Shown: positions 1-64,000 of the stretch, in pieces | Numbering within the stretch: position 1 is the first letter of the stretch | How the letters are laid out: every line of letters starts with the position of its first letter | From: Liolophura sinensis | Lineage: Eukaryota > Mollusca > Polyplacophora > Chitonida > Chitonidae | Reading direction: 5' to 3' | Assembly (NCBI RefSeq): GCF_032854445.1 | Contig: NC_088307.1 | Coordinates: 4,032,001-4,096,000, forward strand | DNA length: 64,000 nt | The notes under the pieces: model-generated | Database searches by the model: none | Told to the model about the DNA's origin: nothing | Seen by the model: the letters and a program-made list of their open reading frames with translations, nothing else | Position numbers and translations under genes: made by a program

Positions 1-380
1 ATCAGACTGTCGATAAATCGAGATCGACCATTCTCTCTGATTATCCGACTTTGATAAGCAGATATGGTTTAGTATCCACAACTGAACACACAAGCCAAGT
101 TTCATTAAATTCGGACAGGTGGTTCAAGTGGGCAGGCAAAAGTTGAATTGTTGTGTTGTCTATTATAAAACACAGTAAGTAGAAAAATTTCTTTGTAAAA
201 AGTTAATAGAAAGATTTACTTTAATAGCATTATCTGAAAGTACAACTTATATAGAAGGTTACTGTGTTCCGGTGGAAACCGCACGAAGCTTTTTTAAAAG
301 TTTACATTCTTGTAGGAATATAAATTGTGTGTATGACCCGATGCCAATTTTGCCGGTAATATCAAGAGCAAAATGGAAAG
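1..380. other. Intergenic, nothing recognised
   Basis: I see no gene, RNA or clear repeat here. The sequence is AT-rich with stops in all frames. Confidence 0.5.
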
Positions 381-662
381 AACAAAATAACCCCTGCTAA
401 TATGAGGCTCAGTGCGTCTGTGACTGTAATCACATTATCCTCTGATAGATGGTCAGATAAGCACGATCCCCTGTGTGTTACATACACTTGCCCCTGCAAG
501 AAAAGGGTTTCGAACGGAAATAACAAAATAACCCCTGCCAATATAACGCTCATTGCGTGTGTGATTGTAATCACATTGCGCTGTGATAGATGGTGGGATA
601 AGCACGACCCCCTATGTGTTATACACACTTCTCCCTGCAAGAAAAGGGGTTTCACACAGCAG
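381..662. repeat. Diverged 141-bp tandem duplication
   Basis: The block that begins with aacaaaataacccctg at 381 recurs at 522, a period of 141 bases, and stays alignable through the aagaaaaggg motif at the end of each copy. The copies differ by scattered substitutions. Short ORFs on both strands cover it, but they simply follow the duplication. I regard it as non-coding. Confidence 0.7.
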
Positions 663-1054
663 GTAAACTGACATGAACTCACATGCTGAAGTGATACTGT
701 GTCTATAAGGGATAGAGAGACAAAGGAAGTGTCCTGCATGCTGAGGAATCGAGACGTGTCTAGTGAAAACACACAGAGTCAAAGAATACGTAGGGAGGGG
801 TGTGTATTAATGCATGGAGTCATATTTCGCTACATTGAGTCATATTCCGCTACATTGAATGAAGAGTGAGTGCTTGGGGTTTAACGTTGTGCTCAACAGT
901 TTTTCAGTCATGTGACGACGAAGGAATCCTTAGGGTGTATTTAATGAACATCTTGTTGCAGGACGATTTTCCACCGCTCTTTTATCTAGACTTACCGAAG
1001 GCAAGTAAGCCGCCCCGCTTACCCCGCTTGTCCGAGACATATTACTGATGCGGA
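663..1054. other. Intergenic, nothing recognised
   Basis: No gene or repeat seen. A short direct repeat (gagtcatatt-cgctacattga) lies at about 816-860. Confidence 0.4.
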
Positions 1055-1215
1055 TCAACCAGTTGTTGCACTATCCGCTTCATGCTGAACGTCAAACGAG
1101 GAAGTTACAACTTCCTCTTTTAAAGTCTTAGGTGTGACTCGACCCAGGATTGATCCTGGATATAGGCCTACCGCTCCGAAAGCGGACGCTCTACCAACTG
1201 TGCTATCCAGAGATC
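1055..1215 (-). mobile_element. tRNA-derived SINE (head and start of body)
   Basis: Read on the minus strand it begins with a tRNA-like head: a box A-like tagcacagttggtagagcg, a repeated Gly/Arg-like arm, and a box B-like gggtcgagtc followed by acacctaagactttaaa. A body with gttcagcatgaagcg and caacaactggttga follows. The same 'ggtcacaccaaagacttt' junction occurs in the plus-strand copies at 19676, 30360 and 41480. It is not a tRNA gene because it lacks a closed acceptor stem. The family resembles tRNA-SINEs described from molluscs (inference). Confidence 0.75.
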
Positions 1216-1224
1216 GAATGGAGA

Positions 1225-1244
1225 GGGGGGGGGGGGGGGGGGGG
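1225..1244. repeat. Homopolymer of 20 G
   Basis: An uninterrupted run of 20 G lies just outside the tRNA-like head of the neighbouring minus-strand SINE, so it is a C run at the element's 5' side. It could form G-quadruplexes. The true length may differ because homopolymers sequence poorly. Confidence 0.9.
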
Positions 1245-3102
1245 TGGAGGCTGCCCAATTCAAGTCGCTCTTATTCATACAATGTTTGTTGTATGACTTT
1301 CCTTGTTAGAAGTATGTTAAAATGTTAAATAAATATGTAATTAATTGCATAATAAATAATGCCTGCATCGCTAATTACATTGTATATTTTGATAGGCAAC
1401 ACATATTAATTTTCCTAAAAGAACCAACACGCACGACTTCGTTTAAGTCTATTTTATCATTTTTTCACTGGCACATTTATGTCATTAGGCTAATATCAGG
1501 GCAGTTATAGGCCTACATACACATAACAAATATGAAAATCAGCGTTCAGGCACTATGTCAAGCATGCTTCGCTAAAAGGCGATCAGGTACATTTGTTCAC
1601 TGTATGAGATTAATGCACTTCTGGTAATATTTCTCTGAACACTGCCTTTGGAACTTGATCATTCATTTGAAATTGTCACTTAACCTCATTGTGATTGTGT
1701 AGCTCATATAATGCATTCCCTACTGGTGCGCTCTCAACTCTGTGTGGATGTTTGGTGGCAACTGCGGAGGAAGAGGTGGGGGGCGGGGGGGGATTTGGTT
1801 TGCATTTGCTTTTCCGGCCTACATGGCAACTGCGAAGTGTCAGTCTATTTTTAGCGCATGACATCATTATATGTGACCAATGAACGTCGGCCAATCCCTC
1901 TTTCTGCTTGTTTTCAGCTAGCTGGTGAAAGATTTTGTGTATCGCTATTTGTTTTGCAAGTGGACGACCTTAACAGAGTTTGCTGTTTAATTGGATTGAC
2001 AGAGCATAGTGTAAGTTACTCTTACATGTTCTCACTTATTTGGAATTTTGCTGTTGGGGTAGAATTCATGTGTATTACCGATGCACTTAAAACGCTACGG
2101 TACTGCTGATACTGACTGGTATGCCGTGCGTGTGGTGCAACAACAACAGGCGTACATTACACCACATGCATTCGTCTCAAAATAGCCCTTACAGTCATTT
2201 ACTAATACCCTCTATTGGTTTTTCTCAAAATTCAGAAAGACCAGCCGTTACATACTAACAACTATTTTGAGACAAGGGCCTGCGGTTAGACTTGACTGTA
2301 AGTTACAGTGAATGTTCTTAGTAGCTTGAATTATTATCAAAAGTGATTTGCTGGTCTTCTAATAGACATACGGGTATTGATAGATAGAGTGGGTAGGGGT
2401 CATCAAAACCACAGTGGTAGTGTATGCGAACTCAAACCCAGGCCTCCCGTTTTTTCCCCGTCTTTTTGGACAACCTTAGCTTAGAGCAACAAACATTCAC
2501 ACGCTATTTCGGTAGATGATGGGTTACATTTCAGGGCAATATCTTGAATGGAAGTGCCAATTAGAATGAACTGATCGATTAGTTGTGCCTTTTCATTGCA
2601 GGAACATCACTTTGTTCGATTTCTGTGGTTGCCATGTTTATCTGGTATTTATTTTCCTACATAATGCCATCAGCTTGGTAGGGTTTACTGTCAAGGAGAT
2701 AGCTCATTTGGTTTTGCTAGTGCAGTTTTTAGTGGAGGCATAGATAGAGGGACAGTGATGTGTAATGACAGTCGATTCAAGTTTGTGTTTATCCATGGTT
2801 ACCGTTTAGCCATTTTCACCTATAATGGTTTGCTATTAAGTATGGTCTCGTGTCCTTGCTACAAAGACAGTTGTTTTGCTTGTTCTGTTTAGATTATTAG
2901 GTATAGTTTGGTGTTTATATGGGCTTGTCTCATGAATGTATTATAAAGGGTGGGTATTCTACATGCATGTTAGCGTATGGATTATTGTTACTAGTTTATT
3001 GTTACTAGTTTAATGTTGTTTAATGTCCTGCAACAAGGAGGTTCATTAATGTTTGTTATAGGCGTATATTGAGTTCACCTGAACTCTTGTTTTCATTTGC
3101 AG
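1245..3102. other. No gene recognised; possible Helitron 5' flank
   Basis: AT-rich sequence with only short chance ORFs. A G-rich stretch lies at about 1775-1795. The 5' end of the transposon downstream probably lies somewhere here, but I could not place its terminus. Confidence 0.4.
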
Positions 3103-3150
3103 TGCAACATGCCACGGAAAAAGTACTGGAGAAAAACAAGATTCCATAAG
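3103..3150 (+). CDS. Putative 5' coding exon of the Helitron gene
   Basis: An acceptor (tttcatttgcag) ends at 3102. ATG is at 3109-3111, followed by 14 codons giving a basic peptide (MPRKKYWRKTRFHK), and a strong donor aag|gtaagg sits at 3151. The exon ends in phase 0. The long ORF downstream has no good ATG at its start but has an acceptor-like ctttttaag ending at 4902, also in phase 0. Joining the two gives a natural start for the transposase. This is inferred from splice signals only; transcript data would decide it. Confidence 0.45.
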
Positions 3151-4902
3151 GTAAGGTGGGCTCAATATATTATGTGCATAATATCATGTCTGTTTAGTTT
3201 TTACAAGCATTGGTACATGAACTGTATTCTTATTAGTGATTATATTTGACAGTCTGCAGAAAAAGGGTGTATTTAACACTAATAAAAGGGACATTTTTAT
3301 GTTTAAGGGAAAAATGGAGCTAAAGTTCAGGAATGTTCAACTCTTGTACTGACTGCATAATGATGGGGAAGCAGGAGTTTACAAATGACATTGGATAGGG
3401 CTTGCATGGTTTTTAACTGCTGTTCTATGCTTAGTACAATGCGGGTGGTTGGGTGTGGGGGGAGAGGGGGGTGGGAATCATCAGATGCACCTAATTGGAC
3501 CAAGATATCCCTTATACATGTACACTGGAACTGTTTTCCTGTGGGCTCTCACTGTAATGATACAATAGTTAGACGGAGTTTTCTCCCAGTAAGTTATGCA
3601 GCACACCTGTAATAAATGGTGATATTTTCTAATGTGGGATATTATAAGATAGTGTTTCTTTGCAGAGATTTGTTTTTTTCTGTACTCTTTAAGATGTACT
3701 TGATTGGTCATGGTCACAGATTGGTTATGGTCACAGATTGCAAATTAATTGCTGGTTGTCATAGTTTCTCTGTCAAGAGACTATGCCTTAGATTTGCTAC
3801 AAACAATCGGTAATGGCTAATCAAATCAAACTTCAGCTATTCTTCCTGAATAAGCAAAATTATGACTTCTCAGAAATGCCACCCCCATTTTTGTACTGTT
3901 TACCGTTTTAAAAAAGCAGTAAAGTTTGTAAAAAGCTATAATTTGACTCGAATTAATCATTCGTAATGAACTCTGGAAGATAACATGTTATCTCTAAAAT
4001 GGACACATCCATGAAATCCTGGACTTCAGGAAACATGACTCACATATGAACTTGTCAGCACTTTGAAGTTCAGAAGGGATGAAATTTGACTGATCTTATT
4101 CTGTCTGTGACCAGAATTCTACAGATGTAATGACTCGAGAAACGTATTTATGACAATCCATTACCTTGATTAAGTACGGCGTGGAATTGACAATTTGACA
4201 TCATCAGCATTACCTGTATCGTTTTCTCCATAAAATTTTTACCCATCTGAGTACTTTCCTGGATAGTTTATTGGTTAATGCCAATTATAATGCATAAACG
4301 TAGTTTTTAACATGGAAACCATAAGCAACAGCAGCGTGCTAGGATTTAGTACACTGCGGATGGTCGTGGGTTTCCTGCAGGTTCCACCCACCATAATGCT
4401 CACCGCAGTCGTATAAGTGAAATATTCTTGAGTACGTTGTAAGACACCAATCAGATAAATAAATAAATTTAGTATAACGCGCAGCATAGCTCGCAACAGA
4501 CGCACATAAGTGTGTGTGCCATATGGTATTGCATTACTAGTTTAACAAAGGCTGCCACGTAATGGTGATGTGTATTGAAAGTTGTCTGCACTTTTTTTTT
4601 TTTTTTTTACAAAAATGAAATGACAACACCTTCTTCTGTGTTAAGGTAATTAAATATTGCCAAACTTCACTTTTTCTTTGCTTTACAGTTGTATTTGGGA
4701 CTGTCTGTATTAGCTGTACTTGATGTTTTGAATAAACTGGTAGGCTTTGTTACTCACAAGCAATACAAGTAAAGTCCTCAGATCAGACTGTGTGCCCAAA
4801 GCCTCAAATAATGGGGCAGCTCATGCGCACAGCAAATTATGTACACAATAATAGCATGGATGGCTGATGTTCATTTCTTGATTGTATATCTTACTTTTTA
4901 AG
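3151..4902 (+). other. Putative intron of the Helitron gene
   Basis: Runs from donor gtaagg at 3151 to acceptor-like tactttttaag ending at 4902. It contains a G-rich segment (about 3435-3475), a sense SINE (4320-4470) and a T run near 4590. No ORF here resembles a known domain. Confidence 0.35.
4320..4470 (+). mobile_element. SINE with (AATAAA)n tail
   Basis: Contains the family core: ggatggtcgtgggtttcc, ccaccataatgct, a 'cgtataagtgaaatattcttgagtac' segment, then caccaat and a taaataaataaa tail. About eight fuller copies and several fragments of this family occur in the window, all in this orientation. Confidence 0.8.
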
Positions 4903-7900
4903 GAGACAAAAGGGGATGGAAACGTATCAAAAAACAATGACAGTGACGAGTCTGGGACTGTTGGTTTTACAGAGATAAGTACAGTTTGTGGACATTTTCA
5001 TCAAGGACATCCACAATTTATGCCAAACAGTGGAGCACAATGTGTGGCTAATAGTTGCTCAGCTATTCTGTATGATAAAGTAAAGCCAGTTTCTATGTGG
5101 ACTAGTAATGATCTTGATGCTGTATTGATTTCTGGTGATGAATTGTACTCTAATGTTAAACCTAATCTTCCTGCTGGTGAGACCCATTTGCTCATTTCAG
5201 ACATTCCAGATGTGATGGACATGCACAATGGTACATTCGGTATAAGGGCAGGTGAATCTTTGACAGGTTATGTACTTGGTACTGTTCATGCAGATCTGCA
5301 ATCTGATATTTTCATGCCACTGAGAGATGCTCTTGAGAGAACACTATCTGTGTTTACTTCTTGCCTTATAACCTTCAACTCTTCTACATTTGCTATCATT
5401 AAACGAGACCAGTACTTATATGTTGTTGATTCTCATTCCAGGAATGTAGAAGGTGTACAAGTTGTTGATGGGACTGCTGTAAGCATCCGATACACAGGTC
5501 TAGAAGGGGTATTTCAACACTGTAGTCGTCTGGCTATTTCACTTAACACTGGTGAGTATGAACAGTTTGAGATTACTGGCGTTGATGTAGTTACTCATGA
5601 GGATCATGCTGATTCTGGTGATGTCATGCATGTACAGACTACATGGACATCTTTATCATTTAACCCACTGACAGATGAAGACCAAAGTCTAATGTGTACG
5701 AAGCTAGAATTGCAGAAATTACCAGAACTTGATGGTCTTGGATCATGCTCCTTCCTTGGTGAACCATGCAGGACAAAGAAGATTAAAATGGATGGGAACT
5801 GTTTTTTTAGAGCATTGTCTTTTGCAATATCTGGCACAGAGGAGAACCATAGACGACTGCGACTATTAACAGTAAAACATCTTCGGGAAAACTCAAGGCT
5901 CTTCTCCCCATACCTTCGAGATGGACATGTCACTGTAGAAAGCTATTTACAGTCATCGCAGATGAAGTATTTACATACATGGGCCACTGAAGTAGAAATT
6001 CTCGCAGCGTCAGACATGCTCCAGACTGACATCTACACCTACAGTGAATCATGGTTGTTGTTTTCCAAGTCTCAAGCTCGGGAGCAGATGAATAATTCAA
6101 CCAGGGCTATTTATTTACATCATGTTTCAAGTTGTCACTATGATGTGGTTATTTGTGTAAAAAATCAGTCATTAGATCTTTGTGCTGGAAATTGTTTACT
6201 GTGTAGTAACCATAGTACTGGAGGAATAAAAAGCATAACACATGTGAAATGTGAGGAAGATGACAACATTGTCAAAGGTGATGCAGTTGGTTCACGAAAA
6301 GACAACGGGAACAAATGGTTCTTTGGAAAAGAGTTGAAGAAGAAGCTACATCGTGAACATATCCAGCAGAAAAGGCTCATAACAGTGCATGACTGTACAG
6401 ATGTGATAAAGAAGCCATACGCGGGACTACAAGACACCAAGAAAGACCCAAACACATATGGTGCAAATGTGTCATACAGGAGACATATTTTGGCAGCTTA
6501 TAAAGAGAAATATGCCAAACCAGACTACAGGGAATCGGCAATCCGACAAGGCAAGCAGAGATACAGTAGTGATGAATTGTACCAAAATAGGATTAAGGCG
6601 TACAGCAAGGCCAAATATTTGTCGGACACCAAACATAAACAGAAGGTCAAAGCGTACAGCAAGGAGAGATATTTGTCAGACACCAAACATAAACAGAAGG
6701 TCAAAGCGTACAGCAAGGAGAGGTATTTGTCAGACACCAGGCATAAGCAGAAGGTGAAAGCGTATAGCAAACAGAAGTATTTGTCAGACACTAGACATAA
6801 ACAGAAGGTGAAAGCATACAGCCAGGCAAAATATATGACGGACACCAGACACAGAGAGATGGTGAAATCGTACAGCCAGGCAAAATATATGATGGACACC
6901 AGACACAAAGAGATGGTGAAAACATACAGCAAGGCAAAATATATGATGGACACCAGGCACAAAGAGAAGGTGAAAACGTACAGCAAGGCAAAATATATGA
7001 TGGACACCAGGCACAAAGAGAAGGTGAAAACGTACAGCAAGGCAAAATATATGATGGACGCCAGACACAAACAGAAGGTGAAAGCGTACAGCAAGAGAAA
7101 GTATATGGATGATGAGTTTAGGAAAAACAAGCAATCACAGCTGAAAAAAAAGTATTCAGAATCAAAGTCATACAGGAAAGATGTAATAAATAGACAGTTG
7201 GAACGCAGACGACAGAGAATAGCAGACCTTTCTTGTATTGATAGAGTAACATCTGTTTTTCAAAACTTAATAAGTGACGCACCACACCACGTATGTACAG
7301 TTTGTCATCGACGCTTTTTCAGAGGACAGGTTGTTATATGTAAACAGGAATCTTACTCACAAATAGGTCAACTGGCTGGAAAACTTGCTGCCAAATGTAT
7401 ATCAACAAGATACGTCCACACATGCTCTTCAGATTGCAATGTTCCCTGTATTATTTATCTATCTCCGTATTCCAAACTCTGGATTTGTTACACATGCCAT
7501 AGGAAGATCAGATCAGGCATTTTACCAGCTGAGGCATCTGTTAACAGTCTACAGGTAGAATGTGTGCCATATGAATTGTCTTGTTTGAACCAACTAGAGC
7601 AACATTTAATAGCAAAACATATTCCTTTTGCTAAGGTGGCAGCCCTTCCTAGAGGTGGTCAGAGAAGTGTCCATGGTCCAGTTGTTTGTGTGCCATCCAA
7701 CATTGACACAACAATTTCTTCTCTCCCAAGACCAGAGTCTGATGATCAGCTGATAAGGGTAAAACTCAAGCGGAAATTATCATATAAAGGGCATTATAGG
7801 TATCAGTTTGTAAACACTGCACGAATTGAAAAGGCACTTGAATATTTGAAAGAAAATAACCCACACTATCAAGATGTTAATTTCAACAACAATTGGGTTA

Positions 7901-10900
7901 ACAACTTGTCATCAGCAGGAAACGACAAAGAGAGTGATAATGATAGTCTACCAGATTTATGCAACAGTGAACAACCTAGCAGTAATGAGGGCGGAAAGAC
8001 TGATACGGGAAATGATGTTGAATACCTCGACTCAAGCCATACAGGAGATCAGGGGCTGATGATAGACAGTTGTCTGCAACCAGTTGACATAGGACAAGAA
8101 ATACTTGATCAGTTCGCAGATAATGTACTTTGTTTAGCACCGAGTGAAGGCAATGATCCAATTAGACTTCTGATGAATGAAGAAAATGAAGCAAAGGCAT
8201 TCCCTGTCTTGTTCCCTAAAGGATCACCGACATACCACGACAACAGAGAAAAGAAAATAACTATTTCACGCTATCTAAACACCAGGCTGATGCATGCAGA
8301 CTCCAGATTTGCCAAAAGTACTGAGTACATCTTTTATGCTCAGTATCTCTCAGAAATTCAGCAGGTACTTTCAACTGTCTCTATTGCACTGAGGAAAAGT
8401 CGTCAACCAGAGACTGAACAAAACATTACGATAAATAAACTCACCGATTATGACTCCTTGAGAGAAATCCTAAAGACTGACTCTGGATTCAAGTTCTTAA
8501 AGCCAATCCGAGGAACTCCAGCATACTGGCAATCTGCACAGAAGGATTTATTTGCTATGCTGAGACAACTTGGCATTCCGACATGGTTTTGTTCATTTTC
8601 TGCTGCAGATATGAGATGGTCTGAGTTTATTCAAGCACTGCTGGTGGAAGAAGGCAGTGATATTGACATTACTGATATGGACTGGTCAGCTAAATGTGAA
8701 TTGATCAGAGAGAACCCTGTTATGGCAGCACGGATGTTTGAACATCGATTTCAGTGCTTTTTGAAGGAATTTCTGCTGTCCCCTGCAAACCCTGTTGGGA
8801 AGATAATAGACTACTTCTACAGGGTAGAGTTTCAACACCGTGGATCACCACATACTCATTGCTTATTTTGGGTTGAAAACGCTCCCAAACTTGACCATAA
8901 CTCAGATGAAGAGGTGACCGCCTTCATTGACAAGTATGTGACGTGTGAAATGCCACCATCAGATGATGAAGTGCTGCAAGAGATCGTGTCCTCTGTACAG
9001 AAGCATAGTAGCCTTCATTCAAAGAGCTGTCGGAAAAAAGGTACGAACTGCAGGTTTAACTTTCCCAGACCACCAAGTATGTGCACATTCATCTCTAGGC
9101 CAAACTCTTCAGATGTTCACAACAATGATTGTAATGAAGCATCGATAGAAAGGGAGATGAATTGTGAAGAAGCTAAGGAAATCCTTGAAGCATTGTGGAA
9201 GGCTCTCTCAAATCAAGAACATGCTTTTGGAAACACAGAGGATTTGTTCACTACTGTTGGAATTAACCAAGATCAGTTCCAGGAAGCATACACAATGCTG
9301 TCAAAGCGGGCTAGTGTTGTGCTCAGACGGGGCGTGGATGATGTATGGTTGAATCAGTACAGTCCTGACCTTCTGCGCGCATGGAATGGGAATATGGATA
9401 TTCAGTTTGTGCTCGATGCTTACTCTTGCATTGTATACATTATATCATATATTTCTAAGTCAGAAAGAGAAATGGGTCTTCTTCTGGAACAGGCAAGAAA
9501 GGAAACTTTGAATGGCAATGAAGACACTAAACAGGCATTGAAGAAACTTGGAGCAGTGTATCTTCAGAGTAGGGAAGTAAGTGCTCAAGAGGCTGTGTTT
9601 CGAGTCTGTAACCTGCACTTAAAGGAATGTTCAAGATTTGTTCAGTTTATTCCTGTTGGTGACGCCATAAAGATGAGTCTGCCCCTGAATGTGATCCAAA
9701 ACAAGCTCAGTGGTGGTGATTTAAATGTAGATGATATGTGGATGACAAGCATAATTGACCGTTACAAGAACAGACCAGATGGTGATGAATTTGAAGTTAT
9801 GTGCTTGGCAACATTTTGTTCCGAATTCCGAGTTCTGCCCAAGTCAGAGAAAATTTCTAGGAAAGCTCAAAATGAGGGATTGGTACATAAACTGAGGAGT
9901 AACATGGGATACATTCGTAGAAGAACACAAACCAAACCAGCTGTGGTAAGATATCCAAGGTTTTCACCAGAGAATCAATCAGAGAAATATTTCCAGAGCA
10001 TTTTACAATTGTTTTTACCATACAGAACAGACTCACAGCTGAAACCTGATGGCTTTAATTCATTTGAATACTTTTTTGAGACCGGTGCGGTAAGTTTGCT
10101 GTGTAACACTAGAGTTGAGCTTGTCAAGGACATAGTTAACCGAAACAAGGCATCATTTGAAACAGATGCTGATCAAATCGCCAGAGCAGAGGAAATCCTT
10201 GAAATGGGTGGTCACTTAGAAGATGCATGGGCACAGATGTATCCTGAAACTGAAGCAGAAAGGATTTCTTGTTTTGAAGAAATTGAAGAGCTTGACGAGG
10301 TCCCTTGTGAGGCAAAAGACATACCAGATTTAGTACAGAATCAGAAGTCCGATTACACTGTTGAGCCTCAACGGGGAGATCTATTCGGGAATGAAGCAAA
10401 AGATCTTCTGCGATCACTGAATGAACAACAACTGGAGGTCTTCTACAAAGTTCGAAAGTGGTGTTTAGAAAAACTCAATGATCTGGACACAGAACCTTTC
10501 TATCTTTTCATCACGGGGGGTGCAGGAACTGGCAAAACCCATTTGATTAGATCTTTGCATTTTGAAGCCAACAGGCTTTTAGCACGGTGTTTGTCAAAGC
10601 CAGATGACACATCGATTTTAATAACAGCTCCGACAGGTGTTGCAGCTTTTAACATTGGTGCTTCAACCATTCACAGTACGTTTGGTATTCCTGTAGATGT
10701 AAAATTACCCTATCAGCCATTGGGAGAAGAAAAACTAAGCACGTTACGTTCAAAGTATAGCAGCCTTCAAATTTTAATTATAGATGAAATCTCTATGGTA
10801 GATCATAAGTTACTTGCTTACATCCATGGAAGGTTACGGCAGATCAAGCAGTGTAAAGATTACTCTCCATTTGGAAAAGTGTCTGTGATTGCTGTTGGAG

Positions 10901-11358
10901 ATTTCTATCAATTGCCACCAGTGAAAGGGAAACCTTTATACAAAGATGACATTGGATTTAATCTCTGGTCTGAGTTCAAAATAGTGGAACTAACTAAAGT
11001 GATGAGACAAAAAGATCAAAGCTTTGCAAATATGTTAAACCGTCTTCGTATCCGTAAAAAGACTGAGAGAATCACAGCTTCGGATATTTGTATGTTGACT
11101 GAGCGCGAGACCGGAGAAGAAGAAGGTGATATTCATATATTTGCAACAAATCAACAAGTTACAGAATTCAATCTCTCTAAATTGTCTCAAAGTGAAGAGG
11201 AAATTATTTCTTTTGATGCTGAAGACTTTGAGAAGGATCAAAGGACTGGAAAACTTCAGAAAAGAGACAATCAGTTCATAAGTACGATGTATTCTAATTT
11301 GCCCAGAAAACTGTCTTTAACAGTAGGAGCTCGAGTGTTACTTATGAAAAAACATTGA
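4903..11358 (+). CDS. Helitron Rep-helicase polyprotein, main part (C76-like, OTU, Rep, helicase start)
   Basis: Codons are numbered from 4882, where the open frame begins at TTG, probably inside intron. Domains in order: a C76/M48USP-like cysteine protease at about 35-235 (Gln41, Cys54 in SGAQC, Asp183-x-His185); an OTU protease at about 298-425 (Asp304-Gly-Asn-Cys307, His419); an 18-residue Lys/Tyr repeat at about 572-751; a Cys-rich DUF6570-like region at about 800-1000; a Helitron-like N/Rep domain from about 1120, with HUH at His1324-Thr-His1326 and Tyr1519/Tyr1523 before Lys1526; and a Pif1-family helicase with Walker A Lys1885 and Walker B Asp1968-Glu1969. Rep nicks and joins single strands and the helicase unwinds during rolling-circle transposition. 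The frame breaks at an A run (about 11345-11350) and helicase motifs V-VI continue in the next ORF. The domain calls are by eye. Confidence 0.88.
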   Translation, partial: ETKGDGNVSKNNDSDESGTVGFTEISTVCGHFHQGHPQFMPNSGAQCVANSCSAILYDKVKPVSMWTSNDLDAVLISGDELYSNVKPNLPAGETHLLISDIPDVMDMHNGTFGIRAGESLTGYVLGTVHADLQSDIFMPLRDALERTLSVFTSCLITFNSSTFAIIKRDQYLYVVDSHSRNVEGVQVVDGTAVSIRYTGLEGVFQHCSRLAISLNTGEYEQFEITGVDVVTHEDHADSGDVMHVQTTWTSLSFNPLTDEDQSLMCTKLELQKLPELDGLGSCSFLGEPCRTKKIKMDGNCFFRALSFAISGTEENHRRLRLLTVKHLRENSRLFSPYLRDGHVTVESYLQSSQMKYLHTWATEVEILAASDMLQTDIYTYSESWLLFSKSQAREQMNNSTRAIYLHHVSSCHYDVVICVKNQSLDLCAGNCLLCSNHSTGGIKSITHVKCEEDDNIVKGDAVGSRKDNGNKWFFGKELKKKLHREHIQQKRLITVHDCTDVIKKPYAGLQDTKKDPNTYGANVSYRRHILAAYKEKYAKPDYRESAIRQGKQRYSSDELYQNRIKAYSKAKYLSDTKHKQKVKAYSKERYLSDTKHKQKVKAYSKERYLSDTRHKQKVKAYSKQKYLSDTRHKQKVKAYSQAKYMTDTRHREMVKSYSQAKYMMDTRHKEMVKTYSKAKYMMDTRHKEKVKTYSKAKYMMDTRHKEKVKTYSKAKYMMDARHKQKVKAYSKRKYMDDEFRKNKQSQLKKKYSESKSYRKDVINRQLERRRQRIADLSCIDRVTSVFQNLISDAPHHVCTVCHRRFFRGQVVICKQESYSQIGQLAGKLAAKCISTRYVHTCSSDCNVPCIIYLSPYSKLWICYTCHRKIRSGILPAEASVNSLQVECVPYELSCLNQLEQHLIAKHIPFAKVAALPRGGQRSVHGPVVCVPSNIDTTISSLPRPESDDQLIRVKLKRKLSYKGHYRYQFVNTARIEKALEYLKENNPHYQDVNFNNNWVNNLSSAGNDKESDNDSLPDLCNSEQPSSNEGGKTDTGNDVEYLDSSHTGDQGLMIDSCLQPVDIGQEILDQFADNVLCLAPSEGNDPIRLLMNEENEAKAFPVLFPKGSPTYHDNREKKITISRYLNTRLMHADSRFAKSTEYIFYAQYLSEIQQVLSTVSIALRKSRQPETEQNITINKLTDYDSLREILKTDSGFKFLKPIRGTPAYWQSAQKDLFAMLRQLGIPTWFCSFSAADMRWSEFIQALLVEEGSDIDITDMDWSAKCELIRENPVMAARMFEHRFQCFLKEFLLSPANPVGKIIDYFYRVEFQHRGSPHTHCLFWVENAPKLDHNSDEEVTAFIDKYVTCEMPPSDDEVLQEIVSSVQKHSSLHSKSCRKKGTNCRFNFPRPPSMCTFISRPNSSDVHNNDCNEASIEREMNCEEAKEILEALWKALSNQEHAFGNTEDLFTTVGINQDQFQEAYTMLSKRASVVLRRGVDDVWLNQYSPDLLRAWNGNMDIQFVLDAYSCIVYIISYISKSEREMGLLLEQARKETLNGNEDTKQALKKLGAVYLQSREVSAQEAVFRVCNLHLKECSRFVQFIPVGDAIKMSLPLNVIQNKLSGGDLNVDDMWMTSIIDRYKNRPDGDEFEVMCLATFCSEFRVLPKSEKISRKAQNEGLVHKLRSNMGYIRRRTQTKPAVVRYPRFSPENQSEKYFQSILQLFLPYRTDSQLKPDGFNSFEYFFETGAVSLLCNTRVELVKDIVNRNKASFETDADQIARAEEILEMGGHLEDAWAQMYPETEAERISCFEEIEELDEVPCEAKDIPDLVQNQKSDYTVEPQRGDLFGNEAKDLLRSLNEQQLEVFYKVRKWCLEKLNDLDTEPFYLFITGGAGTGKTHLIRSLHFEANRLLARCLSKPDDTSILITAPTGVAAFNIGASTIHSTFGIPVDVKLPYQPLGEEKLSTLRSKYSSLQILIIDEISMVDHKLLAYIHGRLRQIKQCKDYSPFGKVSVIAVGDFYQLPPVKGKPLYKDDIGFNLWSEFKIVELTKVMRQKDQSFANMLNRLRIRKKTERITASDICMLTERETGEEEGDIHIFATNQQVTEFNLSKLSQSEEEIISFDAEDFEKDQRTGKLQKRDNQFISTMYSNLPRKLSLTVGARVLLMKKH
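6595..7134 (+). repeat. 54-bp in-frame tandem repeat coding 18-residue Lys/Tyr motif
   Basis: Ten copies of a unit of the form KAYSKxKYxxDTRHKxxV lie inside the Helitron ORF. The last copy is degenerate. Neighbouring units are nearly identical at DNA level, so the array is still homogenising. It is strongly basic, and a role in nucleic-acid binding or nuclear import is a guess. Similar Lys/Tyr repeats occur in other animal Helitron proteins. Confidence 0.9.
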
Positions 11359-11374
11359 TGTTTCCGATGGTCTT

Positions 11375-12499
11375 GTGAATGGAGTCTTTGGCACAGTCTC
11401 ACATATTCCATGTCCAGCAAGAGGTGAAGATGTACCAAATGTGATTTATGTTGTATTTGACAGTGACAGAGTTGGTACTAAGACGAGGAGAGAGAGTCAA
11501 ATCCCTGATTGTGTACCATCCAGCAGTACACCAATTCACCGGGTAGAAGATAGAGTGAGTGCACGTGGTGGAATCAGAAGACAGTTTCCGCTGAAGTTAA
11601 GTTATGCTTGTACTGTACACAAGCTCCAAGGTGTCACTCTTGACAGAGCAGTTGTTTCCCTGGACAAAATATTTGCTGCAGGCCAAGCTTATGTGGCGTT
11701 AAGTCGTGTGAGATCACTGGAGGGTTTGACCATTCAGGATTTTAAAGAGTCTGTTATTTATTGTAATGATAGTATTACTGAAGCACTCTTGTCTATGTCG
11801 CCTTTCATATCTGAAGACAACAATGACCAAGAAGCTAGTTTGGTGGAATTCAAGTTTATTCTTCATAATATACAAGGATTAAGATCTCATATTCATGACA
11901 TCAAAGGGGACAAAAGATTTACAACATCACATGCAATCTGTATTACAGAAACTTGGCTATCTTCTGATGAGTCAAGACAAGGACGATACCTAGAGGGATT
12001 CACATTCAACCATAAGACAAGAATTCAAAGCTACGATCAAAGCAATCCATTGTTCAAGGAGTTACAACAACAAGCACATGGAGGGGTTGGCATTTTTCAC
12101 AAATCTGATATAAAATGTGAAATGTTGGATCTCGCTATTCCTAACTTGGAGAGTATGGCATTTTACTTCAATGATCCAAACTTTGCCGTCATTGTCATTT
12201 ACAGGCCATTGTCTTATAGTCTTCCTATTTTCATACAAAATCTAGATAAACTACTGAAAAAACTGGTGAATCTTCCATATGGTTGTGCAGTAGTTGGAGA
12301 TTTCAATGAGAACATATTGAAGTCGAATGTCATTTCAAAACTGTTTGCCTCTTACCATTTTCAGCAGCTTGTGAAAGAACCAACCACAGAAAACGGGACA
12401 CTGATTGATCATGTTTATGTCAGACATGTCCATTTGAAAACAGTCAAAGTCATTCCGACTTATTTTAGCTACCACGATGCCATTATGTCCACATTATGA
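11375..12499 (+). CDS. Helitron polyprotein, C-terminal part (helicase motifs V-VI and APE-like endonuclease)
   Basis: This is the continuation of the preceding ORF, shifted by one base. Removing one A from the run near 11345-11350 would make it contiguous. Residues counted from 11375: helicase motif V (YACTVHKLQG, about 84-93) and motif VI (AYVALSRVRS), then an endonuclease/exonuclease/phosphatase domain from about 158. Visible endonuclease motifs are Asn165 in LHNIQG, Glu192 in ITETW, Asp309/Asn311 in VGDFNEN and a C-terminal SYHD at 365-368. APE-like nucleases usually have Ser-Asp-His at that last site, so Tyr366 is unusual. The ORF ends soon after this motif at TGA 12497-12499, as expected for an endonuclease at the C terminus. 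Confidence 0.85.
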   Translation: MNGVFGTVSHIPCPARGEDVPNVIYVVFDSDRVGTKTRRESQIPDCVPSSSTPIHRVEDRVSARGGIRRQFPLKLSYACTVHKLQGVTLDRAVVSLDKIFAAGQAYVALSRVRSLEGLTIQDFKESVIYCNDSITEALLSMSPFISEDNNDQEASLVEFKFILHNIQGLRSHIHDIKGDKRFTTSHAICITETWLSSDESRQGRYLEGFTFNHKTRIQSYDQSNPLFKELQQQAHGGVGIFHKSDIKCEMLDLAIPNLESMAFYFNDPNFAVIVIYRPLSYSLPIFIQNLDKLLKKLVNLPYGCAVVGDFNENILKSNVISKLFASYHFQQLVKEPTTENGTLIDHVYVRHVHLKTVKVIPTYFSYHDAIMSTL

Positions 12500-12639
12500 G
12501 AAGAGCAGGTAGATGATAGGTGTCATATGGACCTTAATGATGACTTGTTATATACTGACAACTGGCTTACGGGTTGACCTGAAAATTCAGAAACTCCATA
12601 TTGCATAAAGGCTACATACTTTATGAATATTGTATTCTG

Positions 12640-15600
12640 TAACAAAACAGTAATGGCTATGCTGCAACTGTATTCTGATGCTAAAGTGATATATGGCTGT
12701 CCAACTTATGGCTATACTACAAGTAAAGCAATAGTTTGAATACTGTCCTTCCACGCTGTACTCACAATAAAGCAGTACACAGCTATCATACTGCCTCGCT
12801 TCACTGAAACTCAAACAGTACCGGCTATTGTACTGCCTGGTTTTACTGAGACTGAAACAATACCAGCTATCGTATTGCCTGGATTTACTGAAACTAAACC
12901 AGTACCGGCTATTGTACTGCCTGGCTTTACTGAAACTAAAGCAGTACTGGCTCTTGTACTGTCTGGCTTTACTGAAACTGAAACAGTACCGGCTATCACA
13001 CTGCCTGGCTTTACTGAAACTGAAACAGTACCGGCTATCGTACTCCCTGAATTTACTGAAACTGAAACAGTACCGGCTATCCTACTACCTGGCTTTATTG
13101 AAACTGAAACAGTAACAGCTATTGTACTGTCTGGCTATACTGAAACTAAAGCAGTACCGGCTATCGTACTGCCTGGCTATACTGAAATTGAAACTGTACC
13201 GACTATCATACTATCTGGCTTTATTGAAACTGAAACAGTACCGGCTATCGTACTACCTGGCTTTACTGAAAATCAAAGAGTACCGGCTATCGTACTGCCT
13301 GAATTTACTGAAACTGAAACAGTACCGGCTATCGTACTACCTGGCTTTATTGAAACTGAAACAGTACCGGCTATCGTACTGCCTGGCTATACTGAAACTA
13401 AAGCAGTACCGGCTATCGTACTGCCTGGCTATACTGAAACTGAAACAGTACCGGCTATTGTACTGCCTGGCTATACTGAAACTGAAACTATACCGACTAT
13501 CATACTACCTGGCTATATTGAAACTGATACAGTACCGGCTATTGTACTGCCTGGCTATACTGAAACTAAAGCAGTACCGGCTATCGTACTGCCTGGCTAT
13601 ACTGAAACTAAAGCAGTACCGGCTATTGTACTGCCTGGCTATACTGAAACAGTACCGGCTATCGTACTGCCTGGCTATACTAAAAGTAAAGCAGTACCGG
13701 CTAATGTACTATCTGGCTTTACTGAAACAGTACCGGCTATTGTACTGTCTGGCTATACTGAAACTAAAAGAGTACCGGCTATTGTACTGTCTGGCTGTAC
13801 TGAAACAGTACCGGCTATTGTACTGTCTGGCTATACTGAAACTAAAGCAGTACCGGCTATCGTACTGCCTGGCTATACTGAAACTGAAACTATACCGACT
13901 ATCATACTACCTGGCTATATTGAAACTGATACAGTACCGGCTATTGTACTGCCTGGCTATACTGAAACTAAAGCAGTACCGGCTATCGTACTGCCTGGCT
14001 ATACTGAAACTAAAGCAGTACCGGCTATTGTACTGCCTGACTTAACTGAAACAGTACCGGCTATCGTACTGCCTGGCTATACTAAAAGTAAAGCAGTACC
14101 GGCTAATGTACTATCTGGCTTTACTGAAACAGTACCGGCTATTGTACTGTCTGACTATACTGGAACTAAAAGAGTACCGGCTATTGTACTGTCTGGCTGT
14201 ACTGAAACAGTACCGGCTATTGTACTGTCTGGCTATACTGAAACTAAAGCAGTACCGGCTATCGTACTGCCTGGCTATACTGAAACTGAAACAGTACCGG
14301 CTATTGTACTGCCTGGCTATACTGAAACTGTACCGGCTATTGTACTGTCTGGCTATACTAAAGCAGTACCGACTATCGTACTGCCTGGCTATACTGAAAC
14401 TAAAGCAGTACCGGCTATTGTACTGCCTGGCTTTACTGAAACTAAAGCAGTACCGGCTATCGTACTGCCTGTCTATACTGAAACTAAAGCAGTACCGGCT
14501 ATCGTACTGCCTGGCTATACTGAAACTAAAGCAATACCGGCTATCATACTGCCTGACTATCCTGAAACTAAAGCAGTACCGGCTATCGTACTGCCTGGCT
14601 ATACTGAAACTAAGGCAGTACCAGCTATCGCTCTGCCTGGCTATACTGAAACTAAAGCAGTACCGGCTGTCGTACTGCCTGGCTATACTCAACCTAAAGC
14701 AGTACCGGCTATCGTACTGCCTGGCTATACTCAAAGTAAAGCAGTACCGGCTATCGTACTGCCTTGCTGTACTGAAACTAAAGCAGCACTGGCTATCGTA
14801 CTGCTTGGCTATACTGAAACTAAAGCAGTACCGGTTATCATGCTGCTTGGCTATACTGAAACTAAAGCAGCACTAGCTATCCTACTACCTCATTTCACTG
14901 AAACTGAAACAGTTCCGGCTATCGTACTGCTTGGCTATACTGAAACTAAAGCAGTACCGGTTATCATACTGCTTGGCTGTACTGAAACTAATGCAGTACT
15001 GGCTATCGTACTGCCTGATTTCACTGAAACTGAAACAGTACCGGCTATCGTACTGCTTGGCTATACTGAATTTAAAGCAGTACCGGTTATCATACTGCTT
15101 GGCTATACTGAAACTAATGCAGTACCGGCCATCGTACTGCCTGGCTATTCTGAAACGAAAGCATTACCGGCTATCGTACTGCCTGGCTGTACTGAAACTA
15201 AAGCAGTACCGGCTGTCGTACTGCCTGGCTATACTGAAAGTAAAGCAGTACCGTCTATAGTAATGCCTGGCTATACTGAAACTAAAGCAGTACCGGCTAT
15301 CGTACTGCCTGACTTCACTGAAACTGAAACAGTACCGGCTATCGTACTGCCTGACTTCACTGAAACTGAAACAGTACCAGCTATCGTACTGCTTGGCTAT
15401 ACTGAAACTAAAGCAGTACCGGTTTTCATACTGCTTGGCCAAACTGAAACTAAAGCAGTACTGGCTATCATACTGCCTGGCTATACTTAAACTAAAGCAG
15501 TGTTCGCTATCGTACTGCCTGGACTTACTGAAACTAAAGCAGTACCGGCTATCGTACTGCCTGACTTTACTGAAGCTAAAGCAGTACCGGCTATCGTACT

Positions 15601-16185
15601 GCCTGACTATACTGAAGCTAAAGCAGTACCGGCTATCGTACTGCCTGACTATACTGAAACTAAAGCAGTACCGGCTATCGTACTGTCTAGCTATACTGAA
15701 ACTGAAACAGTATCGGCTATTGTACTGCCTGGCCATATTGAAACTAAAGCAGTACTGGCTATCATACTGCCTGGGTAAACTGAAACTAAAACAGTACGGG
15801 CTATCGTACTGCCTGGCTATACTCAAACTAAAGCAGTACCGGCTATCGTACTGCATGGCTATACTCAAAGTAAAGCAGTGCCGGCTATCGTACTGCCTGA
15901 CCTTGCTACAAGTAAAGCAGTGCCGGCTATCACACTGCCTTACTATGCTACAAGTAAAGCAGTACCGGCTATCGTACTGTCTGGCTATATTGAAACTGAA
16001 AGCAGTACCGGCTATCGTACTGCCTGGCTGCAGTGAAAGTAAAGCAGTACCGGAAATTGTACTGCCTAACTATTTTGAAACTAAAGCAGTACCAGCTATT
16101 TTACTGCTTGGCCATATTGAACCTAAGGCAGTATCGGCTTTCATACTGCCTGAAACCCAAGCAGTGCAGGCCATTGTGCTAAAAC
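12640..16185. repeat. About 3.5-kb 42/36-bp minisatellite, open in several frames
   Basis: Roughly 80 units of 42 bases (some 36 or other lengths), consensus around gcagtaccggctat-cgtactgcctggctatactgaaactaaa. Both edges are degenerate. One frame would read VPAIVLPGYTETKA repeats for 871 codons up to a TAA at 15488-15490. A second stop lies at 15776-15778 and a one-base insertion near 15998. Other frames on both strands are also open over long stretches because the unit length divides by three and the unit lacks stops there. The long ORF starts at TTG, has almost no ATG and shows no domain. I call it non-coding satellite, perhaps linked to the Helitron 3' region. Confidence 0.85.
12766..12771 (+). 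other. Candidate polyadenylation signal of the Helitron gene
   Basis: Canonical AATAAA 267 bases after the endonuclease stop codon. It lies at the degenerate edge of the following minisatellite. Confidence 0.3.
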
Positions 16186-18119
16186 TAAAGGTAAGTATCT
16201 TTGTAGGAAAATATTATGATTTATATGAACCCATGTCACTCAATTAGTCAGCCCCCTAAAGATATTGGGAGGTCTCTTTGTCCTATGACTGAAATAATGT
16301 TTTAAACATTACTTCGAAAACAAATCACATGCTCATTCACTCGTCCTCAAAAAAACACTTCAAAACCGTTAACATGCGAAGAAACTTTTGTACATAGCTT
16401 AATCATGTAATATTCATAGTTGTGATTAATGTGCTGGATTTGTTCTTTTAAACAAGCTTTGGTTGTGAAAATCTTAGTAATTGTTGGCAATGGAGCTGGT
16501 GGGTGAAAAGAATTGCTCTGATAACTGCAACTACAGCTTGCTGTGAAGTGCAATCCCAGAAATCCAGTGCTTATCGATGCAGCTCAGATTGTATCCTCAG
16601 TTGTCTTCTAGATAATGTAAGTGTTTGGTGTATGGAGTTTGTAATGTTTGTGACATCTTCCTTTTTGGTATTTGACATGCTAATTTACACTTACAGTGTT
16701 ATGCTCGGACTATAACATATTAAGCTCACTAGTCATTAGGTGTAAACACATGCCTCTGACGGGGCTTTATTTATTATCTCTTTAGCTCGTAGTTTTTAAT
16801 ATTAGAGTTGATAAGAGTTCAGCTTATGTAATAATTTTAGATTGATTAATTAATCTGTGCTGATTATTGTGTTGAAAATAAGCCTATGTTTCCTAAATTT
16901 ATTCCTACTGCCAACCTATTTAAAACGTTGGATAGAAAGAAAGAAATTAATGACGGAATTTCCACATTTTGTTTACAACAGGCACTTCAGTGATTAATTT
17001 CTTGGGACCTTGGTGGCAAGATGGACCTCCTGCAGTCCTTCGCTGTATAATACAAGTGAGGAAATTATCACTGACTTGCCACTATTCCTGTAAAACTACT
17101 GGATAAATTTTGGTCAAAATTCTCAAACTTGTGAATGAATTTATGATCTTGAACTTTCATGAATCATGAATGAATGTCTCAAAACCAGTTTCCATTAACC
17201 AATTAGATGTAATTTAAAAGACGGGAGAAAATATATATTAGCTAAAATAACACATATACAAAGGTAGGGTAGATATTTCAAGGTACAGGTGTAACAGTCT
17301 TATGACTAGAATATTGTGGGCGTTAAGATCACTTCAAGGAATCGCTTTTTCATAAAGCTAGTGCAAACCGACTGAAAATGTCTTAAAATGACATGATTTG
17401 CTTGAATTGTTTTCACTGGTTTCGTGTTAATGTTAAAATATGACTGTATTTTCAGGTGCTCTCCTCTTACCCATACCACTCCGCGTTTATCTTCGGATAG
17501 ACACTGGCAGCTCAGGACTTTATGGAATGGACCAGTATATCCCGCAAAAAAATGAAACAAAATGGCAGCAAAGAACTCGAAAGTCGTATATGTCATCTTA
17601 AGTCAGCATCACTGTGGGCGATGGGGAGCAACACATCCATCTAAACAAATGTTACCTCCTCCAGAACACTAATACTGCGAAGAATTTGCGCATGTGGTTT
17701 CTTTTTATGACAACTTCACAAGTCTATGATATGTAAGTTAGATCTGCCGAGAAGGATGATAAAAAGTTGGGTGTGCAGAGAGGCATGATTCGTATGGCAA
17801 ATAAAGAAAATCGCCAAATCACAGAAGCTGTCGGCTGGCTGGAAAGTTGAAGAAACAACATCGAGATTGAATTAAATGATGGCCTGTAATAGCTTCAAAA
17901 AACTCTCGCTATTTCTAATTCAGGTATTGACCACTCCGGATCTGAGCTGCATGTAACAAACCCTTTATGGTGGTAACATTTATTGGTGGTAACATCTAAA
18001 TGACCTGTCTATACATACTTCACTAACTGTACCGTAACACCATCATGTTTGCGAAACTGAAACTGTGATTCAAAATTGTGGTGATATATATTCGCCTTAC
18101 ATATCTCAAATCGCTGTGA
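16186..18119. other. Intergenic, nothing recognised
   Basis: AT-rich, with ORFs of at most about 100 codons and no recognisable domain. Splice-like signals occur (for example gtaagtat at about 16191) but do not build a gene. Confidence 0.4.
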
Positions 18120-18290
18120 GTTCAACTCCAGCTCATGCTGGCTTCGTCTCTGGCCGTAAGTGCAAAGGTCTGTCAACAACCTGCAGAAGGTCCCTACAGC
18201 CCGGTTTCCTCCCACCATGATGCTGGCCGCCGTCGTACAAGTGAAATATTCCGTGGTACGGCGTACCACCAATCAAATAAGTAAATAAAG
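18120..18290 (+). mobile_element. SINE with (AATAAA)n tail
   Basis: Full-looking copy: 'ctggccgtaagtgcaaaggtctgtc', 'gtttcctcccaccatgatgctgg', 'gtacaagtgaaatattc', 'caccaatcaaataagtaaataaa'. Minus-strand ORFs across it are chance. Confidence 0.85.
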
Positions 18291-19675
18291 ACATACCCCA
18301 AAGTATGGGCATCTCTGATTTTTGTAAATACAATGACAGGGCTGGAAAATGTGACTTTTTTTTAGTCGCTCCGGCGGGCAACCAAGTCGTTCAACTCTGG
18401 TTGACCCCTTTCACCTTGCTTGCCACCCACTTTTTGTGTCAGTTTGGTATGTGATCATTTAACGTACAGTAAAATAAAATGCAATGACATTAATAATTTC
18501 TGATAACAGTGATTTTCGGATTAGTGCTGAAGTGGTTAACACTGAGAAATGGTTAAATACGTTTTGATCCATAAGTTATGTTGCCTTTGAATACCCTTTT
18601 GAACAGTATGGAACTGGGTTTTTAAGTAGCCATATGCATTTTCATTGATGTACGGATCGGGTGACAATCCACTTACATTTTTGTGAACAGAATGGTTTGG
18701 ACTTGTATTTTTTTAACCAAATTCAATGCACGGTCGATTCATAAGTGAAATGTACACTTCATCCAAATATAACGGTAAGCCAACATATTTCCAGGATGAT
18801 ACAGAAGACGGCTTATATCGGATATATAGTAGCAAATCAATCACGTATGCTTTGTACGGTATATTGGACCGTGATTATAATATTTGGTGTTATATTTTGT
18901 TGTTGTGTGAGACGACCTTGTAGGATGAATTAAGTTTTGTAACAGAAAATGTAAACCAAGGGAAAGGTCGTTGTTGAGCGAATATACAGTTCGAAGCATT
19001 TTCATTTTTATCATGTACTGTGAAGAGTTCTTTTCCGTCGAGCCCCAGTAAGCGTCAATTTCATTTAGCTTATGTATGTAAGATTGGTACAACCGGCTAG
19101 CCGACAAGGCCGATGGGAGTTTGAACGGCCAAACGATGTTTAATTCTGAATCGGTCTGAAATTTTCGCTTGGTACATGTTACATTGTGTTTTGTCAAAGT
19201 AGGTCCAAAGGGCAGAACTCTTGATCAGTGATTGTTTCGACCATGGAAACTCTGCAGTTTTGCGGACATGCATTCCTGGCTTTCCCTCTGAGCGAGTCAC
19301 GCAACCGCTCAAATGCGGCTTCACTTACGGGGTCGTCTCAAATTTTCGAATGGTCATTTATCTATTCCAATTCTGTCGATTTTCTAACCGTTCACTGGTC
19401 CCCCTTTTCGGCACTAATTCTGATATATATGTAACTTTACCTGAATAAAGAAAATGTACTTTTCACTTTTGTGTTATTCATTTGCTGTATATTTTCAACA
19501 ATCCCCACCAATTAAACAGTTTACTTTCTTCACTGGCATTAACATACATATATAATGGAAAATATTTCGATTCCTGTACAGCACAGTGACATAGGCTTGT
19601 GCAGTCAGGTTAATTAAAGTATGTACAAACAATACATGTACTTTCAATTTGTGCCCACATTATCAAACATATATG
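18291..19675. other. Intergenic, nothing recognised
   Basis: Short ORFs only. I recognise no domain, RNA or repeat. Confidence 0.4.
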
Positions 19676-19930
19676 GACCGCCCCAGTGGTTTGTTGGTTA
19701 GAGTGTACGCCTCGAGGTCCAGAGATACCATTGGCATTAAAATGGTACTTGTTGCTGCCACGAATGGCGCCCAGCGCTAAGGGTTCCGAGTAGGGAGACA
19801 GGACTCGTCAGCCAGATGTCGGTTTATAATATGACTGGCTGAGGTGTCTGGTGTCTTCGGTATGGTATTTCAGTAGCGGCAGAACTTTGACGGCATTCAC
19901 CCTGCCGATCCAATATGCACTGATCGTATA
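19676..19930 (+). mobile_element. tRNA-derived SINE
   Basis: The tRNA-like head (ccagtggtttgttggttagag, gaggtccagagatacc) is followed by the body with gcgcccagcgctaagggtt, gggagacaggactcgtcagcc, tgactggctgaggtgtctgg and tttcagtagcggcag. The same body order occurs at 30360 and 41480. The 3' boundary is uncertain because a piece of the next repeat family follows. Confidence 0.75.
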
Positions 19931-19944
19931 ACATCGTTTATACT

Positions 19945-20110
19945 TCCAGGTCTCGATCCACGACCTGCCATGCACATACTGACTGCTCTACCGATAACTC
20001 GGCCGTTTTCACAAACCCAACACCTGCACCATGGCACATCTCGATGTCTGTCAATCACCGTGACCTGCTTAACGTATAGTAAAGACAAGGTCTGCGCAAA
20101 ACAAAACTAA
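19945..20110. repeat. Diverged partial copy of the 20-30 kb repeat family
   Basis: The stretch from 'ccaggtctcgatccacgacctgcc' through 'aacgtatagtaaagacaagg' to 'gcgcaaaacaaa' matches the internal segment of the units that follow (compare 21417-21580). On the minus strand it has tRNA-like boxes (ggtagagcagt, ggatcgagacc). Confidence 0.7.
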
Positions 20111-20299
20111 CTTTTAAAAATACGTACACAAGATACACTGGTTAAGCCAATCGCTACTGCAGTGCAAGCCAGACAATTAGGAGAACATAGATATGAGACA
20201 TACTCTTGGCAGTCATCCATACATTGTATTACACTACATAGCTTGTAAATGTAAATGTGCGGAATGTCGTTAATCTGCCTTTGGACATTTCTTTAAAAA

Positions 20300-22199
20300 C
20301 TTGCATGTCCTGTGTTTGTTCACACAGATCAAAGATTTTACTACACATAGAGTACATGTGTAGCACTTTGCACTCGGTGAATTTCATCTTCACAGCTGTA
20401 ACGATTTTCTCTCACCAAAGTTCCAAATATGTTGGACATTGCGCTTTTTCGCGTTTTGATTTCAATTTGCGGCAAAACTATACGTTGCCGGAACCGAATA
20501 AGTCCAGATTCATGATTAGGACGCCAAACTACGTCGGGTAGCATGCTTACAATGTTCGTGTGTTCATCTTAGTCGCAAATGCATTTAAAATGCATCATAT
20601 AACATGGGGACGTCAAAGTGCTAAATACAGCAAATCGGCTTTTGGACAAATTTTCAAGCACTGCAACTCCCACATCTATCGACGCACATCAATGATTTAC
20701 CGCATGCGGACAGTACACTTATAGCCCTTTGCACTCAGTCATTTTCAGCTCCACAGCTGCAGCAGTTTTAAGTCCCGTGACCTCCAAACATGGGCAAAAA
20801 TTGCACTTTTTCGCATTTTCATGGCAAATAGCGACAAAACCGTGCATGGGAGAAAGGAAAAACCACCAGATTCGTCGTTAGAACATCGAACTACACCTAG
20901 CAGCCTACTTAAAACCCTGAAATTGACAACATTTTCATCGCCTGGCAAATTGGCTAAGCTGAGATCGAACACTGACATGACTGACAGACTTCACACCGCG
21001 CAGCCGGGAGACGGTTAGCGTTTAAATCCTTGTGTAAGTAGGTCAAGTGGGAGAAATTTCGCCACCATCCCCGCTACCACCCACTCCATTGTATTTGTCA
21101 CTAAGTCCCCAAGCAATTCTCACTTCAAATTTACATATTCATTTTCTTTACGCTTATGTCTTTCATATGAGAGAATAAGTTATTGGTCGAAAATCAACAC
21201 ACAACCAGATACACGGCTTTCAAAGTTTCCATGCGACCTTACACCGTTTGTCACTGAGGCAGTCGGCCAGTCATTCGCATTCCCGCCAATAGATCGGCGA
21301 GCTTTATGATGTTGCCCTATGCAAGTGAAACACGGTCATTGCTTGGCAGACTTGGCCCGCTTTATGTAAGAAATAATGCAAAAACACCGCGAGTATGACA
21401 CAGATTTGTACTTCGACGTCTCAATCCACGACCTGGCAGGCATAGACTCGCTGCCCTACTGATAGCTCAGCCGTTGTGACAAAGTCAAGACCTGGACCAC
21501 GGCACATGTCGATGTCTGTCAATTACCCTGGCCTGGTTAGCATATAGTAAAGAAGAAAAGGTTTGCGCAAAACAAAGCTAACTCTTACAGGTCCACGTCG
21601 TTTGCTGTTGTAGATAAAATTCTACGCCATCTAATAGAGTACTGTATAGCTGAATATGATCGTACAATCGTTTCGGGAGATCACGGACAGTGTAGCCGAA
21701 AGCATCAGGTCAAATACTATAAACCCAGTCCAGTCCCCATCTAACTCCATGTTAAAGCAATGGGATTCCCACCTTTTTCTAAACAAAAAACGGTGTTGTC
21801 ATTTAAACGCTTCTAGCGAAAAAACTATTGATCGGAGCTCAAATCCATTCACGAATGATCGAAAGAGCATGTCTTGTTCTACAATTTCGTGCAGGTTGCA
21901 CATTTCTAGCTGTCATAGTTCTCGAGTTACAGGTGATTGAAGTTACGTAACTTTCTTGAGTTTTCTGTTTATATCTCAAAAAGTTACACAGATATGCAAA
22001 AAATACAACCAGATTCGGAATCAGCAGCTCAAGATACACCAGAATACGTTGAGAACAATTGAACTTTGAGAACTTTTTGTGACGTCACAATTTCGACCAA
22101 TGGCGAGCTTCCAGAGTTTTGACCGGAAGTGAACCATTTTCGCAAACTTTATAGAACTCGTGACCTACTAGCTGCATGTCAAATTTGAAAACGATCGGT

Positions 22200-22230
<31 letters not shown>

Positions 22231-22466
22231 GTTTTACACAAAATCCAATATGGCGGCCGAACCACGTGACATAGCAAAAAAAGAAAAAATATACCCCTAG
22301 AAAATTTCCCGTAGATTCTGTGTGCAAAATTTTGAACTTCTATGTTGATCGGTGTTTGAGTTCTGCTGCTAACAAAATCGAAAAAAAAAAATAATAATAA
22401 TAATAATAACTAGAATGGATCTGCGAATAGCAGATCCTAGGCCGGGATCCCGGATCGGATCGATGA
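20300..22466. repeat. Repeat unit 1 of the hairpin-tailed family
   Basis: Longest unit. It begins with ttgcatgtcctgtg, contains an internal partial duplication (about 20300-20530 against about 20640-20890), and shares with later units the 'ctttcaaagtttccatgcgacc' block, the 'gatcacggacagtgtagccgaaag' block and the 'ctcaaaaagttacacagatatgc' block. It ends in an A run, a TAA microsatellite, a hairpin (22417-22437, 8-bp stem) and the palindrome ccgggatcccgg. Minus-strand tRNA-like box B sequences lie at about 20950 and 21420. No protein-coding function is supported. Confidence 0.8.
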
Positions 22467-24250
22467 CATTTTCCCCTGCATGTCCTGTGGTTGTTGACAC
22501 AGATCAAAGATTTTCGGCACACATAGTGTACGTATTTAGCGCTTTGCACTCGGTGATTTTCAGCTTTACGGCTGTTACGGTTTCCTCGCAATAGATGGCA
22601 AATGGCGACAAAACCGTGCGTCGGAGAAAGGAAAACCACCAAATTCGTCGTCAAAACATCGAACTACACCTACCAACCACCTTAAAAACTTGAAATTGAC
22701 AACATTTTCATCTCCTGACAAATTGGCTAAGCTGGGATCGAACCCTGACATGACTGACAGACGTCACAAAACGCAGCCGGGAGACGGTTAGCGTTTAAAT
22801 CTTTGTGTAATTAGGTCAAGTGGGATAAAATTTCGCCAGCATCCCCCCTACCATCCACTCCATTGTATATGTCACTAAGTCCCCAAGGCAGTCGCAATTC
22901 TCACTTCAAATTTACATATTCATTTTCTTTACGCTAATGTCTTTCATATGAGAGCATAAGTTATTGGGAGAAAATCAACACATAACTAGCCACACGGCTT
23001 TCAAAGTTTCCATGCGGCCTTACACCGTTTGTCACTGAGACAGTCGGCCGGTCATTCGCATTCCCGCCAATAGATCGGCGAGCTTTATGATGTTGCGCTA
23101 TGCCGAGTGAAAAACGGTCATTGTTTGGCAGACTTGGCCCGCTTTATATAAGAAATAATGCAAAAAACACGGCGAGTGTAACACAGGTTTGTACTTCGAC
23201 GTCTCAATCCACGACATGCCATGCACAGACTCACTGCTCTACTGATATCTCTGCCGTTGTGAGAAAGTCAAGATCCGGACCACCGCACATGTCGATGTCT
23301 GTCAATCACCCTAGCCTGGTTAGCATATAGTAAAGAAGACAAGGTTTGCGCAAAACAAGCTAACTTTCACAGGTCCACGTCGTTTGTTGTTGTAGTTAGA
23401 ATTCTACGCCATCTAATAGAGTACTGTATAGCTGAATGTCATCCTACAACCGTTTTAGGAGATCACGGACAGTGTAGCCGAAAGCATCAGGTCAAATACT
23501 ACAAGCCCAGTCCAGTCCCCATCTAATTCCATGTTAAAGCAATGGGATTCCCATAATTTTCTAAACAAAAAACGGTGTTCTCATTTAAACGCCTCTCGCG
23601 AGAAAACTTTTGATCAGAGCTCAAATCTGTTGACGAATGATCGAAAGAGCATGTCTTGGGCTACAATTTCGTGCAGGTTGCACGTTTCTAGCTGTCATAG
23701 TTCTCGAGTTACAGGTCATTGAAGTTACGTAACTTTTTGGAGTTTTTTGCTTATATCTCAAAAAGTTACACGAATATGCAAAAAATACAACCAGATTCGG
23801 AATTAGCAGCTCAAGATACATCAGAATACGTTGAGAACAATTGAACTTTTAGAACTTTTTGTGACGTCAAAATTTCGACCAATAGCGAACTTCCAGACTT
23901 TTGACCGGAAGTGAACCATTTTCTCAAACTTTAAAGAACTCGTGACTTACTAGCTGCATGTCAAATTTGAAACCGATCGGTTCAGTGGTTCTGGAGAAGA
24001 AGATTTTTAAAGATTTTACACATAATCCAATATGGCGGCCGAACCACGTGACATAAGAAAAAAATCAAAAATATACCCCTGGAAAATCTCCGCCAGATTA
24101 TGTGTATAAAATTTCAGACCTCTATGTTGAACGGTGTTAAAGTTCTGCTGCTAACAAAGTCGGTGAAAAAAAAATAATAATAATAATAAGAAACTAGAAT
24201 GGATCTGCGAATAGCAGATCCTAGGCCGGGATCCCGGATCGGATCGATGA
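22467..24250. repeat. Repeat unit 2 of the hairpin-tailed family
   Basis: Same order of blocks as unit 1 without the internal duplication. A minus-strand box B match ggttcgatccc lies at about 22735-22745. Promoter-like motifs sit at about 23862 (tgacgtca), 23878 (ccaat), 23904 (ccggaagtg) and about 24030 (atatggcggcc). The end has TAA repeats and the hairpin at 24201-24221. Confidence 0.8.
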
Positions 24251-25567
24251 CGTTTTTCCCTTTATGATCTTTGTTCGAAGGATACATGTTCCACAAACAC
24301 GGCTTTCAAAGTTACCTTGCGACCTTACACCGTTTGTCACTGATGCAGTCGGCCGGTCATTTGCATTCCCTCATATAGATCGGCGACCTTAATGATGCTA
24401 CGCTATGCCCAGTGAAAAACAGTCGTTCCTTGGCAGATTTAGCCCGCTAATTGTAAGAAATCAGGCAAAAACACGACCAGTGTAACAGCCTGTTTGTACA
24501 TTCACATCTCAATCCACGACATGCCATGCACAGACTCACTGCTCCACTGATAGCTCGGCCATCGTTGGAAAGTCAGCACTTGGACCAGTTCACATGTCCA
24601 TATCTGTTAATCACCCTGGACTGTTTAACGTATAGTAAAGAGGGCGAGGTCTGCGCAAAACAAAGTTAACTTTTACAGGTCCATGTCATTTGCTGTTGTA
24701 GTTAGATCTCTACGCCTTTTAATAGAGTACTGGAGATAGATGGGAACTGGAATCAATGTCATCCTACAACTGTTTCGGGAGATCACGGACAGTGTGGCCG
24801 AAAGCATCAGGTCAAATACTATAAACCCAGTCCAGTCCCCATCTAACTCCATGTTAAAGCAATAGGATTCCCACCTTTTTCTAAACAAAAAACGGTGTTG
24901 TGATTTAAACGCTTGTAGCGAAAAAACTATTGATCGGAGCTGAAATCCGTTGACGAATGCTCGAAAGAGCATGTCTTGGGCTACAATTTCGTGCAGGTTG
25001 CACGTTTCTAGCTGTCCTAGTTCTCGAATTACAGGTCATTGAAATTACGTAACTTTATTGATTTTTTGGCTGATATCTCAAAAAGTTATACAGATATGCA
25101 AAAAATACAACCAGATTCGGAATCAGCAGCTCAAGATACACCAGAATACGTTCAGAACATATGAACTTTGAGAACTTTTTGTGACGTCACAAATTCGACC
25201 AATGGCGAGCTTCCAGAGTTTTGACCGGAAGTGAACCATTTTCGCAAACTTTGAAGAACTCCTGACCTACTAGTTGCATGTCAAATTTGAGAACGATCGG
25301 TTCAGTGGTTCTGGAGAAGAAGATTTTTAAAGATTTTACTCATAATCCAATATGGCGGCCGAACCACGTGACATAGCAAAAAAAAAAAAAATATACCTCT
25401 AGAAAATTTCCTCTAGATTGTGTGTGCAAAATTTTAAACTTCTATGTTGAACGGTGTTTGAGTTCTGCTGCTAACAAAATCGAAAAAAAAAAATAATAAT
25501 AATAATAATAACTAGAATGGATCTGCGAATAGCAGATCCTAGGCCGGGATCCCGGATCGGATCGATG
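24251..25567. repeat. Repeat unit 3 of the hairpin-tailed family
   Basis: A shorter unit lacking the first about 500 bases of unit 2. It starts at the 'ttcgaaggatacatgttcca' block and ends with TAA repeats and the hairpin at 25519-25539. The ORFs in it reproduce those of the sister units with different breaks, so they are chance. Confidence 0.8.
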
Positions 25568-27112
25568 AGGTTTTCCCCTTCATTTTCTGTGTTCGAAGGA
25601 CACATGTTCCACATACACGGCTTTCAAAGTTTCCATGCGACCTTACACCGTTTGTCACTGAGGCAGTCGGCCGGTCATTTGCATTCCCGTGAATAGATCG
25701 GCGAACTTAATGAAGTTAGGCTATGCCTAGTGAAAAACGGTCGTCCCTTGGCACACTTAGCCCGCTATTTGTAAGAAATAACGCAAAAACACGACCAGTG
25801 TAACAGCAAGTTTGTACATTGACATCTCAATCCACGACACGCCATGCACAGACTCACGGCTCTCATGATAGCTCGGCCATCAATAGAAAGCCCGCACTTG
25901 GGCCACGGCACATGTCCATATCTGTCAATTACCCTGGCCTCTTTAACGTGTAGTAAAGAGGACGAGGTCTACGCAAAACAAAGCTAACTTTCACAGTTGC
26001 ATGCCGTTTACTGTTGTAGTTAGATCTCTACGCCATCTAATATAGTACTGTATAGGTGAATGTCATCCTACAACGGTTTCGGGAGATCACGGACAGTGTA
26101 GCCGAAAGCATCAGGTCAAATAATACAAATCCAGTCCATTCCCCATCTAACTCCATGTTAAAGCAATAGGATTCCCATCTTTTTCTAAACAAAAACGGTG
26201 TTGTTTTTTAAACGCTTCTAGCGAGAAAACTTTTAATCGGAGCTCAAATCCGTTGACGAATGATCGAAAGAGCGTGTCTTGAACTACATTTTCATGCAAT
26301 TTGCACATTTCTAGCTGCCATAGTTCTCGATTAAAACGCCATTGAAATTACGTAATTTTTCTAGTTTTTTGCTCATATCTCAAAAAGTTACACAGATATG
26401 CAAAAAATACAACCAGATTCGGAATTAGGAGCTCAAGATACATCAGAATTCGTTCAGAACAAATGAACTTTGAGAACTTTTTGTGACGTCATAAATTCGA
26501 CCAATGGCGAGCTTCTAGAGTTTTTATCGGAAGTGAACCATTTTCGCAAACTTTAAAGACCTCATGACCTACTAGTTGCATGTTAAATTTGACAATGATC
26601 GGTTCAGTGGTTCTGGAGAAGAAGATTTTTAAAGATTATACATAAAATCCAATATGGCGGCCGAACCACGTGACATAGCCAAAAAAAAAAAAATATACCC
26701 CTAGAAAATTTTCGCTAGATTATGTGTGGAAAATTTTGAACTTCTATGTTGAACGGTGTTGGAGTTCTGCTGCTAACAAAATCGAAAAAAAAAAAATAAT
26801 AATAATAATAATAATAATAATAAGAAAAAACAGAACAATAACAAAAGGGATCCCGTTCGGGAGAACGGGATCCCTAATAATAATAAGAAAAAACAGAACA
26901 ATAACAATAGGGATCCCGTTCGGGAAGAACGGGATCCCTAAAAACCGAACAATAACAATAGGGATCCCGTTCGGGAAGAACGGGATCCCTAATAATAATA
27001 AGAAAAAACAGAACAATAACAATAGGGATCCCGTTCGGGAAGAACGGGATCCCTAACTAGAATGGATCTGCGAATAGCAGATCCTAGGCCGGGATCCCGG
27101 ATCGGATCGATG
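25568..27112. repeat. Repeat unit 4, with four extra hairpin cassettes
   Basis: Same blocks as unit 3. Its tail holds (TAA)n followed by four hairpin cassettes (26846-26875, 26909-26939, 26960-26990, 27024-27054) before the family terminal hairpin at 27064-27084. Confidence 0.85.
26802..27056. repeat. Array of four hairpin cassettes
   Basis: Most cassettes contain taataagaaaaaacagaaca, then ataacaata, then a hairpin with a perfect 13-bp stem (arm agggatcccgttc) and a GGGA or GGGAA loop, then taataa; the third has a shorter linker. Neither arm varies among the copies, while the linkers do. Confidence 0.9.
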
Positions 27113-28355
27113 AAGTTTTCCCCTTCATGTTCTGTGTTCGAAGGACACATGTTTCACATACACGGCTTTCAAAGTTTCCATGCGACCTTACACCTTTCGC
27201 CATTGAGGCAGTCGGCCGGTCATTTGCATTCCCTCGAATAGATTGGCGACCTTAATGATGTTACGCTATGCCCAGTGAAAAACGGTCGTTCCTTGGCAGA
27301 CTTAGCCCGCTAATTGTAAGAAATAAGGCAAAAACACGACCAGTGTAACAGCAAGTTTGTACATTCACATCTCAATCCACGACATGCCATGCACAGACTA
27401 ACTGCTCCACTCATAGCTCGGCCATCGTTAGAAAGTCAGCACTTGGACCAGTTCACATATCCATATTTGTTAATCACCCTGGATTGTTTAACGTATAGTA
27501 AAGAGCACGAGGTCTGCGCAAAACAAAGCTAACTTTTACAGGTCCATGTCGTTTGCTGTTGTAGTTAGATCTCTACGCCATCTAATAGAGTACTGGAGTT
27601 GGATGGGAACTGGAATCAATGTCATCCCACAACCGTTTCGGGAGATCACGGACAGTGTAGCCGAAAGCATCAGGTCAAATACTAGAAACCCAGTGCAGTC
27701 CCCATCTAACTCCATGTTAAAGCAATAGGATTAGCACCTTTTTCTAAACAAAAAACAGTGTTGTCATTTAAACGCTTGTAGCGAAAAAACTATTGATCGG
27801 AGCTCAAATCCATTGACGAATGCTCGAAAGAGCATGTCTTGGGCTACAATTTCGTGCAGGTTGCACATTTCTAGCTCCCACAGATCTCGAGTTACAGGTC
27901 ATTGAAGTTACGTCACTTTTTTGAGTTTTTTGCTTATATCTCAAAAAGTTACACAGATATGCAAAAAATACAAGCAGATTCAGAATCAGCAGCTCAAGAT
28001 ACACCAGAATACGTTCAGAACATTTGAACTTTGAGAACTTTTTGTGAAGTCATAAATTCGACCAATAGTGAACTTCCATAATTTTGATCGGAAGTAAACC
28101 ATTTTCGCAAAATTTAAAGAACTCGTAAGTTACTAGCAGCATGTCAAATTTGAAATCGATCGGTTCAGTTGTTCTGGAGAAGAAGATTTTTAAAGATTTT
28201 ACACAAAATCCAATATGGCGTCCGAACCACGTGACATGGCAAAAAAGTGGAGAATTTGTCCCGAGGTATTCACCGCCAGAATATGTGTGCAAAATTTCAG
28301 ACCTGTATGTTAAACGGTAAAAAAGTTTCCATGCGAACAAAGTCGGTGAAAAAAA

Positions 28356-28390
<35 letters not shown>

Positions 28391-28762
28391 GAAAAAACAG
28401 AACGATTACAATAGGGATCCCGTTCGGGAGAACGGGATCCCTAATAATAATAATAAGAAAAAACAGAACAATAACAATAGGGATCCCGTTCGGGAAGAAC
28501 GGGATCCCTAATAATAATAATAATAATAATAAGAAAAAACAGAACAATAACAAAAGGGATCCCGTTCGGGAGAACGGGATCCCTAATAAGAAAAAACAGA
28601 ACAATAACAATAGGGATCCCGTTCGGGAGAACGGGATCCCTAATAAGAAAAAACAGAACAATAACAAAAGGGATCCCGTTCGGGAGAACGGGATCCCTAA
28701 TAATACTAGAATGGATCTGCGAATAGCAGATCCTAGGCCGGGATCCCGGATCGGATCGATGA
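27113..28762. repeat. Repeat unit 5, with five extra hairpin cassettes
   Basis: Same blocks as unit 4. The sequence before the TAA tail (gtggagaatttgtcccgagg) matches unit 6 rather than units 1-4, so two subfamilies exist. Hairpins lie at 28413, 28479, 28555, 28612 and 28669; the terminal hairpin is at 28713-28733. Confidence 0.85.
28355..28700. repeat. Array of five hairpin cassettes
   Basis: Five copies of the cassette separated by TAA repeats of different length. Four have GGGA loops and one (28479-28509) has GGGAA. Linkers alternate between acaataacaatag and acaataacaaaag. Confidence 0.9.
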
Positions 28763-29815
28763 CGTTTTCCCCTTTATGTTCTGTGTTCGAAGGACACATG
28801 TTCCACATACACGGCTTTTAAAGTTTCCATGCGACCTTACACCGTTTGTCACTGAGGCAGTCGGCCGGTCATTTGCATTCCCTCGAATAGATCGGCGACC
28901 TTAAGGATGCTACGCTATGCCCAGTGAATAACGGTCGTTCCTTGGCAGACTTAGTCCGCTATTTGTAAGAAATAAGGCAAAAACACGACCAGTGTAACAG
29001 CAAGTTTGTACATTCACATCTCAAACCACGACCTGCCATGCACAGACTCACAGCTCCACTGATAGCTCGGCCATCGTTAGAAAGTCAGCACTTAGACCAC
29101 GGCACATGTCCATATCTGTCAATCACCCTGGCCTGTTTAACGTATAGTAAAGAGCACGAGGTCTGCGCAAAACAAAGCTAACTTTTACAGGTCCACGTCG
29201 TTTGCTGTTGTAGTTAGATCTCTTCGCCATCTAATAGAGTACTGGAGTTAGATGGGAACTGGAATCAATGTCATCCTACAACCGTTTCGGGAGATCACGA
29301 ACAGTGTAGCCGAAAGCATCAGGTCAAATACTACAAACCCAGTCCAGTCCCCATCTAACTCCATGTTAAAGCAATGGGATTCCCATCTTTTTCTAAACAA
29401 AAAACGGTGTTGTGATTTAAACGCTTGTAGCGAAAAAAGTATTGATCAGAGCTCAAATCCATTGACGAGTGCTCGAAAGAGCATGTCTTGGGCTACAATT
29501 TCGTGTAGGTTGCACATTTTTAGCTCCCATAGTTCTCGAGTTACAGGTCATTGAATTTACGTAACTTTTTTGAGTTTTTTGCTTATATCTCAAAAAGTTA
29601 CACAGATTTGCAAAAAATACAAGCAGATTCGGAATGAACAGCTCAAGATACATTAGAATACGTTCAGAACATTTGAACTTTGAGAACTTTTTATGACGTC
29701 ACAAATTCGACCAATGGCGAACTTCCAGAGTTTTGACCGGAAGTAAACCATTTTCGCAAACTTTAAAGAACTCGTAACCTACTAGCTGCATGTCAAATTT
29801 GAAAACGATCGGTTC

Positions 29816-29846
<31 letters not shown>

Positions 29847-30080
29847 TTTACACAAAATCCAATATGGCGGCCGAACCACGTGACATGAATAAAAAGTGGA
29901 GAATTTATCCCTGGAAAATCTCCGCCAGAATTTGTGTGCAAAATTTGAGATCTCTATGTTAAAAGGTGAAAAAGTTTCCTTGCTAACAAAGTCGGTGAAA
30001 AAAAAATAATAATAAGAAAAAACAGAACGATAACAATAGGGATCCCGTTCGGGAGAACGGGATCCCTAATAATAATATAC
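28763..30080. repeat. Repeat unit 6, last unit, one hairpin, no terminal block
   Basis: Carries the shared blocks and one cassette hairpin (30038-30067), then taataataata and unrelated sequence. It lacks the ggatctgc hairpin and ccgggatcccgg palindrome that close units 1-5, so it marks the boundary of the cluster. Confidence 0.8.
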
Positions 30081-30359
30081 CCTTACATCCTTACCTTACT
30101 TAGGTTGCATCCGAACAAGCGGTTCGAACGTGCTATATGTCATTCGCCAGGTCGAATAAATCGGGCGTGGCTAGGTCAACCGGCTTTTAGTTGAGCTATT
30201 TACACGTATTGAACCAGTACGTGGTAGTCACGTAATTGGCACCGCCATGATCGAGGCTTCATATAGACCTACACTGGAGTTTATTAACTTTCGCTGGTTA
30301 ATAAGTTTCGTAAAGCGTCATAGACCTACATATTTTTTGTGGGACACAAGCTGTAGTTG

Positions 30360-30605
30360 TATGGACCGCTTCGATGGCCTAATGATTAGGGCGTCCGCAT
30401 CAAAATCGGGTCATACCAAAGACTGAAAAACGGTGCCTTGCTTAGCGCTCAGCATTAATGGGTTGTAGCAAGGAAACAGGACTGGTTGGCCCGGTGTAGG
30501 TATAATGTGAAAGGGTGGGGTGTCATGTCTGGTGCCTTCCGCATGATAGTTCAGTGGCGGCAGCACTGTCAGACGGCATGGACTCTCGCGCAGCCACAGA
30601 ACACA
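30360..30605 (+). mobile_element. tRNA-derived SINE
   Basis: The head is 'cttcgatggcctaatgattagggcg', with an internally deleted box B region (aaaatcgggtcataccaaag). The body follows: cgctcagcattaatggg, acaggactggttggcccgg, gggtggggtgtcatgtctgg, ttcagtggcggcagcac. It lies directly upstream of SMG7. Confidence 0.8.
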
Positions 30606-30955
30606 TTATTTATACACACACCTGTTGACCCGTGATTGTCGAATTGAAAGATTGCTAAGTTCCACATAAAACTCCAAACACACATACATACATAGTTGCA
30701 TGAATATAGTTAGCTTTTGGTCACTAAAGTTGCGAAATTAAATCCCGGCTATGGTCAATTTGGATATATGTGTCATGATTAAATTAAAAATAAGTTTTGC
30801 CAGAGCTGGATTGGTATACTTTTAGTTGTGATTTTTTCTTCGTATCACATTAAGCTGTATTTGTTCATTTACCCGTTAACCGTGTAGTACCGACATACAT
30901 GTATGTATCAGTATACTGTAACATCGTTGGGAAGTTTAATGCTTCCAGCTTTAGA
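30606..30955. other. Upstream flank of SMG7, nothing recognised
   Basis: AT-rich, no ORF or repeat of note. Confidence 0.4.
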
Positions 30956-31091
30956 AGTGCAAAGTACGAGTCAAACAGGACCGGAAGTAGTGACGGAGAA
31001 GCCGGAAGTTTTTGTCAGCGAAACAAATATGGCCGCCTATGGATGAGGCCAACGCCAATCCTTGGGTGAAAAGTCGGCAAATTCCCATAAT
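30956..31091 (+). promoter_or_regulatory. Candidate SMG7 core promoter / 5' UTR
   Basis: Two ETS-type sites (ccggaagt at about 30981 and about 31003) are followed by a YY1-like aatatggccgcc at about 31028. This pattern is typical of TATA-less housekeeping promoters in animals, where the YY1 site often lies just downstream of transcription start. The ATG of SMG7 follows at 31092. The start site itself is not visible from sequence. Confidence 0.55.
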
Positions 31092-34000
31092 ATGAGCACA
31101 GCCGCTCAGGTTTTACGGTAAATAAGATTTCATTTTACCCTGACATGGCCATGTTCAGTTTGCAAACAAGGCTATTATCAGAGATTATGTGGGAAAAGTA
31201 CCAAATACTTCGTAATATTCTTTCAGTTTTGTGATCGAAACCTTATTTTGAAAACTTACACAATCAGCACGTTTGTAACTAAGAACATAACGAGCAGTGA
31301 ATACGCTTTCTCTTTTTATGACCATGTTAAACTTTTACTGTTGACTTTCTCACAGAAAGATCGTCGTTTTTTGGTGGCTAAAAAAAATGCAATTCCAAGT
31401 GTCAAAATGTTATGTCACACTTAATCATACACTTTATGAGTATTCCTTTAAAAGCGTCAAAACAAAAGTTTCATATTTTCAAGTAATGTTTGGGGAAACA
31501 GCAATACTTACTTCTTTGTATTATGACTGTTTTTGTACTTCTGACTGGAGTCGACAGTGTTATGGGTCTCGTATGCAGTATGCAATGTTAAAAGGATAAC
31601 AAGCTTGTCAATAACCACAGTTTGCTCTCAGGATATTAATCGTGACCATGAAGTGGCTGTGGTCCAAAAGTTCAGCCAAATTGTAGGATAATGCACCAAG
31701 TTGTCAGCTGATTGTTTCTTTGTTTTGATGTCCAAGCAACTGAACAGGACATTTACTTATGTCCATCTTTTCTCCAGGTTGCACATCACTGTTAGCACTG
31801 CATAATGCTTATGTGGTGTGATATCACTTTTGTGTCAGTTCTAGGAGCAGCAATTCATTTCACATTCAGTTTTTATTACTTTGTGTAGTTGCGCAATGTG
31901 ACTCTTAAATCGAGCAACATGAAGTTTTGGGAGAGCTACGGACACAAACTACTTCAAATATGTTGGATCAAAGGTAGACAAGATTTACTGGATCTTCACA
32001 CACATATTGAAACTTCCCTAGGGTAAATTGATGTCAACCGAGTGGTCCCCATAATCAGCTAACATGTTCTGAGTCTTGCCAAACCAAAAACAATCCATGA
32101 CAACTGCACAGATTCACAATATAAATACATTTTCAGACACTATTAGGGATTGGTGCATTAGGGAGTTATACTGGCCTGTGTTATGCCATACCATCTTAGC
32201 TAGTTCAGCTCCTAGAACATCGGGATACCATGAGGTACATCATGTCCTCTGATGCCTGTGGAATACTCCACAAGCAGCAGTCAGGTTCTTTACATCGCTC
32301 AGATTTGCTGAAACATGTAAAAAAAGTGTCAATGAAGGCATTTTCAGGCTAAATTGTACTCATTTCCCAGGAATTTGTCTGACGATACATGCACTTTACA
32401 GTGACACCTTTGCCAGATATTTACTGGTATGTTTTTTTTAAAACCAGTATTGGGCAGGATAGACTGTAAAATTTTCATGTATCACACAGCAGTGACCAAC
32501 AGTCTTTGACAGTTAAATATATTTAGTGCTGAGTTTGATCATTACAACCATATGAAGTCAGGGTTAAGTTTGGTTATTGTAATCATTATCAGGTCGGCAT
32601 TGGATTTAATAATTTAAACCATATAAAGTCAGTACTGAGTGTAATCATTGCAACCATGTAAGGTCATCTTTGACTGTGGAATCATATGAACTGATTTGGA
32701 ATCATATGAAGTCAGCATTGAATGAGTTTTGATCATTTTTGCCATATGCGGTTAGCATTGAGTTTGTTCACTGCAACCATATTCAGTAGATATTGAATTC
32801 GGTCCTTCCAGCCGTATGTTGCGGGCGTTGAGTTTTGGTCATTGGAAGTCAGCATGCTGTGTAAAAATGGCCAGCTGTGATAAAATACACGTAGTTACGA
32901 TGTTCTTGTTTTTTTTTTTAAATACTTTTCACACATACTGTTTGTTAGTATACATACATGATAGCAAATGGTAGATACCAATTAGATGTTTGTAACAGAT
33001 CTAGTTTATTTTTTCAGACAAGCTGAGGCATTGAAGGCTACAGTTTCAGGTGAGAATGTTACAAATGTATTGACTGAGCGTTGAAGAGTGCTTATTAAAC
33101 TGCAAGTGGCCCTTGAGCTTCAACTCTGTTTCCCACTGGCGGCATTGATTTATTCATTTTCAGCTGGCCTGTATGAAGTAAATTGCCAAATACTTGATCT
33201 TCACTTCTGTTTTGTGTAAATATTAGAATGTTAATTCTTGAGTATGGAGTAAAACTTCAATAAAATGAGAATCCATGTGAAGGTATAAATTGAACTATTT
33301 TATGTATTGAGCTGTAGTTTTGCGTACGCGTGTCTCTTTCAAGCAAGCCTGGATCTAACTATTGATGTTTAAATCTAAATATTAATGTTTAAATCTAAGT
33401 ATTTGTGTTTATATCTTACTATTGATGTTTAAATCTAAGTATTGATGTTTAAATCTAAGTATTTGTGTTTATATCTAACTATTGACGTTTAAATCTAAAT
33501 ATTGATGTTTAAATCTAAGTATTTGTGTTTATATCTGACTATTGACCTTTAAATCTAAATATTGATGTTTAAATCTAAGTATTTGTGTTTATATCTAACT
33601 ATTGATGTTTAAATCTAAGTATTGATGTTTAAATCTAAGTATTTGTGTTTATATCTAACTATTGACCTTTAAATCTAAATATTGACGTTTAAATCTAAGT
33701 ATTTGTGTTTATATCTAACTATTGATGTTTAAATCTGAATGTTAATGTTTAAATCTAAGTATTTGTGTTTATATCTAACTATTGATGTTTAAATCTGAAT
33801 GTTAATGTTTAATACCACACTGAAGATTTTTAACTGAAGGTAAAATGATGTGAGTGTGATTGGTGGAGTAAACCACTGTGGCCAGGGTAAACAGTTGTTC
33901 ATTTTTAAAAGGAGATTTTCATGTACATTTTCATGGCAAAATGTATTATATTTAATTATTGCCTTGTTTGTTATGGATTTTGAAAGTTTTAATCTTGGTT

Positions 34001-37000
34001 TGCTTCTTTTATAACTGAGAAGTTTCCATAAATGGATTGTAATTTCTGTAGTGCTGGATAACAAATGTTCTTTGTTGGTTTCAGACAACAGTAAAAATGT
34101 ATCAGAAGTGTGTGTATCGCGACAACGACTGGAAGATCTCTACAAGAAAGTACTGCTCATTGACCTGGAGTATGCTCTGGACAAGAAAGTGGAACAAGAA
34201 CTGTAAGTAGCCTGTCCAGAAACCTCACGCTACACATAAAAGTTGACCAGGAGCTATAAGTAGCTGGTAAAAGGAACATACAGCTGTATTTAGCCTGTAT
34301 AAAAGTTGAACAAAAGCTGTAGTTGCGTGTTATAAAGGAAATTAAAGTAATATTTACCATTAAAGTAATAGTTTACCAACAGCTGTATCCAATAATGGAG
34401 ACAAATTCACTATTTCAGTACAGAAAAACTTACACAAGGGTTGTAAAATGACCTCTCAAGAAATCTTGCTCTGGAAAACAGAGTTAATCAAGAGCTATTA
34501 ATAGCTGGTAAACAAAATGTACTCTAGACCAAAAAGTTGAACAAGAGCTTTAAGGGGTCTGTCATGGAAACTTGCTCCGGACAAAAAAGTTAGAAAGTGG
34601 CTGTAAGTAGGCAACTTGAAATAAATGCTTGTTACTACATTTTAATACTTTTTGTGGAGCAAGTTGTTGCAGACAGGTGATTAGGATTTTACATTTTGTG
34701 TGCTTCTGTAAGATGCGTGTTTATTTAGTGAGTCCAATTAAATAACATGGATGATAAAGAAGCAAAGTTTGAATCCTGTTAGTTGGCTTTTTTTCAGATG
34801 GAATCATGCCTTTAAGAATCAGATCAACATACTTCAGGCCCAGGCTAAAGACAAGCAGGTACGGCAAATGTTACTGAGTTCGTTCAGAGGAAAATGTCCC
34901 AGGTCTTCCAGGTCATCAGTCGCTGTCTTAAACCTAGTCAAACTTATCTCTCTGTGGCAATAGTACAGTTGTGTCGAATGTGCTACCCACCAGCAGATTG
35001 TGGCAAACGCTTCGCATAGCTGGAACCCTGATAAACCAGTGCGGTTTTGTCTCTGTTTCTAATACCATCCTAGATACATGGATCACGTGACATGTTTGCG
35101 TGACATGTATTAAATAGTCGTTTCTTGTTTCCCATTTAGAACCCAAAGAGGACTGAAATTCAAGCCACTTTGAACCTTTTTCTGGAGATGGCAAGTGGGG
35201 TGTATTTGCAGGTATGATGTTGGAGTATGCAGAAGATCATGCTGTGATGTATATCTTCTGATGTAAATTACATATAAGAAATATATAAATAAATAAAATT
35301 AAATTCATGAATAAATTGCAGTGCATATTAAAAATATTAGGGTAAAACTTAAGGCTTTACTGTATTGACAATATTACTTGTGTTTTCATATGCAAGGCTG
35401 CCTAAATGGCAACGAAAATTATCTTTGAATATAGGGTAACACTCAAGACCTTGACATATAGTAACAGAATTATTTGTATTAAGCTGTCTTTCGATTCTTA
35501 GTACAGCTTGGTCACCTGATTACTTTCTGTTTCAGCTTTTGCAGCTGATATGCTCAACGTTTAAGCTTGACTTGCCTTTTAGAAGGAAGTCTTCAACATA
35601 TGGGATAATGAAAGGTAGGTGGTTCAAACGGTTTTGAAAATTGATCAAACCACTGTGGCAGAGGGGTTAGCATGCTAGCGCTGCACAATGACATCAGGAG
35701 CCTCTTACCAATGCAGTCACTGTAAGCTCAAGTCCACGGACTCATGCTGGCTTCCTTTCCGGTCATGTGGGAAGACCTGTCAGCAGACTGTGGATAGTTG
35801 TGAGTTTTCCTCAGCCTCTGCTTGGTTTCCTACCACCATACTGCTGAATGTCATGGTATAAGTGAAATATTCTTGAGTAGGAACGTGAACTCCAGTGAAA
35901 TAAATAGATTAGTTGTATGTTGTTAATTAATAAAACCAATACAAATGGTGCATAAAGGTAGTGCTACATTATCTTAATTTACTAGCAAAGTTTTGCCTAC
36001 TATGCAAGAAAGAAACTAAAACTTATTGATGCTTTATTTGATGTATTGACGTATTCACAATGAGTGTATTTTGGTAGCAACTCTTGATGCCGAGGACGAA
36101 CCCCTGACAATTGAGGCGTTGTGTTTGAGTCCAGTTTTAGTTGCTTCACCTGTGTCCTAAAGTGGAGAGGTTTGCCGGGTAGCTAGCAAGGTGTGGTTGT
36201 TTCCTTAGGCTGTGTGATAAAGTTTCCTCCACTCCTAAACCTGACTCTCATTGCATTCTTGAATATGGGGCTCTGGCTGAGATGTAAGATACATCGACCA
36301 CAACTTATTCCATGTTTGAAGCACCTCCTGTATTCATGGCTTAACAGAGCTGTTTGTCTACCACAGAATGGAGTCCATCAAAGATGAAGATCAACCCTCC
36401 AAAGAAGAGCTCCTGTCTATACATCTGTCAGTATTGCCTAGTCCACCTGGGGGATATCGGTAAGGATAGCACTGGTGTGACGTCTGTCAATATTATCTAG
36501 TCCACCTGGGGGATATAGGTAAGGATAGCACTGGTGTGACATCTGTCAATATTATCTAGTCCATCTGGGGACATAGTTAAGGATAGCTTAGGCGTGGCAT
36601 CTGTCAGTATATTCTATTCCATCTGGGGGATATAGGTAAGGATAGCACAGGTGTGACATATGTCAATATTATCTACTCCATCTGGGGACATAGTTAAGGA
36701 TAGCTTAGGCGTGACATCTGTCAGTATATTCTAGTCCATCTAGGGGATGTAGGTAAGGATAGTACAAGTGTGACATCTGTCCAGTGCATCTGGAGGACAT
36801 AGGTAAGGATAGCACAGGTGTGACATCTGTTTAGTGCACTCGGTGGCATAGGTAAGGATAGCTTAGGTGTGACATCTGTCAATATTATCCTGTCCATCTG
36901 GGGGACATAGGTAAATATAGTACAGGTGTGACATCTGTCAATGTTGTCTAGTCGATCTAGGGGCTGTAGCACAAGTGTGACATTTGTCCGGTGCATCAGG

Positions 37001-40000
37001 GGACATAGGTAATGATTGCAAAGTGTGACATCTGTTTAGTCCACCTGGTGACATAGGTAAGGATAGCACAGGTGTCACTAGGTGACAGTATTGTCTAGTC
37101 CTACTGGGAGATGTAGGTAATGATAGTACAGGTGTGACATCTGTCAGTATATTCTAGTCCATCTGGTGGATATAGGTATGGATAGCTCAGGTGTGACATC
37201 TTTTTAGTCCACCTGGTGACATAGGTAAGGATATCACAGGTGTGACATCTGTCGGTATTGTCTACTCCTACTGGGAGATGTAGGTAAGGATAGTACAGGT
37301 GTGACATCTGTCAGTATATTCTAGTCCATCTGGTGGATATAGGTATGGATAGAACAGGTGTGACATCTGTCAATATTGTCTAGTCGATCTAGGGGATATA
37401 GGTAAGGTTAGCACATCTCTCAAGTGCATCTGGGGGACATACATAAGGATAGCTCAGGTGTGACATCAGTCAGTATTGTCCTATCCATCTGAGTAAAGTA
37501 GGTAAAGATAGCACCGGTGTGACATCTGTTTAGCTCACGTGGTGACATAGGTAAGGACAGCACAAGTGTGACAGCTGTCCAGTGCATCTGGGGGACATAG
37601 GTAAGGATAGCACAAATGTGACATCTGTCCAGTGCATCTGGGGGACATAGGTAAAAATAGCACAGGTGTGACATCTGTTTAGTCCACCTGGTGACATAGG
37701 TAAGGATAGCACAGGTGTGAAATATGTCATTATTGTCTGGGAGATGTAGGTAAGGATAGCACAGGTGTGAAATATGTCATTATTGTCTAGTACATCAGGG
37801 AGATGTAGGTAAGGATAGCACAGGTGTGTCACTATTGTCTGGTCTACCTGGGGGATATAGTTAAGGATAGCACAGGTGTGACATCTGTCAATATTATCCT
37901 GTCCATCAGGGTAATGTAGGTAGGGATAGCACAGGTGTGACATCTGCCAGTATTGTCTAGTCCATCTGGGAGGTATAGGTAAGGATAGCACAGGTGTGTC
38001 AATATTGTCTAATCCACCCGGCGGGATATAGGTAAGGATATCACAGGTGTGACATCTGTCAATATTGTCTAGTCCATCCAGGGGACGTATGTAAGCATAG
38101 CACAGTTCACCTGGGAGCATTGGGAAGGATAGAGCAGGTAACTCTGTCTGCTATCTCTGATATCAACAGCCTGAAAAGAGACCAATGTGAACTCAGCAGA
38201 GATCCTACCGTGTCATACATGGATTGCAAAGTTGGTGTACAGGATCATAGGAGGATGAAACGCATCCAGTTTAAGCTTATGTTAACTGGGTTCCCATTTT
38301 ATGGACTGAGCCTGTTGCTGTCAGCTTTTTGGTTTCTAAACCAACCGACTCAGTTAGCAAGATTGACTTTCCTGATTGTTGCGTATACAAAGCTGTAATC
38401 CCTCTGGCACCATGTTTGTGTGTCACTCACTTTTTGCTTTCTCCTGTTCAAGCCCGGTACAGACAACAGGTAGACCAGGCCCAGTCATATTACTGGCACG
38501 CTGCCCATCTTATCCCTGTCAATGGTATGTACTACTTTGAATTTTCATCATGCACCGAGGGTTAACTGGTTAGAGCATCTTGCTTTTCAAATGCCTTGTC
38601 ACCAGAGATGTAGGCCCAGTATTATACTAGCATGGGGAATCTTCCAAATTCTCCTGCGTCTATCATTCTTGGAGGCTATGTGTCAAGAAACAGTTGACAA
38701 TATTATTTGGTGTCATCATATATGAAGTTCAGTGGAGATCATCAGTATGAAATGTCACATGTTTAAAAGTTTGCCAGTATGGGCACTCTAGTTTTCTCCA
38801 CCCATAAACTGGCTTCCATCCTGTAAGTGAAAAATTCTTGAGCATGGTGTTAGGCAACAATGAAAAAAATCGATCATAAAGGGGATTCCCACTTGAGTCC
38901 TTAGTATGGCTTTTCCACGCTTATGAAGTTACATGCACAGATCCAGGGCTCGTCAGCTGTGGTTTTTGGGGTTTTTTGTTTTTTTTTTGTTTTTATATTT
39001 TGTGTATTTTCTTTTCTTTAATGTCAATCGAACTAAGCCTTGACTCTCTTTATCTACAATAAATGCAAAGGTATTCTAGCAACATGCTTAGGGTCGTGGG
39101 TTTCCCCCGGGCTCTGCCTGGATTCCTCCCACCATAATGCTGGACACTGTCATATAAGTGAAATATTCCTGAGTATGGCGTAAAACACCAATCAAATAAA
39201 TAAATAAATCAGTAATTCCATAAATATCAGCTAACACTGTACTGAACTGTTTCAGGCCAGCCCTACAACCAGCTGGCCATTTTGGAGGTTGCCAGGGGTA
39301 ACAAGCTGTCCACCATATTTTACTACATCCGGAGTTTGTCTGTTCGTCACCCATTCCCAGCAACAGCCACAAACCTCGAAAAATTCTTCTCAAAGATTTC
39401 CAGGGAAAGGTAACTCTTTAAGTACTTGAGTTATGAGGACCATTTTTTCAGTTTACACAGAAGAGCATTAACAAATACTTGATGGAATTTTAGGGGTTTG
39501 GGTCATGAATGAAAGATTGTGGCTGAACGACACTTTTACAGTCATGAAGCCAACATTTAATACTGCTTGCATGTTATATTACTTCTTGAGATTTAAGGAA
39601 ATGGAGAATTGTTTAATTTTGAGTTGTATAAAGATTTATACAAAGATTTATGCTAACTTCATAATTGCATTTCCTCTTAGAACTGAGTTCAAGTCCAAGT
39701 TATCCATGACAGAGTTTTTGACAGCCTTTCTACAGTTCCATGCTTTCATCCATCTGTGTGTGGGTAAGTACTATTAACACGTTTTGTCTGTGGCATTGGA
39801 AACCTGGAAAAGCCTGGAAATTAAGAGTAACTTTTCCAGGTTAGTTTGTGATTATAGCTCCTAGCGACCTTATATTATATAGGTCTGAAAATCAACTTTA
39901 AGTGAAGTACTTACATGTATCTTATCTTACATGTTTGTCCTCAACCCATAAACTGTGCTGCCAGCATATAAATGGCATATGGTGGCTGCATGGCCTATAG

Positions 40001-43000
40001 GTTAGTATCCTAGTGCAGCACAAATCACCCTGGATCCCATCATAGGTGAAATATTTTTTGGTACAGTGTAAAGCGCCGAACAAGTGAAAAGTAAATAAAT
40101 AAAATAAATGAATTATTTGTGATCATGGTGTAAAGCCCCAGTAACTGAAATAAATAAATTGTAGCATTGTGAACAAATCTTGAAGATGCATTAGGTTAAG
40201 TAAATGATTGACTTACCTGTTGCAGAACTGACACGTGCTGCAGAGCTGTCTGAGAAGCTGCTGGTAAGCATGCCCGCTCATGTGACCTCACAGAGCTTCT
40301 CCTGGCATGTCCTGGTACAGATGCTGGCCATCAACCTGTTTGCCATGCACCACGTGACCCGACAGACTGACGGATCCCCTGATAATAGCCCCAACAAGAA
40401 GGATATGTTGAGTGAAGACGAGGGAAGGTCGTTTGAAATTGTCTTCAATTTTACAGGTATTTATAGTAATGAGGTGATAGCTGGGGGTTGACTATTTTAA
40501 AATGTATTTTGCAAATGCAGTTTATTCTTTATTACAGCAGGTCAGTGTGGAATGTAAAGACAGCTGTAGTTATAACTATATGTTGGTAATTTTCATAACG
40601 TTGGGATGATCCTAACTTCGTAGTAATGCCGTCAAAATCCAAGTCGTGGACAGTTATGGTAGCAGCCTGTTATGTGAGTGCACAAGTGTCAAATGGAACA
40701 TTGAACATTAAGACAGTTTCAGTGGTCTAAAATACGATCTGAATTCAGACACGGCCATTTACTCATACACCTCAGATATGCATGCAGTAGTTAATTAAAA
40801 AAAATGAGGGAGGCTGTATTTATACTGGTCTTTCCAAATGCTTTTCTACTAGCAGATTGAACACCCTGGTAATGTAGGTTTACAACACAACACAGTGGTA
40901 TTGAGGGTCCTTAGGGTTGGCCAGTGCATGCATACCTGTTTGTCACATGTAGGAAAGCTGGTCAGTAGCTGGTCAAAAGCCTGTGGTTTACCTAACGCAC
41001 TTCTGACAACTGGCCGTCATCGCATGAGTGAAAATTTGTTTAGCATGGCATTAGGCAGTAATTAAATAAATGTTTTGACAGTGAACACTCTGGAAGTACT
41101 AGTCATGTATACCCCCAAACAAGAACAGAAGGCGAGAAATTTCTTCACGATGCCAGCAATCCGGATCATCATAGACTGGTTGAGGCTTGACAAAGAAAAC
41201 TTCAGCAAACCTGTGTTAAAACAGTCCCCGTGAGTGCTTTTCTACTGTTGGTAGTTGCTTTACAAAAGACTAGAACAGTAAAACTATGTGATAACTGCAT
41301 TCATAACATGTAGCTTTGTTCAGGTTAGTTGTGGTCATTTGTATAAAATCAGAGTATAACTCTTGGGTTTCTACAAGTTCTGTGTTAACTTGTTTTACAC
41401 TTGAACATTGTTTTATCCATGATTAACTGAGAAACAATATGCCTGTATTTTTCCGGCCTGTTCACATGTAGTGCTGAGGCTTGCTGCCTTCGGTGGCCTA
41501 AGGGTTAAAGCGTCAACCTCGAAATTGGGAGAGCCGGGATCAAACCCGGGTTGGGTCACACCAAAGACTTTAAAAATGGTACTTCTTGCTGTCTCTCTTG
41601 GCGCTTAGAGAGGTCAGGGCAAGGACACAGAACTGGTTGGTCTATTGTGAGTTTAATGTGTCAGTAGAATGTGACTGGGTGGGGTGTCATGTCCAGTGTG
41701 TTTGGCATGAAACTTCAGTGACGGCAGCACTGCCACAAAAAGACATAGTATATGTACATACACCCAACTGATCCATCTTACCCCTCCAGGTTTCCACTCA
41801 GCATGCCCGCAGTCAGACGCCTAAACAGGTCACAGGTTTGGTCCATCTATTAAATTGATGGCGGTGGTATAAGTGACAAATTGGCATTGATGATTATTAT
41901 ATAAGTACATGGGTATAAAAATCTGTTTGTCTCAGGGTGTGGCCTCACCTGGCTAAGCTGTTCAACATCATTCAGCCAGCAGCTGTGCCCAGTTTGATAG
42001 ACTCTCAGACCAACAACAAGAAGCCAGGTGAGTGATGTCTTTATTACCTGTCTATAATACTTAACAAAAGGTGAAATGTCAGGATGTTGTCCACAGATGT
42101 CACATGGTGTAATATCACACTTGTTGACATGGACTTTTCTTGTGCCATTTTCTCTTTTTTTTTTTACTTTGGCATAAGTCCTTGAAAATACTTGAGTTTT
42201 TTCAATGTAAATAACATATTGTGTTACATCTCTCCCTCATTGTAAAACACATCTGTACATACCTTTTAAAATTTCAGGTTTTGTTACTTCTTTGAACTCC
42301 CAAGCTTGATTATCATGTAATTATTAAATAAAAGCTGATATTCTGATATGGTTTACTGTTAACATCCAGCATGACACTATGTTTTTATTTCTATGTTATA
42401 TGTGTCACGGCTGTCAGTACCTAACAAACGTCACACAGCGCGCTTTGTTTAATATAACGCAGTAAGCAGATTTGTCCCCTAACAGCATCGTTGTAATGGG
42501 GAGAGGTGTATGTTCTGAATAAATAAGCTACCTAAATAGTATTCATTAATGTGTACATGAAGGTATGTGCTAAAATTGAATGGCCCTTGAAAGTGACAGA
42601 AAGCATAGAATATTAAGTCCTTGAAACATGTTCTTTTACGGTTGGGAGGCAGTGTTGTGATAGAGTTGATATTGAGAACTAACTCATAAAGGGTGTCACT
42701 GTCATGACATCCCACAAATAAACTCAGAAGTAATGTTTAAAGCGAATAAAGGATTATATTTGATGGTTAGATTTTCTTTTTTTGTTGTACTGATAACAGT
42801 CATTAAGTTTGATGAAATTGAATTACCCCTTATTTTAGATGCTGAAATAGCTCTTCCTGAGGATTTTGAGTTGAGGTCTTTCCAACCAATAGAGAAGGCT
42901 CACAGGTAAGTGGAGATTTGTGCAGGATTTCATACCCACTGCTGGGCGATCACTGGCGTTTGAGATCACCTGTCACCCAATAGGATTTGTATTTATGGCA

Positions 43001-46000
43001 AATATTGAGGGTGTTGATTCATGAGGACTAGTGAATTTAATATTGGTGATCTGAGTCAACAAATTGATCGTAGGTTAACTTGACTTTAACCACCGTAACT
43101 TCATTTCTTGAAGACCTATGTTGATATTTTAGTTACAGTCAACTTCCAACTACAGACCCTTGTTGGAAGAAGGCCCTGTCTGAAAACCCAGCCATAACTC
43201 GAGGTCTAGGACACTAGGGCTCAGGATCTGTTGTGGACTTTAGTCAGACTTAGTCTTATTTTGTGGCACTGTCCCTGAACATAGATTTGAAAGCCAGTAT
43301 TCAAGTTTCCTTGTAAAAGAGTGAAAATTTCAAAGGTTAATCACCATGTTGGCAATTTTGAAATTAAGACTGAGTGTGACTCTGTCTCCCTTGTTTCTTC
43401 ACCCTCTGCCGCCCTCGTTTTTTCACAGCGGCCTGAGCTTCAGTCAGAGTGTCCTTGAAGACAGATCGCCTGAGGTCATGGCTACCATTCGCTGTCAGCG
43501 ATTGGTCAATCATGGGAAATGGATCGCGGAACAGTTTCCTAGCCTGAACTTGCTGAATGTAAAGGAGGAGAAGCCGGGGCGTGTCCACTTCAGCTCTGCC
43601 ACGCCCATGGTCAAGGTCGTACCAGGTAAAATACGTACCTGTTATGACTGAGTTCTTCAGTCTCCTCACACCATAAAACTGGCACACACAGGAAATTAAG
43701 ACACAACTCGGCTCAATCCACCTTTCATTGTCGGCGGTTAACTTTTCTGTTGGAGAAATAGAGAAAAAGGGACATCAGACATGTCATGTGTATGCAGTTG
43801 GGGTTTAAAGCCATGCATGGTTCAGGCGTCTGGTACCAACTCTGTACAATCAGTTGAGTTGTAAAACCATATATGGTTATGGCGTCTGGTACCAGCTCTG
43901 TTCAATCAGTTGAGTTGTAAAACCATATATGGTTCCAGCGTCTGGTACCAGCTGTGTACAATCAGTTGAGTTGTAAAACCATATATGGTTCCGGCGTCTG
44001 GTACCAGCTGTGTACAATCAATTGAGTTGTAAAGCCATACATGGTTCCGGCGTCTGGTACCAGCTGTGTACAATCAGTTGAGTTGCGTCTTGAGCTCCCG
44101 TGTATGCCTAGCTTTATGGACATCGTGCATATAGACATATGACTTTTATCGACAGTTGTTGCGGAATGCTGTGCATTTGTGATTACTGGTCCTGGTCCAA
44201 AGGATCTCAGTATTCAACTTGTGTTTGATCATCTACAACTTCAGGAAATATGGAACTGTGCTTGTTATTTGGTTGTGAGTCCGTTTTCATGCTGCGCTGT
44301 GCTTACTTTTATTAAAACCTTTACAAGATTTATATGCAAAATTGTTGGAAACTGTTAATGCAGTCATATTTGCAATACAGTATCATTCAGCAAGTAGGAT
44401 GTAGTTTTTTTTTTGAAGAATTGAATGTGACATTTTTAATGACAGTTTGAAATTTACAACTTCTTATGTGTTCAGTTGCATGCACCATATTCATGCTGGG
44501 AACACATGGGAAAATGGGCCAGTAACTTAACAAAGGTTGATGGTTTAGGAAGGCAGCTGTGGTCCAGTCATAAAACTGACTGCCATCATAGTATGGTATT
44601 AAAGAACAATCAAATAGATAAAATAAATATTCATGCTGCATATGTTATTGAAGCCCTATTTTACTCTCCCTGCAGTGAACACAGAGCAGAGTAACACCCC
44701 AGAGAGGAAGACCGTTCGCCAGAATGTGGCTATCCAGGTACGTTAGAAGATGTGAACAATGTCAGTTTTGTTCCCTGATCAGTTCAAGAATGTTTTTCAT
44801 AGGTTTATCAAAGAGTCTGTACCTAAAGTTTTTGATCAGTGACATGGAAACAATTTCCTGAATTTTATCGAAGTGGATTAACAGCAGTAACTTACACATA
44901 CAACAAATCAATTAAAGTCAACACAGTCAAGCAGTGTGAACCAGAGCTCTTATTTAAATTATGTTGTAGGAAGCTCTCGTATGAATTTTACATACGTTTT
45001 ACAACAGAGCTCATCGAATGAATTTAAACACATCACTGGCCTCACTTCTTCAGAATACTTGAAGATGTATCACATTCTTTGTTCTGTGGAGATGTCACCT
45101 TGCGGTCGCCTTGAGTTCAAACCCAGATCAAGCTGATTTCCTCTTCGGCCGCATATGGAAAGGTCTGTCAGCCGCCTGTGGATGGTTGTGAGTTCCCCCA
45201 GGCTCTACTCTGTTTCCTCCCAACATAATGCTGGCCGACGTTGAATAAGTGAAGTACTCCTGAGTACAAGATAAAACACCAATCAAATAAATAAATAAAT
45301 CCAATACATTATAGCACAGCACTTTGTATTTGCAAAGATTTCTAGAAACCAAGTATTTCAAGGTGTCCCTTTGATGTCAGGTTCTGTTTATTACACAAAC
45401 AATTCATACTAGGGTCAAGTTTAAGAAAATAGGGATCAAGGAAATTATAATAGTAACAATGGAAATCTAATTTTAGGCCATCATTCAAAAACAGAAAGGA
45501 AACGAAACCTCTCCCGAGAGATCTCCAGCCAACGAAAGCTGTCAACAGGTTTGTAACAAGCTTTCTGATTCGTCAAACTTTTCCAAAGCTTAATGTTCAA
45601 TGATTGAAAGATACAATTTGTTAAAAATCATTGAATTCTTATGCATTGAAGCCAAATATATTTAAAATTTGTAATACAGGCATCCACTGCCACTGCTATT
45701 AAAATACAAATTTCCTTTTCACCTGTAAGGTTTGGATAGTCCAGAAATGAAAGTTCAGATGTCTGGGAAGAAAATGGCTGTGATAGTTATAATGACAGGT
45801 TTTGTTATGATAGGATTTGTCAGTTCTTATTACAGTTTGGCATTGCAACTGTAGCTACACAGCCCATTCACACCACATCTTGTAGTATCGTAACTCTTAT
45901 TCCTTTTGTTCCAGAAATATTCTCATGGAAAAACTATATGTTATGTTGCAGACAAAGACCTCAAAAGATGGTAAGAGTGATGGACTATCGCCTACAAAAT

Positions 46001-49000
46001 ACCTTCTTGGGACGCCGATGAAAGACCCGCAGTTCATGAAAACTTCAGGGGGACACAGTTCTGGCACCTCCCAGCAGGCTACGTCTCCCTCCACAACAAC
46101 CGCACGCGTGACTTTCCAGCTCCCGGCTCAGCAGTTATCTCCCCAATCACAGAAACAATCTATCGAAAAACCGCCAGGGCAGTCTGGGAAGGACAGTAAG
46201 CAGTACCAGTCCAGGCACAGTGACCTTAACAAGCCCCTGGGGGCGCAGTACCGCCAGATGCAGCATCAGCAGCAGATGAAACAGCTCAAGATGCAACAAC
46301 AGCAGCAGCAGTTGCAGGCCCTGCAGCAGCAACAACAACAACAGCTGAAAATGCAGGAGCAGCAACAACAGCAAAAGCAACAACAACAACAACATCAGTC
46401 AAACATGTCTGCCTGGCCAAGTCAGAACCAGACAGGCCCCCAACAGGGAAACTATCAGTCTGAGGGCATGTCAGGTCCCCAAGGCAACCCAAACAGTCTC
46501 ACTATGACTCAGAGACAGATGCTGATGCAAAAGCAGTTTGAGGCCCTTCAGAAAATGGGTGCATCGCCACAGGCGCCCCCCCCACCCGGGCAGAGTCTTC
46601 CACCAGACAGCCCCGCCTCCCATGCTGCAATGATGGCAAGTCAGCAACAGCTGCTCAATGCGATGGCAACGCTTCATCAACAACAACAGCAACAGCAGCA
46701 GCAGCAGCAACGCCAGCAACAACAGCATCAGCAGCAGACCTCCCCACTTCTCCAGCAACAACCTCCTCCTCCTCATCAGCAGCTTGGTCCACGGCAGATT
46801 CACCCACGGCAACAGCACCCACAACTAGGGTCGCCCCAGTCGTCTCCGCAACAAGGGCACGCGCTACAGCGTGGGTCAGTTCCCCGCCAACAACAACAGC
46901 AGTCCTCGCAGGCATCCTTCCCCGGGCACATGTTTATGCACCAGCGCTTCGCCTCGGCTCGCCAGCAGCACCCATCCCTGCAGTTCAGGGGTCAGGGGTC
47001 GCAGGTTTTGCCGGGGCTGGGACCGTCACAGGGAACAGACAGACAGATGCCCGGGAAGTTCACCCCGAATGATGTGATGAACCCGGCCATGTTCCTTAAA
47101 AACTACCCGACCAACTTCCCATTCCCATTCTCCCAAGCTGCTGGTCCCATGGCTAATCAACACTCGGCTAATGTTGGCTCTCCGCATCCTATAGGAACCC
47201 CACCAGGGGGCGCTGGGCTCCATGGTCCAGGTGATGAGAGAGAAATGATGGCGGGCATTGCTAAGCTTTCCGTACAGGTATGTTTGTCTGTGGATTTGGT
47301 CTGTCTTGATTCCAGGCATTGCCCTTTCTGTTAATACTGGAAGCGATGATATGTGCGGTAGAATAGCCACGCATATCATAGACATTTCAAGATCACAGTC
47401 ATTATTTTCAAGGAGAGCCCCCGCTGGTTCATTGGCTGAATGGTTGAATGGCTGTTCTTGCTTCAGTGAGTCAGCTTCTGGCCAGTGAGGTCACAGGGTT
47501 GAATATCGCTCTTACTGCTTCAACTGCAGTCTTAACTAAGAAGGTTTCTCTGGTATCTAAGGCTTGTCTTTCGAAACATTCAGCATCAGTATAATGCTGT
47601 AGATATGTATAATTTGCACATGGTAGCGTTAGGCCCTCAAAACAAAATTCTGTTCGGGGGTAAACCAACCCAATCAGAATAAATATTTTTTTCATTCTGG
47701 TCTGTGACAGAGATAGGGATTTTAAAGAAATTAACATAGATAGAAGAAAGAAAACATAAAATTCCCCTAGATTACTTTAGATATGGTTAGCTCTAATGAT
47801 CATATTTTTAATGTTGGCCTTAACTTTCTTCTTTAAAAGGGCTCCCAGGTGGAGGTTTACCTCACAAACTGACGTTGGTTTACCTCACCCACTGACCCTG
47901 GTTTACCTCATCCACTGACCTTGGTTTACCTCGTCCACTGCCCTTAGTTTACCTCACCCACTGCCCTTGGTTTACCTCATCCACTGATCTTTTTTTACCT
48001 CACCCACCGACCTTGGTTTACCTCACCCACTGCCCTTGGTTTACCTCACCCACTGACCTTGGTTTACCTTGTCCACTGACCTTGGTTTAGCTCACCCACT
48101 GAGGTTGGTTTACCTTGTCCACTGACCTTGGTTTAGCTCACCCACTGAGGTTGGTTTACCTTGTCCACTGACCTTGGTTTACCTTGTCCACTGACCTTGG
48201 TTTACCTCACCCACTGACCTTGGTTTCCCTCACCCACTGATCTTGGTTTACCTCGTCCACTGCCCTTAGTTTATCTCACCCACTGCCCTTGGTTTACCTC
48301 ATCCACTGATCTTGGTTTACCTCACCCACCGGCCTTGGTTTACCTCATCCATCGCCCTTGGTTTACCTCACCCACTGACCTTGGTTTACCTCACCCACTG
48401 ACCTTGGTTTCTTCCACTTAATGCCTGACCACCATTGTATAAGTGAAGTTTCGAGTATGACATTTATCATTAATACGGCAAAGAAATGAATCGTCAAGGA
48501 TCCATACGATGGCCTATTAATGGGTGCTAACTTAAAACTCTTCTGTAATTGAAGTATCGTTTGGCATGTACAACCAGAGAACCACTGTATCCAGTCCACT
48601 AGCATAAAGATTAACAAGAGTGATTTTTTCTTCACTCATTTTCCATGCCACAGCATGAATGTGTTTCATACATGGTATAAATAAGTTTGCTGTATATCTT
48701 ATTTCCATAACACTGTATTAAGGTTGGTGGCTTACCCCAGACATTTCTCCGGCCGTAAGTGGGAAGGTCTGCCAGCAACCTGTGGATGGTCGTGGGTTTC
48801 CCCTGGGCTCTGCCCGATTTCCTCCCACCATAATACTGGCCACTGTCATATGAGTGAAATATTCTTGAATACGGCGTAAAACGCCAGTCAAATAAGTAAA
48901 TAAATACCTGAGGCATTCTACTTTCTCTGCCCATGAAAATGACCACTGTCATATTAGTGAAAAAATCCTGCATGTGGCATTAAACAATCAGGCTGTCTCA

Positions 49001-51351
49001 TTTCCAGTTTTCTCCTATTTCCCTATCCCTCCCATGTTCCACCCTGGCTAAACCCATGAATCAAACCAATCTATCCATTACACTGTTTAAGCAGGTTCGT
49101 GTTGACAAAATTATGGAGTGACATGGATCTTCTGGGGTTTGTGCCATTGTTTTACTGATGGACATTTTCTTGTATTTTCAGCACTCCAGAAACACTCCTC
49201 AGGGTCCTTCCCCCTCCAGACTAAACCACATGGACGCCACCTCTGATGTAAATACTTTGAAATCACAATACATACAGATATACAGTTATTATTGTCTTAG
49301 GGTTAAGCCTGAGTTTCTGCTGAATGTGGAGCTATACCTTGACAGACATTGATCTGATATAATTTGATATCCACTTTGCTTGTTTTAGGAGCTCTCTTAT
49401 GAACCTTACCTCTTTTGTCAAACAGGCATTTAACACTAAATAGGTGTCATTTGTGAATAAAAACTGGGAAATTTAGTTCTTGCATGAACTGTGGAGTGAA
49501 TCCAGTTAGCACATGCTTTGGCCCGGAGTTTTTTAGTGTGAAAACATGGGAATATTTTTGTTGAGATAACCACTATTGCCATTTGTCTGTTTCTTGTTTT
49601 CCAGTCCATGATGTTAAACAAGTCAGACGGTCCTCAGGTTACAGATGGGTGAGTGGGTTACTTTGTCGTTGGAACACTTTGTAGATTTTAGTTTTATTGT
49701 CTTCCATCAGAAAGGATAAAGGTGCTTTGAAAAAATAAGTATTCTTAAATACTGTGGGAAAACAGTTCAAATAAGTAAGTAAAATACGTAAATTAATTTT
49801 ATTTATATATCATATTCTTTAGAGACATACTTAATGTGTATTCCTTGTGGTTCATGTTTCATGTCATCTCTTTCCTGCAGCCCTCGTAATATGTTCAAGG
49901 GAGAAGGAGGGGGAGACCTAGTAGGACCTGAGAACGCTCAGCAGGGGACTTATTCGCTGTTCAGCAGTACGCCTTGGTCTGTGCAGATATCATCGGCTGG
50001 AGACTCTAAAAGTAAGAACATAATACTTTCACTTTCAGAAAGGAGGTTACTTTCACTTTTGCTGTGTTATGGGGCCCTAACCTGATCCTTCAACTCTTCA
50101 ACATCTGCTGGAACAACAACAACAAAGACAGCAATGTGTTTTTTTTTTCATTAAGCCTTGATAATCTTCTCCTGTGGTGGTTTATCCTATTTGCAGTTCA
50201 TGGAAAATCACTGTAATAGGTTTTTCTGCCGGCAGTATGACACATGTGTACATGATGAGCTCACTGTACAGGTGAAAGTATGTGTGTCATTTGTGCCAAA
50301 GTTCATAAGTTACTTGCCAGAACCCAGTGGTTTACTCCTTGGAGTCTTACTTACTCCACTCTTCCTAAAACAGACCACCACAGAAGTGATAGATGGAGAG
50401 TGAATGATGACGGTTTAATCTTGTCTGTTTTAGTTTTGCATACACATTAAACTGACTGCAGTTGTATAGGTGAAATATTCTTAAGTACAGCATTGAACAC
50501 CACTCAAATAAAAACTAATCAAATAAATTTGTTGAACTTTTTTTTTGTGTGCAGGTTTAGGATCCTCTCCATTCTCGTCTCAGGCCAGCAGCATGAGGAA
50601 TTCTCCTGACCCATTGTCCGAACTCCTGCCAGGGGAGGCAACCCTGGGCTCTGGGTTTAACCTGGGACTTGGGTTTGGGACCGGTGATAATCACTGGGGT
50701 CTACAGGGACCTGGTCCTGACCACACCAGCCAGGTCATGAACAGCAACATGCAGGTCCATGTAAGTCTGCACCACTGTGTAAACTGTGTAGCAAAACTGT
50801 AACTATGCAGCACCACTGTAATTATGGAGCACCACTGAAACTATGTAGCTCTGTAACTTTGGTAACGTTGAACTGATTCTCTCAGATTTACTGTTATAAA
50901 TGTAAAATTTGTATATGAATGAGTTCTTTAAGAGGAAATCGATTTCAGAATGCAAAACTTAGTGTCAAATCTTCTTCCATTTCTTTTTTTGTTTATGTCC
51001 ATATAGATTACGGAAAACAAAAATACTGTTTCTGCACTTTTCAAACAAGGCGACGTATTGAATTAACAATTGGCATATGGCTTCACTATAACGAGTTACA
51101 GGTCAAGCTGATTTGTGAAAATTTCGTTTTGGTCATGTTAGTTGTTATGGACTTTGACATAGCTATTATTCTGATGGCTCAGTCTGGTACGGAATTTTTT
51201 TTGTTTGGTGTTTAACACCATGGTGATAAATGTTGATTTTGAAATGAGCCTCACTATTTTGTTACAGTCACTATGGTCCTCACCTGGCCCTTCACCGCTC
51301 CAGCGTCTGCTGGAACAACAGCGCCAACATCGGCAAAATGACCCACACTGA
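31092..51351 (+). CDS. SMG7: SMG7, nonsense-mediated mRNA decay factor (23 coding exons)
   Basis: SMG7 binds phosphorylated UPF1 through a 14-3-3-like TPR domain and passes the mRNA to deadenylation and decapping. Coding exons I could join: 31092-31117, 33018-33049, 34085-34202, 34798-34858, 35140-35211, 35536-35614, 36367-36459, 38453-38524, 39256-39409, 39681-39763, 40226-40456, 41082-41229, 41936-42027, 42839-42905, 43429-43625, 44676-44737, 45477-45548, 45952-47277, 49182-49247, 49605-49648, 49881-50011, 50555-50760, 51268-51351. They sum to 3516 bases, 1171 residues, with every junction in phase and GT-AG. Length is close to vertebrate SMG7. Family marks: LEYALDKKVEQ and WNHAFKNQ (Lys65, the phosphopeptide-binding lysine), ARYR after the exon 7-8 join (Arg162/164), GQPYNQLAIL, IFYYIRSL, and the C-terminal LWSSPGPSPLQRLLEQQ. 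Exon 18 is Gln-rich. The start is the first ATG after the promoter and matches the MS-x-QxLRQAE pattern. Exons 19-20 are least certain. Confidence 0.93.
32525..32870. repeat. Degenerate about 47-bp minisatellite in SMG7 intron 1
   Basis: About seven diverged copies of a unit built around gatcattacaaccatatgaagtcagcattgagttt. Spacing is irregular. No coding sense. Confidence 0.6.
33353..33815. repeat. 20-bp repeat in 60-bp higher-order units, SMG7 intron 2
   Basis: The monomer is close to aaatctaagtattgatgttt. Three monomers form a 60-bp unit in which the third carries atttgtgtttatatc. About seven units follow, nearly in register with the 60-base lines of the record. Confidence 0.9.
34172..34620. 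repeat. Decayed tandem copies of the exon 3 / intron 3 junction
   Basis: The end of exon 3 plus its donor (ctctggacaagaaagtgg, aacaagaactgtaagtag) recurs with substitutions at about 34235-34270, 34300-34325, 34470-34510, 34517-34560 and 34575-34610. The last copy keeps an intact ct|gtaagtag (GT at 34603). See findings. Confidence 0.7.
35640..35915 (+). mobile_element. SINE with degraded (AATAAA)n tail, SMG7 intron 6
   Basis: It has a tRNA-like start (ccactgtggcagaggggttagcatgc), then 'caagtccacggactcatgctgg', 'tggtttcctaccaccatactgctg' and 'gtataagtgaaatattcttgag'. This copy suggests that the tailed family also has a tRNA-like 5' head. Confidence 0.75.
36420..38125. repeat. Exon 7 / 5' splice-site minisatellite, SMG7 intron 7
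   Basis: Unit of about 49-60 bases (first period 59): catctgtcaatattgtctag, tccatctgggggatatag, gtaaggatagcacaggtgtga. The first unit is the last about 40 bases of exon 7 together with its real donor at 36460; about 30 further units follow. Most keep a GTAAGG-type donor preceded by AG. See findings. Confidence 0.95.
39085..39210 (+). mobile_element. SINE fragment with (AATAAA)n tail, SMG7 intron 8
   Basis: Contains the gggtcgtgggtttccc, ccaccataatgctgg, ataagtgaaatattcctgag and caccaatcaaataaataaa segments. The tail ends 46 bases before exon 9. Confidence 0.85.
40010..40160 (+). mobile_element. Degraded SINE tails, SMG7 intron 10
   Basis: Two worn tails in tandem (taggtgaaatattttttgg with gtaaataaataaa; then gtgtaaagccccagtaac with taaataaatt). 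The second ends 66 bases before exon 11. Confidence 0.6.
40960..41072 (+). mobile_element. Degraded SINE, SMG7 intron 11
   Basis: Reads ctggccgtcatcgcatgagtg, aaatttgtttagcatggcat, then attaaataaa. It ends about 10 bases before exon 12, so part of the acceptor region of exon 12 derives from the SINE or touches it. Confidence 0.6.
41480..41790 (+). mobile_element. tRNA-derived SINE, SMG7 intron 12
   Basis: Best preserved copy. Box A is ggtggcctaagggttaaagc, box B gggatcaaaccc, then gggtcacaccaaagactt, the body (gcgcttagagaggtcagggc, gactgggtggggtgtcatgt, acttcagtgacggcagcac) and a catacac end. Confidence 0.85.
43805..44095. repeat. About 59-bp minisatellite, SMG7 intron 15
   Basis: Five units of the form ggttccggcgtctggtacca, gctgtgtacaatcagttgag, ttgtaaaaccatata. 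Each holds the palindrome accatatatggt (some worn), so each unit can fold. Confidence 0.85.
44490..44640 (+). mobile_element. Degraded SINE tail, SMG7 intron 15
   Basis: Shows actgactgccatcatagta, tggtattaaagaacaatc and a aaatagataaaataaat tail. The tail ends about 47 bases before exon 16. Confidence 0.5.
45100..45300 (+). mobile_element. SINE with (AATAAA)n tail, SMG7 intron 16
   Basis: Near full length: the tRNA-like ttgcggtcgccttgagttcaa start, 'aggtctgtcagccgcctgtgg', 'tttcctcccaacataatgctgg', 'caccaatcaaataaataaat'. Confidence 0.85.
45915..45951 (+). other. Alternative acceptor segment before SMG7 exon 18
   Basis: A better pyrimidine tract and AG (ccttttgttccag) end at 45914, 37 bases upstream of the AG at 45951 (atgttgcag) that keeps the frame. 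Use of the upstream AG adds 37 bases and gives TGG-TAA about 20 codons later. Confidence 0.5.
45952..47277 (+). CDS. SMG7: SMG7 exon 18, Gln-rich low-complexity region
   Basis: Encodes residues 554-995. After a short Ser/Thr/Lys segment it is dominated by Gln runs (about 46255-46410 and 46670-46900), with Pro, His and Ser, and then a Phe/Pro/Gly-rich end. It corresponds to the disordered Gln/Pro-rich central and C-terminal part of SMG7, which in human works with deadenylase recruitment. CAG and CAA are mixed, so the runs are not pure triplet expansions. Minus-strand ORFs (poly-Leu, poly-Val) are shadows. Confidence 0.9.
47850..48415. repeat. 23-bp minisatellite, SMG7 intron 18
   Basis: About 25 units of ttggtttacctcacccactgacc with variants (cgtccactgccc, agctcacccactgagg). 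Variant units recur in the same order, which indicates block duplication. Confidence 0.95.
48720..48905 (+). mobile_element. SINE with (AATAAA)n tail, SMG7 intron 18
   Basis: Full-looking copy: 'ctccggccgtaagtgggaagg', 'gatggtcgtgggtttcccc', 'ctcccaccataatactgg', 'gtgaaatattcttgaatacgg', 'aataagtaaataaat'. Confidence 0.9.
50440..50530 (+). mobile_element. SINE 3' end, SMG7 intron 21
   Basis: Reads ggtgaaatattcttaagtac, agcattgaacaccactc, then two worn tails separated by aaaactaatc. It ends 26 bases before exon 22, and actaatc is a good branch-point match inside the element. Confidence 0.75.
50761..50870. repeat. Short 20-26-bp repeat at the start of SMG7 intron 22
   Basis: About four copies around gcagcaccactgtaattatg begin directly at the donor. 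Copies are degraded. Confidence 0.5.
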
Positions 51352-53075
51352 ACTATCACAGAAATGTCCTTTTGAGGATGAGGTCAGAGGTCACGGTTAC
51401 TGCGGTGACAAACACCTGCAATGATCACACATCATTGAATAATCATCGTAAGACGAGTTTCAGAAGCCAAGTCGATGTGATATCTAATACACAGCCAGTG
51501 AATGGCAAGGATCGTCAGCAACCCGGAAGCAAGAAAAATCTGTCTTGTGCGTGAAATGATGTATTAACTGCCATTTTAGATTCCTTGAATAGTAGAAAGG
51601 AACCAGATATACCCATGTGGTGAGATGATAGAAAAAAAAAAGCTGAAATGAGTGCGAAGAGCGCCCCCTTGGTTCTGTCTGACAAGGGGGAAAACTCTTT
51701 TCATAAACTGGGATGTACAGGGATTATGACAAGAGCTATATCTGTTCATTGAGGAATTGGTGATGGTGTTGATAGGTCAGTATAAACTATCCTTATTTTT
51801 TAAGCCACCAGCTACCTGGAGCAGGTCGCAGTATGGCCTGATGGTTCATGTATAAAGGTACTTATGTCATTCTAAGAGACAACTTTTCAGCGAATTCAGT
51901 CGTGCAAGTATTGGAAGATTTGCACATCACAACCAGATGCTGACTCGACAAATTACCTGTGAATTGTTTTGACACTGTACACTGTTATGACTGTACATTT
52001 GGCAGATCATACAACTGTACCTGTGGTTTCATTGGAGAAAGCTGCAGGAAATGGGATTATATTAAAAGAAGGAGATGTTGTTGTTAGGTGGAGCAGAAAG
52101 TATGCGCAGTTCGCCAGGTGTGACTAGGGCTTAGAAATGGATTTTCTCTCCATTTTTCTACTTTACTTGTGTATGTAATGCACACCGGTGGGTGGAATCA
52201 AAGAAAGTGTCATGGGGAGTTCAGAAGGATATCCAGCTTTACTCTATCTTTTTGCTTTTTGTTTTAAAATTTTTTTCTTCATATAGGTACACAAGCACTT
52301 CACTAGCAGCCTGATTATTCATGCAGATGTCATTTTTTTATGCTGAAGGAACTTAAGAAAAAGAGAGACTGTTTTGGGCACCTGAATAGGACAGTCAACC
52401 TGTTTTGAACTCGTGGATTAGGCTTTGTACCTGTTGTGGACACCTGGATAAGGCACTGTACCTCTTTTAGATACATGGATTAGGCACTGTACTTTTTTCT
52501 GACTTCTGGAAGTGGTTGAAAGGTTGGTGTATGTTATTATTATTGTGTGAAAAATGAGCATATTACACAGGAGTACAAGGTGTGTCGTGGCTATTAAAGG
52601 CTTGATTATAGGAAGCCAAATGAAAATGAAGGCCAGCACCTATAATGATGGCATTATCAAATGTTAAGATGAATGCAAAAAGTAATATGTGAAAATGTGT
52701 AACATAACTGAAATTGTAAACAATACATAAAGGTTGAACTTGGACAGTTGTGCTGACTGGATTCAAAATTGTTGTCAGTTTGCTTGTGATAACTTCATGG
52801 GGAAAAAAGGGAGACAATTTTATCAGTGCTGTATGTTGGGATGTTGTTTAGCAATTTTATGATAATATGTAGAGTATTGTTTATCAGAATTCATGAGTGG
52901 AAAGAAAAGACAGCAAGACCACCAACTTATTCATGTGTCCATGTATTTTGGCATGTACCTTGACATGGTTATCTCCCCTCCTCCAGGAACGTCATTCTCC
53001 ATTGGTACAGTGGGATCTGTAGTACGAGTCAAGAAATATTATATATGAATAAATTATATATAAATTTTACTGTGA
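51352..53075 (+). other. SMG7: Probable SMG7 3' UTR
   Basis: Runs from the stop codon at 51349-51351 to the first canonical AATAAA I see at 53048-53053. No long ORF. A longer UTR using a later signal is possible. Confidence 0.45.
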
Positions 53076-55580
53076 GCACAGTTGAACTGTATACTCTTCA
53101 AGTTGCACCTTACAAGCCATAAGTGTTTTGTAAGACATGCTACAGTGAAAAGATTCTGACCATTTTACATGCACTGTGAAGTCATTTTGCATGACTTGAC
53201 AGCATGAGCTGTCTCCCCTGAGTGAGAAAGGCGAATGAGAACAGCTTTTAATAGGCCAAAAAAAAAAAAAAAAAACATAAAAAGGGAGGATAAAAGATGA
53301 ATCCCATGACTGAGTTCTATCCTTTTCTACCAGATCCTGACATTATATGTTGATAATGGGTTTGTCTGTGCCAGTGGCCAGGGTACATGGCCTTTAGAGT
53401 GCTGTTCTATATAATAACCTGTGAATGTTGGTTCTGACATTACAAACATTTGTATAGTAGTTTTGGGAGACTTTACTCTATTTATCTGGTTCTGAGTGTA
53501 AGTTTGATAGCTGAAGAGCTATGTGGAAAGTTCCAGGACCGTTTGTTGGTTCTGCCTCTCCCGATGTCAGCACTGGTGACAGTTAGGCATGGTTAGTGAG
53601 TGTTGGCATGAGGTAGGGATTGGAGAGTAGAAGTGAGACAAGGATGCGATAAACCTGGTATGGTGGAGATTTGTTAAGTGTGAATTGGGAGCACATGGTA
53701 TGGGCAGAGAAGGCACAGGTGGGGAGTAGGGGCCGGGGAGTATGGGCTGTAGAAGATGAAGTAGGACTATAAATGCTGGCATGGTGATATGTAGGATAAG
53801 GGGAGGTCTCGGGATGGAATAGTTGAGGGGTAGGAGCCTGACGGAGTGGGGTAGGACCATACATGAGGGTGGGGTATGGTAAGTCATGCATAGTGGAATT
53901 GTCCTGGGTAGGAAGTGGACGGGAAGACACACCAGGACATGGGAGGGAAGGGATGAGGAGTGCTGGCCAGGAACATTGTAATACTTTAGGGCTGTTGGGT
54001 GTATGAAGTTTAGTTTAATGTTACATTACTGGACAGTTTTCATGAGTGATATGCTATCAGTCTAATTTGTGTGGCACACAAACACACAGGAAAAGGTGTT
54101 CTGTACATGTATGTCTCTTCCACACGATTCATCACCTAGTCTCCCCAAGGCACTTATCAAGACTTTCAGGGGATAGACAGCAAGAATGTAAAGAAAAAAG
54201 AAAGTACTTTGTTTGGCCTAAAATTTTGTACCGGCATTCAACTAAATTACTTATATTACCCGTTCACCAAACATACCATTAAATACTGTTTTTTTTTTAA
54301 ACTGATACAAAATTAAATACATTTAAAAATTTGAATTCAAAGCTACTAATTTATTTGCAACACTGCTTTAACTAACAACTCAATGCATATAAGTCCATGA
54401 TTTTTTTGGACTTCAATATAGACCACTTGCATGTTCAGCCAGATAAATTGAAAACAGTTTTCAATCTTTTCCTTTCAAGTCATCAATTTTGAATGTGAGA
54501 GTTCCATGTAAAAGATTAAGAAAACAATTATTTATGCTACATGTAGGTAGTTCTGGTGTTATTCCTCAGTTAGACATTGGTTTCCCAGGGTTATCTCCCT
54601 TTGCACTTAGACTAGGGTTGGTCGAGGTCTAGATCATTCTGACAAATACCAGGTTTACCAGTTTCCAGAATGTGGAAGGTAAAGCTTAAGATGGCTAACC
54701 CATTCCAGAGCTAGTGGATTCCCACCAAATGTGGCCTCCCTGGGCGAACCAGATCCAGCGTGTCTTTGAAACTTCTTGACGCATATGTGTTCCAATTCGG
54801 TCATTTCTCAAAAATCATTTTTGTTAAAATAAGATTGAATAATTATTTAGTATGGTAGTTTTTTTTTTATTACCTTTGTGAATTCTATTTACTGCAAACT
54901 ACTGAGCATGTTCTCGGTTTTTGGGCTTGTATTTGAAGAAAAAAAAAGGCATGTGCATGTAACATATGTATTTAAAGCTCACTTTATAGGGAAAAACTGA
55001 ATGAACAATCATGGGACTGGCTTTTATACAGTTCCTGTCCATAATAGAGGTGGCGCCATCTAGAGGTCAAGGGGGAAACACTCTGTTTGTAGCCTTTGGG
55101 ACACCCTGTTTCAGCTCCATTGTGTACTGGAGACATGTATATATCATGAACCTGTATATTTCTTCTGCTGTACCAAACTGTGTGTATTCCTGGTGTAAAT
55201 ATGGGAAGAGCGGAGATTGTGTGATGGATGTAGCTGTTTGCAGTGACAAATACCACTCCTTATCAAATTATTAACAGCCTTGTGTTTTGTTTTCATTACT
55301 CAGTCATGGAAAGCTGAAGTCAAATCTTTTTACAATGACAGTCATCACTTTATTCCTCATACAGCGATTCTTGGTTTCCATTGGTCAGTGCGCAGTCTTA
55401 TTCCGCAATATCTGATGTAAAACAATAACCAGCTCAAGCAAGGCAACATCACACTAACAAAGTAATGTGTGATCTTTTGTTCATGAAACAATAGCCAATG
55501 ATCTTGTGTGTTTTCAACTGCGACAATATCCCTTTGCTCTCTGGTTATCTGCTTGTGTGTGAAGTGATGTGGACAATGGC
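53076..55580. other. Downstream flank, nothing recognised
   Basis: Contains an A run at about 53258-53277 and a G/A-rich stretch at about 53600-53960 that opens minus-strand Pro/Ser/His-rich ORFs. I recognise no gene. Confidence 0.4.
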
Positions 55581-55581
55581 T

Positions 55582-56510
55582 TGGGATTAAGCACACAAAA
55601 CCCAAGGGAACAAACAAACAGCAGTGTTAATCTGCTCTATACACCGAAATATTCCACTTCTGACACCAAACCCAGGGGATTAAGCACACAAAACCCAAGG
55701 GAACAAACAAACAGCAGTGTTAATCTGCTCTATACACCGAAATATTCCACTTCTGACACCAAACCCAGGGGATTAAGCACACAAAACCCAAGGGAACAAA
55801 CAAACAGCAGTGTTAATCTGCTCTATACACCAAAATATTCCACTTCTGACACCAAACCCAGGGGATTAAGCACACAAAACCCAAGGGAACAAACAAACAG
55901 CAGTGTTAATCTGCTCTATACACCGAAATATTCCACTTATGACACCAAACCTAGGGGATTAAGCACACAAAACCCAAGGGAACAAACAAACAGCAGTGTT
56001 AATCTGCTCTATACACCGAAATATTTCACTTATGACACCAAACCCAGGGGATTAAGCACACAAAACCCAAGGGAACAAACAAACAGCAGTGTTAATCTGC
56101 TCTATACACCGAAATATTCCACTTCTGACACCAAACCCAGGGGATTAAGCACACAAAACCCAAGGGAACAAACAAACAGCAGTGTTAATCTGCTCTATAC
56201 ACCGAAATATTTCACTTATGACACCAAACCCAGGGGATTAAACACACAAAACCCAAGGGAACAAACAAACAGCAGTGTTAATCTGCTCTATACACCGAAA
56301 TATTCGACTTAGGACCCCAAACCAATGGATTAAGCACACAAAACCCAAGTGAACAAACAAACAGGCATGTTAATCTGCTCCATACACCGAAATATTCGAC
56401 TTAGGACACCAAACCCAGGGGATTAAGCACACAAAACCCAAGGGAACAAACAAACAGCAGTGTTAATCTGCTCTATAAACACCCGAACATTTCGCTTCTG
56501 ACACTAAACC
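55582..56510. repeat. 93-bp satellite, about ten units
   Basis: The unit runs from ggggattaagcacacaaaac through aacaaacaaacagcagtgtt and ctctatacaccgaaatattc to gacaccaaaccca. The unit length is 31 codons, so eight units stay open as a 247-codon ORF (GLSTQNPREQTNSSVNLLYT and so on). Units differ by few substitutions and the last ones contain stops. No start context, no domain; taken as non-coding. Confidence 0.9.
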
Positions 56511-56904
56511 CAACTGAACAAACACACAGCTGCTCCTTACACTGGACTATTTAACTTTTGACACATAATGCAAGGAAACATCTGACACAAAGCTATGTTA
56601 AACACACATATTTGTTAATCTTAATAAGCATAGGGGAACAACTACTCTGCCTAAAAAGAAACGCATTGGTAACGCGTGTCGGCTACGTCAGACTCTGATA
56701 TGAACCTCCACTTTATCGCAGGGGTCATGGCTCAGTGAGCTTTTCTTGGTGATTTCGTGATTACTGAATGACATTTCAGATTTCTGGTTGTGAAACTTTA
56801 TTGAAAATCTGTTCAGTTATCCTCACATTGAAGTGAATCAGATTTATCCTGCATTTACCTTTGTGTTTCCTTTTTTCTTTTGTTACCCCTTACAGGTATG
56901 TACA
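56511..56904. other. Intergenic, nothing recognised
   Basis: Degraded satellite traces at the start, then unique sequence. Confidence 0.4.
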
Positions 56905-57120
56905 AATCTGCTACACCCTGTAGCTTCTGTGGGACCGTTACTTAGCGGCCAGTCTGCAACACGGTGACTCGTTTGCCTCTCACCATGCAGTGCGATCTCT
57001 AGCAACGTGTGAATGATTGTGGGTTTACCAGTCTGGTTACCTCCCACCATAATGATAGCCGCCGTCATATAAGTGAAATATTCTTGAGTACGGCGTAAAA
57101 CACCAATCAAATAAATGAAT
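56905..57120 (+). mobile_element. SINE with (AATAAA)n tail
   Basis: Shows ggttacctcccaccataatg, gccgccgtcatataagtg, aaatattcttgagtacggcg, aacaccaatcaaataaat. Confidence 0.85.
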
Positions 57121-58764
57121 AACTTTTGTGAGTGGCAGTTTAGAAGTGGGTTAAACAGGTGACCAAATACATGTACCGGTTCACAACAAACTGTTTATGG
57201 ATAACAGCTTCTTCATTTATTGATGACGGCATCCAGATTTGATATGGAATCGCCACATTCAAACAAACAACTTCTTATCCATAAGCCTGATATATCCAGC
57301 AGACCAATCACATTCTGAAACCACTCAATGAGACAAAAAATAACTTCCTTCCGTTAATTCCAAAAAGCAAACCAAAACAGGTTGCTATCAGCATGTAAGT
57401 GATAGTTCATGTACTTGTATTTTCTGAGCAACCTGTAAGTGGTTCACCCTTCTTATTGCCTTCGTGCCATGTTGGGTGATTTGAGATTCGTCGACATCAA
57501 GGTCCAGATAGGCGTTGCTGTACTTGTACCGTTAGGCCTATATTAATTTGTGTACCTGGTAAAATCATGTTTTTAATGTATTTTCAATGGCTTTGCGAAT
57601 GTCCACACAGGCTTGAATTGTAGCGAGAAATCGTATTGCTGCATTGAAATTAAGATGCACATTTTGGTTAAATATCGACAAAAAGTTGTACGTTTTAAAG
57701 GCAGATAAAGGTCACGAAGTAATACGTTTGCTGCTAAAACTTACATTTCTCTAACAGGGTATGATCATCTTACATTCCAACACTCAAGAAATCAATCTTA
57801 ATTTTAGCAAGAAAGTCTGTTGTCTGAGTGATGCTAGAATGTATTCTGTTATTATATCACCATATTCTGTCATATTCAATATAACATCCTGTTAGACTGA
57901 TAGAATCTATAAGTTGAATTAATAAAATAGGCCTTTATGTGTTACATTTAACAGAATAATCTGCTGCACGAGCAGCATACATTTTAGCATCACTCAGGTA
58001 ACTGACTTTCTATTAAAGTTAATAGATGAATTTTTTGAGTGAAGTAAACCTCAAAAGCACCTTAAAGTTTGTAAGATCAACAGAACTCTTCGAATTAGGG
58101 AAAGTGTGCAATTTTGGCATGAGCGAAGTTTTACGTCATTTTGCATACGTGTGTCCCGGTAAAGATTACATCCATGACTAAGATTTTTTTGGGAAGATGA
58201 CTATAGAATAGCCCAGTCAACCCGTCTATAGATTGCCGACAATGTTCACCCGAATCCCCCTACATAGCAGCCAGGCCAGATTCTACGAAGCCATTTCTGA
58301 CTTCAATCAAAATTTGAAATACGATCTCAAAGCTTATTTTGGGGTTTTAGAAATTAAAAATGTTGTACCATTAATGCTATGTTACGACAAATGTGTCAAA
58401 ATTTCAACATTCAGTACCAAAAACCAAGCATCGAAGAGAGTTTTTAAATTTTGACTTAAGTCAGAAAGGGCTTTGTGGAATCGGCTGGTTTCATGCACGT
58501 TCCTTTCCCTTCACTACGTACATGTAGTTGGGCAGAATGAAGGAATATAACCTAGACTAAATCCAGTGCTATGCAGGAACCAAATGGCAGGTCACAGTAT
58601 TGCCAGGCCAAAATATCAAGATCGTCATAGCCGAAATGTGTTAGAAATGGCTAGAAAGATGACTAGCCTACCACAATAGATGATTTGGTTTTAGGATCCA
58701 TCTCCAGTTGGCTGGTGCTTTATGCTTCTGGTGGTTATACGCTAAAAATGCGTTATTTTAACAG
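57121..58764. other. Intergenic, nothing recognised
   Basis: A 73-codon ORF at 58233-58454 has ordinary composition but no domain I recognise and no splice context. I do not call it a gene. Confidence 0.4.
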
Positions 58765-58970
58765 AAAGTAGGGGACTCTATGGCCAAGGTGCTTAGCGTG
58801 CCAGACTGGCTTCCTCTCCGATCATACGGGGGAAGATCTGTCGGCAGCAACCTGCGGATGGTCGTGGGCTCAGTGCGGTTTCCTCCCATCATAATGCTGA
58901 CCACCATCGTATTAGTGAAATATTCTTGAGCACGACATAAAACGCCAATCAAATAAATAAATAAATAAAT
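58765..58970 (+). mobile_element. SINE with (AATAAA)n tail
   Basis: The start resembles a tRNA head (actctatggccaaggtgcttagcg). It is followed by 'ctgtcggcagcaacctgcgg', 'tttcctcccatcataatgctg', 'agtgaaatattcttgagc' and a taaataaataaataaataa tail. Confidence 0.85.
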
Positions 58971-59505
58971 AACAAGTTGTTGGCCATGAGTGATCCTAGA
59001 AGGTACTCTTATTAAAACACAAAACAGTGTCACATTCAACACAATATCCTGATAGTCTAATACAAGCTTTAAGAGAATATTTGTGCTATATTTGACACAG
59101 TAGTCAGCTTCTAGCTTCACTCAAAGAAGAGACTTTCTGTTAAATTTTCCAGATTTTTGTTGTTGTTGATAGTATCAATAAGGTATTAGGGGATTAGTGA
59201 GGGACGTCTCTGTATGGTGACTGTCTAATGTTTCCTCAATTCCAAAAAACCTGTCTGTAAGTAAAATGTTCTATAGTACAGCGTAAAACAACAGGAAAAC
59301 TTGGCTAGGCTCTGCATAAAAGGCCACAGCTCCACCACATCATTCTAAACAGGCCTTTATCGTTAACAACCTTCCTAATGTAAATTAAAAGCCAAAACGT
59401 TTTCGTAATTTTAAAAAAAAGTTATAGATTTAATTGACGAGAATAGTCAAATTACATTACAAGGGTCCTGTTTATACACAGCATGCATGATGATTGATAA
59501 ATTCT
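58971..59505. other. Intergenic, nothing recognised
   Basis: No gene or repeat of note. Confidence 0.4.
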
Positions 59506-59509
59506 ATGA

Positions 59510-59745
59510 TTTTCCAGGATCCTTTCAGATAGAATTCCATGACTGTTCATGATCCTTTCAGATAGAATTCCATGACTGCCCAGGATCCTTTCAGATAGAA
59601 TTCCATGAATTTCCAGGAGCCTCTCAGATATAATTCCATGACTTTTCAGGAGCCTTTCAGGTAGAATTCCATGACTTTCCAGGAGCTTTCAGATAGAATT
59701 CCATGATTTTCCAGGAGGGTTTCAGACAGAACTGCATGATTTTTC
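59510..59745. repeat. 33-bp minisatellite
   Basis: About seven units of ttccaggatcctttcagata then gaattccatgact, with small indels. Confidence 0.85.
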
Positions 59746-60227
59746 AGGATTTTCATTAGCAGTACCAGTTCACTGACTTTGAGCACTGAGTCGTGCTTTC
59801 TTGTTTTTGGTGAACTTTTGACCATTTACCCATTTGCTAATAATTTGCAATGATATGATGCGTAAACGACCCATCATTAATAAATTAAATGTTGCTCCGC
59901 TAAAATGTCAAGAAACTTCCTCAGTGTATAAACAGTTGGGACATTTTCGTCCCGGGCCCTGATCTTTTTAAGGTATAGATTCGAGTCTCGCATCACTAGG
60001 TAGCGGTTTTTGTTGAAAACACCGATGTTTTCAACAAATTGATTGTTGATTGATTGATTGTCGTTTAACCAAAACTCACGAATTTTCCACTTCCATGAGT
60101 TACTTTTATCGTTGGAGGAAACTAAAGTACCTCGAGTAAATCATCGATCTTTAGCAAGTTATTGGCCAACTTACACAACCCATCGGTGGAATACAAGTGA
60201 TGTTCAATGGATGTCTAACAACATATT
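59746..60227. other. Intergenic, nothing recognised
   Basis: Includes a short gattgattgattg run near 60045. No gene seen. Confidence 0.4.
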
Positions 60228-60960
60228 TTAAATTGTACTTATGTGCAAATTACGTGGTTAGGAGTCGTGTACCTTAGGCCTACTCATTGATTGTACTTAT
60301 GTACAAATTACATGGTTAGGAGTCGTGTACCTTAGGCCTACTCATTAATTGTACTTATGTGGAAATTACGTGGTTAGGAGTCGTGTACTTTAGGCCTACT
60401 CATTAATTGTGCTTATGTGCAACTTACGTGGTTAGGAGTCGTGTACCTTAGGCCTACTCATTAATTGTACTTATGTGGAAATTACGTGGTTAGGAGTCGT
60501 GTACTTTAGGCCTGCTCATTGGTTGTGCTTACGTGCCAATTACGTGGTTAGGAGTTGCGTACCTTAGGCCCACTCATTAATTGTACTTATGTACAAATTA
60601 CGTGATTAGGAGTCGTGTACCTTAAGCCTACTCATTGATTGTACTTATGTGGAAATTACGTGGTTAGGAGTCGTGTACCGTAGGCCTACTCATTGGTTGT
60701 GCTTACGTGCCAATTACGTGGTTAGGAGTTGCGTACCTTAGGCCCACTCATTAATTGTACTTATGTACAAATTACGTGATTAGGACTCGTGTAGTTTAGG
60801 CCTACTCATCAATTGTACTTATGTACAAATTACATGGTTAGGAGTCGTGTACCTTAGGCCTACTCATTAATTGTACTTATGTACAAATTACGTGATTAGG
60901 AGTCGTGTACCTTAGGCCTACTCATCAATTGTACTTATGTGCCAATTACGTGGTTACCTC
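60228..60960. repeat. 58-bp minisatellite, about 12.5 units
   Basis: The unit is attaattgtacttatgtaca, aattacgtggttaggagtcg, tgtaccttaggcctactc. Variant pairs recur (for example gtgccaattacgtggttagg with gagttgcgt), which shows block duplication. Confidence 0.95.
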
Positions 60961-62830
60961 GACTGAGGTACTGGTAATGTAATTAACTCAAACTATGAGT
61001 CTTATGTAGTGCAACAATAATCATTTATTTCGTACATACATTTAACAACAAGAACAACAACAACAAACATGATAACAATGAGCATCTATCAAAGTCATAA
61101 TTCAAAGAAAGAGAGGATAACTGAAAAGCATGAACTGTAAGAAAAAAAATAAATGTAAAAAACAAAACAAAAAATTATAATACTAAAAAAAAAACGTAAT
61201 AAATAAGAGATGTTCCCAAAATGGTGACGTGTTGACTGATAGTTTGGTGTGTTAAACCAAAAGTAATCAAAACAAAACTTAGGTTAGATCATGAGGAAGT
61301 CAATGGATATCTGAAAAATGAAATAATTTAGTATGTTGAAAATTTAGTTAATGTATATCAAGAAAATAAAATGTAGACTTCACTGTATATATAAGTGTGT
61401 ATGTCTACTTGAAGACAGGAGGTGGTTTATAGAGTAGGACTAATGAGTTTGTACAACAAAGTTGGATGAGAGAAATAAAGCAGACAATAAATAATACTAG
61501 AGAAAGTTAGCACGAAATCAAGAACAGTGCAAAACAATCACAAAAACTACCGGTTATATTCACCCATAATTTTGCAAGAAGGTTTACAGAATACTTTCCT
61601 GAAATTGAACATTTCTTTCAACCAAATGATGAAAATCTGCTTTGAGAAATCTGCCCTTTGTCACTCGGGTTTGTTAATTGCAAGAGAAAATTATTTACAC
61701 TTAGCAGGCAATTAAAAGACTCTATTCATACTGATTTCTCTTTTCTTAAGTTAACAGGTATTAACTATTTACATAATGACCTTAATTCTGTAATTTAAAC
61801 AAAAGGAATTCACCAAAAAAGATAGAACATAAACAAAAAGACCAAAGATAAATCTTCAGTCAGTACCGTGTAAACTGGGAAAAAAAATACAATTAATCCA
61901 AAACATTTACTTGTACAATAAATTCCATCAATTGCGAAAAAAAAAATTAAACAACAGAAAGAAAAAAAAAGTCACTTATGTTTGGAAATATACCTTCCAA
62001 AATCTACTGGGCTAAATTCATCCATTCTTTTTTTTTAAACTGCTTTCGGCACAAAAAAATTATCAGGTAAAAATCAGGAAAATAGGGTCTTCAAATGCAC
62101 ATTAACATTTACAATAGTAGCATTTTACAAACATCAGCACGGTTGGATAACAATCTTTTTTAAAAATAGACATTTTGTAAACGGAGAAACAACATGTGCC
62201 GATAAAAATAATTACATCTATGTACGAATATACAGAATGTTTCCTGGAAAGTGTGTGTGCTCAGTAACTGAGCACGTCATAATACTCTGATGTCTTAATG
62301 CATTTATGATCACGCATAAAGAATCTTTGATGTCGCACTACGTTCTCCACAGTTTCACCTGAGAGAAAAATGGTTAATTTTATAGTACCTTACATAACGT
62401 ATTAAATGCATTTCAACATCTGTTGTTAAAACAAACTATATTCATGTAAAGAACATCCCTTAAATAATTAACAAAAAATCTGTACGAATAACTTCATAGA
62501 ACTACCTATAGCACTGACCCAGAAATTTTGACTGATTTATATATTTTTGATTAGTGCTTTCCTCTCTTATACGATAGAGGTCAGGTTGGGAAGTTTGTAC
62601 TGACAACCTAAATGATAACGTCACAGAATTTTAAAAGTTATTGTGTATCACACAAGCCATTTTTTTTTCTTTCCTTTACGCTCTTTAAATCGGGATGAGC
62701 CTTAAACACTAACTTTCTTAAATTTTATGATAATAGAACAAAAATCGAAAGTGGACACTTCTTTCCAGATGAAGTAAGTAGAAGGAAGCAGACAGAGCCA
62801 GCTTTGGCCAAGTGCTTCATATCTTACTAG
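60961..62830. other. AT-rich, nothing recognised
   Basis: Many A runs and short stop-rich frames. No gene, RNA or SINE identified. Confidence 0.4.
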
Positions 62831-62834
62831 ATAT

Positions 62835-64000
62835 CACAGTGGTCAGTGAGTATATTGATAGGACCCCTGTATGGGTGGGAGCGGTCAGTTAGTAAAGTGG
62901 ACCTCGGCATGGTTGGGTGTGGTCAGTTAGTAAGGTGGACCTAGGCATGGGTTGGTGTGGTCAGTTAGTAAAGTGGGCCTCGGCATGGGGTGGGTGTGGT
63001 CAGTTAGTAAAGTGGACCTCGGCATGGGGTGGGTGTATTTAGTAAATAGATTGATGGGAGCTCGGTATGGGTGGGTGTGGTCATTAGTAAAGTAGACCTC
63101 GGCATGGGTGGGTGTGGTCAGTTAGTAAGGTGGACCTCAGCATGGGTGAGTGTGGTCAGTTAGTAAAGTGGACCTTGGCATGGTGTGGGTGTGTTTAGTG
63201 AGTAGATTGATGGGAGCTTGGTATGGGTGGGTGTGGTCAGTGAGTAGATTGATGGGACCTCTGTGCGGGAGGGTAGGTTCAGTGAATATATTGATGGGAA
63301 CTGTGTGTGGGTGATGTCAGTGAGTAAACTGAACCTCAGCATGGGTGGGTGTGTTCAGTGGGCAGATTGATGGGACCTCTTTATGGGTGGGTGTAGTCAG
63401 TGTGTAGACTGATGGAATCCCTGTATGGGTGGGTATGATCTGTGAGTAGACTGATGGGATCCCTGCATGGGTGGGCATGATCTGAGAGTAGACTGATGGG
63501 ATCCCTGTATGGGTGGGCATGATCTGTGAGTTGACTGATGGGATCCCTGTATGGGTGGGCAAGATCTGTGAGTTGACTGATGGGATCCCTGTATTAGTGG
63601 GCATGATCTGTGAGTAGACTGACAGGGTCCCTGTATGGGTGGGCATGATCTGTGAGTTGACTGATGGGATCCCTGTATGTGTGGGCATGATCTATGTGTA
63701 GACTGATGGGATCCCTGTATGGGTGGGTATGATCTCTGAGTTGCCTGATGGGATCCCTGTATGGGTGGGCATGATCTGTGAGTAGATCGATGGGACCTCT
63801 GTACGGATGGATGTAATCAGTGATTAGATTGATCAGACCTCTGTATGAGTAGGTGTGACCTGCGAGAAGATTGATGACATCTCTGCCTGTGTGGGTGTGG
63901 TCTGTTAGAAAACTGTGTGGGTGAGTAGACTGATGGAAACTAAATGGGTGAGCATGCTCAGTGTGTAGAATGATAGGACTTCTGAGTGGGTTGATGGGCT
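62835..64000. repeat. About 42-bp minisatellite running off the window
   Basis: Two subtypes follow one another: gtggtcagttagtaaagtgg with acctcggcatgggtggg up to about 63350, and gagtagactgatgggatccc with tgtatgggtgggcatgatct from about 63360 onward. The array is cut by the window end. Minus-strand ORFs across it are a by-product of the 42-base period. Confidence 0.9.

Follow-up and report, generated by a model that had tools for sequence, protein, structure and literature searches.

The window analysed here is the whole stretch of 64,000 nucleotides from the chiton Liolophura sinensis, and the positions given below count from its first letter. The assembly from which it was taken comprises 609,464,459 bases in 632 contigs. 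A chiton assembly of 632 scaffolds was first published as Liolophura japonica, a name later corrected to L. sinensis (PMC11068029, from its available sections, and PMC12441733). According to the same sections of the former, the Liolophura assembly was built from PacBio HiFi reads (mean 8.3 kb, 14X) and carries 28,010 predicted protein-coding genes (PMC11068029). Because of this mean read length, reads should cover the full 1.7-kb tandem array with which this report is concerned.

The array lies in an intron of a gene which, judging from its sequence matches, is SMG7, as the earlier note on this DNA had named it. The joined exons at 36367-36459 and 38453-38524 match residues 139-185 of human SMG7 (1ya0) with E=1.3e-17, the reading frame continuing across the junction as LGDI/ARYR, and the EST1_DNA_bind family (PF10373) matches the SMG7 exon after exon 8 with E=1.6e-13; PF10374 alone gives a weak match to the exon at 36367-36459 (E=0.865). 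A search of the whole window against Rfam at gathering scores returned no matches. The features of the locus are as follows, a slash marking the exon-intron boundary.

36367-36459, forward strand: SMG7 exon, called exon 7 in the earlier note, ending ...CTG GGG GAT ATC G in phase 1 (translation and 1ya0 match).
36421-36479, forward strand: first unit of the array, 39 exon and 20 intron bases (nhmmer unit 0).
36460-36465, forward strand: real 5' splice site TCG/GTAAGG (frame LGDI/ARYR into exon 8; 5.84 bits; U1 pairing -8.7 kcal/mol).
36480-38139, forward strand: junction unit repeated in tandem, 31 copies of 59 nt or about 49-50 nt (nhmmer, TRF).
36498-36500, forward strand: in-frame TAG met when the real donor is bypassed (reading frame).
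36519-36524, forward strand: first extra donor, TAG/GTAAGG, 59 nt past the real donor (sequence, donor scoring).
38453-38524, forward strand: exon 8, the next SMG7 exon, with acceptor ...TGTTCAAG/CC and ending AATG/GTATGT.
39252-39410, forward strand: SMG7 exon after exon 8 (PF10373 match); the exon itself seems to begin at about 39256.

The unit that has been multiplied spans the boundary between exon and intron. Searching with nhmmer resolves 32 units at 36421-38139, the exon's own and 31 copies, with E-values from 1.1e-6 to 8.6e-21. Each full unit of 59 nt joins 39 exon bases (36421-36459) to 20 intron bases, several copies being shortened to about 49-50 nt by the loss of about 10 nt on the exon side. 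Of the intron, 83% consists of tandem repeats. The earlier note had described about 40 exon and about 20 intron bases recurring about 30 times, most copies with a GTAAGG-type donor, and this observation is confirmed: GT is present in 25 of the 31 copies, GTAAG in 17 and GTAAGG in 16, the donor position being directly preceded by TAG in 28. Its reading that a longer exon 7 would truncate the protein also holds, the in-frame TAG at 36498-36500 being reached before the extra donor at 36519.

Donor strength was scored with a matrix built on the 135 donor calls that a consensus score had yielded in this genome, at least two of which (survey loci L069 and L070, described below) were called one unit too far, leaving the percentiles rough. 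The real donor, at 5.84 bits, stands at roughly the 19th percentile of the 135, and TAG/GTAAGG, at 8.73 bits, at roughly the 57th; pairing with U1 orders the two in the same way (-8.7 kcal/mol for the real donor against -9.9 kcal/mol), in agreement with the earlier claim that TAG/GTAAGG fits U1 better. Scoring every donor with a splice-site model, weaker variants included, as had been proposed together with that claim, places 21 of the 31 copies above the real donor in bits, and 17 of the 31 pair more strongly with U1 than it does. The origin of this difference can be approached through the 17 full-length copies, from which the exon departs in 17 of 17 at positions -23 and -2 and in 16 of 17 at -14. 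All three differences (-23, -2 and -14) fall on synonymous third positions (TGC/TGT, ATC/ATA, CAC/CAT), and the exon has therefore probably accumulated silent changes since the array began. Judged from the array itself rather than from an outgroup, the pattern suggests that it was the exon side, and not the copies, that changed at these positions, and on the same internal comparison the real donor may have become the weaker one secondarily.

If the copy donors were maintained for use, they might be expected to stand out from the rest of the unit. Across the 31 copies, agreement with the consensus is 0.927 in the donor columns (-3 to +6) and 0.926 in the intron tail (+7 to +20), and within the exon part of the same array it is 0.938 in the outer and 0.775 in the middle columns. 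At the drift rate of the intron tail, 26.6 copies would be expected to keep GT and 19.5 to keep GTAAGG, and the observed 25 of 31 and 16 of 31 lie slightly below. The donor window ranks second of 51 nine-column windows in conservation, though its mean ties with that of the intron tail. Since the donor columns tie with the tail, the comparison is read, with caution, as giving no donor-specific selection: the copy donors drift with no sign of selection for or against them, in what is a weak test, as exchange between copies homogenises the units of a tandem array.

Whether such arrays are peculiar to this gene was judged from a survey of two motor-protein families in the same genome. Its input consisted, among the matches listed, of 81 myosin-head and 132 kinesin matches, of which 146 of 213 were used (rows with internal stops and some others were dropped), giving 120 regions with 135 callable donors and 113 callable acceptors. 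An automatic test, which asked for a local copy across the junction with a score of at least 25, picked out three of the 135 donors and three of the 113 acceptors; of 438 control points in these regions, not independent of one another, 40 had such a copy. Local copies are thus rarer at junctions than at intron points, though still present at a few per cent. Reading by eye the sites within the 120 regions that had high scores or arrays near the junction brought the count of junction-derived minisatellites to 5 of 135 donors (L069, 30 nt; L070, 63 nt; L115, 31 nt; L119, 66 nt; L125, 32 nt) and 2 of 113 acceptors (L131, 32 nt; L037, 27 nt). Added at this step were L125, with its array about 60 nt into the intron and an automatic score of 19, and L069, whose donor call had overshot by one unit. 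L035 had been considered as an acceptor case and was dropped, the start of its array being unclear.

The strength of the copies relative to the real donor varies among these cases. The real donor is the strongest at L070 and L115; half of the copies equal it at L119 and six of seven do so at L125, and two of three copies outscore it at L069. At L115 and L125, two of the five donor cases, reading on in frame past the real donor meets a stop before the first copy donor is reached. Minisatellites are widespread: tandem repeats (TRF, period at least 10, score at least 80) make up 16.9% of the window, and in the 120 survey regions the share is 8.3%. Among 19 first donor-side arrays, 4 have their start within the final 40 bases of the exon, a number that includes L069 and L070 once their donor calls are corrected, and the other 15 start within the 300 bases that follow, as if arrays arose anywhere and were retained where the exon survives as the first copy. 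Carried over to 28,010 genes, the survey rate would give perhaps thousands of junction minisatellites genome-wide, a rough figure from two sampled gene families. A genome pattern search for three AGGTAAG spaced at 47-67 nt returned 1177+1204 matches against 851+483 for the reversed pattern, but many of the roughly 100 places among the matches listed belong to large arrays, and no enrichment of AGGTAAG is therefore claimed. Four of the AGGTAAG arrays (L004, L017, L018 and L021) have no clear coding exon in front, as judged by open frames only.

Other genes of the same pathway give the complementary view. Two further loci, which from their motifs we take to be SMG6 (C10) and SMG5 (C8), gave no TRF row in the stretches read, and in the SMG5-like gene the intron that shares its LGDI position with the SMG7 array holds no tandem array by TRF. 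With 5 of 135 motor-gene donors affected and the SMG5- and SMG6-like stretches free of arrays, the junction array is not peculiar to an NMD gene.

Arrays of this kind have been described in amphioxus as 'mirages', tandem repeats across exon-intron boundaries at Adh3, the globins, troponin C and PGBD5, with units of 10-72 nt at Adh3, 150-160 nt in the globins and 60 and 108 nt at PGBD5, as given in the accessible text of two reports (PMC3087553, PMC3902484). In the same text, mirage length varies between haplotypes and even somatically, and the Adh3 data together with RT-PCR of the globins suggest that splicing is spared, though many copies hold AG or GT (PMC3087553, PMC3902484). The SMG7 array is of this known kind. 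As in the amphioxus cases (Adh3, globins BflGb6/9, troponin C, PGBD5), it is a minisatellite-like series of boundary copies; its unit spans the boundary, many but not all copies retain splice signals (GT in 25 of 31), as do those of the amphioxus units of 10 to about 160 nt, and several genes of the genome are affected, at both 5' and 3' sites. It differs in lying in a mollusc and in filling one intron with 31 degenerate copies. Tandem duplication that copies splice signals has also been linked to intron gain in the potato RdRp gene, in the excerpted account (PMC4974935), where the duplication is tied to a new intron, whereas at SMG7 an existing intron has been filled. No molluscan junction minisatellite was recognised in print among titles and the opening lines of abstracts, a scope that leaves absence unproven, and the available portions of an earthworm metallothionein study (PMC12783039) and of a study of chiton genomes (PMC12005716) contain nothing on junction arrays. 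Within the literature so covered, the new part is the abundance of junction minisatellites in a mollusc.

The SMG7 array is most probably a near-neutral junction minisatellite of the mirage type, tolerated since its first copy stays a working splice site. The last 39 exon and first 20 intron bases of SMG7 would have been duplicated in tandem, and the array would then have extended intron-ward to 31 copies, as minisatellites do in many sampled chiton introns. Growth on the intron side would spare the exon and its donor, which are kept as the first copy, and it is because they are left intact that the array would be tolerated; the splicing machinery presumably goes on using the first donor. The copies would then drift, with no visible selection on their donors, and there may be some leakage into extra donors that is removed by NMD. 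Against a neutral reading stand the strength of the copies beside the real donor, the second place of the donor window among 51 and the use of downstream donors in IFI6, described below.

Closest to this account, and overlapping with it, is the view that some extra donors are picked in error, rarely and without regulation, with NMD clearing the products, the difference between the two being one of rate. Leakage is plausible, given that 21 of the 31 copies score above the real donor, whereas at L070 and L115 the real one is the strongest. The human gene IFI6 (6-16) offers a parallel, its minisatellite unit being reportedly 12 nt, shorter than the 59 nt of the SMG7 array. There, as in SMG7, repeats lying in tandem at the end of an exon present more than one 5' splice site, and in IFI6 two downstream repeat units act as donors and give isoforms, according to the available text of a later paper (PMC4526556, citing Turri 1995); a longer SMG7 exon, unlike that of IFI6, would carry a stop. 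Set against this are the amphioxus mirages, reported in the sections available as splicing normally (PMC3087553, PMC3902484), and noise of this sort at SMG7 has a good chance of occurring, if one a little short of even.

A regulated use of the same donors is a far less likely matter. The earlier note had proposed a donor sink or rheostat, in which controlled use of extra donors would yield exon-7-extended mRNAs with the TAG at 36498, removed by NMD, so that SMG7 would tune itself. Every extra donor does lead to the same stop, 21 of the 31 copies do score above the real donor, and the premise that the mRNAs of NMD factors, SMG7 among them, feed back on the pathway is in print: NMD-factor mRNAs form a feedback loop, and SMG7 mRNA rises after depletion of DHX34 or NBAS in HeLa cells, in the accessible part of one report (PMC3783168), and in plants SMG7 transcripts owe their sensitivity to NMD to a long, intron-containing 3'UTR, in that of another (PMC3711448). 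However, this published feedback relies on other features, since, beside the 3'UTR of the plant gene, the NMD-sensitising elements of NMD-factor transcripts are in the same part of the first report long 3'UTRs or uORFs and not extra donors, and SMG7 is absent there from the mRNAs named for UPF1 depletion (PMC3783168). The copies likewise show no sign of donor-specific conservation (0.927 against 0.926 in the tail, the test being weak), motor genes carry junction arrays too, at 5 of 135 donors, and the SMG5-like gene is without one at the same intron position. The rheostat is supported by nothing beyond the shape of the locus, and as an explanation it is very improbable. A broader version is a long shot: with junction minisatellites at a few per cent of this chiton's splice sites, thousands of tandem decoy donors would form a reservoir of altered isoforms, often stop-containing, and leakage at SMG7 would be large enough to set its level through NMD and close the loop, synonymous drift having made the real donor weaker than the majority of its copies.

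Barely credible, finally, is the suggestion that copies supplying both an acceptor (tctag) and a donor give rise to 18-nt in-frame micro-exons or to a new intron: although TAG followed after 18 nt by GTAAGG is present, for example upstream of the donor at 36519, and a mirage model of intron gain is in print for the amphioxus globins, in the text available (PMC3087553), none of the 22 TAG/T acceptor sites of the SMG7 intron scores above 2.27 bits, when the 5th percentile for a matrix of 111 acceptors lies at 5.16 bits, and the AG at 37799, which at 7.4 bits exceeds the real acceptor of exon 8 (6.83 bits, 14th percentile), would leave an exon only about 10 nt long. The 18-nt micro-exons that the earlier note had held possible are thus unlikely on these scores.

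Taken as a near-neutral mirage, the SMG7 array bears on how such structures are distributed and on what they can be used for. In the portions available of the two reports, mirages come from four loci or gene families, all of amphioxus (PMC3087553, PMC3902484), and their occurrence at about 4% of sampled chiton donors suggests a by-product of minisatellite-rich genomes and not an oddity of lancelets. Junction arrays are natural tests of splice-site choice, setting near-identical and sometimes stronger donors behind a working one in conserved genes, and that choice is readable from deep RNA data of Liolophura sinensis. They bear equally on proposals that introns originate from tandemly copied splice signals.

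Acceptor-side mirages, minisatellites whose repeat unit spans an exon-intron boundary, stand before a myosin exon and a kinesin exon elsewhere in the L. sinensis genome, the array units in both cases consisting of the 3' splice site and the first bases of the exon. In the array of region L018, a pyrimidine-rich AG abuts GTAAGA in the unit, so that the array resembles recursive splice sites (zero-length exons) repeated in tandem.

C2:5378150-5379010 (region L131): acceptor-side mirage, 32-nt unit, 11 copies, myosin
C9:4627330-4628570 (region L037): acceptor-side mirage, 27-nt unit, 14 copies, kinesin
C1:1329071-1329332 (L018 1458-1719): AG/GTAAGA array

Within the window, open frames and domain matches mark a Helitron-type element, an open frame of 2158 aa matching Helitron_like_N, PIF1 helicase, OTU and DUF6570, and an overlapping 383-aa frame after it matching Exo_endo_phos. 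Because the 54-nt array sits inside the Helitron open frame, it is apparently an 18-residue coding repeat.

4882-12496: Helitron-type element
6598-7107: tandem repeat, 54-nt unit, 9.4 copies
12768-16152: minisatellite, 42-nt unit, 82 copies, close behind the Helitron frames

The assembly probably contains a mitochondrial head-to-tail concatemer, since COX1 is matched seven times at steps of ~15.5 kb on contig C99 (L001-L003; one match shorter) and once on contig C632.

C8:44882210-44884150 (region L156): gene that appears SMG5-like by its motifs, with an intron at LGDI|

This gene and SMG7 (window 36460) seem to have in common a phase-1 intron at LGDI|.
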